DNA from: Gymnodinialimonas ceratoperidinii
GTDB taxonomy: Bacteria > Pseudomonadota > Alphaproteobacteria > Rhodobacterales > Rhodobacteraceae
Direction of reading: 5' to 3'
DNA: 64,000 bases
NCBI RefSeq assembly: GCF_019297855.1
Contig: NZ_CP079194.1
Coordinates: 2,901,501 to 2,965,500 of the forward strand
The position numbers and the translations under genes are program-made. Shown piece by piece: positions 1 through 64,000 of this stretch. Below the pieces are notes generated by a model. The model did not search any database, had not been told where the DNA came from, and saw nothing but the letters and a program-made list of their open reading frames with translations. Numbering within the stretch: position 1 is the stretch's first letter; each line of letters starts with the position of its first letter.

Positions 1-2202
1 CGCACGGACATGTTCGCGCGCGGCCAGTTCGGCGACATGGGCAAGAAGATGCAGGAGGCCGCGAAGGGCGGACATTACGTGCGCAAGGCCGCGCCCTCCA
101 TGGCGCAGCGCCGTGCGCTCGGGGCCTTCGTGCTGCTGCAGGACGGCACTCCCGCTCCTGAGAAAATCCACCTCGACCCGCAAGAGGCCGCCGAGTTGGT
201 CAAGGCCACGAGCTACTGGCTCGGCGCCGACGCCATCGGCATCTCGCGCTGCCCCGACTGGACGTGGTACAGCCACGACGCGCGCGGCGAGGCGATCGAC
301 CCGCCCCACGATCAGGCGATCAACATGATCATCGACCAGGGCTACGAGACGATGGAGGGCTCCAGCGGCGACGACTGGATCGCCGTGGCGCAATCGATGC
401 GCGCCTACCTCCGCTTCTCGCTGATCGGCGGGGTCATCGCGCGGCAAATCCGCAACCTCGGCTATAGCGCCAAGGCCCATACCGTGATGGATGGCGAGGT
501 GCTGCAACCGCCGCTCCTGCTCCTGTCTGGCCTCGGTGAGGTCAGCCGTATCGGCGAGGTCATCCTCAACCCCTTCCTCGGCCCGCGCCTGAAGTCCGGC
601 ACGGTGACGACGGACCTGCCCCTCGCGCACGACAAGCCCATCGACTTCGGCCTGCAGCGCTTCTGCGAAAGCTGCAACAAATGTGCGCGCGAATGCCCCT
701 CCGGCGCGATCACGGCGGGGCCAAAGCTGATGTTCAACGGCTACGAAATCTGGAAAAGCGACAGCCAGAAATGCGCCACTTACCGGGTAACGACGCCGGG
801 CGGGGCCATGTGCGGGCGCTGCATGAAGACCTGCCCGTGGAACCTCGAAGGGATCTTCAAGGAAAAGCCGTTCCAATGGGCCGCGATGAAGGTGCCGCAG
901 CTTGCACCGGCGCTGGCGAAGCTGGACGACGTGGTGGAGAACGGGACCCTCAACCCCGTGAAGAAATGGTGGTGGGACCTCGAGATCGACGAGGACGGCG
1001 GCTATCGCCCGACACCCCATCCGGTGAACGCGCGGGCGCTGCAGAAAGACCTCGACCTGCGCTACGAGGACCAGACCCTCGCCGTCTACCCCGCACCGCT
1101 GGCCCCGCATCCCTACCCCTATCCCTTCCCGATGGACCGCGAGGCCGGGATCGCCGCCTACCAGGCGATGATCACCGCCGAGGAATACAAGGCCCTGCTG
1201 GAACGGGACGAGCGCGGCCACCTGCATGTCTACACCGCCGAAGGCGAAAGCCCTGTGATACAGGTGGAGATCACCCGCGCCGAGGTGAGCGCCGAGGGCG
1301 TGACGCTCTACGACTTCGCCCCGGTGAATGGCGGACTGCTGCCGAAATGGCGCGCGGGCGCGCATCTCGATATCGTCGTGGCGCCCGAGTTCCTGCGCCA
1401 ATACTCCATGTGCGGCGACCCGGCCGATCGCAGCCGCTACCAGATTGCAGTGCTGCGCGAAGAGGCGGGACGCGGCGGCTCCAAGCTGATGCACCGCATT
1501 TTCACCGAGGGGCGGCGGGTCTTTATTTCCCGCCCGATCAATCACTTCCCCCTCGACGCTCATGCAACGAAGTCCTTCCTGATGGGGGGTGGCATCGGCA
1601 TCACGCCAATGATCGCCATGGCCCATGAGCTCCACGCCGCGGGCCGTGATTTCGAGATGCATTACTCCGGCCGCTCCCGCGCCACGATGGGCCTCCTCCC
1701 CGAGATCGCCGCCGCCCCCTGGGCCGACCGCGTGCGCCTCCACGTCACCGACGAAGGCTCCCGCGCCGATTTCGCCGCGATCCTCGAAGGCTACCGTCCC
1801 GGCTGGCACCTCTACACCTGCGGGGCAGAGCGCTACATGGCGAGCGTCATGGAAGCCGCCGAGGCCGCCGGCTTCCCCGAAGAGGCGCGGCATCTGGAGT
1901 ATTTCTCGGTCCCCGAGGTGCCCGATTACGTGAACCACCCCTTCCACCTGAAGCTCGCCCGCTCGGGCCGCACCCTGGAAGTGCCCGCCGACAAAAGCGC
2001 GACGGATGTGCTGGCCGAGAACGGCATCCAGGTGGATGTGAAATGCTCCGACGGTATTTGCGGCGTCTGCAAATGCGGGCTGATTTCCGGTGATGTGGAG
2101 CACCGCGATTTCGTCCTGTCGAAGGCCCAGCGCGAGAGCGGCGTGATCCTCTGCCAAAGCCGCGCGGCGGAGCCGGGCGGAACCATCGAAGTGGACCTCT
2201 GA
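1..2202 (+). CDS. Self-sufficient reductive dehalogenase fused to ferredoxin-type reductase (5' partial)
   Basis: The frame is open to the first base, so the N-terminus, including part of the corrinoid domain, lies outside the window. The visible part starts in the catalytic reductive dehalogenase (RdhA) domain and carries two [4Fe-4S] motifs: C-x2-C-x2-C-x3-CP at nt 664-699 and a second set ending C-x2-C-x3-CP near nt 808-840. Downstream is a phthalate-dioxygenase-reductase-like module with a flavin motif RQYS (nt about 1396), a glycine-rich NAD(P) loop GGGIGITP (nt about 1585), and a plant-type [2Fe-2S] cluster C-x4-C-x2-C...C (nt about 2044-2155). Known catabolic RdhAs (Comamonas BhbA, Nitratireductor NpRdhA) have this fusion and take electrons directly from NAD(P)H to dehalogenate aromatics in aerobes. 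The substrate cannot be read from the sequence. An alternative name is epoxyqueuosine-reductase-like protein, but the reductase fusion argues for RdhA. Confidence 0.85.
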   Translation, partial: RTDMFARGQFGDMGKKMQEAAKGGHYVRKAAPSMAQRRALGAFVLLQDGTPAPEKIHLDPQEAAELVKATSYWLGADAIGISRCPDWTWYSHDARGEAIDPPHDQAINMIIDQGYETMEGSSGDDWIAVAQSMRAYLRFSLIGGVIARQIRNLGYSAKAHTVMDGEVLQPPLLLLSGLGEVSRIGEVILNPFLGPRLKSGTVTTDLPLAHDKPIDFGLQRFCESCNKCARECPSGAITAGPKLMFNGYEIWKSDSQKCATYRVTTPGGAMCGRCMKTCPWNLEGIFKEKPFQWAAMKVPQLAPALAKLDDVVENGTLNPVKKWWWDLEIDEDGGYRPTPHPVNARALQKDLDLRYEDQTLAVYPAPLAPHPYPYPFPMDREAGIAAYQAMITAEEYKALLERDERGHLHVYTAEGESPVIQVEITRAEVSAEGVTLYDFAPVNGGLLPKWRAGAHLDIVVAPEFLRQYSMCGDPADRSRYQIAVLREEAGRGGSKLMHRIFTEGRRVFISRPINHFPLDAHATKSFLMGGGIGITPMIAMAHELHAAGRDFEMHYSGRSRATMGLLPEIAAAPWADRVRLHVTDEGSRADFAAILEGYRPGWHLYTCGAERYMASVMEAAEAAGFPEEARHLEYFSVPEVPDYVNHPFHLKLARSGRTLEVPADKSATDVLAENGIQVDVKCSDGICGVCKCGLISGDVEHRDFVLSKAQRESGVILCQSRAAEPGGTIEVDL

Positions 2203-2301
2203 GCGGGCGTTAACCTCTTGGCGGGGTTGAGACATCGCATCACAGGGACAGGTCCGCGATTTGCCGATAACCTTGCGGGCAACAGGGGCGGAAGGGACAG
2301 C

Positions 2302-3750
2302 ATGACAGATTTGATCCACCCGGTTCTGTTGTGCGGCGGCTCGGGCACGCGGCTCTGGCCCTTGTCGCGGAAATCCTTCCCCAAGCAATTCGTGCAACTG
2401 GTCGGCGAAGAGAGCCTGTTTCAATCCACCGCCCGCCGCTTGTCGGCGCCGGGCTTTGCCGCACCCGCCCTCGTCACCGCGTCTGATTTTCGTTTCATCG
2501 TGCTGGAACAGCTCGCCGCCGTGGAAATCGGTGCGGCAGAGGTGCTGATCGAGCCGACCGTCAAGAACACCGCCCCCGCTGTCTGCGCGGCCGCCCTGTC
2601 GCTGCATGACCGCGCGCCGGGAGCCCTCATGCTCGTGGTGCCTTCGGATCACGTGATCCCCGACGCCACCCATTTCCGCGAGACGATTCCCGCCGCCCTG
2701 CCCGCCGCGCGGGACGGGCAGATCGTGACCTTCGGCGTGCGCCCCGACCGCGCCGAGACGGGCTATGGCTGGCTGGCGTTGAGCCGCGCCCCCGACCCCG
2801 ATTTCAGCGCCACGCCGCAAAAGTTGAAATCCTTCGTCGAAAAGCCCGACCCCGCCACCGCCGAGGCGCTTCTGGCTGGCGGGATGCACCTGTGGAACTC
2901 CGGCATCTTCCTGTTCTCCACCACCACGATCCTTGCGGCGTTCCAGACCCACGCGCCAGAGGTGCTCGCCCTCACCCGCGCGGCCCTGCAAGACGCGCAG
3001 CCAGATCTGGGCTTCACCCGGTTGGCCCCCGATCCGTGGGAGGATCTGACCAACATTTCAATCGATTACGCGGTGATGGAGCAGGCGCAGAACATGACGG
3101 TCGTGCCTTACGACGGGGCTTGGTCCGACCTTGGGGATTGGCAAGCCGTTTGGCGCAACGAGGCGGCCGACGGCGCGGGGGTCGTGACGATGGGCCCATC
3201 GGTACCGCTCGACTGCACCGACACGCTGCTCCACGCGACCCATGCGCGGCAGGAGTTGGTGGGCATCGGGCTCGACAACATCATCGCGGTGGCCATGCCC
3301 GACGCGGTGCTCGTGGCCCACAAGGACCGCGCGCAAGACGTCAAGGAGGCGGTCGCCCAGATGAAAGCGCGCGGCACCCCTCAGGCCGAGACCCTGCCCC
3401 GCGATTACCGCCCCTGGGGGTGGTACGAGAGCCTGATCGTCGGCCCGAAGTTCCAGGTCAAACGGATCACCGTCCACCCCGGCGCGGCGCTGAGCCTGCA
3501 AAGCCACAAGCGCCGGGCGGAGCATTGGGTCGTGGTCGAGGGACGCGCGCAGGTGACGATCGACACGGAGGTTACGATCGTGGAGGAAAACCAGTCGGTC
3601 TACATCCCCATCGGCGCCAGGCACCGGCTCGAAAATCCGGCAGAGACGCCCCTGACCCTGATCGAAGTCCAGACCGGCGACTATTTCGGCGAGGATGATA
3701 TCCACCGCTACGAGGATCTCTACGCGCGAGGCTTGGGCCGGAAGCCATGA
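2302..3750 (+). CDS. manC: Mannose-1-phosphate guanylyltransferase / mannose-6-phosphate isomerase
   Basis: A bifunctional type II PMI/GMP of 482 residues that makes GDP-mannose from mannose-1-P and GTP and interconverts fructose-6-P and mannose-6-P. The N-terminal nucleotidyltransferase begins with the signature LLCGGSGTRLWPLSRKSFPKQF region (residues 8-28 approx.); it also shows the VEKPD and GMHLWNSGIFLF segments. The C-terminal cupin (about residues 360-475) has RPWGWY and HRRAEHW-like motifs. ATG at 2302 is preferred because a GGAAGGGA ribosome-binding site lies just upstream and the conserved fold starts there; a TTG further upstream adds unconserved residues. Its stop overlaps the manB start in ATGA, so the two are translationally coupled and supply GDP-mannose for exopolysaccharide. 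Confidence 0.95.
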   Translation: MTDLIHPVLLCGGSGTRLWPLSRKSFPKQFVQLVGEESLFQSTARRLSAPGFAAPALVTASDFRFIVLEQLAAVEIGAAEVLIEPTVKNTAPAVCAAALSLHDRAPGALMLVVPSDHVIPDATHFRETIPAALPAARDGQIVTFGVRPDRAETGYGWLALSRAPDPDFSATPQKLKSFVEKPDPATAEALLAGGMHLWNSGIFLFSTTTILAAFQTHAPEVLALTRAALQDAQPDLGFTRLAPDPWEDLTNISIDYAVMEQAQNMTVVPYDGAWSDLGDWQAVWRNEAADGAGVVTMGPSVPLDCTDTLLHATHARQELVGIGLDNIIAVAMPDAVLVAHKDRAQDVKEAVAQMKARGTPQAETLPRDYRPWGWYESLIVGPKFQVKRITVHPGAALSLQSHKRRAEHWVVVEGRAQVTIDTEVTIVEENQSVYIPIGARHRLENPAETPLTLIEVQTGDYFGEDDIHRYEDLYARGLGRKP

Positions 3751-5135
3751 GGGCGTTGACCTGCTTCAAGGCCTACGATGTGCGCGGCCGGATGGGCGTC
3801 GATCTCGACGAAGACATCGCCTACCGGATCGGGCGCGCGTTTGCAGGCGTCCTTGCGGCAAGAACGGTGGTGCTAGCACGCGACGTTCGGCCCTCGTCCA
3901 ATGCGCTCTCCGATGCCGTCGCAAGGGGGCTGGTGGCGGCAGGCTGCCGGGTGCTCGACCTCGGGCTGGCTGGCACGGAAGAGATGTATTGCGCGACCTC
4001 GGTCTTCGGCGCGGACGGCGGGATCTGCGTTACCGCCTCGCACAATCCGGTCGATTACAACGGCCTGAAAATGGTGCGTGCGGGCTCGGCGCCGCTTGAC
4101 GCGGAGACCGGGCTTCTGGCGATCAAAGCCCTTGCCGAGACAGACGTTTTCGCGGCGCCGGACGCGGCGGGAGAGGTCGTGGAGACGGCGGCAGAGGCGC
4201 GCGCGGCCTATGTCGCGCGGGTCACGGAGTTTGTCGATATCGACGCGCTGAAACCTCTGAAAATATTGGTGAATGCAGGTCACGGGACGGCAGGCCCCTG
4301 CTTTGACGCAATCGCCGAGGCGCTTGATCAACGGGGCAGCCCGCTCCGCTTCGAGCGACTGTTCCACGAGCCGGACGGCAGCTTCCCTGAAGGCCTGCCC
4401 AACCCGCTCTTGCCCGAGAACCGCACAGCCACGGCGCGGGCCGTGACCGAAACCGGTGCCGATTTTGGTGTCGCGTGGGACGGCGATTTCGACCGCTGCT
4501 TCTTCTTCGATCAAGAGGGCCGCTTCATCGAGGGCGAATATATTGTCGGTCTCCTGGCGCAGGCTTTCTTGGAGCGGGAGCCCGGCGGCACGATCATCCA
4601 CGACCCGCGAGTGATCTGGAACACCTGCGACGTGATCGCCAAGGCCGGGGGCCACGCGGTGCAGAGCCGGACGGGCCATGCCTTCATCAAGCAGGCGATG
4701 CGGGACGTGGATGCGGTCTATGGCGGCGAGATGTCGGCGCATCATTACTTCCGCGATTTCTTCCACTGCGACAGCGGGATGATCCCCTGGCTGCTGATCG
4801 CCGAGTTGGTCAGTCGCCACGGCCCGCTGGCTGATCTGGTGGCAGCCCGGCGTGCGGCCTTTCCTTCCTCGGGTGAGATCAATTTCCAGATCGCGAACCC
4901 TCGGGAGGCCATGGGGCGCGTGTACGATGCTCTCGCGGCGGCGGCGGTCTCAATGGACGAAACCGATGGGCTGAGCCTCGACATGGGGCGCTGGCGCTTC
5001 AACCTGCGCTGCTCGAACACCGAAGATCTCCTGCGCCTGAACGTGGAGGCGCAAGCCGACGCGGCGCTGGTGGCCGAGGGCGTATCGCGCGTGACAGCGA
5101 TCGTGCTTGGCGACGGCAGTCATTCCGCAGCGTAG
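3747..5135 (+). CDS. manB: Phosphomannomutase/phosphoglucomutase
   Basis: An alpha-D-phosphohexomutase of 462 residues converting mannose-6-P to mannose-1-P (possibly also glucose phosphates). The phosphoserine loop TASHNPVDYNG is at about residues 93-103, the metal-binding loop DGDFDR at about 245-250, the sugar-specificity loop GEMSAHHYF at about 328-336, and the phosphate-binding RCSNTEDLLR near 424. The length is normal for the AlgC/ManB family. The start overlaps the manC stop (ATGA). The 3' end overlaps the convergent tyrosine-kinase gene by 16 bp, so there is no room for a separate terminator between them. Confidence 0.95.
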   Translation: MRALTCFKAYDVRGRMGVDLDEDIAYRIGRAFAGVLAARTVVLARDVRPSSNALSDAVARGLVAAGCRVLDLGLAGTEEMYCATSVFGADGGICVTASHNPVDYNGLKMVRAGSAPLDAETGLLAIKALAETDVFAAPDAAGEVVETAAEARAAYVARVTEFVDIDALKPLKILVNAGHGTAGPCFDAIAEALDQRGSPLRFERLFHEPDGSFPEGLPNPLLPENRTATARAVTETGADFGVAWDGDFDRCFFFDQEGRFIEGEYIVGLLAQAFLEREPGGTIIHDPRVIWNTCDVIAKAGGHAVQSRTGHAFIKQAMRDVDAVYGGEMSAHHYFRDFFHCDSGMIPWLLIAELVSRHGPLADLVAARRAAFPSSGEINFQIANPREAMGRVYDALAAAAVSMDETDGLSLDMGRWRFNLRCSNTEDLLRLNVEAQADAALVAEGVSRVTAIVLGDGSHSAA

Positions 5136-7228
5136 TAGCCCGCGGCATAGCCGTCGTAGCCGTATTGGCCGCCGTAGCCGTAGCCCTTCATCTTGCGTTG
5201 ATCGACCTGCGTCAGCACGGCGCCATCCGCACTTTGGCCTATGGATTCGAGCATCTCCAGCCCCTGACGGACCTGCGTGCGCGAGGTCGCGCCCCACCGC
5301 ACCGCGAACACGGTGAGGTCGGCGTAGCGCGACAGCACCCGCGCGTCGGGCACGGCCAACACGGGCGGGCTGTCGATGATGATGTGGTCGTAGCGCTCAC
5401 GCAGCCGGGACATCAACTCGTTGAACCGACGCGATTCAAAGAGGTCGGCGGCGTTGAATTCTCCTCCCGATCCCATCAGCACCTCTACCCCCAGATCCGG
5501 GTCGTGCAGGTCGACGGAATCGGGAGCGACGCGGCCCAGAAGCACGTCGAGCAACTTCACACCGCCTTCTCGATCCTCGTCAAAATAAGCGCGCAGGGTC
5601 TGGCGCCGTATGTCGGCCTCCAGAAGGAGCACCCGGCGCCCTTCCAGCGACCCCATGTAACGCGCGAGGGAAAGGGAGAGCGTGGTCTTGCCCTCCCCCG
5701 GCACGGAGGACGTCACGAGGATCACCTGCGGTTCCGCGTCTGGGGTGACCATCAGGATCGACGTCCGCAGGTTGCGCACCGCCTCCGAGAAAACGGAGGT
5801 GGGCTTGTCTTTCAGCGACTGCAGCACGGCTTTCCGCCCGCGCGAGGCCATCGCCGGGAGCGAGCCCAGGACCTTCATTCCGGCGTAAAGGCGCAGATCC
5901 TCGGAGGTGCGGAAGCCAGCGAAGCGCCACTCTCGCACCAACGCAACCGCCGCCCCGAGCATCGCGCCGAAGATCGCCATCATGCCCATCATGACCACCA
6001 CCCGCGGGCTGGACGGCCCGCGCGGTACGGCTCGCGAGAGCACGATGCTGTCGGCACTCTCCAACCCCTGTTGGATGCTCGCCTCCTGCAGGCGGGTCAG
6101 GAAGGTCTCGTAGAGCAGGCGCGACGCGGCAAGTTCGCGCTCTAACTGCTGCAGGCCGATCAACTCGTCCGACTGCACCGAGATCTGCGCAGTCAACTCG
6201 TCGGCCGAGCGGCGCAGCGAGGCGAGCTGCGCCTGCCTGCGCCGCATGTCTTCAGCCAGGTCTTCCCCGAGTGCTGCGAGCGCGTCCTGCGCCGCCGCCT
6301 CGCTCAACCGACCGGTCTGGTAGCGCTGGAGGATGCCGGCAAACCGCGCGTCATCCGAGGCCGCTACGACGTCGATCAAGGCGGCGAAGTCTTCCGCTGC
6401 GTCCATCGCCGCGCGCATTGCCTGCTCCTGCGCCAGCCGCGCCTGTGCCTCCTCCGCGCGGGTGCGCAGGTCGCGCAGTTGCAGGTTCTGCGCCTGCAAT
6501 AGCTCACTGTCGATCACGTCCGAGCCTTCCAGCCGCTGCGCAAGCTCCTGTTCCAGCGTCTCGACCGAGGCTTCAAGCTCCGAGGTTCTCTCGGACAAGA
6601 ACCCGATGGCGCGGGTGGCGTCGTCAAGCTTCTGGCGGATCTGATTGTCGATATAGATCTCGGCCAAGGTATTGACGATATTGGCCGATTTGAAGGGGTC
6701 CGTGGTTTCGATCTGGATGTTGAACGCAAGGGACTGACGTATGTTCGTGATCGATAGCCGCCCGATCACGGTGTCGATCACCGCATCGCGCATCCGCGCC
6801 TCGGGCGGCATTTGTCGGTCTGCCCCGGTGAGCATGAGGCGCGCACGCTCCATCAGGCGCGGGGGCGCGAGATGTCGATTGAACTCCGGGTCCAAGACGA
6901 GGTCCGCCTCATCCACCAGCCGTCCAATCAGGGAGCGCGACAAAAGCACCTGCACCTCGGTGTTGAGGCCGACCGGGTCCATGCCGCCGCCGCCGAATAT
7001 GCTTTCGATATCGCCGATGACCTGCTGTTGTTGAGCGTCAAAAGCGATCGTGGTTCGTGCCGGATACATCGGCACCGCAACGCGGGTCGCATAGAGGAAG
7101 GCCGCAACGATGCCCATTGCGGCGAAAGCCACGATCCACAGCTTGCCGCGCCAGATAACAGCGAAAAGCGCGATCAGGTCGATTTCGTCGGTTTGCGATG
7201 GCGGCGACGCGGTGGCTGCTCGGGTCAT
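5120..7228 (-). CDS. Polysaccharide co-polymerase / BY-type tyrosine autokinase (Wzc-like)
   Basis: A 702-residue inner-membrane protein that controls chain length and export of exopolysaccharide. A Wzz domain with a first membrane span (about residues 30-48) is followed by a long periplasmic coiled-coil and a second span (about 410-431). The cytoplasmic BY-kinase domain has Walker A SSVPGEGKTT (about 507), Walker A' VLLLEADIRR and Walker B HIIIDSPP. The C-terminal tail is a cluster of tyrosines (Y-G-Y/Q-Y/D-Y/Y-Y spacing), the autophosphorylation site typical of the family. ATG at 7228 is chosen: it has an AGAAGG site upstream and the Wzz domain follows directly, whereas the longer frame adds unconserved sequence. 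It converges on manB, whose product feeds the same pathway. Confidence 0.92.
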   Translation of the reverse strand: MTRAATASPPSQTDEIDLIALFAVIWRGKLWIVAFAAMGIVAAFLYATRVAVPMYPARTTIAFDAQQQQVIGDIESIFGGGGMDPVGLNTEVQVLLSRSLIGRLVDEADLVLDPEFNRHLAPPRLMERARLMLTGADRQMPPEARMRDAVIDTVIGRLSITNIRQSLAFNIQIETTDPFKSANIVNTLAEIYIDNQIRQKLDDATRAIGFLSERTSELEASVETLEQELAQRLEGSDVIDSELLQAQNLQLRDLRTRAEEAQARLAQEQAMRAAMDAAEDFAALIDVVAASDDARFAGILQRYQTGRLSEAAAQDALAALGEDLAEDMRRRQAQLASLRRSADELTAQISVQSDELIGLQQLERELAASRLLYETFLTRLQEASIQQGLESADSIVLSRAVPRGPSSPRVVVMMGMMAIFGAMLGAAVALVREWRFAGFRTSEDLRLYAGMKVLGSLPAMASRGRKAVLQSLKDKPTSVFSEAVRNLRTSILMVTPDAEPQVILVTSSVPGEGKTTLSLSLARYMGSLEGRRVLLLEADIRRQTLRAYFDEDREGGVKLLDVLLGRVAPDSVDLHDPDLGVEVLMGSGGEFNAADLFESRRFNELMSRLRERYDHIIIDSPPVLAVPDARVLSRYADLTVFAVRWGATSRTQVRQGLEMLESIGQSADGAVLTQVDQRKMKGYGYGGQYGYDGYAAGYYAAE

Positions 7229-7400
7229 GCGGACCTTCTGGTAATGACACGTTCTTCGGGCCCCGGCCGCTTCTGCAACCGAACACCGCGCGACAGGGAC
7301 GCGCCAATCCTCCGGCTGACATAGCGGACCGCGACCTGCCCTCACTTGATAGGGCAGCGATCGTTAACGCGGGGTTAACGCAGGCTTACGGGGCATCGCT

Positions 7401-7913
7401 TCAGAGGGCAGAGGGTTCCAGAAACCGGCGGTAGTCGGCGCGCAGTTTGTCCAGCTTGGGATCGATATATCGCGTGCAGAACTGGTTGCCGGCGTTCTTC
7501 TCGCCATAGTTCTGGAAGCGAGGGTCGGATGGCTTGAACGCCTCGCACCGCAGAACGCGGGTGACGTAGTCGGCCTCATCCGCCTCGCGCCGCTCCGCAA
7601 GGAGGCGCTCCGCATCCCGCTCTTGCTCCGCTGTGAAGACATAGATCGCGCTGCGATATTTGCCGCGCATCTTGTGGTTCGACGTGCTGGCATGGGTGCG
7701 CAGATGGATCTCGATCAAGGCAGACAGTGGTATCTCCGCAGGGTCCCACTCAAGAAGAACCGCCTCCGAAAAATTGTCATCGGGCGGCGCGGCGCTGATG
7801 AAGCCCTGCTGCACCTCGACCCCGCGCAGCGCGGCGAAGACCGCCTCGGTACACCAGTGGCAGCCGCCGCCGAAGCCCACGCGGGGCGGAGGGTTAACCT
7901 GCACGTCAGTCAT
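7401..7913 (-). CDS. msrA: Peptide-methionine (S)-S-oxide reductase
   Basis: A 170-residue enzyme that repairs oxidised methionine. The catalytic motif near residue 17 reads GGCHWCTEAVF, with the nucleophilic Cys in the usual GGC position; the residue after it is His instead of Phe and a second Cys follows two residues later. The family segment HKMRGKYRSAIYVF is present near residue 85. Further Cys residues occur near the C-terminus (FCTRY), which could serve as recycling cysteines. ATG at 7913 has a strong GGGGAGGGG site. It follows the GreA/B-like gene on the same strand after 29 bp and may be cotranscribed with it. Confidence 0.9.
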   Translation of the reverse strand: MTDVQVNPPPRVGFGGGCHWCTEAVFAALRGVEVQQGFISAAPPDDNFSEAVLLEWDPAEIPLSALIEIHLRTHASTSNHKMRGKYRSAIYVFTAEQERDAERLLAERREADEADYVTRVLRCEAFKPSDPRFQNYGEKNAGNQFCTRYIDPKLDKLRADYRRFLEPSAL

Positions 7914-7942
7914 TCGGGCCCCTCCCCTGCGTCGCACTCGCG

Positions 7943-8386
7943 TCAGGCGACGTCGTGCACCTTGAGCGTGCGGCCATTGAAGCTGCACGTCTCACCGGCG
8001 CGCAACCCTTCCAGCGCCTTGTAGATCGGCGCGGCGGTGGAAATGCCGATGTAGGTCTCGCCCTCGGCCTCGAACTCGCCGGTCGAGACCGCGACGACCA
8101 AATGTCGGCGTCCGAGGTCCACCACGGCACCTTCGCTCACTTCAGTCTTGGGGTCAAAATCGATGACCCGCAGGCGCGTAAGCTTTTCTTCGTAATTGTG
8201 CACCTGATCGTCGAAAGCCTCGGCCAGATCGGCGGCAGTTTCGGCCTGCGCCTGCTCATCGCTCTCAATGGGCTCGGTCCGGTCCAGACGCGCGGAGGAC
8301 AGGAATTGCTCATATTTCTTGGTGGCTTGGGCCAGGTCAGCCTCTGTCAGCTTCAACATCGTTTCTTTCAAACGGGTCTTGTCCAT
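7943..8386 (-). CDS. GreA/GreB-family transcript cleavage factor-like protein
   Basis: A 147-residue protein with a helical N-terminal half (coiled-coil-like, with regularly spaced charged residues to about residue 75) and a C-terminal beta domain containing VSEGAVVDLGRRHLVVAVSTG and YIGISTAAPIYKALEGLRAGE, which fits the FKBP-like C-terminal domain of Gre factors. Gre factors act in the RNA polymerase secondary channel and restart backtracked complexes. The N-terminal coiled-coil is shorter and more divergent than in GreA, so it may be an accessory homologue with another role. It sits directly upstream of msrA in the same direction. Confidence 0.65.
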   Translation of the reverse strand: MDKTRLKETMLKLTEADLAQATKKYEQFLSSARLDRTEPIESDEQAQAETAADLAEAFDDQVHNYEEKLTRLRVIDFDPKTEVSEGAVVDLGRRHLVVAVSTGEFEAEGETYIGISTAAPIYKALEGLRAGETCSFNGRTLKVHDVA

Positions 8387-8531
8387 GGGTCTATCCCTTC
8401 AGTTTGCAGACGCATTGGGAGAAGCCATCGCGGCCTCCCCCTCTTGCCTAGACAACGGAAGCGCAGGCGGTTCGGTTCAACCCTCACCGCAATTGGTTAG
8501 GAAATCAGCGGCTCAGTCAGCCTCTTGCCGG

Positions 8532-9116
8532 TCACTTGATATCTGCCGCCTCGATTGCGGTCCTGATGGCGGTGCAGAACCTCTCCAACGCGGCGCGGTC
8601 GGAGGCGAGGCTCCGGCGCAGGGTCATGGGGAGTTCCAGTTGCACGCCCTCGCCGGAACGGGTGCGGTTGCAGATGTTGGTCTCGTGTATGCCGGGCAGC
8701 GTCTCGTTCGGCGCCGCGTCGAAGCCCGCGTCCTGCAGCGCCGTGCCGATGGCGTCACGCAAATCGGTGGCCCGGCCGCCGAGCCAGACGGTATCGGTGC
8801 CATCATCCTTGCGGCCGTGGATCGCGACGGCGGTGTAGGCGCCGCCGACGATCTCCAGCGCGCCCGGTTCGTCGAAACGGTGGGACGTGATGTGGAAATC
8901 GCCATGGGCGCCGGGGTTCAGCGCCTCGAACGCGTAGAAGGAGTAATCCTCGCCCGCGATGGCCTCGGCGATTTCCGCGGTTTCGGGCTCGATCGTGCCG
9001 CCATGGGGGGCGAGGATCACGACCGGGGTGCCGCGATCCTCGGCTTTGATGCGGTAGTCCACATCCGGCACGGAGGCGGCGGCGAGGTCTGCAAAAGTCG
9101 CGTAGCGATCAACCAT
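8532..9116 (-). CDS. Poly-gamma-glutamate hydrolase family protein
   Basis: A 194-residue protein resembling the phage-derived gamma-polyglutamate hydrolase family (PghP, a zinc amidohydrolase of the carboxypeptidase-like fold). Supporting segments are VVILAPHGGTIEPETAEIA near residue 34, an HGD/HITSHRF segment near 70, and TAVAIHGRKDD near 91; these supply candidate metal-binding His/Glu residues. ATG at 9116 is preferred over the GTG five codons upstream because the GTG overlaps the GGGAGGG ribosome-binding site. It lies 11 bp after the glutamine amidotransferase gene, so the two probably form one transcript. The substrate in this organism is unknown, and a prophage origin of the family does not prove one here. 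Confidence 0.75.
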   Translation of the reverse strand: MVDRYATFADLAAASVPDVDYRIKAEDRGTPVVILAPHGGTIEPETAEIAEAIAGEDYSFYAFEALNPGAHGDFHITSHRFDEPGALEIVGGAYTAVAIHGRKDDGTDTVWLGGRATDLRDAIGTALQDAGFDAAPNETLPGIHETNICNRTRSGEGVQLELPMTLRRSLASDRAALERFCTAIRTAIEAADIK

Positions 9117-9127
9117 GTTTCCCTCCC

Positions 9128-10078
9128 TCACACGTTCAGCTTGGTGACTTTCTTCGAGACGTAGTCACCCGAGCGCTCGATCGCGACCATCTCGCCGAAT
9201 TCGATGTTCAGCCAGTCCTCGCCCTCTTCGGTCAGCGGCTCGGAGGCGAAGATTGCCGAGGTGCAATCGCCCTCGGGACAGGCATCGACCTTGTAGGTCT
9301 TCTTGTGGTCCTGAAAGTTCTTGCCCATCAGCAGATACATCGGCTCCAGCAGCATGGAGAGCGCGAGGTCGTCCTTGCCGGGCGCGGAGGGACGCAGCGC
9401 CTTCCAATCACCCTCCACGTCGGTTTCTCCGTCATGCCCGCAGCCGTAATTGACGCCGATGATCCGGTTCGGCGCGACCAGCGCGATCTTCAGCTTGGTC
9501 AAAGCCGCGAGGTCGAGCTTCTTCATCGCCGCGCGGATCACCTCGAGCAGTTTTTCGAACCCCTTCTGCACGTCCGCATCAGAGTCTCCCTCAAGCAGGG
9601 ACAGGAGCAGAACATAGAGGAATTCCGTGTCCGTGGTGCCGCGCATCTGCTTCAGGAAACAGTCCTCGCAATGCTGCAGCAACTCGCGCTGCAGGCGCCG
9701 CCAATGCGGCAGGGCACCGTTCTGCGCGATGATCCAGGGCGTGCCCTCGAAGGAGAACGGATGGCAGTTCTCATCGGCCTGCACCACGCTCGCGTCATAG
9801 CCCGACGCCCGCACATGGGCGAGCAGGGTGCTGCCCTGAAGGCTCGGGATGATGCCGCCTGCGTTGTCGTCGTAGAACGCGGCCTTGGGGCGGTGATACA
9901 GCAGAGGTTTCTCTGGCTTGAGAAGATGATCGCTCCACACGCCAAAGCCCCATCCCGCCAGTTGGAGGTGGGGATGAAGCTCGGGGTCGAGGCTCTGGTT
10001 GATCAAGCTGTTTTCCGGCTCGAGGAGCAGGCTTTCAAGGGGTATTTCGGGCCCGATATAGGCAAAGACACGGCACAT
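9128..10078 (-). CDS. Class II glutamine amidotransferase
   Basis: A 316-residue stand-alone class II (Ntn-type) glutaminase domain, similar to YafJ/EgtC-like proteins. The nucleophile is Cys2, exposed after removal of Met1 (sequence MCRVFAYIG). Other family segments are LLAHVRASGYD near residue 86, WIIAQNGALPHW near 114 (oxyanion Asn-Gly) and RGTTDTEFLY near 145. No synthase domain is fused, so the acceptor of ammonia is unknown. It precedes the PghP-like gene by 11 bp on the same strand; a shared role in gamma-glutamyl chemistry is possible but is only inference. Confidence 0.85.
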   Translation of the reverse strand: MCRVFAYIGPEIPLESLLLEPENSLINQSLDPELHPHLQLAGWGFGVWSDHLLKPEKPLLYHRPKAAFYDDNAGGIIPSLQGSTLLAHVRASGYDASVVQADENCHPFSFEGTPWIIAQNGALPHWRRLQRELLQHCEDCFLKQMRGTTDTEFLYVLLLSLLEGDSDADVQKGFEKLLEVIRAAMKKLDLAALTKLKIALVAPNRIIGVNYGCGHDGETDVEGDWKALRPSAPGKDDLALSMLLEPMYLLMGKNFQDHKKTYKVDACPEGDCTSAIFASEPLTEEGEDWLNIEFGEMVAIERSGDYVSKKVTKLNV

Positions 10079-10140
10079 ATGATTCCTTACTTTATTAAAG
10101 AACGAAGTAAGGGCGGTATCGTTTCATCCCGGTCGAGGAT

Positions 10141-11745
10141 TTAGCCTGCCTCACCGTCACGCGGCGGGAAGGTGACGGTGAAAGTCGTCCCTTGGCCCGG
10201 CGCCGTTTGAAGCCCGATTTCGCCGCCGAACTGGTCGACGATGTTCTTCACGATGGACATGCCAAGCCCGGTGCCGGATTGACCCTTCGCATAGCTTCCG
10301 GGCGCGCGGGTGAACCTGTCGAACAGGTTTTTTTGCAGCGTCTCGGGGATGCCCTCGCCCTGATCCCGCACCCAGAAGCCCCGGCCATCCTCGGATGCGC
10401 CTGCCTCCACCGTCGCGCCGGGTTGTGACGCCTTCACGGCGTTGGACAAGAGATTGCTCAGCACCTGCAGCAAGCGGTTCTCATCCCCGTCGAGCGTGAT
10501 GGCCGTGACATCCACGGGGACGTCGGCGACAATCACGCCGTGCTCGGCAGCATAGGGGCCGATATCGGCCACCGCGCGCGCCACGAGAGCGGACAGGTTG
10601 ATGTCATGCTTGCCCGACGTGCCGCCCTTGGTTTCAAGCTTCTCGAAATCCAGAATGTCGCCCACAAGCTGCGTGAGCCGCTCGGCGTTGCGCAGGGCTG
10701 CGTCCAACATGCCCTGCATCTTTTTCGAGAGGTTTCCGCGCTCGATGCCGAGCAGCTTGAGCGCCCCCGTGACCGAGCTGATCGGCGTGCGCAGCTCGTG
10801 GGAAACGGTGGAGATCAGCTCATCGCGCGCCTGTTCCAGTGCCTTGCGTTCGCTGACATCGCGCACCACGCCCACGACGCCCGTCTGCGTGTCGGCCTCG
10901 TTGCGCAGGGGCGCCATGAAGATCTCCCCCTCGAAGGTCGAGCCATTCTGTTTACGCAGGCTCATCTCGAAACGGTCGATCGTGGTCTCCATCGCCTTGC
11001 GCAGAAGCCGTTCGCCGTGTTTCTCGTAGTCGCTCTTGCTAGGGTAAAAGAGCGCTGTGTTCTGTCCGACCAATTCTTCGCGGCTGAACCCGAAGAGCCG
11101 CTCGGTCGCGGCGTTGACCATCTGGATCTCGCGGTTGCGGTTGGAGGCAATGATCGCGTCAGGCACGGCTTCGATGATCGAATTCAACAGCATCGTCTTT
11201 TCGGCCAGCGCCTTGGAGGTCTCGACCTTCAGCCACTCCTGACCAAGCCAGCGCCCAAGCAGTTCCACCACTTCGATTTCCAACTCGGTAAAGGGCGCGC
11301 GGGCATCGGGGCCGGAGAAGTTGAGCGTGCCCACCCGTTTGGCCCCCACCCGCAAGGGCACGCCGATATAGCTCTCGAGACCGAAATCCACGTAGCAGGG
11401 ATGGTTGGCGATCTCGGACTCGCCCGCATGATGGAAGTGCCGCACGTCATCGGCGGACAGGGTATGGGTGCAATAGGTCTTCGAGACTTCGAACTTCGTG
11501 CCACTCTCAGGCGCCCATTCGGGGCCGACGATGTATTCGACTTCGTAATCAGAGCCGTCGACGCGGCTGACGATGCCAAGCGGCAGGCCCAGAACATCGC
11601 ATCCGAGTTGCAGCAGTCGCGAGACCTTGTCGTCCATCGCGATGCTCGGATCGAGGGACAGGAAGAACAACTGTCGCAGCGCGTTTTCCTGACCGTCTAG
11701 AAAGGCCTCTCCACGCGGGTGCGCGCGCTCCATATCCAAGCTCAT
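10141..11745 (-). CDS. Soluble GAF-PAS sensor histidine kinase
   Basis: A 534-residue hybrid-free histidine kinase without membrane spans. The order is a GAF domain (about residues 25-180), a PAS domain (about 185-300), a HisKA dimerisation domain with the phosphoacceptor at His316 in VSHELRTP, and an HATPase_c domain (about 415-530) with N-box NLLSNAVKAS, G1 DQGEGIPE and G2 GTGLGMSIV. The GAF domain starts with CTHTL and CYVDFGLESYIGVPL segments seen in cytosolic sensor kinases; the ligand is unknown. No response regulator gene is adjacent, so it is an orphan kinase in this window. Confidence 0.92.
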   Translation of the reverse strand: MSLDMERAHPRGEAFLDGQENALRQLFFLSLDPSIAMDDKVSRLLQLGCDVLGLPLGIVSRVDGSDYEVEYIVGPEWAPESGTKFEVSKTYCTHTLSADDVRHFHHAGESEIANHPCYVDFGLESYIGVPLRVGAKRVGTLNFSGPDARAPFTELEIEVVELLGRWLGQEWLKVETSKALAEKTMLLNSIIEAVPDAIIASNRNREIQMVNAATERLFGFSREELVGQNTALFYPSKSDYEKHGERLLRKAMETTIDRFEMSLRKQNGSTFEGEIFMAPLRNEADTQTGVVGVVRDVSERKALEQARDELISTVSHELRTPISSVTGALKLLGIERGNLSKKMQGMLDAALRNAERLTQLVGDILDFEKLETKGGTSGKHDINLSALVARAVADIGPYAAEHGVIVADVPVDVTAITLDGDENRLLQVLSNLLSNAVKASQPGATVEAGASEDGRGFWVRDQGEGIPETLQKNLFDRFTRAPGSYAKGQSGTGLGMSIVKNIVDQFGGEIGLQTAPGQGTTFTVTFPPRDGEAG

Positions 11746-12014
11746 GACGACTGCGACCCCTGTAGGATTGTCTTCCGTTAACTATTTCTCGCACTCGCGT
11801 GAGAAGATTTCCACGTCCACAAGTGCTTTACCCTGCGTACACACAAAGTTTTCGCGCAGCCGTGACTTTTCGGTCCGCTCTCTTGGCAGATCGGGCGAGG
11901 TGGACTTTTGCCGAGGCGCGCAGACTGCGCGACGGCTCCAGCGCGGTGTCACCAGTCGATTTTCGTGAGACTTGTCAAACATTTGCAGCGCCGAAAAATC
12001 CTCCGGCGCAAGGT
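11746..12014. other. Intergenic stretch with no gene seen
   Basis: This stretch lies between the histidine kinase start and the hairpin downstream of the YciF-like gene. It presumably holds the histidine kinase promoter. I see no convincing coding frame and no clear paired -35/-10 hexamers that can be assigned with confidence. Confidence 0.5.
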
Positions 12015-12044
12015 GCGATGGGCGCGATTGTCCGCGCCCATCGC
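12015..12044 (-). terminator. Perfect 12-bp inverted repeat, likely transcription terminator
   Basis: GCGATGGGCGCG (12015-12026) and its exact complement (12033-12044) are separated by a 6-nt loop. The hairpin begins 15 bp after the stop codon of the YciF-like gene. There is no immediate U-tract; a run of five T on the minus strand comes about 20 nt later, so termination efficiency is uncertain. Confidence 0.6.
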
Positions 12045-12059
12045 CGCATCACCGCCAAA

Positions 12060-12548
12060 TTACGCCATCGCTTCAAGGTTGCGCGAGCGCTCGGCGAGAT
12101 CGGTCATGAACTCGTCAGAGCCGTAGATCTTGTCGAGCGCCTTATCCAGCTTGCTCACGGCATCGTCTTTGCCCAGTGCTTCAGCGAAGGCTTTCGTGGT
12201 GCCGAAACCGGCAATGCCGTAGTGGCACAGGCGCTGGTACTGGGCGATGATCGCCACATCGAGCGCGGCGCCGCTCATGTCGGCCTCAAGCGCGTGCTTG
12301 CGCGCTTCCTTCACCAGACCTTCCATGCCCTTGCAGTGCTCTTTCTTCACTTCAGCGTCGGAGTCTTGCAGCAGCGATTTCAGCATCTGGCTGTGCTGGT
12401 CGATACCGTCCTTCGCGGTCTTCAGGCGGTCGGACAATTTGCTGTCGGAAGCCTTGTCGGCCATGTCCGATACAACTTCGGACATCTGCTCGTTCGCGGA
12501 CCAGAGGTCTTGAATCTCTTCGATATAAAGGTCGTTTAGCGTTGTCAT
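12060..12548 (-). CDS. YciF-like ferritin-fold stress protein (DUF892)
   Basis: A 162-residue all-helical protein of the YciE/YciF (DUF892) family. It opens with the family hallmark TLNDLYIEEIQDLWSANEQM and has the four-helix ferritin-like pattern with E-x-x-D/H residues spaced along helices (for example IDQHSQMLKSLL near residue 50 and IAQYQRLCHYG near 100). Family members are induced by osmotic and general stress; their enzymatic role is unclear and metal binding is only predicted from the fold. The gene is monocistronic, ends at a strong hairpin, and has an AAGGAG site (TTAAGGAGCC) upstream of the ATG. Confidence 0.88.
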   Translation of the reverse strand: MTTLNDLYIEEIQDLWSANEQMSEVVSDMADKASDSKLSDRLKTAKDGIDQHSQMLKSLLQDSDAEVKKEHCKGMEGLVKEARKHALEADMSGAALDVAIIAQYQRLCHYGIAGFGTTKAFAEALGKDDAVSKLDKALDKIYGSDEFMTDLAERSRNLEAMA

Positions 12549-12558
12549 CTTAGGCTCC

Positions 12559-13641
12559 TTAAGAGTTGGTTACTGTACTGCAGGCGCGACGTGCGGCGTG
12601 CGTGCACGGGCCTGACGTTCCGGGTCGGCGCGGTTCGGCCAACCCGTCGTCCGGCCATTCGGGTGCCACGGACGTCCGTGGCGCCACGATGACCGGCGCT
12701 TTCGAGATGGGGTCCTCCCCTCCCGAATTGGTGAATTCTTTCAATGCAGCGATGTGCCCTGGCACATCGCGCACGTTGAGACGCAACCGAGGCGGCACTT
12801 GCGGCGGCCAAGGGCCGAGCGTCATCGCGCGGGCATGGCTCATCAGCCAATCGGCTGGCGGCAGGCAATCGTCGATCAAGTAATCCGCGCCCGCGATCCG
12901 GGCCTTGAGCGCGTCGGACATGCCGCCCGCGGCGCGCCCGTTCAGACGGCAGGACGCCCGCACGACCACGTCATCTGCGTGGTGCACCCTGTGGCCTGCC
13001 GCGCGGACGGCGCGGACCAGGGCCCGGTCTTCACCGCAGATGGTGGGCGCGAACCCTCCGATGTCGAGGTAGGCCTCGCGCCGGATCGCGAGGCTCGCGC
13101 CGGCGGCTTCGCCGTGGGTGTCGCAGATGTCGGCACTGCCCGGCGCGTGGCGGGCGTAGAAGTCCTGCACCAGCGCTCTGTAGGTGCCCTCCAGCGTCGC
13201 GGCCTCGCGGTCCATTGACTGGAGAATATCCGCCTCGGCCTCGATCAGTTCGACCTTGCCGCAGACCACGTCGACCCTCTGCAGATGCGCGAGGTTTCGG
13301 TCCACCCAATCCGATGCCACGATACAATCTGCGTCGGTTGTCATCAGGTACCGCAGGTGAGGTATATGGCGCAGAGCGTGCTCGGCGCCCCTCCGCCGCG
13401 CGGTGCCGACGCCCTCTCCATCTGACAGCGTGCAATCAAGCACGGTGAGGTCCATCCCACCCTTCCCGGCGGCCTCTCGCGCTCTCTCGGCCGTGCGGTC
13501 GGTGGTGTTGTTGACGACCAGCACCACGCTGACACGCGCAGGGCTTTGTCCGGCGAGCGCGGCGAGGCAATCGGCGATCCGATCCTCCTCGTCACGGGCG
13601 GGGATGATGACGGCCGTATCTTGTCGCTGTTGGTAGGTCAT
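12559..13641 (-). CDS. Family 2 glycosyltransferase (operon gene 7)
   Basis: A 360-residue GT-A fold glycosyltransferase. The N-terminus has the nucleotide-binding start TAVIIPARDEEDRIADCL (residues 8-25) and VVNNTTDRTAE; the metal-binding motif is TTDADCIV near residue 102. An acceptor segment GEDRALVRAVRAAGH follows near 206. No membrane span is evident. ATG at 13641 has a GAGGAGG site and overlaps the methyltransferase stop in ATGA. It is the last gene of the seven-gene operon. The extreme C-terminus is Pro/Arg-rich and looks unstructured. Confidence 0.85.
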   Translation of the reverse strand: MTYQQRQDTAVIIPARDEEDRIADCLAALAGQSPARVSVVLVVNNTTDRTAERAREAAGKGGMDLTVLDCTLSDGEGVGTARRRGAEHALRHIPHLRYLMTTDADCIVASDWVDRNLAHLQRVDVVCGKVELIEAEADILQSMDREAATLEGTYRALVQDFYARHAPGSADICDTHGEAAGASLAIRREAYLDIGGFAPTICGEDRALVRAVRAAGHRVHHADDVVVRASCRLNGRAAGGMSDALKARIAGADYLIDDCLPPADWLMSHARAMTLGPWPPQVPPRLRLNVRDVPGHIAALKEFTNSGGEDPISKAPVIVAPRTSVAPEWPDDGLAEPRRPGTSGPCTHAARRACSTVTNS

Positions 13642-14201
13642 GCGCGCCTCCTCGGAAGTGCGCGGTCGATGCAATAGCGATCGGTTGCTTCGACCCGCTC
13701 AAAGACATGGGACGGTAGCGCTTCCTTGAACAGTTCAAGCGCTTGGGCGCCCTGCAGCGGGTTCTCCGTCTCGCCAAGCCAGCTCACGCAGAGCACCTCG
13801 GCGCGAGGCCACGAGGCGGCGACCTCTTTGGCCAGCCGCGTCAGGCTATCGGGGTCGAGAAAGTAGAGGATCTCGGACAGGATCAGCAGATCGTAGTCGC
13901 CCTCCGGCAAGGGGCACGGGTAATAGCCCTGCACGAAACGCGCCGTGGGCACGGTCTCCCGCGCGGCCTCCAGCGCAGTTTCGACGGCGTCCATGCCGGT
14001 GTAGCTGTCGCACATGCCGACCAGATGGCGAGCCAACTGACCATTGCCGCAGCCAAGCTCGAAAGCGCTCGCGTAGCGGCGCCGAGAAAGGGCGTCCCGC
14101 GTCGCTGCGAACTTCCCCTGCTCGTAAGTGCTATGGGCGAAACCCCAGGGATCCGAGGTTTCCGCGTAGAGCGCGTTCAGATGGTCACGTGCGACCCCCA
14201 T
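13638..14201 (-). CDS. SAM-dependent methyltransferase (operon gene 6)
   Basis: A 187-residue class I methyltransferase of the NodS-like type. The SAM-binding motif I reads AFELGCGNGQLARHL near residue 46, followed by the acidic post-I strand YTGMDAVETAL and the motif DYDLLILSEILYFL near 103. NodS-type enzymes N-methylate a deacetylated amino sugar during Nod factor synthesis, which fits the adjacent PIG-L deacetylase; this parallel is inference. ATG at 14201 has GGAGG eight bases upstream inside the end of the PIG-L gene, and start and PIG-L stop share one base (TGATG). Confidence 0.88.
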   Translation of the reverse strand: MGVARDHLNALYAETSDPWGFAHSTYEQGKFAATRDALSRRRYASAFELGCGNGQLARHLVGMCDSYTGMDAVETALEAARETVPTARFVQGYYPCPLPEGDYDLLILSEILYFLDPDSLTRLAKEVAASWPRAEVLCVSWLGETENPLQGAQALELFKEALPSHVFERVEATDRYCIDRALPRRRA

Positions 14202-14905
14202 CAGGGCATCCTCCAAAATAGCTCGTCCTCTTCCACGAACCTCTCCGCAAATCCCTCGGGCAGCGTGAAGCCGGTAGGGTCGTCTTTCACGACCTCTCCG
14301 AACTGGCTCCGGTGCGCGTGAACAGCCGCGCGCTTACGGGCGCGGGCATCGCCAGTCGGGACAGTCGTCGGGTCGTGCCGGTCGATGGTCTGGCGGAAGT
14401 CGGGATCGTCCCAACGCGACCAGACCGGGTAGCTGAAGAACGTCCAATCCGGGCGACGGTTCCGCAATTCGCGCGCGAAATTCGCTGTCGCCTGATGGTC
14501 CTCGTGATGATCTTCCACCGCAGGAGCGAAGACATTCTGCGCGCCGGTCCACGCGATGATCTGTTCCAGCTCGGCGGCCACCGCGTCGACGTCGGCCTGA
14601 TAAAGCAGACTGTCGCCCATCCCCATCCACGTGAGGTCCTCCGCGCGCCCGCCCAATTGCGCGATGGCATCGAGCATCTCAACCCGGCGCTGTTCGGCAA
14701 GCCGCTCCGCTGGCCATTCGGTCGAGCCCGGATGGCTCGCACTGCCGTCCGTCAGGCAGATGACATGGGCGCCGGCCCCCGCAAAGGCGCGCGCAAGCAA
14801 GGCGCCACACCCGAGCGCCTCATCGTCGGGATGCGGCGCCAGCACGGCGAGCTTTTCCGCACCGGTGAAAACCTTGGGCAGGGTGACGGGTGACGCGATG
14901 TTCAA
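14201..14905 (-). CDS. PIG-L family deacetylase (operon gene 5)
   Basis: A 234-residue zinc-dependent LmbE/PIG-L deacetylase that removes N-acetyl groups from amino sugar conjugates. The metal motif APHPDDEALGCG lies near residue 21 and the distal zinc/catalytic motif AVEDHHEDHQATA near 120. The start is assigned to TTG at 14905, which overlaps the dehydrogenase stop (TTGA) and is preceded by a G-rich ribosome-binding site. The same frame remains open far upstream but there encodes only an Arg-rich antisense shadow of the dehydrogenase. Its position between an acyl-CoA dehydrogenase-like gene and a NodS-like methyltransferase suggests sequential editing of one sugar. Confidence 0.88.
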   Translation of the reverse strand: MNIASPVTLPKVFTGAEKLAVLAPHPDDEALGCGALLARAFAGAGAHVICLTDGSASHPGSTEWPAERLAEQRRVEMLDAIAQLGGRAEDLTWMGMGDSLLYQADVDAVAAELEQIIAWTGAQNVFAPAVEDHHEDHQATANFARELRNRRPDWTFFSYPVWSRWDDPDFRQTIDRHDPTTVPTGDARARKRAAVHAHRSQFGEVVKDDPTGFTLPEGFAERFVEEDELFWRMP

Positions 14906-15999
14906 GAGAACGCCCCCCAGATCTTCCCCTCTTGGCCAAGAGCGTTCTGCGCCGCACGTTGCAGGAAGGCGTCCCGCGCCGCTTGCCGCATGTACATGGA
15001 AAGGTCGCGCGCCATCCGGCCGGTCTCGGTGTCGGATTTGAAGTGACGCAACCCGATGCTTTGCTCCACCGCGCGAATGGCGTCCAACCCGGCTTCCTCG
15101 GTGAAAAGCCGCGCCGCGATGGAGGTTGCGACGATATCTTCTGGCTCGCGCTGCCCGTCCGCGGCGCTTTCCGCCGCGCGTTCGGTCAGTGCCATCCCGG
15201 CCCAGACCTGCGTCAGCGCACCCATCAGGCGCGCAGCTTGAGCCTCGGCCTCCATCCGTCCCGCCGCGCGCAATTCCGATGCGGCCACGTCCAACAGCCC
15301 TGCCGCGCCGCCCGCCTGCAACGCCGCGATGCGCCAGACGCCGCCGACGAAATGCGGCTCTTGCAGATAATCTCCGGGGGCGCCGATCCACTCAATCTTG
15401 GCCTTGGGCATGCCGGTGAAGTCGAACTCTCCCGATGCCGTGGCCTTCATGCCAAGCGTATCCCAGGACGAGAGGTCAGCGCGGGTCTCATCGCTGACAT
15501 CCACCAACGCCAGACGCACCTCGGGCCCGGAATTCACGGTCACCACGGCGTGGGTCACGGTGCCCAGGCCCGAGGCGAAGGCCTTGCTTCCGCTGAGGCT
15601 GCCGGCCTCGTCCGCCGTCACAGGCATCTGCCCGTCGGCACCCCAGACGCCAAGTACGGCGCCGTCGGCGATCCGCCGTGCCATGGAGGACTTCAGCTCA
15701 TCGCTGCCGTAAAGCGTGATCAACCGCAGGGCGTTGACGTGGCCCTCGTAGAGCCGACCGACGCAAAGGTTCGCCCCGCCGACATGCATCAAAGTACGCG
15801 CCGTTCGCGCGGGGGAAACTGCGCCATCGTCGGCCATCAGGCCGCCATCCCGCAGCAGGTCGATGGAGCGCGAGATGGGGCTTGTCCCCGCCTCTTCCGG
15901 CGCTGCGTTCGCCCGGAGATCGCGGAACAGCTCTTCGGGCACGCCCTGATCCGCGCTTGTCAGGGGGAAGGCCGCAAAGATGGGTTTGAGTGCTGTCAT
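14902..15999 (-). CDS. Acyl-CoA dehydrogenase-like protein (operon gene 4)
   Basis: A 365-residue flavoprotein-like sequence of the acyl-CoA dehydrogenase superfamily. The middle beta domain segment VLGVWGADGQMPVTADEAG followed by LSGSKAFASGLG is the family's FAD/acyl-binding region (about residues 112-142), and the C-terminal helical domain has the expected amphipathic pattern, with the QSIGLRHFKSDTETGRMARDL segment near the end. It is shorter at the N-terminus than catabolic enzymes. It sits between glycosyltransferase and deacetylase genes instead of beta-oxidation genes, so it probably modifies or desaturates an acyl group on a glycolipid precursor; this is inference. ATG at 15999 has a GAGG site and lies 14 bp after the GT4 gene. 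Confidence 0.82.
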   Translation of the reverse strand: MTALKPIFAAFPLTSADQGVPEELFRDLRANAAPEEAGTSPISRSIDLLRDGGLMADDGAVSPARTARTLMHVGGANLCVGRLYEGHVNALRLITLYGSDELKSSMARRIADGAVLGVWGADGQMPVTADEAGSLSGSKAFASGLGTVTHAVVTVNSGPEVRLALVDVSDETRADLSSWDTLGMKATASGEFDFTGMPKAKIEWIGAPGDYLQEPHFVGGVWRIAALQAGGAAGLLDVAASELRAAGRMEAEAQAARLMGALTQVWAGMALTERAAESAADGQREPEDIVATSIAARLFTEEAGLDAIRAVEQSIGLRHFKSDTETGRMARDLSMYMRQAARDAFLQRAAQNALGQEGKIWGAFS

Positions 16000-16013
16000 C
16001 GTCAGACCTCGTT

Positions 16014-17048
16014 TCACTGTTTCGGCGCGACGGCGGCGCGGTGGAGAAGTTGAGACCATTCCTGCGCCACGGCTTGCAATCGGAAGGTCGGATTGCCTCG
16101 CACGTGCGGCGGCGTATGGCGCCACTCGCGGATGCGCTGGAGGATCTGCGCCGGGTCACCGCCGTCGATGCGTTGGTCTGCGTCCGCCACGATCTCGTCG
16201 TTCGCGCCAAGCCCGCGGTGAACCAGAACCGGCGTCCCAAGGGCATTCGCCTCGGCAAGCACCAGACCGAACGTCTCGGCGAATTGGGTCTGGGGGTAGA
16301 ACAGGCAGAACGCCCGGCGCATGTGTCCCATCAGGGCATCGTGAGAAAGCGAGCCGAGGAAGGTGACACCCTCGGGCACCGGCCCCGTTTCCCATTGCAG
16401 GTAGCCGGGGTCGGCAACATCCAGCGTCAGGTCAGGCAATTCCGCGCGCAGGGCGGAGAACTGTTTAAATACCTGACCCAGACCCTTGTGGGGCGAGCTG
16501 GCAAACAGAAGCTTGTTGGGATCGCGCGGGGTCTGATCGGGCGCAAGTCCCTCGTCGATGGGGTTGTAGATGAACCGCACCCGGGGCGTTTCAACCTTGG
16601 CCAGAAACGCGCGCAAGCTCTGCGCATGGGTTTGCGAGACGCAGATGACCTCAACGCCTGCGGCTTTCAGCGCCGTGCCCATCTTACGGTTGTGACGGCC
16701 GGGGAAGACGTGAAGCCAGAGATAGATCGGCGTCTCCGGAAATTGCTTGCGCAGTTTCAGCGCCACCTTCCAGCGGTTGATGACGACGATCGTGTCGGGC
16801 GTTTGCTTCAGCTTGAGCCCCTCAAGGCCGAGTAGCCTCCCCGCCCGCGAGGTGCACGGCCTCTCGCGCCCGTTTTGATAGATCGTAACGTCGAACTCCG
16901 GCGCCAGCGCCGAGGCCACGCGAAGGATCGTCGCCTCGGTTCCGCCAAGCCCGCTGGTCGCCAGGTCAGGAAGGTCATAGCCGGCCGCCGAACAGGGATC
17001 GACGATGGCAAGACCGGGCCGGTTGAAGTTGCGGTCGATCGCAGTCAT
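16014..17048 (-). CDS. Family 4 (GT-B) glycosyltransferase (operon gene 3)
   Basis: A 344-residue retaining glycosyltransferase of the GT1/GT4 superfamily. The N-terminal glycine-rich segment LATSGLGGTEATILRVASAL (residues 29-48) and the C-terminal EX7E motif FAETFGLVLAEANALG near 265 mark the GT-B fold; the donor-binding lobe contains LLFASSPHKGL near 185. No membrane span is visible. The ATG overlaps the stop of the preceding GT2 gene (ATGA), so the two are translationally coupled. Donor and acceptor cannot be inferred. Confidence 0.88.
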   Translation of the reverse strand: MTAIDRNFNRPGLAIVDPCSAAGYDLPDLATSGLGGTEATILRVASALAPEFDVTIYQNGRERPCTSRAGRLLGLEGLKLKQTPDTIVVINRWKVALKLRKQFPETPIYLWLHVFPGRHNRKMGTALKAAGVEVICVSQTHAQSLRAFLAKVETPRVRFIYNPIDEGLAPDQTPRDPNKLLFASSPHKGLGQVFKQFSALRAELPDLTLDVADPGYLQWETGPVPEGVTFLGSLSHDALMGHMRRAFCLFYPQTQFAETFGLVLAEANALGTPVLVHRGLGANDEIVADADQRIDGGDPAQILQRIREWRHTPPHVRGNPTFRLQAVAQEWSQLLHRAAVAPKQ

Positions 17049-18013
17049 TGCGCCGCCACCTGGGCCGCGCTGTGCTCTGCCAGGATGCGGTCAACCTGGG
17101 CCGAAGTCTCGTCCGACATTGGCATGTCCCGGCGGGTAAGAAGCTCGGGCTGGCTGGCGAAGCTGACGCCGAGATCGGGGATATGGAGGGGTGCGGGGCT
17201 GACCACTCCCGTACGGCGCCAGTCTTCGACCTTCTTCCAGACCATCTGCCGGTCCGATTTGCGCCGCGCGCTGTCGTAATCCGAGACGGCAGACTGCGTC
17301 AGGCTGTCAGGCGTTTCGATCTTGGTCAGCAGAAGCTCCGGCACGATCCAGATGATTTCCCCGTTCAGGATCAGGCGGTTGCGGAACTCACGATCCTCTT
17401 CGATGCAATCCTCGAACCCGCCGAGGCGCTTGAACACATCGGTGCGGAACAGGCCCGAGTTGATATGGGTCCATTCCCCCGGCACCTGCGCGCCCATCTG
17501 GAGGTTCGGAAACACGTCATCGAGAAGCGAGATATCGCGCCTGATCTCGACGCGCCGTCCGTCCGGCAGGATCAACTCGTGATGGGTCAGAGCCGCGCTC
17601 ACGTCCAGCCGCGAACCCGCGACCTTGTTCGCGAGCTTCCAGTTCAGGCATTCATCCGCGCCGATGTCCTGCGCCGTCAGGACCCGCACCTGGTGCAGGA
17701 TCTTGTCGCGGTGAGGAATGTCATCGGAATCGTGAAACGTGACCGCCGCGCCATCGGTCAGCAAAAGGCCCGCGTTCTTCGCCTGCGCGGTCCCGAGGTT
17801 GTTGGCGAGCTTGATGTAGTTGAACCGCGGATCATTGAAGAACGGGCGAACCGCCTCCTGCGTCGCGTCGGTGCTGGCGTCGTCGACCACGGTCAGGCGG
17901 ATGTTCCACCAGCTCTGGTCCAGCGCCGCACGAATGGCTCCGGCAATCAGATGGGCGCGGTTGTAGGTCGGGATGATGATATCGACGCGGGGCGCGAGGG
18001 GATCGGACGTCAT
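17045..18013 (-). CDS. Family 2 glycosyltransferase (operon gene 2)
   Basis: A 322-residue GT-A enzyme. It begins with VDIIIPTYNRAHLIAGAIRAAL (about residues 10-31), continues with LTVVDDASTDAT, and has the metal motif TFHDSDDIPHRDK near residue 91. The acceptor-side segment GGFEDCIEEDREFRNRLI lies near 214. ATG at 18013 is chosen because it has a GAGGTCTC site and overlaps the membrane GT stop in ATGA; the longer upstream frame is an antisense shadow. It appears soluble. Confidence 0.9.
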   Translation of the reverse strand: MTSDPLAPRVDIIIPTYNRAHLIAGAIRAALDQSWWNIRLTVVDDASTDATQEAVRPFFNDPRFNYIKLANNLGTAQAKNAGLLLTDGAAVTFHDSDDIPHRDKILHQVRVLTAQDIGADECLNWKLANKVAGSRLDVSAALTHHELILPDGRRVEIRRDISLLDDVFPNLQMGAQVPGEWTHINSGLFRTDVFKRLGGFEDCIEEDREFRNRLILNGEIIWIVPELLLTKIETPDSLTQSAVSDYDSARRKSDRQMVWKKVEDWRRTGVVSPAPLHIPDLGVSFASQPELLTRRDMPMSDETSAQVDRILAEHSAAQVAAQ

Positions 18014-19473
18014 GGTGAGACCTCTGTCTTCTGGAGGGCAATGGTTTCGCGGTAATTGCGCAGGCTCTGATCGGTCAGGGAGGCCGCGAGGAGCGGCAGC
18101 ATCAGCACCAGCAGCGCGGCAAGGATCACCGGGTTCGCGGGTTGCACGGTGACAAGCATCACCACGGCGGACAGGAAGATCAGCAGGTGGCCGAGCGAAA
18201 GCGGGCAGCACCCCTTCCCTTCGGCACCGGACTTGTCTGTCACGACGAAGTTGAGACCGCTGCCGATCAGCCCGTCAAAGGTGGCTTTCGCCGATTGCGG
18301 CGCCAGCGCGATGCGGCAGGCGAGGGCCTGCAAGACAACCGGCAAGGCCAGCCGATCCCGCCAACCCCGCGCCACGACGCGGACGGTGATGTCGCACAGG
18401 CTCAGCACGATGGCCGCCGCGGCAATCGTGACCGCCGCCGTGTCCTGCCGCCCGGTCAGCATCCAGACGGTCAGCAGCACAAAAGGGATCAGCGCGAGAT
18501 TGAACCACGCGGTCAGTTGCGAGAGGATGACGAGACGCTTGTGCAGGGTGAATGCGCCCGAGGCGGTGAGGATCGACGCCCCGTGGCGAAGCAACGTCTG
18601 GAAGTTGCCGCTACACCAGCGATAGCGCTGCTTCTCCAGATCGTTCAGGGACAGGGGCAACAGCCCGCGGCCGACGACCTGGTTGATGAACCGGCCCGAG
18701 AAGCCGGCATTGCACAGGCGCACGCCCAACTCGGCATCCTCGGTCGTGGTCGACCCGGACCATCCGCCCGCGGCGACCAACGCCGGCTTCGAGATGACGC
18801 AGAGCGTGCCGGTCAGCAGCACGGCCTCGGCTTCATCGGCAACGGCGGCGTTGGTGCGGAAATATTCGTCAAGCTCCGCATCGACGCCCGGCGCGGCGGT
18901 CGTTGTCGCAATGTAGGATTGCGGGAACTGCACGAAGTCTGCCCCGGTGCGTTGCAAGGCCCGGCTCGCGCGGGTCAGAAAATCCGGGTTGACGACGTAG
19001 TCGGCATCAACCGTGACGATATGCGTGGCCTCCGGGTCCGTATGCTCCAGCGCAATGTTCAACGCCCCGGCCTTGGCGCCCTCGACCCCGGTCTGATGCA
19101 GGAACGTGATCCGGTAGGGCCATGCGTCGCAAAATTCCTTCACCGGCATCCACAGCGACGGGTCCTCGGTATTGTTGTCCATCACGATGATCTCGTAATC
19201 GCGCTCCGGCCAATCCTGATCCAGCAGAGCTTGAAGCGTGCGGATCACGAGGTGCGGCGGCTCGGCATGGGTCGCGACGTGGACCGAGAAATGCGGCTTC
19301 TCGATCCGGCGCAAATTCGTCGTCATCCGCGCCGGCATGAACGCGATGATCGGGCGCAGAACCAGAAGAGCGATTTGGATCAGTAGAATTGCGGAACAGA
19401 CGATCAGCCCCACTGTCGGAAATACAGCGGCGAGCAAGAGGGCGGACATGATTATAAAGAGCCGTATCTTCAC
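18010..19473 (-). CDS. Membrane-bound cellulose-synthase-like family 2 glycosyltransferase (operon gene 1)
   Basis: A polytopic processive-type glycosyltransferase of about 487 residues. Two N-terminal membrane spans (within residues 1-45) precede a cytoplasmic GT2 domain with the D, D, D, Q-x-x-R-W signature: IVMDNNTEDP, VTVDADYVV, STTTEDAELGVRL and EKQRYRW. At least four hydrophobic segments follow toward the C-terminus. GTG at 19473 is preferred because TTGGAGG lies five bases upstream; an in-frame TTG overlaps that site. It is the first gene of the operon, so its promoter should lie in the 283-bp region upstream. The presence of QRYRW suggests polymerisation or transfer to a lipid acceptor. 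Confidence 0.9.
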   Translation of the reverse strand: MKIRLFIIMSALLLAAVFPTVGLIVCSAILLIQIALLVLRPIIAFMPARMTTNLRRIEKPHFSVHVATHAEPPHLVIRTLQALLDQDWPERDYEIIVMDNNTEDPSLWMPVKEFCDAWPYRITFLHQTGVEGAKAGALNIALEHTDPEATHIVTVDADYVVNPDFLTRASRALQRTGADFVQFPQSYIATTTAAPGVDAELDEYFRTNAAVADEAEAVLLTGTLCVISKPALVAAGGWSGSTTTEDAELGVRLCNAGFSGRFINQVVGRGLLPLSLNDLEKQRYRWCSGNFQTLLRHGASILTASGAFTLHKRLVILSQLTAWFNLALIPFVLLTVWMLTGRQDTAAVTIAAAAIVLSLCDITVRVVARGWRDRLALPVVLQALACRIALAPQSAKATFDGLIGSGLNFVVTDKSGAEGKGCCPLSLGHLLIFLSAVVMLVTVQPANPVILAALLVLMLPLLAASLTDQSLRNYRETIALQKTEVSP

Positions 19474-19756
19474 GGACGCCTCCAAGCGAGAATTTGAAAT
19501 AGGTCTTAGAATGTGGCTGGTGGAAACACCGAGCTGACATCAGAGCAACGACCCAAGAACCCATTCAGTTCCCGCGATTGTGAAAACTGAATGGGCGCAG
19601 AGGCTAACGCCTTGCGAGTCCGGAAAAACTTTCAGAATGCGCCGGAAATAGGCGAAAATTGGCCGATCAACATTTATTGTGCCGTCCACTTGCTGGCCGC
19701 GGAAATCGACCTAACCTCTTGCGCTGGAAGAGCTCCACTCCGTTAGAGAGGCCCCG

Positions 19757-20080
19757 ATGACCGACGACACACCGACTTCATCCAAACTGCGCCGAGATAT
19801 CGATGCAGGCAAGGCGGGCGACAAGGTTGGCTTCCCGGATCCCGCCGCTGCCCCACTGGGCACGGATGCCGAAGCAGGCGGCACGCCCCCGACCGATGAG
19901 GAGCTGCGCGTTGCCGACGAGCACGAGATAGACAATCGACCTGACGGCCAGCAGATCGATACCGAACCGCGCCCTGTGAGCATGGAACGACCCGAGCCAG
20001 CCCGATCTCGTGGAGGTATCTTCTTTGCGGTGGTTCTCGGTATCCTGATAATAGGTTTCGCGATATACGCCTTCGCATAG
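19757..20080 (+). CDS. Small C-terminally membrane-anchored hypothetical protein
   Basis: A 107-residue protein of unknown function. About 85 residues are polar, acidic and Pro-rich (for example DEELRVADEHEIDNRPDG), followed by a single C-terminal hydrophobic span GIFFAVVLGILIIGFAIYAFA that ends the protein, so it is a tail-anchored inner-membrane protein with a cytoplasmic disordered domain. An AGAGAGG site precedes the ATG at 19757. It is divergent from the glycosyltransferase operon and shares its upstream region. I recognise no family. Confidence 0.7.
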   Translation: MTDDTPTSSKLRRDIDAGKAGDKVGFPDPAAAPLGTDAEAGGTPPTDEELRVADEHEIDNRPDGQQIDTEPRPVSMERPEPARSRGGIFFAVVLGILIIGFAIYAFA

Positions 20081-20299
20081 GAAATTTGCGGAATATATTA
20101 TTGATCACGTATATTACGCTCTTCATATATGCCGCCTATTGGAATTAGGCTTTTCCCGCTACGGCCACCGCTGGTAATTCGGCAGCGAAAATGATTTGCG
20201 CCAGATCAAGCGCATTCGCGTATCCTCTTTATGGTGATATGAATTCCACATCGGTGACATGGGGTTGGCCGTCCGCGGCTCTGCCTTTAACGTCGCCCC

Positions 20300-21517
20300 A
20301 TGACCCATATCCCCTTGAACCCCGCCCGCTTTCTCTCGGATCTGCACAGCCTCCGCCAGTTCGGCAAGGACGGACATGGTGTCAGGCGCCGTGCCTTCAC
20401 ACCCGAAGATCTCGCGGCCCGTGACTGGCTGGCCGAGCGGATAACGGCGGCGGGGCTTGAGCCTCATTTCGATCCCGCCGGGAACCTGTTTGGCTTGGCA
20501 CCCGGCACGTCGCTGCTGCTCGGGTCGCACTCCGATACGCAGCCCGAGGGCGGCTGGCTCGACGGAGCCTTAGGCGTGATCGCCGCGCTCGAGGTGGCGC
20601 GGGCGTCCGTGGAAGGCGGCGGGCCGCCAATCTCCATCGTCAGCTTCCAGGACGAGGAAGGCCGCTTCGGCGCGCTGACCGGCAGTTCGATCTGGTCCGG
20701 CAAGCTTGATCTGGACCAAGCGGACAGTCTGACCGATGCCGACGGCCTATCCTTCGCCAAGGCGCGCGAAACGCTCGGGGCCCGGGCGGGTGCCTTCGTC
20801 GATCCCGCGCGGTTCAGCGGGTTTCTGGAGTTGCATATCGAACAGGGTCCGACGCTGGACCAGTCCGGAGAGGCAATCGGCGTCGTCACCGGGATCGTCG
20901 GCTCGCGGCAGCTTCAGGTCACGGTCGAAGGGCAGCAGAACCACGCCGGCACGACCCCGATGGCCCTGCGCCGCGACGCGTTTACCATGGTCACCCGTTT
21001 CGCCACCGCGCTCGAGCAGGCTTTCGCCAATGTGGTCACGCCGCAAACCGTCTGGACCATCGGACAGTTGCAACTGCACCCCAACGCGCCCTCCATCGTG
21101 CCCGGTCGTGCGGTCTTCACCCTGCAATGGCGCGACGTTGAGAGCGACAGGCTTGAGCGAATGGACCAGTTCATCAACGACGTTCTCAACACGGTTGCGG
21201 CGGAGTCCGGGTGCAACGTCACAGTGGAGCGTTTGCGCCAGATGCTCGAGCCTGTGCCGATGGATCACCGGATGCAGGACGCCCTGTCCGAGGCGGCGGA
21301 AAAGATCGCGCCGGATCGCTGGCGCTCGATGCCCTCTGGCGCGCTGCACGACGCGTCGAATGTCGCCGGCCTGATGCCCGTCGGCATGCTGTTCGTACCG
21401 TCCATCAACGGCGTCTCCCATACCTTCGATGAGGACACCGCCGAAGACGATCTCGTGCTCGGCCTCAGGGTGCTTGCCGATGGAGCGGAGCGCGCCTCCC
21501 GCGCCCTGAGCCGTTAA
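20300..21517 (+). CDS. M20 family Zn-dependent hydrolase (allantoate amidohydrolase / N-carbamoyl amino acid hydrolase type)
   Basis: A 405-residue cytoplasmic metalloenzyme of the hydantoinase/carbamoylase branch of M20. Metal and catalytic segments are [19 protein letters not shown] (residues 74-92; His and bridging Asp), FQDEEGRFG (about 116; Glu pair) and LELHIEQGP (about 179). The dimerisation lid segment [10 protein letters not shown] follows near 214 and the final His is in [10 protein letters not shown] near 376. It cleaves carbamoyl or ureido bonds in purine or hydantoin breakdown; exact substrate unknown. The gene is monocistronic and converges on proB across a GC-rich hairpin. Confidence 0.88.
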
Positions 21518-21524
21518 AGGCAAA

Positions 21525-21569
21525 ACCGGAGCCGCGCGGCGGGCGATGCGGTGCCGCGGGCGCTCCGGT
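21525..21569. terminator. Bidirectional hairpin between convergent genes
   Basis: ACCGGAGC (21525-21532) pairs exactly with GCTCCGGT (21562-21569), and an inner pair CGCGGC/GCCGCG extends the stem. It lies in the 63-bp gap between the ends of the M20 hydrolase and proB. No long T-tract is present on either side. Confidence 0.55.
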
Positions 21570-21580
21570 CCAGGTGTGCC

Positions 21581-22741
21581 TCAAGCCGGAATGACGACCT
21601 TCTGGTCATGCTCCGGCGCGTCCAGTTGCAGGTGGTTTTCTTCCAGCACGAGGATATTCTCGGCACCCACCACATCGCTTTTCGTCCGGTAGCCGATCAC
21701 GTCCTCGACCGGCATATCCAGATGACGCGCCATCAGCATCGTCTCTTCGGAAGAGAAATTCGTCAGGCCGCGGGCCACTTCGTCACCATCCTCATTATAG
21801 ATGTGCAGCACGTCACCCTTGGTGAAGTCGCCTTGGATCGAGATGATATCCATCCGGCTAACGCCTTGCTTGCGCTCCACAATACCGGCGGAGACATCGT
21901 TGCGAACCACAAGTGTGCCCGAGACCTGAAGGCGGTTGCTCAGCCAGACCTTCAGCGGTGAGGCCGTCTCGCCCTCCACCAGGCAACGGGTAAAGCGCCG
22001 CTCTTTATTCAGCACCGAGGATACGGGGCGTTCGATGATGCCTTCGGCGATGATCGTCTCCACGCCAGCGTTCTGCGCCATGTTCGCGGCGTGCATCTTC
22101 GTCAGCATACCGCCGCTGCCAAGCGCACTGATGCCTGTGGTGGATTCGAGATGCTCGCTCACGTCCGCGATCTCGTGGATGAACTTTGCGCCCTCCTCGG
22201 ACGGGTCGCGGTCGTAGAGCCCTTCGACGCTGGTGAGGATGATCAACTCGTCAGCCTCCACCATCTGCGCAACCTTGGCCGAGAGACGGTCGTTATCCCC
22301 CACGCGCAGGTCCCGCGTTGCGACGGAATCGTTCTCGTTGATGATCGGCATGATGTCGTTTTCGAACAACCGCAACATGGTGTTCTTGATGTTCAAAAAC
22401 CGCCGGCTCTCCTCCATATCCTCGACCGTCACGAGCATCTGCGCGACGTCCAGATCATACTCCGAGGCGACCTGACGATAGGCGTTCATCAGCAAGGGTT
22501 GCCCACATGCAGCCGCCGCCTGCTTGTCGAGGATACCGGCCTCCTTGGGCCGTTTTCCGACCATGTTCAAGCCCAGCGCAACCGATCCCGACGAGGTCAG
22601 AATGATGTCGTGGCCCTCTCTTTGAAGCTGCGCGAGATCGCTCAGCAGACCGTTCATGAAGGCGTAACGAAGGGTCAGATTTTCGCTGTTCGCCAGCAGG
22701 CTGGAGCCGATTTTGACCACGATTTTTTTCTTCTCAGACAT
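21581..22741 (-). CDS. proB: Glutamate 5-kinase
   Basis: A 386-residue enzyme for the first step of proline synthesis, phosphorylating glutamate with ATP. The amino-acid-kinase domain begins VVKIGSSLLANSENL (residue 8 on), with ILTSSGSVALGLNMVG, IINENDSVATRDLRVGDNDRLSAKVA and LGSGGMLTKMHAANMA in the expected order; a C-terminal PUA domain occupies about residues 285-370. ATG at 22741 follows a CGGAGG site. It is divergent from proC-proA, so the three enzymes of the pathway flank one 261-bp control region. The organism probably also carries a core proBA next to obgE, as relatives do; that locus is not in the window. Confidence 0.93.
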   Translation of the reverse strand: MSEKKKIVVKIGSSLLANSENLTLRYAFMNGLLSDLAQLQREGHDIILTSSGSVALGLNMVGKRPKEAGILDKQAAAACGQPLLMNAYRQVASEYDLDVAQMLVTVEDMEESRRFLNIKNTMLRLFENDIMPIINENDSVATRDLRVGDNDRLSAKVAQMVEADELIILTSVEGLYDRDPSEEGAKFIHEIADVSEHLESTTGISALGSGGMLTKMHAANMAQNAGVETIIAEGIIERPVSSVLNKERRFTRCLVEGETASPLKVWLSNRLQVSGTLVVRNDVSAGIVERKQGVSRMDIISIQGDFTKGDVLHIYNEDGDEVARGLTNFSSEETMLMARHLDMPVEDVIGYRTKSDVVGAENILVLEENHLQLDAPEHDQKVVIPA

Positions 22742-22835
22742 AAAATGCCTCCGATAACTATTTGTTTTACTGAGGAAATGACTAGACCGTTTGCGTCTTT
22801 GGACGCAGCGCGTTAGCAAGACCCCATTCAAGTGC

Positions 22836-22860
22836 TCGGGGGTGCTATAACACGCCCCCC
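22836..22860. promoter_or_regulatory. Inverted repeat around a TATAAC-like box in the proB/proC divergent region
   Basis: GGGGGTG (22838-22844) and CAC-G-CCCCC (22851-22859, one bulged G) flank CTATAA. The centre resembles a -10 element reading toward proC, so a protein binding the repeat could block that promoter. A second small repeat, GCGTC-TTTG-GACGC, lies near 22793-22806. Both are read from the sequence only; no known operator is matched. Confidence 0.35.
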
Positions 22861-23002
22861 CAACGGGAATGCAAACAGGTTGCTGCACTGCAGCGTGCAT
22901 TCGCGCCACTTGGCGCCGACAGGAAATCACCGGTGGAAGGGGCGCTCGACGAGCAGAGCGCGCAGCTATGCGCGCGCCGTTTCACCGAAGGAAAGGAAGC
23001 CA

Positions 23003-23785
23003 ATGATGAAGATACTTTTGATCGGATGCGGCAAGATGGGCGGCGCCATGTTGCGCCAGTGGGTCAAGCATGAAGGCAAAACCTTCACCGTCGCCGATCC
23101 GGCCCCCCAGGACCTGCCCGAGGGTGTCGCTCATGTCACAAAAGCGACATCGCTGCCCGAGGCCGAATTCGACGCCATCATCATCGCGATCAAGCCGCAG
23201 ATGATTGCCGATCTCCTGCCCGATTACCTCCCCGCGATGAAGCCGGGAGGCTGCTACGTCTCCATCGCGGCCGGATGCAGCATCGCGACGCTGCGCGATA
23301 TCGTCGGCGACGCGGCAATCGTGCGGGTGATGCCGAACCTCGCCGCGATGGTCGGCATGGGCGTCTCGGGTCTCTACGCCAATGAGGCCTGCACCGAGCG
23401 GCAGGTCGAGGAGATCACCGAGGCCATCGCGCAAACCGGCCGCTGCGTGCGCCTCTCCGACGAGGATGAGATCGACCGCCTCACCGCGGTGAGCGGAAGT
23501 GGCCCGGGCTACGTGTTCGAGATCATGCGCAGCTACGTCGAGGCCGCCAAGCGTCTGGGGTTCGACGACGAAACCGCCGGTGCGCTGGTCTTCGACACGA
23601 TCACCGGCACTGTCGAAACGGCGCGCCAATCCGATGCCTCGCTCGAGGATCTGCGCAATTCCGTGACCAGCAAGAACGGCACCACGCAAGCGGGGCTCGA
23701 TGCGCTGCGCCGCGACGGGTTGCTGGACCAGCTTTTGGACGACACGACGCAGGCCGCCTACCGCCGCGCCGTCGAACTGAGATAA
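23003..23785 (+). CDS. proC: Pyrroline-5-carboxylate reductase
   Basis: A 260-residue NAD(P)H enzyme for the last step of proline synthesis. The Rossmann start is MMKILLIGCGKMGGAML; further family segments are IIIAIKPQMI, VRVMPNLAAMVGMGVSG and the C-terminal signature LRNSVTSKNGTTQAGLDAL near residue 220. Two adjacent ATG codons at 23003 and 23006 share an AAAGGAAG site; the first is used here. proA follows after 34 bp with its own AGAAGGAG site, so proC-proA form an operon. Confidence 0.95.
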   Translation: MMKILLIGCGKMGGAMLRQWVKHEGKTFTVADPAPQDLPEGVAHVTKATSLPEAEFDAIIIAIKPQMIADLLPDYLPAMKPGGCYVSIAAGCSIATLRDIVGDAAIVRVMPNLAAMVGMGVSGLYANEACTERQVEEITEAIAQTGRCVRLSDEDEIDRLTAVSGSGPGYVFEIMRSYVEAAKRLGFDDETAGALVFDTITGTVETARQSDASLEDLRNSVTSKNGTTQAGLDALRRDGLLDQLLDDTTQAAYRRAVELR

Positions 23786-23819
23786 CCGCCGCGCCCGACC
23801 GCGGCAGAAGGAGAATTAA

Positions 23820-25094
23820 ATGAACGAGATGAGCCACCTGACCGCTGATCAGGACATCGCCAAGGCGGTGCAGACCCTCGGCCAGCAGGCAAAGACCGCC
23901 GCGCAGGACCTCGCGCTGAGCAGTACCGAGCAGCGCAACCGCGCCCTGACCGAGGCGGCAGCCGCCCTGCGGCAGCAGGCGGACGCGATCCTGCGGGCCA
24001 ACGCCACCGACCTCGAAAGCGTCACCGGCAAGGACGCGGCCTTCGTCGACCGCCTCACCCTGACGCAGGACCGCGTTGCCGCCATGGCCGACGCTGTCGA
24101 GGCCATCGCTGGCCAGACCGACCCGCTCGCACGCACCCTCGCCCGGTTCGAGCGCCCCAACGGCTTGGTCATCGACCGTGTCAGCGTGCCCATCGGGGTC
24201 ATCGCGATGATCTACGAATCCCGGCCCAACGTGGGCTCTGACGCAGGCGCGCTCTGCATCAAATCGGGCAATGCCGTGATCCTGCGTGGCGGCTCCGAGA
24301 GCCTGCATTCCTCCCGCGTCATCGTGGATTGCCTGAAGCAGGGCCTCAGAGCCGCCGGCCTGTCCGAGGACGCCGTGCAACTGGTCGACAGCCGCGACCG
24401 CGAGGCGGTGAAACTTCTCCTCCACAGCACGGAGACCGTCGATCTGGTGATCCCGCGTGGCGGCCGAGGGTTGGTGTCGCTCGTGCAGAAAGAAGCCCGC
24501 GTGCCGACCTTGCTGCACCTCGACGGCAACAATCACACCTACATCCATGAAAGCGCCGATACCGAGATGGCCGTGGGCATCGTGCAGAACGCCAAGATGC
24601 GACGCACCGGCATCTGCGGCGCGACCGAATGCGTCGTGATCGACCGCGCTGTCGCACCCACGGTCCTGCCCCGTCTGGCTGCAGCGCTCGGAGACTGCGA
24701 ACTCCGCGGCGAGCCCGAAGCGCAGGCCATCCTGCCGTCGATCTCCGCGGCGAGCGAGGATGATTGGGACACGGAATATTTGAGCAACATCATGTCGATC
24801 AAGATCGTCGCCGACCTGCGAGAGGCGATCACCTTCGTCCAGACACATTCCTCCGGTCACACCGACGCCATCGTCTCGGACGACGCGGAGGCGGCGAAAA
24901 GCTTCATGACAGCGATCGATTCCGCGGTCGTGATGCACAACGCCTCCACCCAATTCTCCGACGGCGGAGAGTTCGGGATGGGTGCTGAAATCGGCATCGC
25001 CACCGGCAAGATGCACGCGCGCGGCCCCGTCGGCGCCATGGAACTGACCAGCTTCAAGTACATGGTCTACGGCGACGGACAGCAACGACCCTGA
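23820..25094 (+). CDS. proA: Glutamate-5-semialdehyde dehydrogenase (gamma-glutamyl phosphate reductase)
   Basis: A 424-residue enzyme of the aldehyde dehydrogenase superfamily that reduces gamma-glutamyl phosphate. Diagnostic segments are [13 protein letters not shown] (about residue 125), [13 protein letters not shown] (about 156), the catalytic cysteine in [10 protein letters not shown] (about 263), and the C-terminal [25 protein letters not shown]. Length and domain order are normal. It acts on the ProB product, and ProB-ProA complexes channel the labile intermediate. A dispersed two-hairpin repeat begins about 110 bp after its stop. Confidence 0.96.
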
Positions 25095-25203
25095 CGATTG
25101 GTGCGGGCCAACTGAACTTGGCCCGCCCGCCTTCCCGAAAGCCTTCTCTACCGTGTCGAAGCCCACGATCCTCATCGTCTGGCCCCTCTGACGGTGGTGT
25201 CTC
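25095..25203. other. Start of a 497-bp gene-free region
   Basis: The whole 25095-25591 interval lacks a convincing gene. It holds the dispersed repeat at 25204-25280 and then about 300 bp in which I see only the likely promoter region of the small secreted protein. Confidence 0.5.
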
Positions 25204-25280
25204 CCTTCATCTTGGCCCATACAACTCCGGGGGTGATGCGCATCTCGCAAGGATGCGCAGAGGGGGCTGGCCCCCTTCTG
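25204..25280 (+). repeat. Dispersed two-hairpin repeat, copy 1
   Basis: A 30-nt box starting CCTTCATCTTGGCCC and ending ACTCCGGGGG (25204-25233) is followed by two hairpins: TGCGCATC/GATGCGCA (25237-25244 and 25252-25259), and AGGGGG/CCCCCT around a CTGG loop (25261-25276) with flanking CAGA/TCTG pairing. Copy 2 at 61101 shares the box with a single missing base and the same two-hairpin layout with different stem sequences. Both copies lie downstream of, and in the same direction as, a housekeeping gene (proA, tmk). Confidence 0.75.
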
Positions 25281-25591
25281 CCCTCCACCGATCACCTGCA
25301 CTGTCAGCCGCGCAATGACCGAAAGCGACCAGAACCGCAGGATCGCGAGGCAGACCCCGGTGCCGCCGTCGCGGCGGATCCCGCCCGCCATCGCGCGATG
25401 CAAGGTGCACAGCCGGCGCCGCAACACGCTACGATCCGCGACGTTTCAAAAATTTCCGACAGAAACCCCGCATTATTAGCGCTGAATTCGCGCGTCTTTC
25501 ACGGGGCGATACAGGTAGCTCTGCGAGGTTGAGTGCACTGGCGATCGGTTGATCCGAAGCCGCCAGACAAAACTCAACTGGAGGAAAGACC

Positions 25592-25939
25592 ATGACTACC
25601 ATTACCAAATGCCTACAGACGATGGCCCTCGTGGCTGGCACCGCGTCCCTTGCCCAGGCAGACACCGCACTGGATTTTGCAGTGGCGCACTTCAACCAAA
25701 GCGCGGACCGGCACTCGGACATCGTGACGCTTCCCGAGCGGACCCGGACCGGCTCGCTTCAGGTGCAGACCTCGGCCATGGACGGCTCGCCCATGGGAGA
25801 TGTCATCCGCCGGCTCAACGAAACCGCCGACACGCCGGGTGAACGTCGCGGCGTCCACGGGGTCACGACCTTCAACGGTGGCCATTCGGCACGAGCAGCC
25901 GAGATCTTCCGGCGACTTGCCGAAGAGGATGACGGCTGA
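25592..25939 (+). CDS. Small secreted hypothetical protein
   Basis: A 115-residue protein with a clear Sec signal peptide: a basic start, the hydrophobic core MALVAGTASL and an AQA-DT cleavage site after residue 23. The mature 92 residues are polar, contain no cysteine and include DFAVAHFNQSADRHSD and a C-terminal helix HSARAAEIFRRLAEEDDG; no family is recognised. A strong GGAGGAAAG site precedes the ATG. It ends at a good hairpin, so it is monocistronic. Confidence 0.75.
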   Translation: MTTITKCLQTMALVAGTASLAQADTALDFAVAHFNQSADRHSDIVTLPERTRTGSLQVQTSAMDGSPMGDVIRRLNETADTPGERRGVHGVTTFNGGHSARAAEIFRRLAEEDDG

Positions 25940-25951
25940 ATGAGGCTAGGA

Positions 25952-25990
25952 AGGGGGGCAGCCGAATGATCCGGGTTGCCCCTCTTTCAT
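25952..25990 (+). terminator. Hairpin with short T run after the small secreted protein gene
   Basis: AGGGGGGCA (25952-25960) pairs with TGCCCCTCT (25977-25985, one G-T pair) and is followed by TTCATT. It separates the small secreted protein gene from the convergent regulator gene. Confidence 0.6.
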
Positions 25991-26023
25991 TGCAGATGAC
26001 CCTGACACCGGCGGCCATCGCGG

Positions 26024-27634
26024 TCACAGCAGCGCGGACAAGGCTTCCCTGCTCAGCGCCGGAGATTTCTTGATCAGAGACGCCGGATAGGACGGATCGT
26101 TCAACAGGCGATCGATCGAGAAATCCGGCTCGAGACTGCGCAAGTAAGCGGCGCTCGAGAGCGCTCTGGATGTCTCCCCCCGCTCCGCGTGGAGCGCGGT
26201 CAGATACCGGTGCGGCGGGCGGAATGTCGGGCATTGCACCGACGCACGCTCCAACAGGCGCGACGCGTCGTCCAGCTTCCCGAGAACCATCGAGGTTGCA
26301 GATTGCTGCAAATCCCAAAAGAACCTGAACTCCGATGACTTCGCAAGAAATCGACCATGCACGGCATCCCGATGCGCCGACTTGGCGTCTCCGGTGTAAA
26401 GCCGGGCCGTGCTGCGCGACCAAAGCGCCATGGGGCTGGCGGGGTTCAGTTGCACGCTGCGCAAGGCGTATTCCAAGCTACTGGCATGATCGCGCAGCAG
26501 AAAATGCTGCACGTTCGACGATATCGCGTGAACGACAGAGGTTCCGGCGTCCACTTCCAGCGCCTGACGGACCAGTTGCTCCCCCTCCGCCTTGAATTGT
26601 TGCGGGTCTCCCGCATGTCGCTCGACGTATTGGATCACCCGTATCTGGGCGCGCCAGGCAAGGTACATCGAGTGCGGGCGGATGGCGTGCGCTTTCCGCA
26701 AGAGGTCGTCGGCCACAAGCAGTTGTTCTGGTCGCATGGAGAAGATGTTGCGGATCGCGGATTGGCACAAAGCGTCCGGATCGTCCTGCGACAGCGACCC
26801 TCCGGGCCCTGACTTCAGCCGGATCAATGTTTCCAACGCGTTGCAGCCCTCCTCGATGACCTGCTGAACGACAGGATCTTCGACAGGCGGCGCGCCGCTT
26901 TGATTGACCATGCGGTAACCAGACCAGATCTGGTTGGCCACCGCGCCCTCGCCGATCGCGATCCGCAGGCCGACGCGGGTATCGGATTCCCGGTAGCCGC
27001 TGACGGAAACCACGATGACGGCCTCGCCGGAGGACGGCCCGTCACAGACGATATCGGAGGTTAGCCGCTCGCGCAGGTTTCGCACGATGGCATCGGCGAC
27101 CAGTTGGCCCAACCATTGCACCGAGCTGTCGTCACTTTTAGCGGCTGAAACAACGACGCGGCGGGCGGGATTCGACGCGCTGTGCGCCTCGCCCCCATCG
27201 CCAGCCGCTCGGGCAATCGCCTCGACCGGGCGCCCCGCCGCGCGCCGCTCCACCGTCAGCCAATCCTCGAATTCCGGGTCGCGGACATCCAGCCCCTCGG
27301 CCACATCCCCCTGCCCGTCCCACACAAGTTCCACCGCGCCCGGATCGAGCGCGATCCTCTGCCGGTCCGCGGTCAGGCAGTCCCCATGCTCCGCGAAGGC
27401 CGCTTTGATCTGCCTGAGAGATTGCCGCAAGCTCGCCGCACCCTGCTCACTTCCCCGGGTGCTCCACAACTTGTCCTGAACCCATCGGCGCGTCCGCTCT
27501 CCATGGGGGCTGAGCAGCAGCAACAGCAGCAATCCTTGCGCCTTGGCTGCATTGGGCGTGAGAACGCGCCCGGTTCCGGATTCGATCCGAAACGGTCCGC
27601 GGAGGTAGCATCGAAGGAGCGGCTCACGCGCCAT
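26024..27634 (-). CDS. SARP/AfsR-like transcriptional regulator with TPR-type C-terminus
   Basis: A 536-residue one-component regulator of the type found in alphaproteobacteria. The N-terminal winged-helix region (about residues 8-100) has the OmpR-like pattern of SARPs: GPFRIESGTGRVLTPNAAKAQGLLLLLLLSP, then WVQDKLW and GAASLRQSLRQIKAAF, which is the recognition-helix area. A middle domain (about 155-290) resembles the adenylate-cyclase-associated substrate-like domain of these proteins, and the last 230 residues are helical TPR-like repeats (ALEVDAGTSVVHAIS, ALRSVQLNPASPMALWS). It is divergent from the PAP2-like and subtilase genes across 171 bp and is their likely regulator. The ligand is unknown. 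Confidence 0.8.
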   Translation of the reverse strand: MAREPLLRCYLRGPFRIESGTGRVLTPNAAKAQGLLLLLLLSPHGERTRRWVQDKLWSTRGSEQGAASLRQSLRQIKAAFAEHGDCLTADRQRIALDPGAVELVWDGQGDVAEGLDVRDPEFEDWLTVERRAAGRPVEAIARAAGDGGEAHSASNPARRVVVSAAKSDDSSVQWLGQLVADAIVRNLRERLTSDIVCDGPSSGEAVIVVSVSGYRESDTRVGLRIAIGEGAVANQIWSGYRMVNQSGAPPVEDPVVQQVIEEGCNALETLIRLKSGPGGSLSQDDPDALCQSAIRNIFSMRPEQLLVADDLLRKAHAIRPHSMYLAWRAQIRVIQYVERHAGDPQQFKAEGEQLVRQALEVDAGTSVVHAISSNVQHFLLRDHASSLEYALRSVQLNPASPMALWSRSTARLYTGDAKSAHRDAVHGRFLAKSSEFRFFWDLQQSATSMVLGKLDDASRLLERASVQCPTFRPPHRYLTALHAERGETSRALSSAAYLRSLEPDFSIDRLLNDPSYPASLIKKSPALSREALSALL

Positions 27635-27805
27635 ATCTTCGGCCCTTTCAAAGTTTACCTTACGTCAAGAGACGGTTTGTGGGAAGCTCTCCCCACATCC
27701 GTGAATGGCCCGTGAAAAGTGGCGCAAGCCCGTCGTTCTCCTTGAAACAAGGCACGCCCGTCCGACACCATTCATATCTGCAACAGCGAAACAGGAGGGA
27801 TGACG

Positions 27806-28897
27806 ATGGCCATGCTAGGAGGAGCGGACGGTGGTGCCGACGGCGGCGCGGACGGCGGTGCGGATGGGGGAGCAGACGGCGGTGCAGACGGCATCGGCGG
27901 CGAACTCTTCCTGAGACGGCACGCCGACGGGTCACGGTCACCGCTACTGAGTAGAGCGCTGATCGCATCCCATGATGCCTTGGCAAATCAGTGGGTTGGA
28001 CAGGCGGAACTGGCGCCTGCCGAATACCCTGGCGACAATACCTATCTGGAGAATTTGCGGCTTCCTAGTCAGGAGCTCTTGCTGAACTGCCAACTCAGCG
28101 GAGCGGTCGACGTGACCGGACAGGTCAACCCGGCTGTGCCGGTCTTCGAGGCCACCCTCTCCGTACAGGGCAGCGACGTTTCGACGATCTCGCGCCCCGT
28201 GGAGCCCGCCTATTTCGAGACCCAACTGCAATGGTTGCGGGCATATGCCGACCTGAGGTCCGACAGGATGGCCGAGATCTACGCGCAAGTATCTGACGTG
28301 ATGGCCTTTTTCGGCGCGCTCCAGTACCTTGACGTTGGTCGGCGGAAATACACGCTGATGATGTTACGAGCGGTCCGGGCGCTGGCCATCAAGGTCGAGG
28401 CGCAGATGAAGTTCTACTGCCGACAGAAACGCCCCATCGACTACACGACGCGTCTGCAGCCGATGATCCAGACCCCGGACCATTCCGCCTTCCCCTCTGG
28501 CCACGCGACCGAGGCTTTCGCGATTGCGACGGTGCTCTACAGGCTCATACATCACGACCCGAACGACCCGGCTTTGGGTGATCCGACGGCCGGCATCAAC
28601 ACCGCCGCGATGCCCTTCTTGCTGGCGCATCGGATCGCAACGAACCGCACCGTCGCAGGCGTCCATTTTCCCGCCGATTCCCACGCAGGCGCCTTTTTGG
28701 GCTGCCAGATCGGCGAGATTTTCTTCCGGATCGCACAAGGAGGCGATGTCGGCATCAGGGACTGGACGCCACCGCCGAAAGAGGACGACTTCCTTCTCTC
28801 GACCTTCAATCTGGGTGCCGCCGCCAACACTGTCACCGTCGTCGCAGACCCGATCGTGCGCTCCCTCTACCAGCGTGCGCTCGCCGAGAAGGGGTAG
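27806..28897 (+). CDS. PAP2/vanadium haloperoxidase-fold protein with Gly-Gly-Ala-Asp repeats
   Basis: A 363-residue protein with the acid-phosphatase/vanadium-haloperoxidase active site: K-x6-RP in KFYCRQKRP (nt about 28407), PSGHA (nt about 28495) and R-x5-H-x3-D in RTVAGVHFPAD (nt about 28645). No membrane spans or signal peptide are seen, so it is not a lipid PAP2 phosphatase; the size fits bacterial haloperoxidase-like proteins. The N-terminus has six tandem Gly-Gly-Ala-Asp units. ATG at 27806 is chosen because AGGAGG lies seven bases upstream; the ATG at 27800 abuts that site. The subtilase gene starts 6 bp after its stop. Haloperoxidase activity versus phosphatase activity cannot be decided here. 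Confidence 0.78.
   Translation: MAMLGGADGGADGGADGGADGGADGGADGIGGELFLRRHADGSRSPLLSRALIASHDALANQWVGQAELAPAEYPGDNTYLENLRLPSQELLLNCQLSGAVDVTGQVNPAVPVFEATLSVQGSDVSTISRPVEPAYFETQLQWLRAYADLRSDRMAEIYAQVSDVMAFFGALQYLDVGRRKYTLMMLRAVRALAIKVEAQMKFYCRQKRPIDYTTRLQPMIQTPDHSAFPSGHATEAFAIATVLYRLIHHDPNDPALGDPTAGINTAAMPFLLAHRIATNRTVAGVHFPADSHAGAFLGCQIGEIFFRIAQGGDVGIRDWTPPPKEDDFLLSTFNLGAAANTVTVVADPIVRSLYQRALAEKG
27818..27889 (+). repeat. 12-nt tandem repeat encoding six GGAD units
   Basis: Six consecutive units encode Gly-Gly-Ala-Asp. Third codon positions vary freely between units (GAC/GAT, GCG/GCC/GCA, GGT/GGC/GGA/GGG), which suggests the peptide is maintained by selection instead of recent slippage. Confidence 0.85.
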
Positions 28898-28902
28898 ATG
28901 AC

Positions 28903-30921
28903 ATGCCAGACTGGGGACCATTTTCACCCGCGCCTCTGGGCGTCGGCCCATATTCCGACCATTGGGCCGAGCAGGAAGGCACATACGCGCGCAATCAATC
29001 GGCGTATCGGTCTGCCGACAGCTTCATCGGCCAGCCCTCACCATACCTGCTGCGCGACGCGACCTTCGCAGGCATGACCGCCCCCGACGTTGATCTGCGC
29101 AACCGTTTAGGGCGGAGCCTCTACGAACTGGACGACCACGTCCCGGTGCCGACCCATGCGGTCAACGAAAACTGGGATGCGTCCGAGGATTGGCTGGCCT
29201 CAGCGGTCGATCTTGCAAACATCCCGGAACTGGACCGCGACACGGTCATCGTCGGGATTGTCGATACCGGAATACCGCTCTGCCACACCCGGTTTCGCAC
29301 AGCATCGGGCAACACCCGCATCCTCGCCTCCTGGCAGCAGACGACGACATGGTCCGGGCAAGACGACCTTCCCTTTGGGCGCGAGCTCTACGGCTCTGAA
29401 ATCGACGCCCTGGTGAATGCCCATACCCGTGCCGGATACCTCGACGAAGAAGCCTTCAATCGCGCCGCGGGTCTGGTCGAGCCCCACCTCCCCTTCGGCG
29501 CGCGCGATCTGGATCGACACGCCTCCCACGGCGCGCATGTCATGGACCTAGCCTGCGGCTTCGCCCCAGACACCACCGAGATCGATCCCGAGAAACTGCG
29601 CATAATTGCCGTCAATCTCCCTCCACAGTTCCTCCATGGACCTGCGGGCGATTTCCTGCAGTACTACGCGGCCTTCGGTTTCCGACGCATCGTAGGCTTG
29701 GCCGATGCCCTCTGGCAGAGAGATCATCCCACCGACCCGAAGGGGGCCTACCCGATCTCCTTCAACTTCTCCTACGGCATGCAGGCCGGACCGAAAGATG
29801 GCTCGATGCCCTTGGAACGCCTGATCCGCGATATGGTGGCCGAGCGCGCCGCACCTGTCGTGATCAACGGGGTCCCGAGGCTGAAGCCGCCGTTGCGGAT
29901 CCACATGCCTGCGGGAAATTCCAACCTCTATCAATGTGCGGCCAAGCTGCAGCTCTCGGGCGCGGGCGCCTCGGAGCTGACCTGGCGCATTCAGCCAGAC
30001 GATCAGACGTCGAACCAGCTAGAGATCTGGACGCCTCCCTTCGCAAAGAACGATCTGCCTGACGCTGCCGACTTTTCCCTTGCCCTCGCTGTGCCGAATG
30101 ACGGCCTCGTGCCCGCGCCGCAGCCTCAAGTCGGGGAATGCGCGCCGTTCGGGAACTACGCGAGACTGTGCTGCTTCAAGCACAACGTCGATGACGCAGG
30201 GGACATGCAAAGGCTGGTCTTCCTGATCCAGGTCGCACAGACCTTCCGCCCCGATGCGGCCGGGGCGGCACTTGCCCCGGCCGGCCAATGGAAGCTGGCG
30301 ATAGCCGGGCCGGATCAACTCGACCTTTCAGTTTATATTCAATCGGACCAATCTTTTATCATGCAAAGTCCCATCGGGCGTCGCTCCTATTTCGACGATC
30401 CGGGCTACCGAAAATACCGCGAGAATGGAGAGCTTGCCGACAGTGCCGTCTATTGCACCGCCCTGGGCGAGCCCGGCTCGGGCCCCGTGTCCCGAATTGG
30501 CACGAACAACGCGCTTGGCGCGTCGCCTTCGATCGCCCTGATCGGCGGGTTCCGCGAAAGCGACGGGCAACCGGCACTCTATTCTTCGACTGGCACAGCA
30601 GCGCTTCCCGACAGCGACGTGGACCTCCTCTACCCGTCAGAGGACCGGGCAGCGACCTACGGCTTGCGGGCGTCAGGCTCCCGGATTGGCTCCACCGCCT
30701 CCTTCCGCGGCACAAGCATGGCCACAGCCCTCGCAACCCGCGACGTCGCCCTCGAGATGCTGAACACGCAGGATTTCAACCTCCCCAACCTCTTCGCCGC
30801 GGACTTCCTGAGAGCCCGCGCCGAGGTATTCGAGACGAACCGGCCGGCAAACTTCTGCCCTGTTGATGGCAGGAAGGGAGGCACAGGAAGAACCCGATCA
30901 AGCAGGCGGTTGCGGCGGTGA
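28903..30921 (+). CDS. Intracellular subtilisin-like serine protease (S8)
   Basis: A 672-residue S8-family protein without signal peptide or membrane span. All triad residues appear: Asp in VIVGIVDTGIPLCH (nt about 29260), His in RHASHGAHVMDLACG (nt about 29527), the oxyanion Asn in HMPAGNSN (nt about 29917) and the Ser in FRGTSMATALATRD (nt about 30712). Between Asn and Ser there is a roughly 200-residue insertion that looks like a beta-rich domain, so the protein is much longer than minimal subtilases. The start is 6 bp after the PAP2-like gene, implying cotranscription and a shared role. The Arg-rich C-terminal tail looks disordered. The target is unknown. Confidence 0.85.
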   Translation: MPDWGPFSPAPLGVGPYSDHWAEQEGTYARNQSAYRSADSFIGQPSPYLLRDATFAGMTAPDVDLRNRLGRSLYELDDHVPVPTHAVNENWDASEDWLASAVDLANIPELDRDTVIVGIVDTGIPLCHTRFRTASGNTRILASWQQTTTWSGQDDLPFGRELYGSEIDALVNAHTRAGYLDEEAFNRAAGLVEPHLPFGARDLDRHASHGAHVMDLACGFAPDTTEIDPEKLRIIAVNLPPQFLHGPAGDFLQYYAAFGFRRIVGLADALWQRDHPTDPKGAYPISFNFSYGMQAGPKDGSMPLERLIRDMVAERAAPVVINGVPRLKPPLRIHMPAGNSNLYQCAAKLQLSGAGASELTWRIQPDDQTSNQLEIWTPPFAKNDLPDAADFSLALAVPNDGLVPAPQPQVGECAPFGNYARLCCFKHNVDDAGDMQRLVFLIQVAQTFRPDAAGAALAPAGQWKLAIAGPDQLDLSVYIQSDQSFIMQSPIGRRSYFDDPGYRKYRENGELADSAVYCTALGEPGSGPVSRIGTNNALGASPSIALIGGFRESDGQPALYSSTGTAALPDSDVDLLYPSEDRAATYGLRASGSRIGSTASFRGTSMATALATRDVALEMLNTQDFNLPNLFAADFLRARAEVFETNRPANFCPVDGRKGGTGRTRSSRRLRR

Positions 30922-30995
30922 AGGTGACGTCGATGGTCTCTGGAAGGCCACCGGCCATCGGAGCTCTGTTTTGGTAGTCTGGAGAAGTCCCGACA

Positions 30996-32255
30996 TTAGC
31001 CGTTCTTGAGCTTCGCCTGCTCCAGCGACCAATATTCCATGTCGAACAGGTCCGGCTCTGCGATTGGTCGATAGGTGCCATATGCTTCAGCGGCTTCGAT
31101 GACGCGGGCTCCTTGGACGGCGAGATCGGCGGCGATAGAGGCCTCCTTCGCGGTCTTGCCGAGCCCGAAGAGACCCAGGCCCCGGACCAGCGCCACCCGG
31201 GGCGCCGGGTCCAGCATTGTCTTCGGCTCGCTCGCGCGGCCCGCGTTTCGCGTGAAGTAGTCCCGATACCACGACGCAGAGGCTGTCAGCGCGTTTACGA
31301 CAGCACTCTGGCCCTGGTCTTTCTCGAAAACGACCGGACGTGGTTTCACACGGATCACGTGATCGGGGGTAATCGTTCCGCGAGCCGAGACTTCTTCCAA
31401 GTCCCGAAGCTCAAGGTAGCGCCTGATGTTCGCGTCTGTCCGGAAATCGAGGCAAACGCCGCCCATCTCCGGAAACAGTTCGGAAACCGCTGACGTCAAG
31501 ACAGAGGCAAAGGCGTCGGCGGCCGGGTCGCTCCCCTCGCTCGTGAGTGCCGGCGCAAGAGACGCGCCGTGTGTCGCAAGGTAATCTTCCGCCATCGTGA
31601 CGAAAGTGATCATGCGTTCATAGGATTCACGCGCCGTCTCACCGAAGGTAAAGAGCCCGTGGTTATCAAGCCAGAGACCTTCGCAATCGGGGTTGTCGTG
31701 GTAGATCTTCGCAGCCTCGATCGACAGATCGTAACCGGGCATGACGTAAGGAACCAAGGCAAGCCGATCTCCGAACACCTCGGCGCCGATTGCCGATGCA
31801 TTCGGTTGATTTGCCAGAACGAGGATCGAAGTTGCGTGGGAATGGTCCACGAACTTGCCCGGCAGAAACGCATGCAACAGGGTCTCTACTGACGGATTGG
31901 GCGACGACGGATCCATCAGGTTCTCTCGCAGGAAAGACACCATCTCAGGATCGTCCATCGGCGGTTTTTGCCGGGCGCCGACAAGCGCTTCGAGATCTAG
32001 CGCCGGGAGGCCCGGCTCTTCAATACTATCGAGGTCCCAGCCGCTGCCCTTGACGTGCAGCACGGGGCGTGAACCCGCTCCGCCCCAGTCCCGGACGGTC
32101 TTGACCGAGGTATTGCCACCCCCATGCAGCACCAGTTCGGGATCCTGTCCAATCAGGCGCGAAGTATAGACCCGCAGCCGAAGATCCCGATCAGCCTCGG
32201 ATGAAGCGCCATTGATCCACGCCTCGGCGTCCCCGTCGTTCCAGCGACTTTTCAT
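30996..32255 (-). CDS. Class II aldolase domain protein of the RhaD/YuxG type, lacking the dehydrogenase half
   Basis: A 419-residue zinc class II aldolase/adducin-fold protein. It has the phosphate-loop segment LHGGGNTSVK (about residue 43), the zinc ligands in VDHSHATSILV (about 136) and DNHGLFTFGE (about 197). It matches the N-terminal half of the bifunctional aldolase/short-chain dehydrogenase family, but stops just where the Rossmann domain would begin (EYWSLEQAKLKNG). It is the last gene of the six-gene AI-2-type operon, 23 bp after lsrG. LsrF, the usual last enzyme in phospho-AI-2 breakdown, is absent, so this enzyme may replace it by retro-aldol cleavage; that is inference. Confidence 0.8.
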   Translation of the reverse strand: MKSRWNDGDAEAWINGASSEADRDLRLRVYTSRLIGQDPELVLHGGGNTSVKTVRDWGGAGSRPVLHVKGSGWDLDSIEEPGLPALDLEALVGARQKPPMDDPEMVSFLRENLMDPSSPNPSVETLLHAFLPGKFVDHSHATSILVLANQPNASAIGAEVFGDRLALVPYVMPGYDLSIEAAKIYHDNPDCEGLWLDNHGLFTFGETARESYERMITFVTMAEDYLATHGASLAPALTSEGSDPAADAFASVLTSAVSELFPEMGGVCLDFRTDANIRRYLELRDLEEVSARGTITPDHVIRVKPRPVVFEKDQGQSAVVNALTASASWYRDYFTRNAGRASEPKTMLDPAPRVALVRGLGLFGLGKTAKEASIAADLAVQGARVIEAAEAYGTYRPIAEPDLFDMEYWSLEQAKLKNG

Positions 32256-32278
32256 TCCGTCGTCTCCCTTGTGCCCGC

Positions 32279-32584
32279 TCAGGCCGGCAACTTGTCGGAC
32301 ATCACGAGATCGAAGACTTCCTTGGTCCGGCTTCCCGTCATGATGTCCTCGAGCCGCGCCACGGTCTCCTTGTAGTGGTCCGTATTGCGATGCTCATCGA
32401 CGGACTCGGCCGACTTGAACACCTCGTAGATGGTGAAGCGGGTCTCGTCTTCGGGGTCTTGGAGGACATCGAACCGCACATTTCCCGGCTCTTTGGTGGT
32501 CCCTTCGTAATTGATCCGGAACGCTTCGAGGAAATCCTCCACCCGATCAGGTTTCACGTTGATGCGAACGATTTGAACAAACAT
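32279..32584 (-). CDS. lsrG: Phospho-AI-2 isomerase LsrG-like protein
   Basis: A 101-residue antibiotic-biosynthesis-monooxygenase-fold protein. It matches LsrG segments recalled from Escherichia coli: VRINVKPDRVEDFLEAFRIN, then GNVRFDVLQDPEDETRFTIYE, DHYKETVARLEDIMTGSRTK and a short tail. LsrG isomerises phospho-DPD (phosphorylated AI-2) to 3-hydroxy-2,4-pentadione-5-phosphate. ATG at 32584 is used because the LsrG homology begins there and AAGG lies upstream; it starts 4 bp after the mutarotase stop, so both are translated together. Together with LsrK and LsrR it identifies the pathway. Confidence 0.88.
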   Translation of the reverse strand: MFVQIVRINVKPDRVEDFLEAFRINYEGTTKEPGNVRFDVLQDPEDETRFTIYEVFKSAESVDEHRNTDHYKETVARLEDIMTGSRTKEVFDLVMSDKLPA

Positions 32585-32588
32585 AGCC

Positions 32589-33080
32589 TTATTCCACACC
32601 GTCTTGGCCATGCTCGACGTTCAGCCGATGGCGTTCTTCCCAGCTCGCCGGCACAGGTGCGCCGGTGTTCTCGAACCACTCCTTGACCGGGATCCCGGAG
32701 ACGAGCGCGACATTGCCCCAAGGCATCCACGCACCGGTTCGCACGATGTACTTCGCATTCCGGTAACAATCGCCGTGGAACCATTCGTTCGGCTTGGTGC
32801 CGGCCTTCGCATCCGGGAAAATCTCGCTCACGCCATTCCACGCGTAGGGATTGTTTTCCTTGGCGTCGGCGATCATCGAGAACTCTTCGACCCACATTTC
32901 GCCGCGGATCGACTTGAGCACCGTGAACAGGTCCGGCACGCCCGGGGTAAGCGCCAGATCGATCACGCGCTCGTCATGGTCCATCTGGAAGCCGGCATCG
33001 GTAACGAGCATGATATCGTCATGACCCATCTCGGAAATCGCCCGGCTGAGTTTCACATTGAGAATGCCTTTGCGGCGCAT
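32589..33080 (-). CDS. RbsD/FucU-family sugar mutarotase
   Basis: A 163-residue protein of the ribose pyranase/fucose mutarotase fold. Family segments are MRRKGILNVKLSRAISEMGHDDIMLVTDAG (catalytic His near residue 20, Asp near 28), IDLALTPGVPDLFTVLKSI and the C-terminal RTGAWMPWGNVALVSGIPV. RbsD/FucU proteins speed anomer or ring conversions of free sugars. In this operon the likely substrate is the linear/cyclic pair of DPD-derived forms, though a co-imported pentose is possible. It lies 37 bp after the ATPase gene and 4 bp before lsrG. Confidence 0.88.
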   Translation of the reverse strand: MRRKGILNVKLSRAISEMGHDDIMLVTDAGFQMDHDERVIDLALTPGVPDLFTVLKSIRGEMWVEEFSMIADAKENNPYAWNGVSEIFPDAKAGTKPNEWFHGDCYRNAKYIVRTGAWMPWGNVALVSGIPVKEWFENTGAPVPASWEERHRLNVEHGQDGVE

Positions 33081-33117
33081 GTTCTTATCCTTTAATTTTT
33101 AATGGTTTGCATCGGTG

Positions 33118-33858
33118 TCAGGCGGCGGCGGAGGGCGCCTCGCCGTCGACGATGAGCGAGATGATCTCGTCCTGGCTGGTGGTGGCCATGTCGCGCACAC
33201 CCGCCATCTTGCCGAGGTGGAGGATCGCCACGCGGTCACAAACGCGCCGTACGTGGCCAAGATCGTGGCTGACCATCACGACGCCGATGCCCCGTGACGC
33301 CAGATCGCGCACAATGGCGAGAACCTCGTCCCGCGCGCTTGGAGACAGCGCGGACGTGGGCTCGTCCAGGATGATGTAGCGGCTGCCGAAAGCCATTGTC
33401 CGGGCAATGGCCGAAACCTGCCTCTGTCCACCGGACAGATGACCGACCGGGTTGCGCGCATCGAACTTGCGCACCGAGAAACCGTCGATGATCTCCATCG
33501 CGCGGCGGCGCATTTCGCCGTACTTCAAGAAGCCCAGGCGGTTGGTAACCTCGCGTCCGATGAACACGTTCATCACGACCGGCAGATCGTCAAACAACGC
33601 GAGGTCCTGGTACAACATCTCGATCCCGGCGGCCCGTGCGTCGGACGTGCCGTCGAAGTCGTACTGCTTTCCATCGACTTCGATCGAACCCTCGTTCGGG
33701 CGTACCGCACCGGCGAGCACTTTCATCAGGGTGGACTTGCCTGCCCCGTTGTCACCCAGAAGGCCGATCACCTCGCCGGGATGGATTTCCAGATCGATAT
33801 TCTCGATCGCCTTCACGGAGCCATAGCTCTTCGTGATGTTCTTCAGCACCACAGACAT
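33118..33858 (-). CDS. ABC transporter ATPase (single domain, FrcA-like)
   Basis: A 246-residue ATPase with Walker A GDNGAGKST (residues 36-44), Q-loop MLYQDL (about 83), signature HLSGGQRQ (about 141), Walker B YIILDEPTSAL (about 162) and the switch His in VSHDLGH. It resembles the CUT2 sugar importers but has only one nucleotide-binding domain, like FrcA, whereas LsrA/RbsA are tandem duplications. A homodimer would therefore energise the transporter. It follows the periplasmic protein gene after 74 bp and precedes the mutarotase by 37 bp. Confidence 0.93.
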   Translation of the reverse strand: MSVVLKNITKSYGSVKAIENIDLEIHPGEVIGLLGDNGAGKSTLMKVLAGAVRPNEGSIEVDGKQYDFDGTSDARAAGIEMLYQDLALFDDLPVVMNVFIGREVTNRLGFLKYGEMRRRAMEIIDGFSVRKFDARNPVGHLSGGQRQVSAIARTMAFGSRYIILDEPTSALSPSARDEVLAIVRDLASRGIGVVMVSHDLGHVRRVCDRVAILHLGKMAGVRDMATTSQDEIISLIVDGEAPSAAA

Positions 33859-33932
33859 GCGCGTCCTCGTTCGGTTGAGACTTGGTCAGAGAGGGGGGCA
33901 CGTGATGCACCCCCCTCCCGCTATCGGTGCGA

Positions 33933-35066
33933 TCAGCGGTCGAGTTGGCCGGAGTAACGGAAGGCGTATTCCGTCTGTTCCCGGATCTCCTCCTCGGTCA
34001 TGCGGTAGTCGATCGTGTTGATCGTCGCCGCGAGGACCACCGGGACCTCCTCCCCGGCCAGATCAGCCCGGATCGCTTCTGCAACCGCAACGCCCCAGTC
34101 ATCATTGACCCGGAACGCCGTGACCTGCAGGCCGCCGTCGATGATCGAGGCCAATTCATCGGCGCCGCCGCCCCAGCCGTTGATGATCACGTCATCCAAC
34201 ACGCCACGTTCGGTCGCCGCCGCCAACGCGCCCAGCGCGATGGCAGTCGAGCCTGCGTGCAGCATGGTGATGTCGGGATGGCGGCTCAGGATCGCGTTTG
34301 CGCCGGTGAAGGCAAGCTCACGGTCACCGTTGGCCTCAAAACTGTCGACGAGCTCCATGTTGGAGTTCGCCTCCACGCAATCCGCGAAGTACTGCGAGCG
34401 CTGCGTGTCGATCAGACCCGGTACGTAGTGCAGCAGTGCGAAAGTGCCCTCCCCGCCGGTTTCTTCGATGGTCCATTCGCAAAGCGCCTCGGCGCCGACG
34501 GTGTGATCGAAACCCACGTGTGTCAGGGGCTGCTCGTCCGTGCCGAGCGTATCGACGAAGGGATTCACAACGTTCATCACCAGTGTCGGGATCTCGGCCG
34601 CGAGACGCGCGAGGTTGCTTTTCTGAACCTGGTATTCGGATGGGCCGACCACCGCGTAATCGAAATCGCCAGCCAGCACCTGATCGATCTGCGTGGATTG
34701 ACGGCCGTGCTCGTCGGGGCGGATCATGAACTCCGTAACCTCGTAGGGCACGTTCAACTCGTCCAGCCGCGAGCGCATCGACAGGTTCAGACGTGCCCAT
34801 GCGTCAGAGGTTTCCAGGCTTGGGAACATGATCGCGATTTGGAGAGGTTCGGCTGGCGGGTTGTCCATCGGGACCGCCTCGGCACGCACCCGCTCCATGA
34901 ACGCATCCATTGCTTCACGCTCGCCTGGCACCATCTGGTGAAACTCGGGCAGAAGCAGGAACCCGCGTTCCTGTGCTGCTTCGGGCACCTCCTGTGCGAC
35001 AGCGACGCCGAGATGGGCGAAGGCCGCTCCGGCAAGCAATGCGCTTTTGATCGTGGTTTTCAGCAT
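33933..35066 (-). CDS. LuxP-like periplasmic AI-2-type binding protein of an ABC importer
   Basis: A 377-residue periplasmic binding protein (type I fold) with a signal peptide (cleavage near AVAQ-E, residue 25). By memory-based alignment it follows Vibrio LuxP along most of its length, including VGFDHTVGAE, RHPDITMLHAGSTAIALGA, INGWGGGADEL and VNDDWGVAVAEAI. Residues that contact AI-2 in LuxP correspond to Ser87, Trp90, Asn165, Arg223, Thr274, Trp298 and Arg319; the position of LuxP Gln77 is Glu85. There is no LuxQ-type kinase here; permease and ATPase genes flank it, so its role should be import. LsrB is the usual protein at this place. A sugar such as ribose remains possible as ligand. Confidence 0.82.
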   Translation of the reverse strand: MLKTTIKSALLAGAAFAHLGVAVAQEVPEAAQERGFLLLPEFHQMVPGEREAMDAFMERVRAEAVPMDNPPAEPLQIAIMFPSLETSDAWARLNLSMRSRLDELNVPYEVTEFMIRPDEHGRQSTQIDQVLAGDFDYAVVGPSEYQVQKSNLARLAAEIPTLVMNVVNPFVDTLGTDEQPLTHVGFDHTVGAEALCEWTIEETGGEGTFALLHYVPGLIDTQRSQYFADCVEANSNMELVDSFEANGDRELAFTGANAILSRHPDITMLHAGSTAIALGALAAATERGVLDDVIINGWGGGADELASIIDGGLQVTAFRVNDDWGVAVAEAIRADLAGEEVPVVLAATINTIDYRMTEEEIREQTEYAFRYSGQLDR

Positions 35067-35104
35067 GGTAGTTCTCCTCCCAGAGTTTTGCCCAATTGAG
35101 GGCC

Positions 35105-36127
35105 TTATTCCTCGCTACGCCCGCTGCGATGCGAGTACAGTCCGATGGTGATCAGGATCACGGCGCCAGCGGCAACGTTCTGCCAGAACGCTTCGAAACC
35201 GAGCATGACGACGGCGTTGGTAATGGCCGCCAGAAGCCAGGCGCCAAGAAAGGTACCGACGACCGAGCCGCGCCCGCCGAACAGGTAGGTGCCGCCAACG
35301 ATCACGGCCGCGATGGTGTTGAGCAGGATCGTCACCGCACCAGAGGCGACGACGGCATCCAGGCGTCCGGCCAGCATGATGCCGCCAATCGCCGCGATGA
35401 GGCCCATGAAGACGTACACCCCGATCCGGTAATTCTGCACGTTCACGCCAAGGCGCTTGGCGCCCAGTGGGTTGGCCCCGACCGCGTGCAGACGCACGCC
35501 GACGCGATGGTACGCAAAAATCAGATGCGCGATCACGACGACGGCCAAAGCCACGATCAACGGGATCGGCACTTCGCCGATGCGACCGCGCCCGAAGAAC
35601 CGGATGGCCTCCGGGAACCCGAAGAAGACCCCGCCGCCCGCATAGACCAGCGCCAAACCGCGAAACACCAATTCGGTAGACAGCGTCACGATGAAGTCGG
35701 GCATCTTGAGCTTCGTTACCAGCAGCCCGTTAACGAGTCCGCAAAGTGCCCCGACCGCAAGGCCGATGAACAACGCGAGGAACAACGGAAGTCCGAAATC
35801 CTTGAGCGCGGCGGCAAAGGCGACGCTGGACAGGATCAAGATCGCGCCGATCGACAGATCGATCCCGCGCGACGTGATGACGGCCGTCATGCCCACACCC
35901 AGAAGCATGAACAATGATGCGTCCATCGCGATCGCGCGCAGGTTGCCAACCGAGAAGAAGGTCGGAGCGGCGAAGAGCATGACCACAACGATGATGCACA
36001 GCATCACCGCCGGCGCCGCGAGTGGAACTTTCGTGGGTCCAAGCAGAGGCGGCAAATTCTCTCGCCATCCCCCTACGGGTGTCGTTGCGACCCCACCGAC
36101 GGACGAGGTGGTGTTCTCTTGTGCCAA
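35105..36127 (-). CDS. ABC transporter permease (CUT2/RbsC type)
   Basis: A 340-residue inner-membrane permease with about eight to ten hydrophobic spans. CUT2 family segments include TSRGIDLSIGAILILSS (the conserved G-I-D-L-S-x-G motif near residue 88), GLVNGLLVTKLKMPDFIVTL and the cytoplasmic coupling segment HAVGANPLGAKRLGVNV near 217. Lsr systems have two different permeases (LsrC and LsrD); here one must homodimerise. It is the first gene of the operon, and the 176 bp separating it from lsrR hold a candidate LsrR operator. Confidence 0.92.
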   Translation of the reverse strand: MAQENTTSSVGGVATTPVGGWRENLPPLLGPTKVPLAAPAVMLCIIVVVMLFAAPTFFSVGNLRAIAMDASLFMLLGVGMTAVITSRGIDLSIGAILILSSVAFAAALKDFGLPLFLALFIGLAVGALCGLVNGLLVTKLKMPDFIVTLSTELVFRGLALVYAGGGVFFGFPEAIRFFGRGRIGEVPIPLIVALAVVVIAHLIFAYHRVGVRLHAVGANPLGAKRLGVNVQNYRIGVYVFMGLIAAIGGIMLAGRLDAVVASGAVTILLNTIAAVIVGGTYLFGGRGSVVGTFLGAWLLAAITNAVVMLGFEAFWQNVAAGAVILITIGLYSHRSGRSEE

Positions 36128-36162
36128 ATCAGCCTCCCACTGAAATTCAGCTCACCGCAAGT

Positions 36163-36198
36163 GTGAACATATTTGATTCTTGAAATACAAATGATCAC
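36163..36198. promoter_or_regulatory. Candidate LsrR operator in the divergent region
   Basis: GTGAACATATTTG (36163-36175) and CAAATGATCAC (36188-36198) form an imperfect inverted repeat around an AT-rich 12-nt centre. It lies 36 bp upstream of the permease start and 105 bp upstream of lsrR. LsrR regulates divergent promoters in this way in enterics; the match is by position and symmetry only. Confidence 0.5.
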
Positions 36199-36303
36199 TT
36201 CATCACGGGACCCGTCAACGGTTTTTTTGATCTTTTTGAGAATTGACGCGCTGTGGAGGCTGGCGTTAGATGAAAAGGCGCACCGGTTTGGAGAAATTGT
36301 TCC

Positions 36304-37263
36304 ATGTCTAGAAAAAATGTTCAGCACGGAAGCTCCGACCATCTGGCTCCCGAGGATGAAGAACAGTTGGCTCTGGTGGCCTGGTATTATTATCACGACG
36401 GCCTGACCCAAGGAGATATCGGGGACATGCTCGGCATCTCCCGCATCAAGGTATCGCGCCTGCTCGACCGCGGGCGCCAGAGCGGCATTATTCAGGTCAA
36501 CATCAACTCACCCTATGCAGGCTGCTTTCGCCAACAGCGCGCGTTGATCGAGCGGTTCGGCTTGCGTGATGCCCGTGTCGTACCGGCTTTCGACAAGGGT
36601 GACGCCGGCACCCGTGTGGCTCAAGCGGCTGCCCAACTCCTCATGCAGGAGCTTGAGCCCGGCGAGCTGCTTGCAATCGGCTGGGGGGAAACGGTCAGCA
36701 AGACATTGCAGCAGATGACGCCGCTACTGACGCAGGGCCAGCTTGAACTGGTCAGTCTGACCGGGGGCGTCGCGACGTATTTGAACGGCAGCGGCTTCGG
36801 CAAGATGTCCAACATCCATCTAATCCCGACCCCGCTGCGCGTCTCATCCAGCGACTTCGCGCGCGCATTGCGCGAAGAACCTTTCGTGCGCGACATCATA
36901 GACATGGCGCTGACATCGCGCGTGGCCCTCGTCGGGGTCGGCTCGCTCTCGGACGAGGCGACGCTGGTACGCAGCGACTATTGCAACCGCTCGGAACTCA
37001 ACCTGTTCCGCCGCCAAGGCGCGGCCGGCGACATTCTCGGCTTCTTCTATGACGCCGAAGGCAATGTGCTCCCCCTCGACATTCACGAACACGTCGTCTC
37101 GGTCCCGCTCTCCAGCCTGGCCTCGATCGACACTGTCATCGGCGCCGCTGCGGGCGTGGAGAAGGCGGACGCGATCCTCGGCGCTATGCGCGGCCGCCAT
37201 ATCAATACCTTGGTAACGGACCAGCCGACCGCCGAAGCAATTCTCGAACGGAGTGATCCATGA
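36304..37263 (+). CDS. lsrR: LsrR-like SorC-family transcriptional repressor
   Basis: A 319-residue regulator with an N-terminal helix-turn-helix (LTQGDIGDMLGISRIKVSRLLDRGRQSGIIQVNI, about residues 33-66) and a C-terminal sugar-isomerase-like ligand domain. It matches E. coli LsrR closely, for example VAWYYYHDGLTQ, ELLAIGWGETVSKTLQQM, LVSLTGGVATY and the end AMRGRHINTLVTDQPTAEAIL. LsrR is released from DNA by phospho-AI-2 made by LsrK. The stop overlaps the lsrK start (ATGA), and the transporter operon is divergent, giving the classic regulatory layout. Confidence 0.92.
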   Translation: MSRKNVQHGSSDHLAPEDEEQLALVAWYYYHDGLTQGDIGDMLGISRIKVSRLLDRGRQSGIIQVNINSPYAGCFRQQRALIERFGLRDARVVPAFDKGDAGTRVAQAAAQLLMQELEPGELLAIGWGETVSKTLQQMTPLLTQGQLELVSLTGGVATYLNGSGFGKMSNIHLIPTPLRVSSSDFARALREEPFVRDIIDMALTSRVALVGVGSLSDEATLVRSDYCNRSELNLFRRQGAAGDILGFFYDAEGNVLPLDIHEHVVSVPLSSLASIDTVIGAAAGVEKADAILGAMRGRHINTLVTDQPTAEAILERSDP

Positions 37264-38825
37264 CGCACTACTATCTGGCAATCGACGCGGGCACGGGCAG
37301 CGGTCGCGCGGTCATATTCGATGAGAACGGCTCACAGGTCGGCGTTGGACAGAGGGAATGGACACATCAAGCGGAGGACGGTGTGCCCGGCTCCATGGGC
37401 TTCGACTGCGCCCAGAATTGGGATCTGCTGTGCGATTGCATCAAGATCGCCATGACAAGCGCGGGGATCAGGGCCGGCGAAATCGCCGCGATCAGCAGCA
37501 CGAGCATGCGCGAAGCGATCGTGCTCTATGATGACAGGGGCCGCGAAATATGGGCCTGCGCCAATGTCGACGGGCGCGCCGCCGACCAGGTAGCGGCTTT
37601 GAAAGCGCGCGAAGCAGGGTTGGAGCGGCAGTGTTACGACCTCAGTGGTCAGACGTTCGCCCTGGGCGCGTGGCCACGCCTTGAGTGGGCTCGACAGAAT
37701 CGCCCCGAGTTGTGGGACCGCGTGGCGAAACTCTCGATGATCAACGACTGGATCGCTTTCCGACTGTCGGGCGAGATCACCGCTGAGCCCTCGAATGCCG
37801 GGACCAGCGGGCTGATGGATCTCGCGACACGGGAGTGGTCTGACAGCCTGATCGCCACCGCCGACTTGCCTCGCAGCCTGTTCCCCCCGGTCGTCGCCAG
37901 TGGCGAGCTGGTCGGCAAACTGACAGCGAAAGCCGCGGCGGAAACCGGTCTGGCTGAAGGAACGCCCGTCGTCGCCGGCGGAGGCGACGTGCAGATGGGG
38001 AGCGTCGGGGTCGGCGTCACCGATCCCGGCAAGGCCGCGATTTTCGGCGGGTCTTTCTGGCAGCAGGTCGTGAATTTGCCAGAGGGTCGCACCGACCCGG
38101 ACATGCTGATCCGCGTCAATCCGCACGCCGTAGCCCCCTTCGCCCAGGCAGAATGCATCTCGTTCTTTGTAGGACTGACAATGCGTTGGTTCAGAGACGC
38201 GTTCTGCGAGCCGCAGGTCGCCGAGGCCGAGCGCCGCGGGATCGATCCCTACCAGGTATTGGAAGAACAGGCCGCGCGCGTGCCAGCGGGCTCGAATGGC
38301 ATCATCCCGATCTTCTCGGACGCGATGAACTTCGCCGCCTGGTATCACGCGGCTCCGTCCTTTCTGAACATGTCGATAGAGCCGGGACACACGACACCGG
38401 CAAGCCTGTTTCGCGCGCTCGAAGAAAACGCCGCGATCGTCTCGGCGGAAAACCTGCGCCGCGTGATCGCATTCTCCGACACCGATTTTGGCGACGTGGT
38501 CACCTTCGCGGGAGGCGCCTCCAAAGGCCCCCTTTGGTCACAGATCGTGGCCGACGTCCTGCAACGAGACATCGCCATTCCCGTCGTACGCGAAGCGACT
38601 GCACTAGGCTGCGCGGCCGCGGCTGCCGTGGGATCGGGTAAATTTTCCGACTTGCAGGAGGCCGGCAAGTCCTTCGCCCGGATCGAACGGGTGGTGAAGC
38701 CGAACCGAGACCACGCTGCGCTCTACGAAGATGCGACTGAACGTTGGCGCTCGGCCTACGCCGCACAACGCGACCTTGTGGACAATGGTGTCACCGCGCC
38801 AATGTGGAAGGCGCCTGGGCTGTAG
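37260..38825 (+). CDS. lsrK: Autoinducer-2 kinase LsrK
   Basis: A 521-residue FGGY-family kinase. The ATPase-fold start is LAIDAGTGSGRAVIFDENG, with the catalytic Asp region GGGDVQMGSVGVGV (about residue 242) and the ATP-binding FAGGASKGPLWSQI (about 415). It follows E. coli LsrK through IWACANVDGRAA, FFVGLTMRWFRDAFC, MNFAAWYHAAPSFLNMSI and the distinctive ending LVDNGVTAPMWKAPGL. LsrK phosphorylates imported DPD and so traps it and creates the LsrR inducer. It is coupled to lsrR by ATGA. The left end of an IS6-family element begins 2 bp after its stop. Confidence 0.94.
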   Translation: MTHYYLAIDAGTGSGRAVIFDENGSQVGVGQREWTHQAEDGVPGSMGFDCAQNWDLLCDCIKIAMTSAGIRAGEIAAISSTSMREAIVLYDDRGREIWACANVDGRAADQVAALKAREAGLERQCYDLSGQTFALGAWPRLEWARQNRPELWDRVAKLSMINDWIAFRLSGEITAEPSNAGTSGLMDLATREWSDSLIATADLPRSLFPPVVASGELVGKLTAKAAAETGLAEGTPVVAGGGDVQMGSVGVGVTDPGKAAIFGGSFWQQVVNLPEGRTDPDMLIRVNPHAVAPFAQAECISFFVGLTMRWFRDAFCEPQVAEAERRGIDPYQVLEEQAARVPAGSNGIIPIFSDAMNFAAWYHAAPSFLNMSIEPGHTTPASLFRALEENAAIVSAENLRRVIAFSDTDFGDVVTFAGGASKGPLWSQIVADVLQRDIAIPVVREATALGCAAAAAVGSGKFSDLQEAGKSFARIERVVKPNRDHAALYEDATERWRSAYAAQRDLVDNGVTAPMWKAPGL

Positions 38826-38826
38826 T

Positions 38827-39597
38827 GGTTTTGTCAGTGGAATTTGAACAAGGAGAAGGGTTTCGCGGGGGCAAGTGGCGGCGCTGTCAGACTAATTCGA
38901 ACCGGTCTCACCAAGGACAGTATAGCTGTCTCTTATGTCGCGCAGAGACCACGCCACTCGGCGAGAGCGGCGGCGCGGTTAGCCTTGAGGAGGGGTCTGC
39001 TTGAGAGGCTGCGTTCTTGGTTGAAATGGTTCGAGACAGAGGCGTGGACGGCGGCAAATTTCTGAAGATTTCGCATCCGCAGGAAGCGAAGCATTGCCCG
39101 CTCTCGTCGTCGGAGTGGCAGATGTGAATTCTCGGCTCGATTGTTGAGCCAACGACCAGTCTCCCGCCGCTCGCCGGCTCCCATTTCCTTCAGGGCAGCG
39201 CCGTAGGATCGCAGCCTGTCCGTCACGATGACCTCAGGCTGACCGTGCTTACGCATTGCTTTCTTGAGGAATTTCAATGCAGCTTTCTTATCACGGCTCT
39301 TCGTCACGAAGCTTTCCAGGACCTCGCCCTCGTGATCGACGGCCCGCCAGAGATCGTGCTGATCGGCATTGATCTTAACGAAGATCTCATCCAGGTGCCA
39401 GCGCCAGCGGCTCCAATTCATTCCCTCGATCCGGCGCTTCCGGTTCTCCGCGGCAAACATCGGGCCAAAACGATGCCACCAGTACCGCACCGTTTCGCGG
39501 CTGATCTCGACACCTCGCTCGTGCAGCAGGTCCTCGACATTCCGGAGAGACAGGGGAAATCGAGCGTACACTCAAGCCAGCTTCCTCTGACAACACC
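38827..39597 (-). mobile_element. IS6-family insertion sequence, copy 1 (internally deleted)
   Basis: A 771-bp element bounded by imperfect terminal inverted repeats: GGTTTTGTCAGTGGAA (38827-38842) and TTCCTCTGACAACACC (39582-39597), matching at 14 of 16 positions. Compared with copy 2 it lacks about 106 bp near the transposase start. No 8-bp target duplication is seen at its ends. It begins 2 bp after lsrK. Confidence 0.85.
38933..39571 (-). pseudogene. IS6-family transposase, N-terminally truncated
   Basis: The frame encodes 212 residues with the DDE acidic triad: Asp in WHLDEIFVKI, Asp in VIVTDRLRSYG and Glu in RAENSHLPLRRRERAM. It opens with YARFPLSLRNVEDLLHERG. In copy 2 and in family members about 25 to 35 residues precede this point (FRYFKTSPEIIRLAVMMY...), including part of the DNA-binding region; they are lost here through the internal deletion, leaving a GTG as the only start. 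The catalytic domain is intact but the protein is probably inactive in end binding. Confidence 0.8.
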
Positions 39598-39632
39598 CAA
39601 CCTCTAGATAGCCGATGAAAAAAATGTCGACC

Positions 39633-40050
39633 CTACCGCCCGAAAACAAGATCAGGCAGGCTCAGCGAAAGGGCCGGCCAGTAGGTGACTACGCCTAGGA
39701 AGACGAACAGAGGGATGTAGAACGGGGCTACTTGTCTGAGTAACGGTTTGTAGCCGACTTTCGCGACTTCAGTCATTACAAATAGGAGGATGCCAAACGG
39801 TGGCGTCAACGTACCGATTAACAGATTGATTACCATCACGATCCCGAAGTGAACCGGATCGATCCCGAGAGTGCCGAGAACCGGCACAAGTACCGGTACG
39901 GCTACTAGCAAGATCGCCGTGGTATCCATCACCATGCCAAAAATCAGCAGGGCAACGTTTACGATCAAGAGCACGATCAGGGGGTTTTCGCTGATCGACA
40001 ACAGCACCGTAGCAAGTTGCTGCGGTACGCCTTCATCCAACTGTCCTTGT
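39633..40050 (-). pseudogene. TRAP transporter large permease (DctM) C-terminal fragment
   Basis: About 130 residues match the end of DctM/TRAP large subunits: QQLATVLLSISENPLIVLLIVNVALLIFGMVMD followed by IDPVHFGIVMVINLLIGTLTPPFG and a final hydrophobic span to the stop at 39633. Whole proteins are about 425 residues, so two thirds are missing. The frame stays open to 40121, but residues upstream of about nt 40050 are not TRAP-like. The fragment lies between the two IS6 copies, so it is the remnant of a transporter broken by insertions and deletions. Its P and small subunits are not in the window. Confidence 0.8.
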
Positions 40051-40289
40051 ACAGACTCAATTAAATCAACGACGCGGGACCCGCAAACTACAAAGGGTGG
40101 AATTTGGGGCCTAATGCGCACTTACGACTAAGGGATCGTGGTGAGGGTCTGCTTACAGCCCTTGGGCATTTTTTTCGTGGCTGCAGCGAATGCCTCTTCT
40201 CCGCCCCTCTACCAGCACCAAACTTGCGGGCGCGGTAGACAGCAGACGCAGAAAGTGTGGCCTGTATGAGGGCGCGAGCGCCTTTCTTA

Positions 40290-40541
40290 TCAGGCTTTGC
40301 CCGTTTGCTGCGGCGCAGGAAAGATCTTAGCCAATTTGCGGAGGTTTTGGGCGGTGGCAGCGAGGAGGAATTCGTCATTTGCACCGCATGGGCCCCGTAA
40401 TCGGAGCCGACCCAGGCCAAGGATGCGTTTGAGATGTGCGAAGAGCATCTCGACCTTTTTGCGCAGCCGATTTGAGATCGCATATTTCTTGGTCTTTGCT
40501 ATATCGCGGGCGTCAGCTAGGACAGTAGACCTGCCGCTCAA
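40290..40541 (-). pseudogene. IS1182/IS5-type transposase C-terminal fragment
   Basis: The last 80 or so residues of a DDE transposase: ARDIAKTKKYAISNRLRKKVEMLFAHLKRILGLGRLRLRGP and NDEFLLAATAQNLRKLAKI are the usual C-terminal blocks, with the catalytic Glu in KKVEMLFAHLKR. The N-terminal two thirds are absent; the fragment is cut at about 40540, exactly where IS6 copy 2 ends. About 150 bp downstream of its stop may be the original IS end. Confidence 0.75.
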
Positions 40542-41245
40542 TCAGCACAATGAGCGCGCCACTCGGACAGTCCAGCGGTTCGGTTGAGCTTGAAGTTGTC
40601 TCGGGAATAGAGGTGTCGTTCCTGGTTGAAATGGTTGCTGACAGAGGCATGGACGGATGCGAATTTCTGCAAACTTCGCATCCGTCGGAACCTAAGCATC
40701 GCACGCTCTCTTCGTCGGAAGGGTAAGTGTGAATTCTCGGCTCGATTATTGAGTCAGCGACCAGTCTCCTGCCGCTCGCCGGCTCCGATTTCCTTCAGGG
40801 CAGCACCGCAGGATCGCAGCCTGTCCGTCACGATGACCTCAGGCTGACCGTGCTTGCGCATTGCTTTCTTGAGGAATTTCAATGCAGCTTTCTTTTCACG
40901 GCTCTTCGTCACCAAACTTTCCAGAACCTCGCCCTCGTGATCGACGGCTCGCCAGAGATTGTGCCGATCGCCATTGATTTTCACGAAGAACTCATCCGGG
41001 TGCCAGCGGCTCGATTTCATTCCCTCGATCCGGCACTTCCAGGTCTCCGCGGCAAACACTGGGCCAAAACGATGCCACCTGTACCGCACCGTTTCGTGGC
41101 TGATCTCGACACCGCGCTCGTGCAGCAGGTCCTCGACATTCCTGAGAGACAGGGGAAATCGAACGTACATCATCACCGCCAGACGGATGATCTCGGGACT
41201 GGTCTTGAAGTAGCGAAATGAAGAACGTTCAGTCCTGCGTGGACG
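40538..41245 (-). pseudogene. IS6-family transposase interrupted by an in-frame TGA
   Basis: Reading from 41245 the frame gives RTERSSFRYFKTSPEIIRL, AVMMYVRFPLSLRNVEDLLHERG, then the DDE domain. At 40754-40756 a TGA stands where copy 1 has TGG (Trp, between ETGR and LNNRAENSH). After that stop the same frame continues with LNNRAENSHLPFRRRERAM to a final stop at 40538-40540. The Glu of the triad lies after the premature stop, so the protein is inactive. No obvious ATG precedes the FRYFKTS block. Confidence 0.85.
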
Positions 41246-41293
41246 CTACGAAACCGCCCTGCCCCGCTCAAGCCAGTTTCCTCTGACAACACC
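40538..41293 (-). mobile_element. IS6-family insertion sequence, copy 2 (one end missing)
   Basis: The right terminal repeat TTCCTCTGACAACACC (41278-41293) is the same as in copy 1. The left end stops at about 40538 at the transposase stop codon, where the IS1182-type fragment begins, so the left terminal repeat is lost. Sequence identity with copy 1 is high over the shared part. Confidence 0.8.
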
Positions 41294-41310
41294 CTCAAAG
41301 GGCCTCGGTA

Positions 41311-42216
41311 TCATATCGACCAGGCAGTCCGGTTTCCCAACCGTTTGATCAGGAAATCAATGAACATCCTTGTTTTGGGAGTCAAAACATTCGAGCGGGG
41401 GTAGACAAGCCATAGGAGTGTGCGCTCGTTCAAGGACCAATCGGGAAGCACATGGACCAGACGTCCGGCTGCGATTTCGTGTTCGATATTCCACAGCGAG
41501 CTGATTGAAACTCCGATGCCTGATACCGTCGCCTCGCGTTGCGCGTCGCCGTCATCGACGATTGTCCGGCATGTCATGGTTTGGGGATCAAGCTTTGCAG
41601 TTTCACCCTCGGTGCTAAGCAATTCACGTGGTTCAAGGTTGGACCACGCTATAAAACGGTGGTTCGACAGATCGGACGGGTGCGTGGGAGTACCGTGAGT
41701 TTTCAGATAGCTAGGCGATGCACACAGAACACGGGTGTCATCCGACAGCTTCCGACCCTTCAAACTGCTATCCGCAAGTGGGGCGCTTCTGAGAGCCAGA
41801 TCAAAACTGCCTTCGATGGCATCAAAACTGGTGTCCGAAAGGCGCAGGTCCAGCGTCAGATCGGGGAAAAGGGTTTGGAATTCGGGCAAGAGCGGCATGA
41901 TGTGCAGTTGTGCGAAACTGCTTGGCGCGGCAAAGCGTAAGGTGCCTTGGGGGCCGACATCCCTGCCACCCAACGCCGCCTGGGCAGCCTCTGACTGCGC
42001 GAGAATTTCGCGGGCATAGGGTAGAAAATCTGCCCCTTCCAGAGACAATGAAACCTTACGCGTGGTGCGCCTTAGCAGTTCCACCCCGAGCTCGGTCTCC
42101 AACTTGGCGAGGCGGGCGCTTGCCACGGCAGGAGCAAGGCCAAGTTCGCGACCCGCAGCGCTGATATTGAGCCGCTCTGCCGCCATTACAAATAGACGAA
42201 GGTGATCAGTATCCAT
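41311..42216 (-). CDS. LysR-family transcriptional regulator
   Basis: A 301-residue regulator with an N-terminal winged helix (DHLRLFVMAAERLNISAAGRELGLAPAVASARLAKLETELG, residues 4-44) and a substrate-binding domain (LRFAAPSSFAQLHIMPLLPEF from about 94). ATG at 42216 is used; a TTG one codon upstream is less likely. It is divergent from the CmcJ-like oxygenase and SDR genes across 158 bp, the standard layout for a LysR regulator and its target. The effector is unknown. Confidence 0.88.
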   Translation of the reverse strand: MDTDHLRLFVMAAERLNISAAGRELGLAPAVASARLAKLETELGVELLRRTTRKVSLSLEGADFLPYAREILAQSEAAQAALGGRDVGPQGTLRFAAPSSFAQLHIMPLLPEFQTLFPDLTLDLRLSDTSFDAIEGSFDLALRSAPLADSSLKGRKLSDDTRVLCASPSYLKTHGTPTHPSDLSNHRFIAWSNLEPRELLSTEGETAKLDPQTMTCRTIVDDGDAQREATVSGIGVSISSLWNIEHEIAAGRLVHVLPDWSLNERTLLWLVYPRSNVLTPKTRMFIDFLIKRLGNRTAWSI

Positions 42217-42374
42217 CAATTATACTCAAAATCGAAAAAGTGAACTCCACTATCGGCAATTTACCCCGAAAAACGCAAGATATAAACTAACTTCAACAGA
42301 CAATGACATCAGCTCAGGCCCCTGCCGATTTCCCCAAAGCAGCGCGGCCCGGTCATGACGAAGAGGAGTTTCTG

Positions 42375-43151
42375 ATGACGCAGACGGGAACCGTAAACTA
42401 TCACGTCCACAAGCCGTTTCGACAAGCATTTGAAATTGATGTGGATGGCATTGCTGGCAACCTCATCGAGCCGGAGTTTTTCGCTGCCAAAATCGCAGTG
42501 GAGGATCAACGGAACTGCGAGGCCGCCACGGATTTTGCAGAGGACGGCTTTGCTTTTGTCAGCACGCTGACGGGTATTTCGAATTTCAAAGGCGACAATT
42601 GGCAGAGCCGATATGACGCCGAACTGGCCGATCTATTGAAACAGGAAGTTGGCGCAAAAGAGGTGATCACCTTTGATCATACAGTACGCATCGATGATCC
42701 GCAGGCCAAGCGCCGCCCGGCCCGCCACGTCCACAGCGATTATAGCCGCGAGGGTGCGGAATGGCGTCTTGTGGATATTCTTGGCCCTGAGAAGGCCGAT
42801 GAATGGGCGCAGGGTCATTATGCCTTTATAAACGTCTGGCGCCCGATCGCGAACCCGATCAATTCTGCACCTCTTGGCTTTATTCGACCATCGACGGTCA
42901 GAGACGCAGATTGGATCGTGATTGACTTGATCTACCCCGATCGCAAGGGGCAGGTTATGGGGCTGGCAAAAGACGCCGCGCACGAATGGGTTTATCGCTC
43001 ACGGATGACGCCTGACGAGGTCGCAGTTTTCAACATCTACGACAATTCCGGTCGCCCCTGCGTTGGCCACAGTGCGATCGATCTGGTCGAAGACCCGACT
43101 GTAACGACGCCCCGCCAAAGCATCGAAAGCCGTACATTGGTTCGCTACTAA
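42375..43151 (+). CDS. CmcJ/NvfI (AsaB/GA4-desaturase-like) oxidoreductase
   Basis: A 258-residue protein of the CmcJ/NvfI family, which includes 2-oxoglutarate/Fe(II)-like enzymes and desaturases of fungal and bacterial secondary metabolism. Family segments are VNYHVHKPF near the start, FDHTVRIDD, ARHVHSDYSREGA (HxD-like pair, about residue 121) and FINVWRPIANPINSAPLGF (about 154). ATG at 42375 has AGAGGAG at the right distance; the longer frame adds 24 unconserved residues. The SDR gene follows after 42 bp. The substrate is unknown. Confidence 0.8.
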   Translation: MTQTGTVNYHVHKPFRQAFEIDVDGIAGNLIEPEFFAAKIAVEDQRNCEAATDFAEDGFAFVSTLTGISNFKGDNWQSRYDAELADLLKQEVGAKEVITFDHTVRIDDPQAKRRPARHVHSDYSREGAEWRLVDILGPEKADEWAQGHYAFINVWRPIANPINSAPLGFIRPSTVRDADWIVIDLIYPDRKGQVMGLAKDAAHEWVYRSRMTPDEVAVFNIYDNSGRPCVGHSAIDLVEDPTVTTPRQSIESRTLVRY

Positions 43152-43193
43152 AGAGCGCCCACCGGTGCATTTCACGAACAAGGGATCATTCAC

Positions 43194-43976
43194 ATGACCA
43201 AGACAATTCTTGTCACCGGCGCGACGGACGGGATCGGCCTTTTGACAGCTAAGACGCTGACTGCTGAGGGCCACAATGTCCTGCTGCACGGGCGCAGCGC
43301 GGACAAGTTGGAAGCCACGGCGCGCGAGGTCGGGGGCAATCCGGAAACCTACCGCGCTGACCTTTCGCGGCTGGAGGATGTTAACGCCTTGGTGGCAGAT
43401 GTCCGTGCCAAACATGACACCTTGGATGTGTTGATCAACAATGCCGGTGTGCTGAAGGTCCCCAACACACAAACCGACAGCGGGCTGGACGTGCGTTTCA
43501 TGGTCAACACAATCGCACCATGGGCTTTGACCGTTGGCCTGCTGCCGATCATCCCCAAAGACGGTCGCGTCGTAAGCCTTTCGTCAGCCGCACAAGCCCC
43601 TGTCAACATCAACGCCATGCTTGGCGAGCAGCAGCTTGGTCACAATGAAGCCTACGCGCAAAGCAAGCTGGCGTTGACAATCTGGTCGCAGGAATTGGCG
43701 CGTGAACACCCCGACGGGCCGATGTTTGTCTCGGTCAATCCGGGGTCTCTTCTTGCCACAAAAATGGTCAAGGAATCCTATGGAATGGCGGGCAATGACC
43801 TGCGGATCGGGGCTGACATCCTGCGCCGTGCGGCAGTGTCCGACGAATTCGCCAATGCCTCGGGGCAGTATTACGACAACGATGCAGGACGCATCGCACG
43901 GCCCCATCCCGCAGCCGCCGACCGCGCACATGTCGCGCAACTGATGGCGGCTATTCGTGAGCTGGCTGGTGCTTAG
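43194..43976 (+). CDS. Short-chain dehydrogenase/reductase
   Basis: A 260-residue NAD(P)-dependent oxidoreductase. The cofactor motif TGATDGIG (residues 8-15), NNAG (about 83), catalytic Ser in VVSLSSAAQ (about 126) and the Y-x3-K pair in EAYAQSKLAL (about 156) are present. It resembles the retinol-dehydrogenase-like subgroup that acts on small or xenobiotic carbonyls. It probably acts with the preceding CmcJ-like enzyme; a link with acetoin or diacetyl reduction is possible given the neighbouring aco genes but not shown. Confidence 0.88.
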   Translation: MTKTILVTGATDGIGLLTAKTLTAEGHNVLLHGRSADKLEATAREVGGNPETYRADLSRLEDVNALVADVRAKHDTLDVLINNAGVLKVPNTQTDSGLDVRFMVNTIAPWALTVGLLPIIPKDGRVVSLSSAAQAPVNINAMLGEQQLGHNEAYAQSKLALTIWSQELAREHPDGPMFVSVNPGSLLATKMVKESYGMAGNDLRIGADILRRAAVSDEFANASGQYYDNDAGRIARPHPAAADRAHVAQLMAAIRELAGA

Positions 43977-44042
43977 CAGCATACCATAACATTTGCCGAT
44001 CAAGGGGATTGCGCATTAAGATAAGAGGCGGGAGGAGACGTG

Positions 44043-45911
44043 ATGGGAGGTTTCATTACCTCAAATCAAACGGATGCGATTGCCGCATCCTGGGATCGGT
44101 GCGCGCGGCGGTATAACCTGCGGCACGATACCGGGCGGCCTATCATGCGCCTCCAATCCTCCGAAGTGGCCCCTCGACTTGAAAAGATCGTCGAAAGCAC
44201 CGGCGGCAGGCAAGGTTTCTTTCAACATCTCGCTTCGGTCGCAGGCGAAATCGGTCATTGTCTGGTTGTTACCGACGCCGATGGCGTCTCTGTTCGGATA
44301 GAGCATAGCGGGGCAACCAGCGGCTCTGACGGGTGGAATGGCATCGCCCTTGGGTCATGTTGGGACGAACGCCTGGCCGGTACAAATGGTGTCTCCATGG
44401 CCTTACGGACGGGACATGCAGTCACCGTGCGCGGTGCGGATCATTATTTTTCGATGCTGAGGCAGTTTGCTTGCACAGGCATTCCGGTGCTGGATGCCCA
44501 CGGTGAGATGATTGGTGCAATCAATCTTGTCTCTGTCGATCGGGGAAATCGCGCGGATTATCTGTTCAGCCAGCAGTTGTTGGCAAGGACCGCGCATCGC
44601 ATTCAGCGCAACCTGTTTGAGACAGAATTCCGTGACGCGATGCTTGTCACCGTTTCGCGCGGGGGGCGTGATCACGTCCTTTCAGATGATGCTCTGGTCG
44701 CGGTGAATGAGGCAGGGATGATTATCGGCGCCACGTCCACCGTTTCCGCCTGCCTTGACGGCGCAAACGCGGCATCGCTAACAGGACAGGCGTTCGAGGC
44801 TGTCTTTAACCTCGACAGCAATCAGCTCGTGAATGTGCCTGAGAGGGTGCTTTCGATGCCGGGCAATCCCGGGGCCGCGGTGAACCTGACGGCCGCGTTG
44901 CCAAAGGCCGCCACACCGCGACAGGTGGCCGAGCCGCTGCCGTCCAGCCCTGTGCGCAAACATCGTTTGCCTCCATCGCTACAGCAATTGGCGACCGGAA
45001 GTCACAGCATGGCCGCCGCCTGCCGCCGCGCGCGAGAGGTGCTGAAAAATACGGCCATGCTGCACCTTGAAGGCGAAACCGGAACCGGGAAATCCGCGCT
45101 TGTGGCCGCATTGCTGCAAACCGATACCCCTGACGCACAAATTATTGATCTGGATTGCGCGACGCTTGGCGATCGTGATGCCGACAAAGACCATTTGCGC
45201 ATGGTCATCGAACAGGCCCGCGTTCATTCAGTTTTGCCGAACGTAGAGCGTTTCGGTGCAGCACTGATTTTTGATAATGTCGATGAGTTGCCAAAATCCT
45301 CGCAAGCGGAGCTGCGGCGGTTTCTGAAAGAATTGGAAAAAAACAGCCATAATCAGGGCGGTTATGGGCGAGACGGCAACTTGATTATTGTTTCGACAAG
45401 CCGAAAACCATTGATCGACGCCGTCAACGCAGGGCACTTCCGAGACGATCTTTTTTACCTTCTCACGGGGGGCAAAGTAGTCCTGCCGCCCCTGCGCGCC
45501 CGCGAGCATCCAGAAGTTCTGGCGCAAGCCTTGTGTGCGCAGCTTACCGGACGCACTGTTACCTTCAGTGCCGAGGCCAAAGACGCGCTTCGCCGCTTAG
45601 CGTTCTATGGCAATGTACGCGAAATGCGCGCGGTGCTTCAAAACGCATTGGCTGCGGCACAAGGCAACCAGATCAACCTGTTTGATTTGCAGCAAACCGC
45701 GGTTGCCGCCCCTCCGTCCTCTGCCATGATCGCACCATCTTGCGTCACCGGCCCCGGCAATCTGATGCCTGTCTATGACGAACGCAGCATGATCCTTGAA
45801 GCGCTCAGCAGCAGTCGCTGGAACGTCAGCGAAGCCGCTCGTGTGCTTGGCATGGGGCGGGCAACGATTAACCGGAAGCTAAAGCTCTATGAGATAAAGC
45901 GGCCGATCTGA
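44043..45911 (+). CDS. acoR: AcoR-type regulator lacking the GAFTGA motif
   Basis: A 622-residue regulator: GAF-type sensor region (about residues 50-190, with LAGTNGVSMALRTGHAVTVRGADHYF), an AAA+ domain (Walker A GETGTGKS about 342; Walker B-like ALIFDNVDELP about 409) and a C-terminal Fis-type helix-turn-helix (RWNVSEAARVLGMGRATINRKLKLYEI). The sigma-54 contact loop GAFTGA, expected between Walker A and B, is absent, as in NtrC of Rhodobacter capsulatus and TyrR. It is therefore unlikely to activate sigma-54 RNA polymerase. ATG at 44043 has a GGGAGGAG site. The gene faces the aco operon tail to tail and probably controls it. Confidence 0.82.
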   Translation: MGGFITSNQTDAIAASWDRCARRYNLRHDTGRPIMRLQSSEVAPRLEKIVESTGGRQGFFQHLASVAGEIGHCLVVTDADGVSVRIEHSGATSGSDGWNGIALGSCWDERLAGTNGVSMALRTGHAVTVRGADHYFSMLRQFACTGIPVLDAHGEMIGAINLVSVDRGNRADYLFSQQLLARTAHRIQRNLFETEFRDAMLVTVSRGGRDHVLSDDALVAVNEAGMIIGATSTVSACLDGANAASLTGQAFEAVFNLDSNQLVNVPERVLSMPGNPGAAVNLTAALPKAATPRQVAEPLPSSPVRKHRLPPSLQQLATGSHSMAAACRRAREVLKNTAMLHLEGETGTGKSALVAALLQTDTPDAQIIDLDCATLGDRDADKDHLRMVIEQARVHSVLPNVERFGAALIFDNVDELPKSSQAELRRFLKELEKNSHNQGGYGRDGNLIIVSTSRKPLIDAVNAGHFRDDLFYLLTGGKVVLPPLRAREHPEVLAQALCAQLTGRTVTFSAEAKDALRRLAFYGNVREMRAVLQNALAAAQGNQINLFDLQQTAVAAPPSSAMIAPSCVTGPGNLMPVYDERSMILEALSSSRWNVSEAARVLGMGRATINRKLKLYEIKRPI

Positions 45912-45938
45912 AGAAGGCCGACCCCTTTTGGGCACGGA

Positions 45939-46241
45939 TCAGGTCAGATCGTCCTTGCCGTCGATGATGAAATGCACGCTGGTCGACCCCTTGTGACGGG
46001 CCTCAAGATAAGGCGCGTAGTCAGGGTCGTTGACAAAATCATGGGCGGCTTGCGCATCCGGCCATTCGAGGATGACGCGCAGGGCTGCGGGCTGGTCATC
46101 CCCCTCGACCTGTTCGTGGCTGGTTGTGCGCGCAATATACATACCGCCATGTTTGGCGATGATCTTGCCGACCGGCTCGATATAGCCGGGGATCCAGCTG
46201 TCGTCGGTGGGTGTTACGGCCAGTACTGAATAGGCTGTCAT
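45939..46241 (-). CDS. DUF1330 family protein (last gene of the aco operon)
   Basis: A 100-residue ferredoxin-like-fold protein of the DUF1330 family. Segments are YSVLAVTPTDDSWIPGYIEPVGKIIAKHGGMYIART and ALRVILEWPDAQAAHDFVNDPDYAPYLEARHKGS, the usual family core. No catalytic role is known for the family. It follows the lipoate ligase by 56 bp on the same strand and is therefore probably the last gene of the acetoin-type dehydrogenase operon. Confidence 0.82.
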   Translation of the reverse strand: MTAYSVLAVTPTDDSWIPGYIEPVGKIIAKHGGMYIARTTSHEQVEGDDQPAALRVILEWPDAQAAHDFVNDPDYAPYLEARHKGSTSVHFIIDGKDDLT

Positions 46242-46297
46242 GGGTTGTTTCCTCCTCTTTGGTATCGATTGCCCTTGTCGTTTACACGGGCCTGGGT

Positions 46298-46996
46298 TCA
46301 GGCCGCTCGGCGACCCAGATGCTGTGTTTCGCGCAGGATGTCGCGCTGTGCTATTTCATTGAGTGAAGCGGCCAATGTGTTCAGCGGATCACGCAGCGAC
46401 GGGATGGCCCTGTCCAACGTCGTGTGAACATTCTCATCGATTGGGCCAAGGGAAAGGTCACGGTGAAACGCATCGATAGCTGCTGCCCCTGCGGCCAGAT
46501 CGCCCTCCATCAAAATCAGCGCATGCGCCAAAATGCGGCTCTGCCCGTTGCCAATAGGACGTATGCGCTGTGCCGTGCCCACGACTTTGCGGCCATTCAA
46601 GGACAGATTCCATGCGCCGTCGCAAAAGCTGTTCGGGGTCGCTCCTGTCGTCCAACCGGCAGGGATTGCTTCCTGAATGATCTGTGTAATCAGGCGGTAT
46701 CCATCCTCGATGGTGAATGTCCGATCAGCGTCAAACGCCAGTGCGAGGTTTAAGACCCCAGGCCCTTGGGGGACCGCGCCGCCGCCCGTGGGGCGCAGAT
46801 GCAACGGCCAGCCGCGCGTGGCTGAATTGCGTTTCGCCGCGTCAAAGCCCGGCCTGCGCCGCAGGCTCGCCGGACAGACAAGCGCGCGGCGGCGCGGGCT
46901 CCAGAGACAGGTGACAGCGCCCTGCGCCGTGAAGGCCGCGGCCTCAAGGGCAAGCCCCTCGGCCACGCCCTGCACATATGCGAGGGGTGCGTTCAC
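46298..46996 (-). CDS. Lipoate-protein ligase A family protein
   Basis: A 232-residue biotin/lipoate ligase-fold protein. The lipoyl-AMP-binding segment RPTGGGAVPQGPGVLNLAL (about residues 68-86), the lysine-containing NGRKVVGTAQR (about 133) and NSFCDGAWNL define the family; the Gly-rich loop is intact. It would attach lipoate to the separate lipoyl carrier encoded two genes upstream. Its ATG overlaps the E2 stop (ATGA). A dedicated ligase inside a 2-oxo-acid-dehydrogenase-type operon supports specialised lipoylation of this complex. Confidence 0.87.
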   Translation of the reverse strand: MNAPLAYVQGVAEGLALEAAAFTAQGAVTCLWSPRRRALVCPASLRRRPGFDAAKRNSATRGWPLHLRPTGGGAVPQGPGVLNLALAFDADRTFTIEDGYRLITQIIQEAIPAGWTTGATPNSFCDGAWNLSLNGRKVVGTAQRIRPIGNGQSRILAHALILMEGDLAAGAAAIDAFHRDLSLGPIDENVHTTLDRAIPSLRDPLNTLAASLNEIAQRDILRETQHLGRRAA

Positions 46997-47664
46997 ACCG
47001 CCATCCCCTCGATCTCTTCGCAGATCGAGGTCAGCAGGTCGCCCGCAGGTGCGCCATCAAGCGCGCGGTGATCAAAGGTCAGCGACAGGCCCACGTGAGG
47101 GCGCAATTCGATCCCGTCATCCTCGCCCCGTACCGCGCGATCCGTCATGCGCCCGATACCAAGGATGCATATTTGGCCCGCATTGATGATCGGGGTGAAA
47201 TGCTCCACCCGCGTCAGGCCAAGGTTCGAGACCGTGAATGTGCCGCCAGTCATTTCTGTCACGGTCAGCTTGTTGCTCTTGGCACGCGCAGCCAGATCCT
47301 GCCGTGCTGCGCGAAGCTCGGTCACATCCTTCGCATCAGCACCGAACATGGCAGGTGCGACCAAAAGATTGCCGGGCAAGGCAATGGCCACCGACAGGTC
47401 AACCGCATCAGACAAATGCACCTCGCGCCCCTCGACCCGGCCGTTTGCGTCGGGGTTCTTTTTCAGGGCGCGAACCACAGCCAGCATCAAGAGATCCTCA
47501 ACAGATACCTTGGAGCCTTTCTCGCCCAGACGGGTTTTCTCGGCCATCAGTGCCGTCGCATCAGCGCTTCCATGGTGGGTCAGTTGCGCGCCTGTTGCCA
47601 GACTTTTGACCATGGCATCTGCGATCATGCCGCGCACGCCTTTGAGGGGGACAACCTTGCTCAT
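46993..47664 (-). CDS. Dihydrolipoyl acyltransferase (E2) catalytic domain, without lipoyl domain
   Basis: A 223-residue 2-oxoacid dehydrogenase acyltransferase domain. The active-site motif is LTFDHRALDGAPAGDLL near residue 196 (the canonical H-x3-D-G), and GTFTVSNLGLTRVEHFTPIINAGQ is the typical core strand-turn. The N-terminal lipoyl domain and the peripheral-subunit-binding domain are both missing; MSKVVPLKGVRGMIADAM begins directly with the catalytic domain. The lipoyl domain is encoded by the preceding gene, overlapping by ATGA. It transfers acetyl from lipoamide to CoA in an acetoin-cleaving complex. Confidence 0.88.
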   Translation of the reverse strand: MSKVVPLKGVRGMIADAMVKSLATGAQLTHHGSADATALMAEKTRLGEKGSKVSVEDLLMLAVVRALKKNPDANGRVEGREVHLSDAVDLSVAIALPGNLLVAPAMFGADAKDVTELRAARQDLAARAKSNKLTVTEMTGGTFTVSNLGLTRVEHFTPIINAGQICILGIGRMTDRAVRGEDDGIELRPHVGLSLTFDHRALDGAPAGDLLTSICEEIEGMAV

Positions 47665-47894
47665 TCGACCGAACCAATGACTGCGCCCTTGGGTACAACG
47701 GCATCCGCCTCTTCCTTGATCCGCAGGGTGCCAGAGGCTGGTGCGTTGATCTCGTATTGCACCTTGGCGGTCATAATCTCGACCACCAAGGCGCCTTCTT
47801 CGACGGTTGCGCCATCATCGGCAAGCCAGCCGGTGATTACTGTTTCTTCGTCCTCTTCCCAGAGGTCGGATGGGATGACGATATCTGTTGCCAT
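47661..47894 (-). CDS. Stand-alone lipoyl carrier protein of the complex
   Basis: A 77-residue biotinyl/lipoyl domain protein. The modified lysine is in EIMTAKVQYEI (Lys about residue 44), where Ala replaces the usual Asp before Lys, and NAPASGTLRIKEEADAVVPKGAVIGSVE forms the second half of the barrel. It is the detached swinging arm of the neighbouring E2. ATG overlap with the E2 gene suggests strict coupling. A biotin function is less likely given the adjacent lipoate ligase. Confidence 0.88.
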   Translation of the reverse strand: MATDIVIPSDLWEEDEETVITGWLADDGATVEEGALVVEIMTAKVQYEINAPASGTLRIKEEADAVVPKGAVIGSVE

Positions 47895-47970
47895 TTGAAT
47901 TGTTCTTTCCTGTTCGGGGTCGCGCCTAATGCGACCCCGTTGATCTGTGATGTGTTGGTTTGGTTTTGGC

Positions 47971-48990
47971 TCAGGCCGCTTGCATCTCGTCCCAGGCAGC
48001 GACGATCTTGTCAGGGTTGGGCAGGCAGAACTGCTCCATCACCCGCGCGAATGGGATCGGCACATCAGGGAAGGCGACGCGTTTTGGCGCGGCCTTGAGG
48101 ACCGAGATATCATGCTCCGTCACGGACGCGATGATTTCGCCGGACAGGCCATAGCTCATATAGTCCTCATCCACGACGATCAGCCTGCCGGTCTTGGCCA
48201 CACTGGCGCGGATGGTTTCGCGGTCCAACGGCACAAGGCTGACAAGATCGACAACCTCGGCACTGACGCCTTGCTCTTCAAGCTTCTTAGCGGCCTTGAG
48301 CGCATTATGAACGCCCATGCCGCAACTGACGATGGACACGTCCTTGCCTTCGCGCACGACCTTGGCCTTACCGATTTCCAGTGTGTAGGGCTCTTCCGGC
48401 ACATGCACGGTTGCCCCCGCTTCGGTGCCAAGCCAACCCATGCCCTGCAGGCCCTTGTGGTACATGTAAACCACCGGACTGTCGTCGCGCATGGCGGCGG
48501 TCATCAATCCCTTGGCGTCATAGGCATTTGACGGGGCCACAACCTTCATCCCCGGCAGGTGGGCAAAGGTACCGTACAAACATTGCGAATGCTGGCCACC
48601 ATCAGAATAGCCACCACCGGTTGAAGTCATAAGGACCATCGGCACCTTCACATTGCCGCCGGAGAAATAGATATTCTTGGCCATCAGATTGTAGATCGCA
48701 TCAAAGCAGACGCCAAAAAAGTCGACGAACATTAGCTCGACTACAGGGCGCATGCCATCCTGCGCCGCACCTACGGCGGCACCGATAAAGGCGGTTTCCG
48801 AAATCGGTGTGTCGCGGATACGTTCCGCCCCGAATTCCTCGATCAATCCACGAGTATTACCATAGACACCACCCAAGGGGCCGATGTCCTCGCCCATCAC
48901 AAAAACGGAGGGGTCGATGCGCATTTCCTGTGCAGTGGCTTCGGCCATAGCGCGGGCGATCGTCAATTTTCTTTCGTTCGATTTGGTCAT
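47971..48990 (-). CDS. acoB: Acetoin/2-oxoacid dehydrogenase E1 beta subunit
   Basis: A 339-residue transketolase-like subunit. It has the E1-beta pattern: FVMGEDIGPLGGVYGNTRGLIEEFG near residue 29, ISETAFIGAAVGAAQDGMRPVVE near 63, and GGQHSQCLYGTFAHLPGMKVVAPSN near 131; a C-terminal transketolase domain with IVVDEDYMSYGLSGEI follows. It forms the heterotetramer with AcoA that binds thiamine diphosphate and cleaves acetoin (or a 2-oxoacid). It starts 15 bp after acoA. The acetoin assignment rests on the AcoR-type regulator and on subunit similarity. Confidence 0.85.
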   Translation of the reverse strand: MTKSNERKLTIARAMAEATAQEMRIDPSVFVMGEDIGPLGGVYGNTRGLIEEFGAERIRDTPISETAFIGAAVGAAQDGMRPVVELMFVDFFGVCFDAIYNLMAKNIYFSGGNVKVPMVLMTSTGGGYSDGGQHSQCLYGTFAHLPGMKVVAPSNAYDAKGLMTAAMRDDSPVVYMYHKGLQGMGWLGTEAGATVHVPEEPYTLEIGKAKVVREGKDVSIVSCGMGVHNALKAAKKLEEQGVSAEVVDLVSLVPLDRETIRASVAKTGRLIVVDEDYMSYGLSGEIIASVTEHDISVLKAAPKRVAFPDVPIPFARVMEQFCLPNPDKIVAAWDEMQAA

Positions 48991-49005
48991 GTCTTTTCCT
49001 CCCGT

Positions 49006-49995
49006 TTATGCTGCGAACACGCGCGTCAGCGCATCTTCGGGTGCTGCATCATCGCTTTCGCGGGCGAATCTGATCGCGGCGTCAACGCGCGCGGCAGATT
49101 CTTCCTCGATCGTGTTCAGTTCCGCGTCGCTGGCAGCACCATCGGCGAGCAATCTTTCACGCATTTTGGGAATCGGATCCTTTTCAAACAGCGCGTCTTT
49201 TTCGCCTTCAGGACGGTAGGCTTCGGCGTCCCCCATAAAGTGGCCCGCCAGACGGTAGGTTTCACATTCCAGAAGCGATGGACCTTCACCCGCCCGCGCC
49301 CGTGCAATCGCCTCGCCCGCTGCTTCAAAGATGGCGTAAGGGTCGTTGCCCTCAATCCGTTTGCCGGGGATGCCATATGCCGCCGCGCGGTCTGCGTGGC
49401 TGCCAATGCTGCTGGCGGTTTCCTTGGAAACAGAAATGCCCCAGCCGTTATCCTCGACCACGCAGATAAAGGGCAGGTTCCAAACGGCGGCAAGGTTCAT
49501 CGCCTCGTGCCAGCCGCCTTGGTTCACCGCACCTTCACCGACGAAGGCCACGGCCACGCCCGGTTTGCCCTGCATCTTGCGCGACAGTGCGGCGCCCACC
49601 GCAGGCCCCATGCCCTGCGCGATAATGCCGGAACAAGCAAAGTTCACATCATCATCAAACAGATGCATATGCCCGCCACGACCGCCGGACAGGCCGGTTT
49701 TCTTGCCGAAAATCTCGGCCGCCATTTTGTCCAAATCAACGCCCTTGGCGATGGCCTGATGGTGCGGGCGGTGGGTGGCTGTGACCACATCCTCGGGAGT
49801 CAGGTGTGCACAAACCCCCACCGCCACTGGCTCCTGCCCGTCGGACAGGTGCATTTCACCCGGGATCGGCCCATTGGCCATGTTGAACGCCGGTGATTTT
49901 CCCTCGAAATAGATCTTCGCAATAGCCTCTTCGAACCTCCGGCTCGTGACCATATTACGATACATCCAATGCTGTTCTTCGCGTGTTGGTGACAT
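49006..49995 (-). CDS. acoA: Acetoin/2-oxoacid dehydrogenase E1 alpha subunit
   Basis: A 329-residue thiamine-diphosphate subunit. The cofactor motif is GEGAVNQGGWHEAMNLAAVWNLPFICVVEDNGW (about residues 157-189, GDG replaced by GEG as in many AcoA proteins), with GRGGHMHLFD near 106 and GHFMGDAEAYRP near 257. It catalyses decarboxylation or acetoin cleavage and transfers the acyl unit to lipoamide. ATG at 49995 has a very strong GGGAGGAGG site. It is the first gene of the operon; no E3 (dihydrolipoamide dehydrogenase) gene is present, so a shared E3 must serve. Confidence 0.87.
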   Translation of the reverse strand: MSPTREEQHWMYRNMVTSRRFEEAIAKIYFEGKSPAFNMANGPIPGEMHLSDGQEPVAVGVCAHLTPEDVVTATHRPHHQAIAKGVDLDKMAAEIFGKKTGLSGGRGGHMHLFDDDVNFACSGIIAQGMGPAVGAALSRKMQGKPGVAVAFVGEGAVNQGGWHEAMNLAAVWNLPFICVVEDNGWGISVSKETASSIGSHADRAAAYGIPGKRIEGNDPYAIFEAAGEAIARARAGEGPSLLECETYRLAGHFMGDAEAYRPEGEKDALFEKDPIPKMRERLLADGAASDAELNTIEEESAARVDAAIRFARESDDAAPEDALTRVFAA

Positions 49996-50408
49996 AAATT
50001 CCTCCTCCCATGTGCACGGCATCTCCCTGCCGCATGAACGCTGGGAATAGGATTGAACGAGGTGGATCGCATAACAACGACACTGACGCCCGCGCGGGGC
50101 TTGATCTCACAAACTGTCTCATCGTGAGACAGTTTGAGACACATCGAGCCAGAGTCTGACGCAGTTTCGATACAGTTGCGTGATCCGCTCACGAAGACTC
50201 AGGACAGCGACCAGGCCGCAACTTTCAGACAACCATTCCGACACCGCGCCGGTCTCCAAGATGCAACGGTTTCTGTTTAGTCGCCTTCCGCGCGCATATG
50301 GCTCCATTATCTCCACAATCAGAAAACTGAACTCCGCTTTGAGCGGATTACCCAGAAAAATCGGTCGTGTTAGCCTTGCGTTAACAAACACATCGAAAGG
50401 AAAATCCG
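49996..50408. other. 413-bp divergent control region of acoA and the quinone oxidoreductase-like gene
   Basis: No gene is seen. The region contains the acoA ribosome-binding site, the palindromic operator at 50110-50141 and a further 270 bp up to the oxidoreductase gene. A GG-N10-GC element expected for sigma-54 is not found between the operator and acoA. Confidence 0.6.
50110..50141. promoter_or_regulatory. Perfect 12-bp palindrome plus a third half-site: probable AcoR operator
   Basis: CAAACTGTCTCA (50110-50121) and its exact complement TGAGACAGTTTG (50125-50136) are separated by TCG. A further direct copy of the TGAGACA core overlaps the end (50135-50141). The site is 115 to 146 bp upstream of acoA, the usual activator distance. 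Confidence 0.7.
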
Positions 50409-51395
50409 ATGAAAACCATGGCCCTCTCCGAATACGGACCCGATTCCACCTTTGCATTGACCGAGCTGCCAAAGCCAACCGCGAGCGCCGGTCACGTTAT
50501 TGTTCGCGTTCAGGCGACCAGCATCAATACAATCGATATGATGATCCGGAACATGGGCACGGACCTTGGCTTCGCACCCGCTGCCCCCGCTGTGTTGGGC
50601 ATGGATTTTGCTGGCACGATCGAAGAAGTCGGCGAGGGTGTGACCGATTTCGCCGTAGGCGACGGGGTATACGGCTGCGCCGGTGGTCTGGCGGATCTTC
50701 AGGGCGCTCTGGCGGAATACATGCCGGCGGATGCACGGCTGATCGCGAAAAAGCCGAAGTCCTTGTCCATGCGTGAAGCGGCGGCGATCCCGCTGGTCGG
50801 GATCACCGCCTTTGAGGGGATCAAGCGCGCTGGCGTAAGCAAGGGCCAGAAGGTGCTTGTCCATGGCGGTTCTGGCGGCGTGGGGCACATCGGTGTGCAA
50901 CTGGCCCGGTCACTCGGCGCGGATATCTATGCCACCGACAGCGGCGACGAACGTCTGTCCGTTGTGCGCGACCTTGGTGCCGAACCAATCGATTTCAAAG
51001 CGGAAACCGTCGAGGACTATGTCGCCAAGCACACAGGCGGTACAGGTTTTGATGCGGTGCTGGATACAGTGGGTGCTGGCAACCTGACGAACTCATTCAA
51101 CGCGGTCGCTCTGAACGGCCACGTGGCCACCACGCTTGCGCTGGCAGAACTCGACCTGTCACCGGCCCACCTAAAGGGTGTCTCGCTTCACATCGTTTTT
51201 ATGCTGATCCCGATGTTGCACGACAAAGACCGTGCAGATCACGGTGCGATCTTGGCCGAACTGGCACAGCTGGTTGATAGCGGCGCGCTGAAACCGGTGG
51301 TGGATGAGCCGCAGTTTGACCTTGAGGCGGTCGGTGCAGCATATGATCGGCTCGCCAGCGGTAAGGCAATCGGCAAGGTGGTCGTCGACGTGTAA
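50409..51395 (+). CDS. Quinone oxidoreductase-like medium-chain dehydrogenase/reductase
   Basis: A 328-residue MDR protein. An N-terminal GroES-like domain (VLGMDFAGTIEEVGEGV near residue 62) is followed by a Rossmann domain with the NADPH motif VLVHGGSGGVGHIGVQLARSLGA (about 142-164) and a C-terminal substrate segment. No structural zinc cysteine cluster is seen, as in QOR/zeta-crystallin types. The gene is divergent from acoA and shares its control region, so it may be regulated with the aco genes. It ends at a strong terminator. Substrate unknown. Confidence 0.87.
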   Translation: MKTMALSEYGPDSTFALTELPKPTASAGHVIVRVQATSINTIDMMIRNMGTDLGFAPAAPAVLGMDFAGTIEEVGEGVTDFAVGDGVYGCAGGLADLQGALAEYMPADARLIAKKPKSLSMREAAAIPLVGITAFEGIKRAGVSKGQKVLVHGGSGGVGHIGVQLARSLGADIYATDSGDERLSVVRDLGAEPIDFKAETVEDYVAKHTGGTGFDAVLDTVGAGNLTNSFNAVALNGHVATTLALAELDLSPAHLKGVSLHIVFMLIPMLHDKDRADHGAILAELAQLVDSGALKPVVDEPQFDLEAVGAAYDRLASGKAIGKVVVDV

Positions 51396-51418
51396 CGAAC
51401 CACAAAGAGCGTTCGACA

Positions 51419-51457
51419 TGACGCGGCGGGCTTCGGCTCGCCGCGTCATTCGTTTTT
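51419..51457 (+). terminator. Rho-independent terminator of the oxidoreductase gene
   Basis: TGACGCGGCG (51419-51428) pairs with CGCCGCGTCA (51439-51448) around a TTCG-containing loop and is followed by TTCGTTTTT. It begins 23 bp after the stop codon. Confidence 0.88.
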
Positions 51458-51615
51458 CGGAATAGGATTTCAAAGCAAAATTGCGCCCCAACCCAAACCG
51501 TTAATTATATCCATTAACCGAATTTTGATTAATAAATACGGCCATTTATCACGCGGATGCATATCAATAAGTGTTGTGCAGCAAAGTTGCTCCAACATAC
51601 TAAGGATGCCATCCA

Positions 51616-52526
51616 ATGTCCCTTACCTCACTTAACCAAGCCCGTGCCGTTGCCCGCCCAACCCGGGAAGAAATGCTTAACCGTGATATCTCTGTCCAAC
51701 ATTTCTGGAACCAGAACCGTGAACTGTTCGAAAGCGCCTGGTCGGAATGGCAAGCGGAAAACGAGGCTAAGCTACCCCAGCTGGACAGCTCCATTTTCGA
51801 TCCCAAACTGCGCGCGGCTGTGGAACAAGCTTGGGCAGATCCGACAGCCGAAGGTGCGGTTAAGGACCTTTGGAAAGAAGTATTCCCCGGCGTCTATCGC
51901 GCGCAGTTCTTCAACGTCGAACGCCTTGCGGCCTGCGTGAATACCTTGATGGCGTTGCCGATGCGGACATCCCATTGCGCCCCCCTTACGGGATCGTGTT
52001 GAACCGCGGTGGCGCCATGCTTGACCCGCGCTCCGAAGGGTATATTGCCGCGCCCGGGTTTCAGACCTTCTACCGCGAGATGATGGACGCCTACATACGG
52101 CCTGTGTCTCGCCTGCTGTTCCCTGACGTCGTGGGCTACGACACACAGACATTCGGGTTCTCTATCCGGTGGCAGGCCAGCAAGGACACATCCCTGCGCC
52201 CCCACTCCGATGCCTCTGCGGTGACACTAAATATCAATCTGAATCTGCCCCGCGAAGGTTATTCCGGTTCTGCCGTCAGCTTCATCGATCCGGTTTCTCG
52301 CCGCATTGAAAAACTGACGTTTGAGCCCGGTACCGCCCTGATCCACCACGGCAGCGTCCCCCATGCGTCGGAGCCGATCACTGAAGGCGAACGCTATAAC
52401 TTTGTTCTGTGGTTGTATGGCCAGCAGGGGCAGATCCCGCATCGCGGCATCCAAACGCCGCAAATCTCGGCCAAAGACAGGTGGTCGGTACCAACGGAAG
52501 AGTTTGACAACTTCGCGCCGTTCTGA
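51616..52526 (+). pseudogene. 2OG-Fe(II) oxygenase-like gene with a frameshift
   Basis: The first 110 residues (from ATG 51616, ending near VYRAQFFNVERLAA) are in one frame, and the rest (REYLDGVADADIPLRPPYGIVL... to EEFDNFAPF, stop at 52526) in another. A single missing base near nt 51940 would rejoin them into about 303 residues. The C-terminal part has the iron-binding pair RPHSDAS (HxD) and a distal HHGSVPHAS...RYNF segment (His and 2OG-binding Arg). A sequencing error cannot be excluded, but a neighbouring GNAT gene is also frameshifted. Target unknown. Confidence 0.75.
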
Positions 52527-52715
52527 GGCCGGGTTGTCCTTTAAGATAGCGACACATTCGGGCGGTTCCGGCCGCCCGAATACGCGACGCGGAAAACGTG
52601 CGGTACACCTGTCATGTAAGCTGCATTGAGCGTCTGTGCATCTTGCGTTTATCCTCATCAAAGGAGCCGCGACGCGACAAGAGCAACCAACGAACATCTA
52701 AAATGGACACCGAGC

Positions 52716-54326
52716 ATGGAAAGCTCTGCCAACGATCTTAGCCAGATGCAGCGGACGCCCTTGCAGGCGGACCATGTCGAAGCGCTACGAGAGGTTGGAA
52801 CGATAAGGACGTATGGCGCAGGCGACACAATCATTCGACCCGGCGATCCGATGGAGGAATTGCTTTTTATTGAAAGCGGCGAGATAGAGGTTGTGCATCC
52901 GATTACGCAGGACCGGACAAACGCGGCCACGATGGGGCCATCCCAATTTACCGGTGAAATCGGGACGCTGTTCGGTGCGGTGTCAATGATCCAAATGAGG
53001 GCGTGTGAAACCTCGACAGTGATCGTGGTCCAAAACAAAGACCTGATTAAACTGATGTCCCGCATCCCCGAGATGAGCGATATTATTCTGACTGTCTTTG
53101 CCGCCAGACGCCGCGGGAACGTCGAGCATGGACAAACCGAGCTTAAGTTGATCGGCGCGGATGTTGATAAGGATATTCAGAAGATCGCCATCTTTGCACA
53201 GCGCAACCGGATCGCGGCGCAACTGATTGATCTTGAAAGTGCCGAGGCGGACGCGGAACGTACAAGCTGCGATTTGAAAGGATGCGGACCAGCGGTGATC
53301 TTCGGCGGGCAGGTGATTGACGATCCGACCCCAGAAAAGCTCGCACGGACCCTGGGGCTTGAGCTGGTGATCCCGAACGACGAAGTGATCGATGTCCTAA
53401 TTGTGGGGGGCGGGCCTGCGGGCGTGGCGGCCGGTGTATATGCTGGTGCCGAGGGGCTATCCGCGGTCGTCGCAGAAGATATCGCCATCGGTGGACAGGC
53501 GGGCACGTCCAGCCGGATCGAAAACTACATGGGGTTTCCAACGGGCATTTCTGGTGGTGACCTTGTGTGGCGCGGCGAGGTTCAAGCGATGAAGTTCGGC
53601 ACCCGCTTTGCCATGCCATTGCGGATCGAGGCATTGGCCTGTCGCGATGACCGCTTCGATGCGACTTGTTCGAACGGGCGCGTCTTGTGCGCGCGCTCCA
53701 TCGTCGTGGCAACGGGGGTGCAATATCGCAAACTGCCGATCCCGCGATTGGAAGAATTCGAGGGCACAGGCGTCTATTATGCCGCCACAGAGATGGAAGC
53801 GAGGTTCTGTCGCAACTCCGAGGCCATCATTGTGGGCGGCGGTAGTTCGGCGGGGCAAGCGGCCATGTTCCTCAGCCGCGCGGCGGCGCACGTGCATCTG
53901 CTGGTGCGCTCCGGCAGCCTTGCCGCGTCTATGTCGGATTATCTGTCGTCGCGCCTTGAGGCCGACCCAAGGATCACGATCCACTACCAAAGCGAAATTG
54001 CCGAACTGCATGGCGACGACAGGCTATCCGCCGTGACGGTGAAAGACAAAGCCGACGGCACGCAACATCGCTATGACAGCCGCGCGGTTTTCATCATGGC
54101 GGGGGCTGCGCCCAATACTGAATGGCTGGCCGGACATGCTGCGCTGGACGATAAGGGCTTCGTTCTGACTGGAACCGAAAACGGTGGCCGGTCGCCATTC
54201 GAAACATCGACCCACGGCACTTTTGCAGTGGGCGACGTGCGGTCCGGCTCGGTTAAGTGCGTGGCGTCATCGGTGGGCGAAGGGTCGGTTGTGATGAGTG
54301 CGGTCTGGCGCCATCTAAACAGTTGA
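52716..54326 (+). CDS. cNMP-binding / thioredoxin-reductase-like FAD flavoprotein
   Basis: A protein of 536 residues with three parts: a cyclic-nucleotide-binding-like beta roll (about residues 25-135), a degenerate thioredoxin-fold segment (about 140-225, GQTELKLIGADVDKD), and a thioredoxin-reductase-like flavoprotein domain with GGGPAGVAAGVYA (FAD, about 235) and GGGSSAGQAAMFLSR (NADPH, about 380). The redox CxxC of true thioredoxin reductases is missing: only a single Cys (EARFCRNSE) lies near that position. ATG at 52716 is used as homology begins just after it, although its ribosome-binding site is weak. Possible role: a redox or nucleotide sensor coupled to oxidoreduction; unproven. Confidence 0.8.
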   Translation: MESSANDLSQMQRTPLQADHVEALREVGTIRTYGAGDTIIRPGDPMEELLFIESGEIEVVHPITQDRTNAATMGPSQFTGEIGTLFGAVSMIQMRACETSTVIVVQNKDLIKLMSRIPEMSDIILTVFAARRRGNVEHGQTELKLIGADVDKDIQKIAIFAQRNRIAAQLIDLESAEADAERTSCDLKGCGPAVIFGGQVIDDPTPEKLARTLGLELVIPNDEVIDVLIVGGGPAGVAAGVYAGAEGLSAVVAEDIAIGGQAGTSSRIENYMGFPTGISGGDLVWRGEVQAMKFGTRFAMPLRIEALACRDDRFDATCSNGRVLCARSIVVATGVQYRKLPIPRLEEFEGTGVYYAATEMEARFCRNSEAIIVGGGSSAGQAAMFLSRAAAHVHLLVRSGSLAASMSDYLSSRLEADPRITIHYQSEIAELHGDDRLSAVTVKDKADGTQHRYDSRAVFIMAGAAPNTEWLAGHAALDDKGFVLTGTENGGRSPFETSTHGTFAVGDVRSGSVKCVASSVGEGSVVMSAVWRHLNS

Positions 54327-54341
54327 ACCCAAGTTTAGAAT

Positions 54342-54634
54342 TTGACGGAGACCCTATTGCAAGTAGATTTTGAAGACGGCGGGACAAGCGGACGCTATGT
54401 CATCCGCACCGAGGATGGCGACGCCGTGTCGACCTTCTCTAAGGCTGGAGACAGGATCATTATCATCGACCACACCGAAGTGGACGACGCCTTGCGGGGC
54501 GCGGGTACGGAGAGGTGCTGATCCAACAGATTGTCGCTGACATGCGTGAGCAAAGCAAAAAGATCGTGCCGCTGTGCCCGTTTGCTGCGTCGCAGTTTCG
54601 AAAGCACCCCGAATGGGCTGACGTGCTGAACTAA
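54342..54634 (+). pseudogene. YjdJ-like GNAT acetyltransferase with a frameshift
   Basis: From TTG 54342 the frame reads LTETLLQVDFEDGGTSGRYVIRTEDGDAVSTF through IIIIDHTEVDDALRGAG and then stops at TGA. The adjacent frame continues as YGEVLIQQIVADMREQSKKIVPLCPFAASQFRKHPEWADVLN to 54634. The joined protein (about 97 residues) matches the short YjdJ GNAT family, whose acetyl-CoA loop is R-G-x-G-x-G; the frameshift falls in that loop near nt 54510. The gene lies 15 bp after the flavoprotein gene. Confidence 0.75.
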
Positions 54635-55084
54635 GTTTATAGAGCATAGCGAAACCTGAACCCTTTGGCGAACGCCTGACTTGCCATGAGGAGGTTGACG
54701 TAGACAAAATAGTAATACCGCCTCGATTAAGACTGTTCTTTCGACCCTTTCGCCGCACTGAACATTTTTCTCAAGTTGCTCAATTTAGTTTGCGTACGCA
54801 GCGAACTTCCGCTTCCCGCCCTAGATGACGAATACTACCGACCCGCCCCCCTGAAAGCCCGCCAAATTAATATAGCTCTGTTAGGGTTTTGGACTTCTTT
54901 CGACCGGTAAGCCTATTCGACTGGCGTCAGGCCAGCGAGGCAAGTGTGTGGGCGGCGGTGGTTGAAGTCGGTACGCTCGCAGCGATTTACAGGCCGGCGT
55001 GGCGCAGGTTGTCGAATAGGAAGACCAATAAGGCCCCCTTATGTTAGCCGGCCTTCTAGCGATACGTGCTTGACGAAACACCGT
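54635..55084. other. 450-bp gene-free, comparatively AT-rich stretch with an IS remnant
   Basis: The interval contains an IS3-family transposase tail (54860-54985). The remaining parts, 54635-54859 and 54986-55084, show no gene. Confidence 0.6.
54860..54985 (-). pseudogene. IS3-family transposase C-terminal remnant
   Basis: The minus strand encodes ERTDFNHRRPHTCLAGLTPVE, then an in-frame TAG (54913-54915), then AYRSKEVQNPNRAIL. The first block is the standard C-terminal end of IS3 OrfB integrases (xDYNxxRPHxxLxxxTPxE) and the second the usual tail (RSKxxQNxNRA). Everything upstream is lost. Confidence 0.7.
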
Positions 55085-55801
55085 TCACGCTAATTCCAGT
55101 CTTGTTTCGCCGAACTTGTACTCAAGAGACACCTTGGGATGTTCGCGGCGTACTTGGGTACGCCCTGACCGAAGAAACAAGTGCCAAGTTTGAAACTGCA
55201 TAGGATCAGGCTTATCGAAAGCTTGGCAGGCCAGCACAGCAATGTTTGGTGGCCCATCTGGATGACGAACTGACGTGTAGCGTATGAGCTCACAACTATC
55301 CTCTCGGACACGATCCGCGAGATCGAGGCACGCGTCGTAATTTTCCGGATCGGTCCAAAGAGCTTCCCCGGCTGACAAGGGCAGCTCGGTAAGATCAATT
55401 GCTACTGGAACACGAACCGATACACTGAATGCAGTGTATGTCCCCGGTTCCTTAGGCAATGGCGTTCCCGGTGAGCCCTCAAAGAATATTTTTCTTTGCC
55501 ACACCGTCTCCGCAACAACTGTAATAGGGTTTTCCGCGCCGTAGAAAACGCCGGGAGTTTCACCCATCCTGCGAAAACGAGAGTTCCACGGATATCGGCC
55601 GTAACGAAACGGAGTGGATAACAGGTAATCCAGATGTTGGCACTCTGGCGGGACCGGAGGCTTGGTAGTCTCGAGAATTTGCTCCAAAAGCTCCTGTTCG
55701 ACGCCGCTATCAACGAGTTTTGTCGTCGAAACGATGTGTTGCGCTTCAACCAGACGCCACACTTCGTTTGCGTAGGATTTATAGGGGAGCTCTGGTGGCA
55801 T
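55085..55801 (-). CDS. RES-domain toxin (NAD+ phosphorylase family)
   Basis: A 238-residue RES-family protein. Its core contains STPFRYGRYPWNSRFRRMGETPGVFYGAENPITVVAETVWQRK: the Arg, Tyr and Glu residues here are the ones expected for NAD+ handling, and FGETRLELA closes the fold. RES toxins deplete NAD+ and are paired with Xre/MbcA antitoxins. The cognate antitoxin gene directly upstream overlaps it but is truncated, see the next entry. The N-terminal extension (about 60 residues) is longer than in minimal RES proteins. Confidence 0.85.
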   Translation of the reverse strand: MPPELPYKSYANEVWRLVEAQHIVSTTKLVDSGVEQELLEQILETTKPPVPPECQHLDYLLSTPFRYGRYPWNSRFRRMGETPGVFYGAENPITVVAETVWQRKIFFEGSPGTPLPKEPGTYTAFSVSVRVPVAIDLTELPLSAGEALWTDPENYDACLDLADRVREDSCELIRYTSVRHPDGPPNIAVLACQAFDKPDPMQFQTWHLFLRSGRTQVRREHPKVSLEYKFGETRLELA

Positions 55802-55955
55802 CGAGATAGTTCATCACTCGCACGAGACCTTGCGCTGATTTAATTTCGTCCTTCGGAACAGCGTGGAGATGCGAGTTCTGGCTTGCCATCCAAGCCATCA
55901 TGGACACGCCGTCACCATGGACAATAGCATCCAGTGAGCGGAATACACGTACTAA
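55779..55955 (-). pseudogene. Xre/MbcA-type antitoxin, N-terminally truncated
   Basis: Only the C-terminal toxin-binding domain remains, about 58 residues: LVRVFRSLDAIVHGDGVSMMAWMASQN followed by DEIKSAQGLVRVMNYLDATRAPL. This matches the end of MbcA/ParS-type antitoxins (…RSLxAxxGGDxxxxxxWLxxxN…). The DNA-binding half is gone: upstream of nt 55955 the sequence belongs to the opposite-strand recombinase. The stop overlaps the toxin start by 23 bp, the usual order for this toxin-antitoxin family. Confidence 0.75.
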
Positions 55956-55964
55956 GCACGCTGC

Positions 55965-57404
55965 AAGCGCCGGTCGCATTGACATGGTCGTTGTCTACAA
56001 GATCGATCGCCTGACCCGCTCGCTGGCTGATTTCGCGAAGCTGGTGGATCGCCTCGAGGCCGCGGCCTGCTCCTTTGTCTCCGTCACGCAGGCCTTCAAC
56101 ACGTCCTCGTCGATGGGACGCCTTACCCTCAACGTACTGCTCTCCTTCGCGCAGTTCGAGCGCGAGGTCACGGCGGAACGGATCCGCGGCAAGATCGCCG
56201 CCTCGAAGAAGAAGGGGCTCTGGATGGGCGGCCTGCCGCCAATGGGCTATGACCCTCATCCCGATACAACCCGTCGCGAACTCGTGGTAAACGACGCCGA
56301 TGCCGAGACGGTTCTCCAAGTGTTTGCTCTTTACGAAACCAATGGATGCCTGAACGCGACATCTCGCGCTGCGGAGAAACTGGGTTTGCGATCAAAGCGC
56401 CGCGTCTTCTCGTCAGGTCGCACACAGGGCGGCCTGCCGTTCAGCCGTGGACAGATCCACAAGCTTCTGACCAACCCGGTCTATTGCGGCCTGATCCGTC
56501 ACAAGGACAAGACATGGCCCGGGCTGCACGACGCCATCATCGATCAGGACTGCTGGGACCGGGTACAGGCGATGCTACAAGACGCCAGTGCAAAACGGCG
56601 AGGCAGCCGGACATCCTCGCAGATGGCGTTGGCCAACGCTGCGCCGCTCCTTGGCAAGGTGAAAGATGAGACGGGAGATCGCTTAACACCCACACACACC
56701 CAGCGTCATGGACGCCGCTTGCGCTATTACGTCTCCAACCGGCTTGTCTCCGGTGGGCAGGATCCAGACGGCTTGCGGCACCGGCGCTGGAAGACGCAGT
56801 CTGCACCGTCGTCGCCACCCATCTTCATGACAGCGCCGCCCGTCATTGCGTGGAGCAACACGCAGAGGCCTCTGTGAGTTCAGCAATATCGCAAAGAACG
56901 CGAGGTCTCGCGGAAGAGATCAGGTCTGGCGGCATCCGGCGCGCCGTTCCACTGATCGACACCATCCTGATCGCACGTGGCAAGATCCAGGTCCGCATCG
57001 ACCGCACTGCATTATCATCCGAGCTCGGACTGCCTTACACAACACTCGCTCCGTCCTTGCTGTCTATCAGCGCCCCATTCACTCGCCGGCGGCGCGGCAC
57101 CGAGACGAAGATCGTGGCAGGCGACCCTGTGCCAGATCCTGACCCGACGCTTCTCCGCGCATTGCACTCGGCGCACATATGGGCGGCAGCGATGCGACGC
57201 GGCGCATCGCTCAAGGAAATCGCAACCGATGCCGGGGTCACCGACCGATATGCCGCCCGCATCATCCCGCTTGCGTGCCTCGCACCCCGCTTGCAGCAGG
57301 CCATAGTCGAGGGAACCCAGCCCGCGACGGTCACCCTTGAAAGACTGATCCGTCGAAAACTGCCATTGGACTGGGACGCTCAGGCGCTCACGATCAATGC
57401 CTGA
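55965..57404 (+). pseudogene. Large serine recombinase lacking its catalytic serine, frameshifted
   Basis: The recognisable part starts in the middle of the resolvase domain: SAGRIDMVVVYKIDRLTRSLADFAKLVDRLE, with the catalytic Arg of DRLTRS; the preceding 55 to 65 residues, including the nucleophilic Ser, are missing. A Recombinase domain (GGLPPMGYDPHPDTTRRELVV) and zinc-ribbon-region follow. Near nt 56770 (SGGQDPDG) a frameshift moves the frame to one running RLAAPALEDAVCTVVATHLHDSAARHCVEQHAEASV... to the stop at 57404, with the common C-terminal domain (LLRALHSAHIWAAAMRRGASLKEIA). Two lesions make activity very unlikely. Confidence 0.8.
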
Positions 57405-57767
57405 CGTTGTTGCCTGACCCAAACAGCGCCGTCCCTGTTCCGCAGAAACAATTCCCTGTTCCATGAGCAGAATTCCCTGTTCCAACGCGTAGGGAATTCG
57501 CTCCCCGGTCCCTGTAATCATGCAGAGATTACTTCCGGGAACAGGCTTGAACACCTTCGACTGACCGAAATTCCCTGTAAATCGCGTCTTATCAGGGAAT
57601 TTTCCCAAAGACCGCACCGAGCAAATTGGCCAGCTGAGACTGGCGCGATGTCAGCGCGAGAAACGGTGGCGACGGTGCGTCTCTGTCAAAACAGCCGCCC
57701 CGCAAGCGGCGGGAATTGCGCGGAAAATTCGTGCGCTTATGACACCGGGAAATGAGACAGGGGTCCG
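57405..57767. other. 363-bp gene-free stretch with short repeats
   Basis: Nothing convincing is coded between the recombinase remnant and the tRNA gene. The interval is dominated by the short repeat family at 57433-57600. Confidence 0.6.
57433..57600. repeat. Cluster of TTCCCTGTTCC-type short repeats in both orientations
   Basis: CCCTGTTCC occurs at 57433-57441, 57454-57462 and 57475-57483, a 21-nt spacing each time. Related copies are TCCCTGTAA at about 57508 and 57572, and inverted forms TAGGGAATT (57490), GGGAACAGG (57537) and CAGGGAATTTT (57593). The phasing of the first three copies equals two helical turns. Confidence 0.7.
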
Positions 57768-57857
57768 TGGCGGAGGAGGTGGGATTCGAACCCACGGTAC
57801 GCTTTCACGCACGCCGGTTTTCAAGACCGGTGCATTCGACCACTCTGCCACTCCTCC
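57768..57857 (-). tRNA. tRNA-Ser (UGA anticodon)
   Basis: On the minus strand the gene starts GGAGGAGTGGCAGAGTGGTC at 57857 and ends with the acceptor strand CTCCTCC, discriminator G and an encoded CCA at 57768-57770. The seven-base acceptor stem pairs perfectly. The anticodon arm CCGGTCTTGAAAACCGG gives anticodon TGA (Ser, UCA codons), the long variable arm of serine tRNAs is present, and the T-loop GGTTCGAATCC is canonical. It marks the boundary of the accessory region with the core genes to the right. Confidence 0.95.
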
Positions 57858-58095
57858 GCAAGGCCGATCGCTTGATCGGTCCCGGGTCGAGCCTCCCGGA
57901 TACTGAAGCGGATGTGATTCTGAAAGCCACTGTCAGCTGCGATCTGCACAAGGCGGCTTTTCAGATGCGAATCAGTGGTGTAACGTGACCAAAATACAGG
58001 CGTGGTCCGCCAACAGGATCACTGCCGGCATAGGCCGGTCCGGCAACGTCCGGGATAGTTAAAAATCACCTGCGCGCCTGACGCGTGGGGACAGA

Positions 58096-58989
58096 GTGCA
58101 GAGATTGAGCAGTATGACCCTATTCCGCCAAACGCCCCGATTCCGCGCATTTTCCCTCGCGCTTGTTCCTGTCATCGCCCTCTCCGGTTGCGTCGAGGAG
58201 GGTGGATTGTTCAGCTCTCGCGATGCCGATGCCGACGGTCCCGCGCCCATCGGCGCGACCCGGCTGGTCGAGCGTGACGTCGAAGCGCCCGAGGTGTTCG
58301 AGGTCACGACCGAAGGTCTCTGGGATGGCCGCCCCTCCCTCGGCGGCGTCTGGGTCGCGCACCCCGATGTCACCGACCCCGAGCGGGTGATCATCCGCAA
58401 CGACGAGAATGGCCGCTTCGTGATCGGCGCCCTGTTCCGGCGCGAGCGCGACAACCCCGGCCCCGAGTTGCAGATCTCCTCGGACGCGGCCGCCGCCATC
58501 GGCGCGCTGGCGGGCGATCCGACGATGCTGAACGTCACCGCGCTGCGCCGCGAGGAAGTGGCCGAAACGGCGGAAGCCGCCCCGGAGGCCATGGCGCCCG
58601 GTGAAGACATCGCGGCCTCCCTAGCTGCCGCGGAAATCACCGCCACGCCGCTCGACGGCGCCGACAGCACCATCGCCAGCGCGGCCGCCGCCATCGACGC
58701 GGCCGAGACCGCCCCGGCGGCCCCTGCCGCCGCGCGCACCCCTGCCGCCGGCGCGCCCGAGCGCCCCTATATCCAGATCGGCATCTTCTCGGTGCAGGAA
58801 AACGCCACCAACACCGGTCAGGCCCTGCGCAGCGTCGGGCTCGAGCCCACGATCTATGACCAGACCACCAACGGTCGCCAGTTCTGGCGCGTCGTCGTCG
58901 GCCCGGCCGACAGCACGCAAACCCGCGACGCGATCCTTGCCAACGTCCAGGACCTGGGCTTCGACGACGCCTTCTTCGTGCGCCGCTGA
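58096..58989 (+). CDS. SPOR-domain lipoprotein
   Basis: An outer-membrane or periplasmic lipoprotein of about 297 residues. A signal with lipobox VIALSGC leads to a lipidated Cys; an Ala/Pro/Glu-rich linker (about residues 150-220) and a C-terminal SPOR domain (YIQIGIFSVQENATNTGQALRSVG..., about 225-297) follow. SPOR domains bind denuded septal peptidoglycan, so it probably acts at division or in peptidoglycan turnover, as RlpA-like neighbours of DacA proteins do. Start: GTG 58096 has GGGGA six bases upstream; ATG 58114 is an alternative that also gives a good signal peptide. The carboxypeptidase gene follows after 118 bp. Confidence 0.85.
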   Translation: MQRLSSMTLFRQTPRFRAFSLALVPVIALSGCVEEGGLFSSRDADADGPAPIGATRLVERDVEAPEVFEVTTEGLWDGRPSLGGVWVAHPDVTDPERVIIRNDENGRFVIGALFRRERDNPGPELQISSDAAAAIGALAGDPTMLNVTALRREEVAETAEAAPEAMAPGEDIAASLAAAEITATPLDGADSTIASAAAAIDAAETAPAAPAAARTPAAGAPERPYIQIGIFSVQENATNTGQALRSVGLEPTIYDQTTNGRQFWRVVVGPADSTQTRDAILANVQDLGFDDAFFVRR

Positions 58990-59107
58990 CCCCGGCCCTG
59001 CCGCGGTGCCTAGGCAGCTTTTCGCGGGTCCGGGCACCCTCTCTTGATGTTGCGCGGGTTTCGCCTTTAGCTAGGCCCAACGCCACATTTGAAACGTTTG
59101 GGACGCC

Positions 59108-60301
59108 ATGCACATCGCCATTCTGACCAGACCCGCCGCGACCTTCCTCGCGGCGGTTTTCGTTTGCCTCTCGACCCTCGTCGCGCAGGCGCAGGGCTAT
59201 GATACCCAGGCCCGCGCGGCCTATGTCTACGACCACGGCTCGGGTCAGGTGCTGCTGGCCCTGAACGCCGACGAGCCGCTGCCGCCGGCCTCCATGTCCA
59301 AGCTGATGACGCTGCTGATGGCCTTCGAGGCGCTGCGCGACGGGCGCCTGACGCTGGAGACGCGGGTGCCGGTCTCCGAACACGCGATGAGCTTCGGCGG
59401 CTCCACCATGTTCCTCAACACCCAGGACCGCCCGACCATTGAAGAGCTCATCCGCGGCGTCGTCATCGTCTCGGGCAATGATGCCGCCGTGGCCCTTGGT
59501 GAGGCGCTGTCGCCCGACGGGACCGAGGCGGGCTTCGCCACCCTAATGACGCAACGCGCGCGGCAGCTCGGCATGATGAACTCCACCTTCGAGAATGCCT
59601 CGGGCTGGCCTGCCGAAAACCACCGCATGTCGATGCGCGATCTCGGCATCCTCGCGCAGCGCCTGATCGAGGAATTCCCCGAATACTACGCTTATTTTCA
59701 GGAAACCGAGTTCGATTACGAGAACCGCAGCCCCGCCAACCGCTTCAACCGCAACCCGCTTCTGGGTCTGGGCATCGGCGCCGACGGGCTGAAGACCGGC
59801 CACACGCAGGAGGCCGGCTACGGGCTGGTCGGCTCCGCCATGCAGGGCGACCGACGCGTCACCTTCGTGATCTCCGGCCTCCCCTCCTCCGAGGCCCGCG
59901 CCGACGAGGCCGAGCGCATCGTGACATGGGCCTTCCGCCAATTCGTCATGCGCGACGTGGTGGAGCCGGGGGTGGAACTGGCCCGCGTGCCGGTGTTCCT
60001 CGGCGCGCAGCAAACGGTCGGCCTCGCCCCGTCCGAGGGGATCGAGATGCTGCTGCCCGCCCTGCTCGACCCCGAGATCGAGGCGACGCTCACCTACACC
60101 AGCCCCCTGCCCGCCCCGGTCACGGCCGGCGACGTCGTGGGCGAATTGCACGTGGCGCAAGGCGTCCACGGGTTTGAGGCCCGGGTCCCCCTCGTCGCCA
60201 CGGATGATGTGGAGCGGGGCGGCCCAATGGTGCGCATCGGCGCGGCATGGACGAACGTGCGCGGCATGGTGATGGGCAACGCCGACCTCCCCTCGTTCTG
60301 A
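59108..60301 (+). CDS. D-alanyl-D-alanine carboxypeptidase (PBP5/6 type)
   Basis: A 397-residue secreted penicillin-binding protein. A signal peptide (LAAVFVCLSTLVAQAQ, cleavage near residue 29) precedes the S11 peptidase domain with S-x-x-K in PPASMSKLMTLL (about residue 62), S-x-N in IVSGNDAAVA (about 121) and K-T-G in GLKTGHTQEAG (about 224). A C-terminal beta domain (from about 280) follows; a membrane-anchoring amphipathic helix is not evident. It trims pentapeptides from peptidoglycan. The upstream SPOR lipoprotein and downstream tmk make a common core arrangement in Rhodobacterales (recalled). Confidence 0.93.
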   Translation: MHIAILTRPAATFLAAVFVCLSTLVAQAQGYDTQARAAYVYDHGSGQVLLALNADEPLPPASMSKLMTLLMAFEALRDGRLTLETRVPVSEHAMSFGGSTMFLNTQDRPTIEELIRGVVIVSGNDAAVALGEALSPDGTEAGFATLMTQRARQLGMMNSTFENASGWPAENHRMSMRDLGILAQRLIEEFPEYYAYFQETEFDYENRSPANRFNRNPLLGLGIGADGLKTGHTQEAGYGLVGSAMQGDRRVTFVISGLPSSEARADEAERIVTWAFRQFVMRDVVEPGVELARVPVFLGAQQTVGLAPSEGIEMLLPALLDPEIEATLTYTSPLPAPVTAGDVVGELHVAQGVHGFEARVPLVATDDVERGGPMVRIGAAWTNVRGMVMGNADLPSF

Positions 60302-60431
60302 CCCCACCCGCGCCCGGAACACCCACGCCCGCTCCAGCCCGAACGCCCCCACACAGCCGCGCGCCTTGCCCTGCTGCCCCTGCCATGCAAAACCTGCACG
60401 GCAAGTGACAAAAGCCCGGAGCGCGCGCCCC

Positions 60432-61058
60432 ATGCCCCCCCTATTCATCAGCCTTGAGGGCATCGACGGTTCCGGCAAATCGACCCAGACCGCGCGCCTC
60501 GTGAACTGGCTGGAACAACAGGGCCGCGCCCCCCTGCGCACCCGCGAGCCGGGCGGCTCTCCCGGAGCGGAAGAGATCCGGCGCCTGCTGGTGGAAGGCG
60601 ACCCCGACCGCTGGAGCGCCGAGACCGAGATCCTGCTCTTCACCGCCGCCCGACGCGATCACCTCGAACGCACGATCCGCCCCGCCCTCGCAGCCGGGCG
60701 CGACGTGGTGACGGACCGCTTCGCCGACAGCACCCGTGTCTACCAGGGCGCGACCCGGGGCGAGCTGCGCGGCCTCGTCGACCGCATCCACGCCGCCGCC
60801 ATCGACGTGGAACCCGATCTGACCCTGATCCTCGACATGGACCCCGAACTGGCCCTGTCGCGCGGCCTCGCCCGCGACAGCGGCGAAGACCGGTTCGAGG
60901 ATTTCGGCCTTCCCTTCCAGCAAAAACTCCGCGCAGGCTTCCGCGCCCTCGCCGAGGAAGCGCCCGAGCGCTGCGTGCTGGTCGACGCCTCCGCCGACCC
61001 CGACACGATCGCCGCAACCCTGGCCCGGATCACCGCCTCCCGCCTCGGCCTCGCCTGA
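60432..61058 (+). CDS. tmk: Thymidylate kinase
   Basis: A 208-residue enzyme that phosphorylates dTMP to dTDP. The P-loop is FISLEGIDGSGKSTQT (residues 5-20), the DRX motif is VVTDRFADSTRVYQGA (about 92) and RTREPGGSPGAEEIR carries the substrate-binding Arg region near 36. ATG at 60432 is used since the P-loop domain begins there. holB and tatD follow downstream, the usual tmk-holB-tatD order of bacteria. Confidence 0.96.
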   Translation: MPPLFISLEGIDGSGKSTQTARLVNWLEQQGRAPLRTREPGGSPGAEEIRRLLVEGDPDRWSAETEILLFTAARRDHLERTIRPALAAGRDVVTDRFADSTRVYQGATRGELRGLVDRIHAAAIDVEPDLTLILDMDPELALSRGLARDSGEDRFEDFGLPFQQKLRAGFRALAEEAPERCVLVDASADPDTIAATLARITASRLGLA

Positions 61059-61100
61059 CGCGCCCGACACCTCCCCCCAACGCCAGCGCCCGCCCCAGCT

Positions 61101-61170
61101 CCTTCATCTTGGCCCTACAACTCCGGGGGACAGGCGCCGCCGCAGGCGGGGCATGGGGGGCAGAGCCCCC
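61101..61170 (+). repeat. Dispersed two-hairpin repeat, copy 2
   Basis: A 29-nt box (61101-61129) matches copy 1 at 25204 with only one deleted base. It is followed by hairpin CCGCC/GGCGG (61137-61141 and 61145-61149) and hairpin GGGGGC-AGA-GCCCCC (61156-61170). It lies 42 bp after the tmk stop and before holB. Confidence 0.75.
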
Positions 61171-61289
61171 ACCCGAACACCGCAGCACACCCCAAGCCCC
61201 CCGCAGCACCTCCGCGCCCGCAAGATTTTCTGCCCCCGCCCCGTCCGAACGCCCTGCACCCTGCCGACGGCCCGTGTTACACCCACCCC

Positions 61290-62414
61290 ATGGCCGATGA
61301 TCTCCCCCTCGAATCCGACCGCCTCGACGGCGCGCCGCACCCGCGCGACGCGGCCCGTCTTTTCGGTCACGCCGGCGCCGAGGCCGATTTCCTTGCCGCT
61401 GCCAGCTCCGGGCGCCTGCCCCACGGCTGGCTGCTGACCGGGCCGAAAGGGGTCGGCAAGGCCACCTTCGCGTGGCGCGCGGCGAAATTCCTGCTGAGCA
61501 CGCCGCCCCCCGACGCGGACGACATGTTCGGCGCCCCGCCGCCGCCCGAAAGCCTCGATGTCTCGCCGGATCACCCCGTCAGCCACCGTATCGCCGCCCT
61601 CAGCGAGCCGGGCCTCTTCCTGCTCCGCCGTCCGGTGGATGAGAAGGATGCCAAGAAGCTCAAGACGGTCATCACCGTGGACGAAGTGCGCGGCCTGAAG
61701 GGGTTCTTCCACATGTCTGCTGGCAACGCCCGCCGCGTGGTCATCGTCGACAGCGCGGACGAGATGAACCCCTCGGCTGCCAACGCCCTGCTGAAGGAGT
61801 TGGAGGAGCCGCCCGAAGGCGCAGTCCTCTTCCTGATCTCGCACCGCCCCTCGGGCCTTCTGCCGACGATCCGCTCGCGCTGCCGCACCCTGCGGTTCAA
61901 CCCCCTGGGCGATGCGGACCTCGCCTCGGCGCTGCTGCAGGCCGGGGCCGAGCCGCCCGAGGGCGCGGCCTTGGCCACGCTCGCCCAAGGCTCCGTGGGC
62001 GAGGCCATCGCCCTGGCCGAACAGGGCGGCCCGTCGCTCTATGCCGATATCTGCAACCTGCTGGCCACGCTGCCCACCATGGACCGCCAATTGGCGATCC
62101 GCCTCGCAGAAGGGACAGCCGGCAAGGCCAACGAGGGGCGCTTCACCCTGACGCTCTCGTTGCTCGATACCGCCCTGTCGCGCGCGGCGCGGCTTGGGGC
62201 GACCGGGCAGATGCCTACCGAGATCGTCCCGAACGAGGCCGCCACCCTGCAACGCCTCGCCCCCACCCCCGGCCACGCCCGGGAATGGGCGAACCTCGCG
62301 CAGTCGCTCACCGCCCGCGCGCGGCGCGGCAAGGCGGTCAACCTTGACCCCGCCGCGCTGGTGTTTGATATCTTCCTCGATCTGGACCGGATGGCGGCCC
62401 GGCTTGCCGCGTGA
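61290..62414 (+). CDS. holB: DNA polymerase III subunit delta'
   Basis: A 374-residue clamp-loader subunit of the AAA+ family. The N-terminal P-loop-like segment is WLLTGPKGVGKATFAWRAAKFLL (about residues 47-69), and ITVDEVRGLKGFFHMSAGNARRVVIVDSADEMNPSAANALLKELEEPP (about 128-175) holds the Walker B-like and sensor region; IRSRCRTLRF is the SRC motif. Its zinc-binding cysteine module, present in some delta' proteins, is not seen. tmk precedes it and tatD follows 10 bp after its stop. Confidence 0.93.
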   Translation: MADDLPLESDRLDGAPHPRDAARLFGHAGAEADFLAAASSGRLPHGWLLTGPKGVGKATFAWRAAKFLLSTPPPDADDMFGAPPPPESLDVSPDHPVSHRIAALSEPGLFLLRRPVDEKDAKKLKTVITVDEVRGLKGFFHMSAGNARRVVIVDSADEMNPSAANALLKELEEPPEGAVLFLISHRPSGLLPTIRSRCRTLRFNPLGDADLASALLQAGAEPPEGAALATLAQGSVGEAIALAEQGGPSLYADICNLLATLPTMDRQLAIRLAEGTAGKANEGRFTLTLSLLDTALSRAARLGATGQMPTEIVPNEAATLQRLAPTPGHAREWANLAQSLTARARRGKAVNLDPAALVFDIFLDLDRMAARLAA

Positions 62415-62424
62415 GACCCCCCGA

Positions 62425-63216
62425 ATGAGCACTCCTTCCATCGTCGACAGCCACTGCCACCTGGACTTTGACAGCCTCTCCGAAGAGCTGCCCGAGGTCG
62501 TGTCCCGCGCCGTCGAGGCGGGCGTCACGCGCATGGTGACGATCTGCACCCGCCTGCGCAACGCGCCGCAGGTGCAAGCCATCGCCGAGGCCCATGCGCC
62601 GGTCTTCTGGGCCGGCGGCACGCATCCGATGTCGGTGGCCGAAGAACCCATGGCGACGCTCGACGAGCTGGAGGCGCTGGCGCAGCACCCGAAGTTCGTG
62701 GGCATCGGCGAGACCGGGCTGGATTACCATTACACCGCCGACAGCAAGGACGTGCAGCAGGAGAGCCTCCGCCTGCATATCGAGGCCGCGCGCCGCACCC
62801 GGTTGCCGCTGATCATCCACGCGCGCGACGCCGATGATGACATGGCGCGCATCCTGACCGAGGAGCACGCCAACGGCGCGTTCACCTGCGTGATGCATTG
62901 CTTCAGCTCCTCCGCCGCGCTCGCCAAGGCCGCGCTGGACCTCGACTTCTACCTCTCGATGTCGGGCATCACCGCCTTCCCCAAGAGCCAAGAGTTGCGC
63001 GACATCTTCGCCGCCGCCCCGCTCGACCGGATCCTTGTCGAAACCGACAGCCCCTACCTCGCGCCGCCGCCCCATCGCGGCAAGCGCAACGAGCCCGCCT
63101 TCACCGCCCATACCGCGCGCCGCGCCGCCGAGACCTTCGGCCTCGACTACGCAGACTTCGCCGCCCGCACGACCGAGAACTTCGACCGCCTGTTCTGGAA
63201 GGCCGCCCATGGCTGA
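62425..63216 (+). CDS. tatD: TatD family hydrolase
   Basis: A 263-residue metal-dependent hydrolase of the amidohydrolase superfamily. The metal motif HCHLDF follows the N-terminal IVDSHCHLDFDSL (about residues 9-16); IGETGLDYHY (about 93) holds the bridging Glu, HARDADDDM (about 131) another His, MHCFSSS (about 156) and DRILVETDSPYLAP (about 203) the distal Asp. TatD proteins are 3'-5' DNA exonucleases with a role in repair. The following hydrolase starts inside its last codons (8-bp overlap). Confidence 0.94.
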   Translation: MSTPSIVDSHCHLDFDSLSEELPEVVSRAVEAGVTRMVTICTRLRNAPQVQAIAEAHAPVFWAGGTHPMSVAEEPMATLDELEALAQHPKFVGIGETGLDYHYTADSKDVQQESLRLHIEAARRTRLPLIIHARDADDDMARILTEEHANGAFTCVMHCFSSSAALAKAALDLDFYLSMSGITAFPKSQELRDIFAAAPLDRILVETDSPYLAPPPHRGKRNEPAFTAHTARRAAETFGLDYADFAARTTENFDRLFWKAAHG

Positions 63217-64000
63217 GCTGCGCGTCACCATCCTCGGCTGCGGGTCCTCCGGCGGTGTGCCGCGACTGGGCGGCATCTGGGGTGACTGCGATCCCTCCAA
63301 CCCCCGAAACATGCGCCGCCGCTGCTCGTTGCTGGTCGAGCAGGAGGGCGCGGAGGGCACCACCCGCGTGCTGATCGACACCTCCCCCGACCTGCGTGCG
63401 CAGCTACTGGACGCGGGCGTGGGCCACCTCGACGCGGTGCTCTACACCCACGCCCATGCCGATCATGTCCATGGGCTCGACGACTTGCGGATGATCGTCT
63501 TCAACATGCGCGCGCGCCTGCCCGTCTATGCCGACGGCGCCACCACGAACGACCTGCTGAACCGCTTCGGCTACGCCTTCGTGCAGCCGCCGGGCTCCGC
63601 CTATCCACCGATCCTCGACATCCATGGGATCGACGGCGACGTCACCATCGACGGCGCCGGTGGCCCGCTCACCTTCACCCCCTTCGAGGTGACCCACGGC
63701 AACATCGACGCCCTCGGCTTCCGCGTCGCCGACGTGGCCTATCTGCCCGACGTCTCCGACATCCCCGATGAGGTCTGGCCGGTACTCCAAGGGCTCGACA
63801 CATGGATTCTCGACGCGCTGCGCCGCACCCCGCACCCGAGCCACAGCCATCTCGAGAACTCGTTGGAATGGATCGCCCGCGCCGCGCCACGCCGCGCGGT
63901 GCTCACCAACATGCACATCGATCTCGATTACCAGGATGTCGCCGACGAGACGCCGGACCATGTGACCCCTGCCTATGACGGCATGACCCTCACGTTCGAC
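63209..64000 (+). CDS. MBL-fold metallohydrolase (PhnP-like; 3' partial)
   Basis: The frame opens at ATG 63209 inside the tatD end and runs to the last base of the window (264 codons without a stop), so the C-terminus is missing. The metallo-beta-lactamase motif HxHxDH is in LYTHAHADHVHGLDDLR (about residue 73), preceded by RVLIDTSPDLRAQLLDAGV. The N-terminal VTILGCGSSGGVPRLGG and the missing C-terminal His-rich motif are typical of PhnP/RNase-Z-like phosphodiesterases. It commonly follows tatD in alphaproteobacteria (recalled). Confidence 0.9.
   Translation, partial: MAELRVTILGCGSSGGVPRLGGIWGDCDPSNPRNMRRRCSLLVEQEGAEGTTRVLIDTSPDLRAQLLDAGVGHLDAVLYTHAHADHVHGLDDLRMIVFNMRARLPVYADGATTNDLLNRFGYAFVQPPGSAYPPILDIHGIDGDVTIDGAGGPLTFTPFEVTHGNIDALGFRVADVAYLPDVSDIPDEVWPVLQGLDTWILDALRRTPHPSHSHLENSLEWIARAAPRRAVLTNMHIDLDYQDVADETPDHVTPAYDGMTLTFD

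What the first reader, a model, noticed from the sequence alone, without database searches (positions are those of the whole stretch)
30996..38825. AI-2 uptake locus built around a LuxP-like binding protein with LsrR, LsrK and LsrG
The locus combines LsrR, LsrK and LsrG homologues with a LuxP-like periplasmic protein, one CUT2 permease and one single-domain ATPase, instead of LsrA (tandem ATPase), LsrC, LsrD and LsrB. LuxP is known as a Vibrio sensor partner of the kinase LuxQ. Here the gene is flanked by permease and ATPase genes, so it would be an import receptor. This would be a third class of AI-2 handling: LuxP-type recognition coupled to import, phosphorylation and breakdown. No luxS or luxQ is seen in the window, so the cell may quench or consume signals made by neighbours.
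Basis: partly seen in the sequence, partly recalled or inferred. Interest (0 to 1): 0.9.

Follow-up and report, generated by a model that had tools for sequence, protein, structure and literature searches.

The report
LuxP-type importer for AI-2 signal
A bacterium that lacks the known gene for making the inter-species signal AI-2 carries a gene cluster that probably imports and breaks it down, using a receptor of the kind known from Vibrio signal sensing instead of the usual import receptor.

Summary
LsrK passes NCBI's autoinducer-2 kinase cut-off (795 vs 528 bits). The binding protein's closest solved relative by sequence and predicted fold is V. harveyi LuxP. The genome shows no luxS, LuxQ periplasmic domain or LsrF match. 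The cluster recurs in 10 other genomes, nine with all eight genes. In 394 genomes of the family, the 5 with this receptor all have LsrK beside it; the other 6 LsrK genomes have LsrA/C/D transporters. RbsD is in 11 of 11 LuxP-type and 0 of 9 LsrB-type loci. The pocket keeps both borate-side arginines but differs from other LuxPs at Gln77 and Asp267, so the ligand is unproven. I saw no description of such a locus in ten capped full-text searches. New variant of a known kind.

The parts
30996..32255 (-). class II aldolase (419 aa), like the N-terminal half of RhaD-type aldolase/dehydrogenase, without the dehydrogenase half; 57% identical to the aldolase beside lsrB in a canonical lsr locus (L104)
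32279..32584 (-). LsrG-like P-DPD isomerase (ABM fold); longest ORF starts at 32611
   Evidence: 120 bits, cut-off 135; best solved match LsrG 3qmq, 3.6e-28; 54% to Salmonella LsrG
32589..33080 (-).
   Evidence: in 11 of 11 LuxP-type and 0 of 9 LsrB-type loci (window)
33118..33858 (-). single-domain ABC ATPase
   Evidence: 34% to one domain of Salmonella LsrA
33933..35066 (-). LuxP-like periplasmic binding protein
35105..36127 (-). CUT2-type permease (BPD_transp_2)
36128..36303 (.). divergent intergenic region, presumed LsrR-controlled promoters; operator not established
36304..37263 (+). LsrR-like SorC-family repressor
   Evidence: 345 bits, cut-off 486; best solved match LsrR 4go1, 294 bits; 45% to Salmonella LsrR
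37260..38825 (+). LsrK autoinducer-2 kinase
   Evidence: 795 bits, cut-off 528; 5ya0, 615 bits

Best explanation
The locus is an AI-2 scavenging system of the Lsr type in which the LsrACDB importer is replaced by a LuxP-like receptor with one permease and one single-domain ATPase. Proposed course: the periplasmic protein binds extracellular AI-2 (a cyclic form of DPD, perhaps its borate ester). The transporter imports it and the RbsD-type mutarotase speeds ring opening or anomer exchange. LsrK phosphorylates DPD; phospho-DPD lifts LsrR repression of both divergent units. LsrG isomerises it, and the class II aldolase takes the place of LsrF for the last C-C cleavage. Shown: gene set, family memberships, recurrence, and no match in the genome for luxS, the LuxQ domain or LsrF. 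Inferred: ligand, direction of transport, order of enzymes, roles of RbsD and aldolase, regulation.
Against: Gln77 is Glu in 12 of 12 and Asp267 is Ala or Ser in 12 of 12 rows, while all 24 rows labelled sensor-type (22 loci without ABC neighbours, 2 proteins of unknown context) and all 5 Vibrio rows keep Gln77 and Asp267. The two arginines are also kept in 6 of 6 Ruegeria-type LuxP-like ABC receptors without LsrK, one of which lies beside L-threonate genes, so they do not prove AI-2 binding. LsrR and LsrG fall below NCBI's equivalog cut-offs. I found no experiment on any member.
Confidence: 0.77

Rival explanations
1. The locus imports and degrades a ketopentose or deoxy-pentulose resembling AI-2 (for example L-xylulose or a 1-deoxy-pentulose), and AI-2 is at most a side substrate. 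Mutarotase, FGGY kinase and class II aldolase would form a normal sugar pathway.
For: RbsD and a RhaD-type aldolase are sugar enzymes. LuxP of Vibrio itself responds to L-xylulose and L-xylosone (PMC12921845, passages), and solved LuxP complexes include a 1-deoxy-L-xylulofuranose borate. The pocket differs at Gln77 and Asp267.
Against: The kinase is an LsrK over the curated cut-off and groups with LsrKs of lsrACD-bearing loci. LsrG and LsrR homologues go with it in all 11 loci. L008 has LsrF. The aldolase recurs in canonical lsrACDB loci.
Confidence: 0.17
2. The receptor is a LuxP-like sensor that only happens to lie in an lsr locus; import uses another receptor.
For: LuxP itself is a sensor partner (PMC12503165, passages), and one close relative, L009, lies between large ORFs that look like sensor histidine kinases (read by eye) and has no ABC match beside it.
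Against: Permease and ATPase flank the gene in all 11 loci. No LuxQ periplasmic domain matched in the genome. No LsrB matched in the 10 LuxP-type loci. Of ten Peripla_BP_4 matches in the genome, one besides this protein looked like a binding protein, five looked like LacI regulators and three were not examined (read by eye).
Confidence: 0.04
3. A sub-case of the best explanation, so its odds lie inside that 0.77: a true AI-2 importer whose ligand is unborated DPD (like LsrB), the LuxP likeness of the receptor being historical.
For: Gln77Glu and Asp267Ala change the ligand side of the pocket; LsrK and LsrG act on unborated DPD forms in known systems (recalled).
Against: Both arginines recalled as the borate partners of LuxP are invariant in 12 of 12 rows; RbsD travels with this receptor only, in the 20 loci compared.
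Confidence: 0.38

Closest known systems
Lsr AI-2 uptake system (lsrACDBFGE, lsrR, lsrK) of Salmonella and E. coli, and its forms on plasmids of S. meliloti (pSymB, L106) and Roseateles sp. XES5 (L104)
   Same: LsrK 55%, LsrG 54% and LsrR 45% identical to Salmonella; lsrRK divergent from the transport unit; class II aldolase shared with L104 and L106
   Different: LuxP-like receptor instead of LsrB, one permease, one single-domain ATPase, added RbsD, no LsrF
LuxP of Vibrio harveyi (1jx6, 1zhh, 2hj9)
   Same: 31% identity over 97% of the protein, closest solved fold, seven of nine contact residues kept
   Different: embedded in an importer operon, no LuxQ domain in the genome, Gln77Glu, Asp267Ala, Tyr81Ala, Thr134Gly
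Ruegeria-type LuxP-like ABC clusters (L103, L117-L121)
   Same: ABC-linked LuxP-like receptors, same larger branch in the tree
   Different: no LsrK, LsrR or LsrG match; LacI regulators in L103 (annotated) and, by eye, L120 and L121; pocket more diverged; L-threonate genes beside one, L121

Membership tests
Lsr AI-2 uptake and processing system | LsrK autoinducer-2 kinase | tested here: met
   795 bits against cut-off 528; in the LsrK group of the tree
Lsr AI-2 uptake and processing system | LsrR repressor | tested here: inconclusive
   best NCBIfam and best solved match, 45% to Salmonella LsrR, but 345 bits against cut-off 486
Lsr AI-2 uptake and processing system | LsrG isomerase | tested here: inconclusive
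   only NCBIfam match and best solved match, but 120 bits against cut-off 135
Lsr AI-2 uptake and processing system | LsrB receptor with LsrA tandem ATPase and LsrC plus LsrD | tested here: not met
   LuxP-like receptor, one ATPase domain, one permease
Lsr AI-2 uptake and processing system | LsrF thiolase | tested here: not met
   no match in the genome at E 1 (no control genome in that call, but the same protein finds LsrF in L008, L108 and L109 by phmmer); a class II aldolase stands in its place
Lsr AI-2 uptake and processing system | uptake of AI-2 and induction by phospho-AI-2 | not testable with these tools
   needs culture assays
LuxP AI-2 receptors | LuxP is the nearest characterised protein in sequence and fold | tested here: met
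LuxP AI-2 receptors | conserved ligand contacts Q77, S79, W82, N159, R215, T266, D267, W289, R310 (list partly recalled) | tested here: inconclusive
   seven of nine kept in 12 of 12 rows; Q77 to E and D267 to A or S
LuxP AI-2 receptors | partner kinase LuxQ | tested here: not met
   no PF09308 match in the genome, V. harveyi positive control rang
LuxP AI-2 receptors | binds S-THMF-borate | not testable with these tools
   needs binding assay or structure
CUT2-type sugar ABC importers | Peripla_BP_4 receptor, BPD_transp_2 permease and ABC ATPase in one operon | tested here: met

The most novel reading that the evidence does not exclude
A separate AI-2 import class for borate-rich saline habitats. 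The LuxP-like receptor would capture borated (2S,4S) AI-2. The RbsD-type mutarotase, seen only with this receptor type in the loci compared, would convert the imported 2S ring form into the open or 2R form used by LsrK. A class II aldolase would replace LsrF as the terminal enzyme. Cells without luxS would so remove or eat their neighbours' signal.
Probability: 0.38. Interest if true: 0.86.

Novelty: new variant of a known kind. Interest (0 to 1): 0.74.

Why it matters
A 2025 paper describes LuxP as a Vibrio sensor and LsrB as the import receptor (PMC12503165, passages). A LuxP-type receptor wired into LsrK, LsrR and LsrG would join these two branches of AI-2 biology. It would predict which luxS-less bacteria take up the signal, perhaps in borated form, and so act as sinks for it. 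The RbsD and aldolase patterns give two directly testable chemical predictions: ring-form exchange before phosphorylation, and an LsrF substitute. It also warns that the names LuxP or LsrB alone do not tell sensing from import, nor AI-2 from other ligands.

Tried and rejected

Conserved LsrR operator: dyads in the intergenic regions were not shared between loci, and none passed the simple filter in the window. Left open.

Sugar receptors as tree outgroup: two own-genome rows were wrongly cut and dropped by the tree program (70 of 72 rows kept). They were replaced only for the pocket table, so the LuxP tree is not rooted by sugar receptors.

LuxQ search without a ringing control showed nothing by itself; repeated with V. 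harveyi.

LsrK in a 385-genome class sample: only the own genome matched, so it gave no further LsrB-type loci.

NCBIfam as a test of LuxP: not usable. V. harveyi LuxP itself matches only sugar-receptor models weakly, like the window protein.

One of the 5 Vibrio rows repeats another. L110 is an 8.9 kb contig on which LsrB is not seen. Eight of the nine ABC-linked loci without LsrK among the 80 are on stretches of 3-8 kb, so absence of LsrK there is weak evidence. Only the best 80 of 257 relatives were fetched. Seven near relatives (P0050, P0058, P0062, P0064, P0066, P0071, L009) share the Glu and Ala of the importer type; gene context is known only for L009, which has no ABC match beside it.
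Full report
WHAT IS THERE. The window lies at 2901501-2965500 of a single-contig genome of 3.62 Mb (99.9% complete). Two gene runs diverge from 36128-36303. To the right run an LsrR-like repressor and LsrK, overlapping by four bases. To the left run a permease, a LuxP-like binding protein, a single-domain ATPase, an RbsD/FucU mutarotase, an LsrG-like protein and a class II aldolase. LsrK passes its NCBIfam equivalog cut-off (795 against 528 bits); LsrR (345 against 486) and LsrG (120 against 135) do not, although LsrR and LsrG are their best solved matches. Identities to the Salmonella proteins are LsrK 55%, LsrG 54%, LsrR 45%.

THE POCKET. On an alignment numbered by V. harveyi LuxP, S79, W82, N159, R215, T266, W289 and R310 are kept in 12 of 12 rows of this type. 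Q77 is Glu in 12 of 12; D267 is Ala in 11 and Ser in 1; Y81 is Ala and T134 is Gly in 12 of 12. All 24 rows labelled sensor-type (22 loci without ABC neighbours and 2 proteins of unknown context) and all 5 Vibrio rows keep Q77, Y81, T134 and D267. The 8 LsrB rows share none of the seven. In LuxP the C4 hydroxyl of AI-2 is bound by Trp82 and Gln77 (PMC12921845, passages), so Gln77Glu changes a ligand contact, though Glu could still bind a hydroxyl (inference). R215 and R310 are also kept in 6 of 6 Ruegeria-type and 9 of 9 soda-lake-type rows, so they do not by themselves prove AI-2 or borate binding.

THE COMPANY IT KEEPS. A pattern scan of one genome for each of 84,980 species gave 257 relatives, of which the best 80 were fetched. 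Seven of 80 have ATPase, permease and LsrK, 9 have ATPase and permease without LsrK (8 of them on stretches of 3-8 kb), 63 have none of the three nearby, and 1 has an ATPase match alone. In the family sample of 394 genomes, 8 match the receptor at E 1e-60: 5 at 71-100% identity with this locus type, the others at 39-42% of Ruegeria type. LsrK is in 11 of 394. All 5 are among the 11, with the two genes within about 4 kb (hypergeometric 6e-9, uncorrected for kinship). Of the other six LsrK genomes, five carry LsrA, C, D and B and one short contig shows LsrA, C and D. G457 also has a second, Ruegeria-type receptor. In class-wide samples of 385 genomes, LsrK was found only in the window's genome, and the receptor there and as one Ruegeria-type hit.

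THE LSR FRAMEWORK. In a tree of 24 kinases, LsrKs of the 11 LuxP-type loci and of three lsrACD-bearing loci with an LsrE-like gene (L108-L110) form one group (14 rows, SH-aLRT 98), apart from three other sugar kinases. This suggests that the importer module was exchanged within an Lsr locus; direction and number of exchanges are not resolved, and the LsrR tree splits the LuxP-type loci into two groups. Locus L008 (Rhodospirillales MAG51) is telling. Beside the LuxP-type importer it has LsrK, LsrR, LsrG, RbsD, an LsrF over NCBI's cut-off (463 against 297 bits) and RPE/LsrE-like genes, and no aldolase match.

TWO NEW REGULARITIES. First, over 20 loci (11 LuxP-type, 9 LsrB-type), RbsD is in 11 of 11 LuxP-type and 0 of 9 LsrB-type loci (the window counted; loci are not independent). 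LuxP binds the (2S,4S) borate form and LsrB the (2R,4S) form (PMC12921845, passages). A mutarotase that opens or re-closes the ring would fit a system that imports the 2S form; this is inference. Second, the class II aldolase and LsrF were never seen together: 14 loci have the aldolase, 4 have LsrF, none both, 2 neither (L110, a short contig, and L113). The window's aldolase is 57% identical to the one beside lsrB in L104. The aldolase is thus the likely substitute for LsrF; its reaction is not known.

NO SIGNAL MAKER. The genome has no LuxS match, has SAH hydrolase, and has no match for the LuxQ periplasmic domain (positive control in V. harveyi) or LsrF (no control genome in that call). By the known route it cannot make AI-2 but could take it up, as already argued for LsrB-bearing Alphaproteobacteria (PMC3386761, passages).

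WHAT IS KNOWN. LuxP relatives outside Vibrio were reported in Oceanospirillales, in operons with PAS-domain regulators, and in deltaproteobacteria, where the D. desulfuricans gene had neither a luxQ homologue nor ABC genes beside it (PMC2561040, passages). A 2025 survey counted 267 LuxP proteins, three randomly chosen ones binding AI-2, and speaks in general of LsrB and LuxP binding AI-2 for transport into the cell (PMC12268683, passages). A 2025 gut study calls LuxP exclusive to Vibrio (PMC12503165, passages). JGI names several close relatives LuxP, and the public annotation names lsrK in L102, so single genes have public names. In ten full-text searches I saw, among the listed titles and abstract starts and the passages I opened, no description of a LuxP-type importer with LsrK, of the RbsD link, or of the aldolase as LsrF substitute. 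Some lists were capped (15 of 43, 15 of 44 and 20 of 53 papers shown). Subscription papers and preprints are not covered, and the S. meliloti and LsrB papers of Pereira et al. were not held, so the aldolase part may have been noted there.

VERDICT. The reading as a LuxP-type AI-2 import and breakdown locus is the best explanation (0.77). Its weakest link is the ligand: the pocket departs from the other LuxPs at two contacts, and related LuxP-like importers may serve other substrates, as the L-threonate genes beside L121 suggest. It is a new variant of the Lsr system by way of receptor exchange, not a new category.

Noticed in passing
L121:9861-13463; L103; L117-L120: A second clade of LuxP-like ABC receptors (38-42% identical to the window protein) has no LsrK match. 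In L121 it lies beside L-threonate catabolism genes (L-threonate dehydrogenase, oxo-tetronate kinase and decarboxylase over NCBIfam cut-offs, the isomerase just below), so LuxP-like importers may take sugar acids.
   Followed up: partly
L011, L012, L014-L018, L035, L047: LuxP-like ABC receptors from soda-lake and other MAGs (Trueperaceae, Halanaerobiaceae, Atribacteria, Syntrophomonadaceae) form another ABC-linked group without an LsrK match, mostly on short contigs.
   Followed up: partly
L004 and L056 (Stappia sp. TSB10P1A): One genome holds both an importer-type LuxP-like receptor with LsrK and a LuxP relative without ABC genes beside it.
   Followed up: no
L009:6662-15014: An Anaerolineales protein 62% identical to the importer-type receptor lies between two large ORFs that look, by eye, like sensor histidine kinases and has no ABC match beside it; a return from import to sensing is possible.
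   Followed up: no
L002-L007, L102, L115, between lsrK and lsrR: A roughly 420-aa LVIVD-repeat protein (PF08309) of unknown role sits in 8 of 11 LuxP-type loci; it is not between lsrK and lsrR in the window, and has no match in L008 or L114.
   Followed up: partly
38933-41176: ORFs that look by eye like transposases lie just beyond lsrK around a DctM transporter fragment (39633-40121), which suggests a mobile neighbourhood.
   Followed up: no
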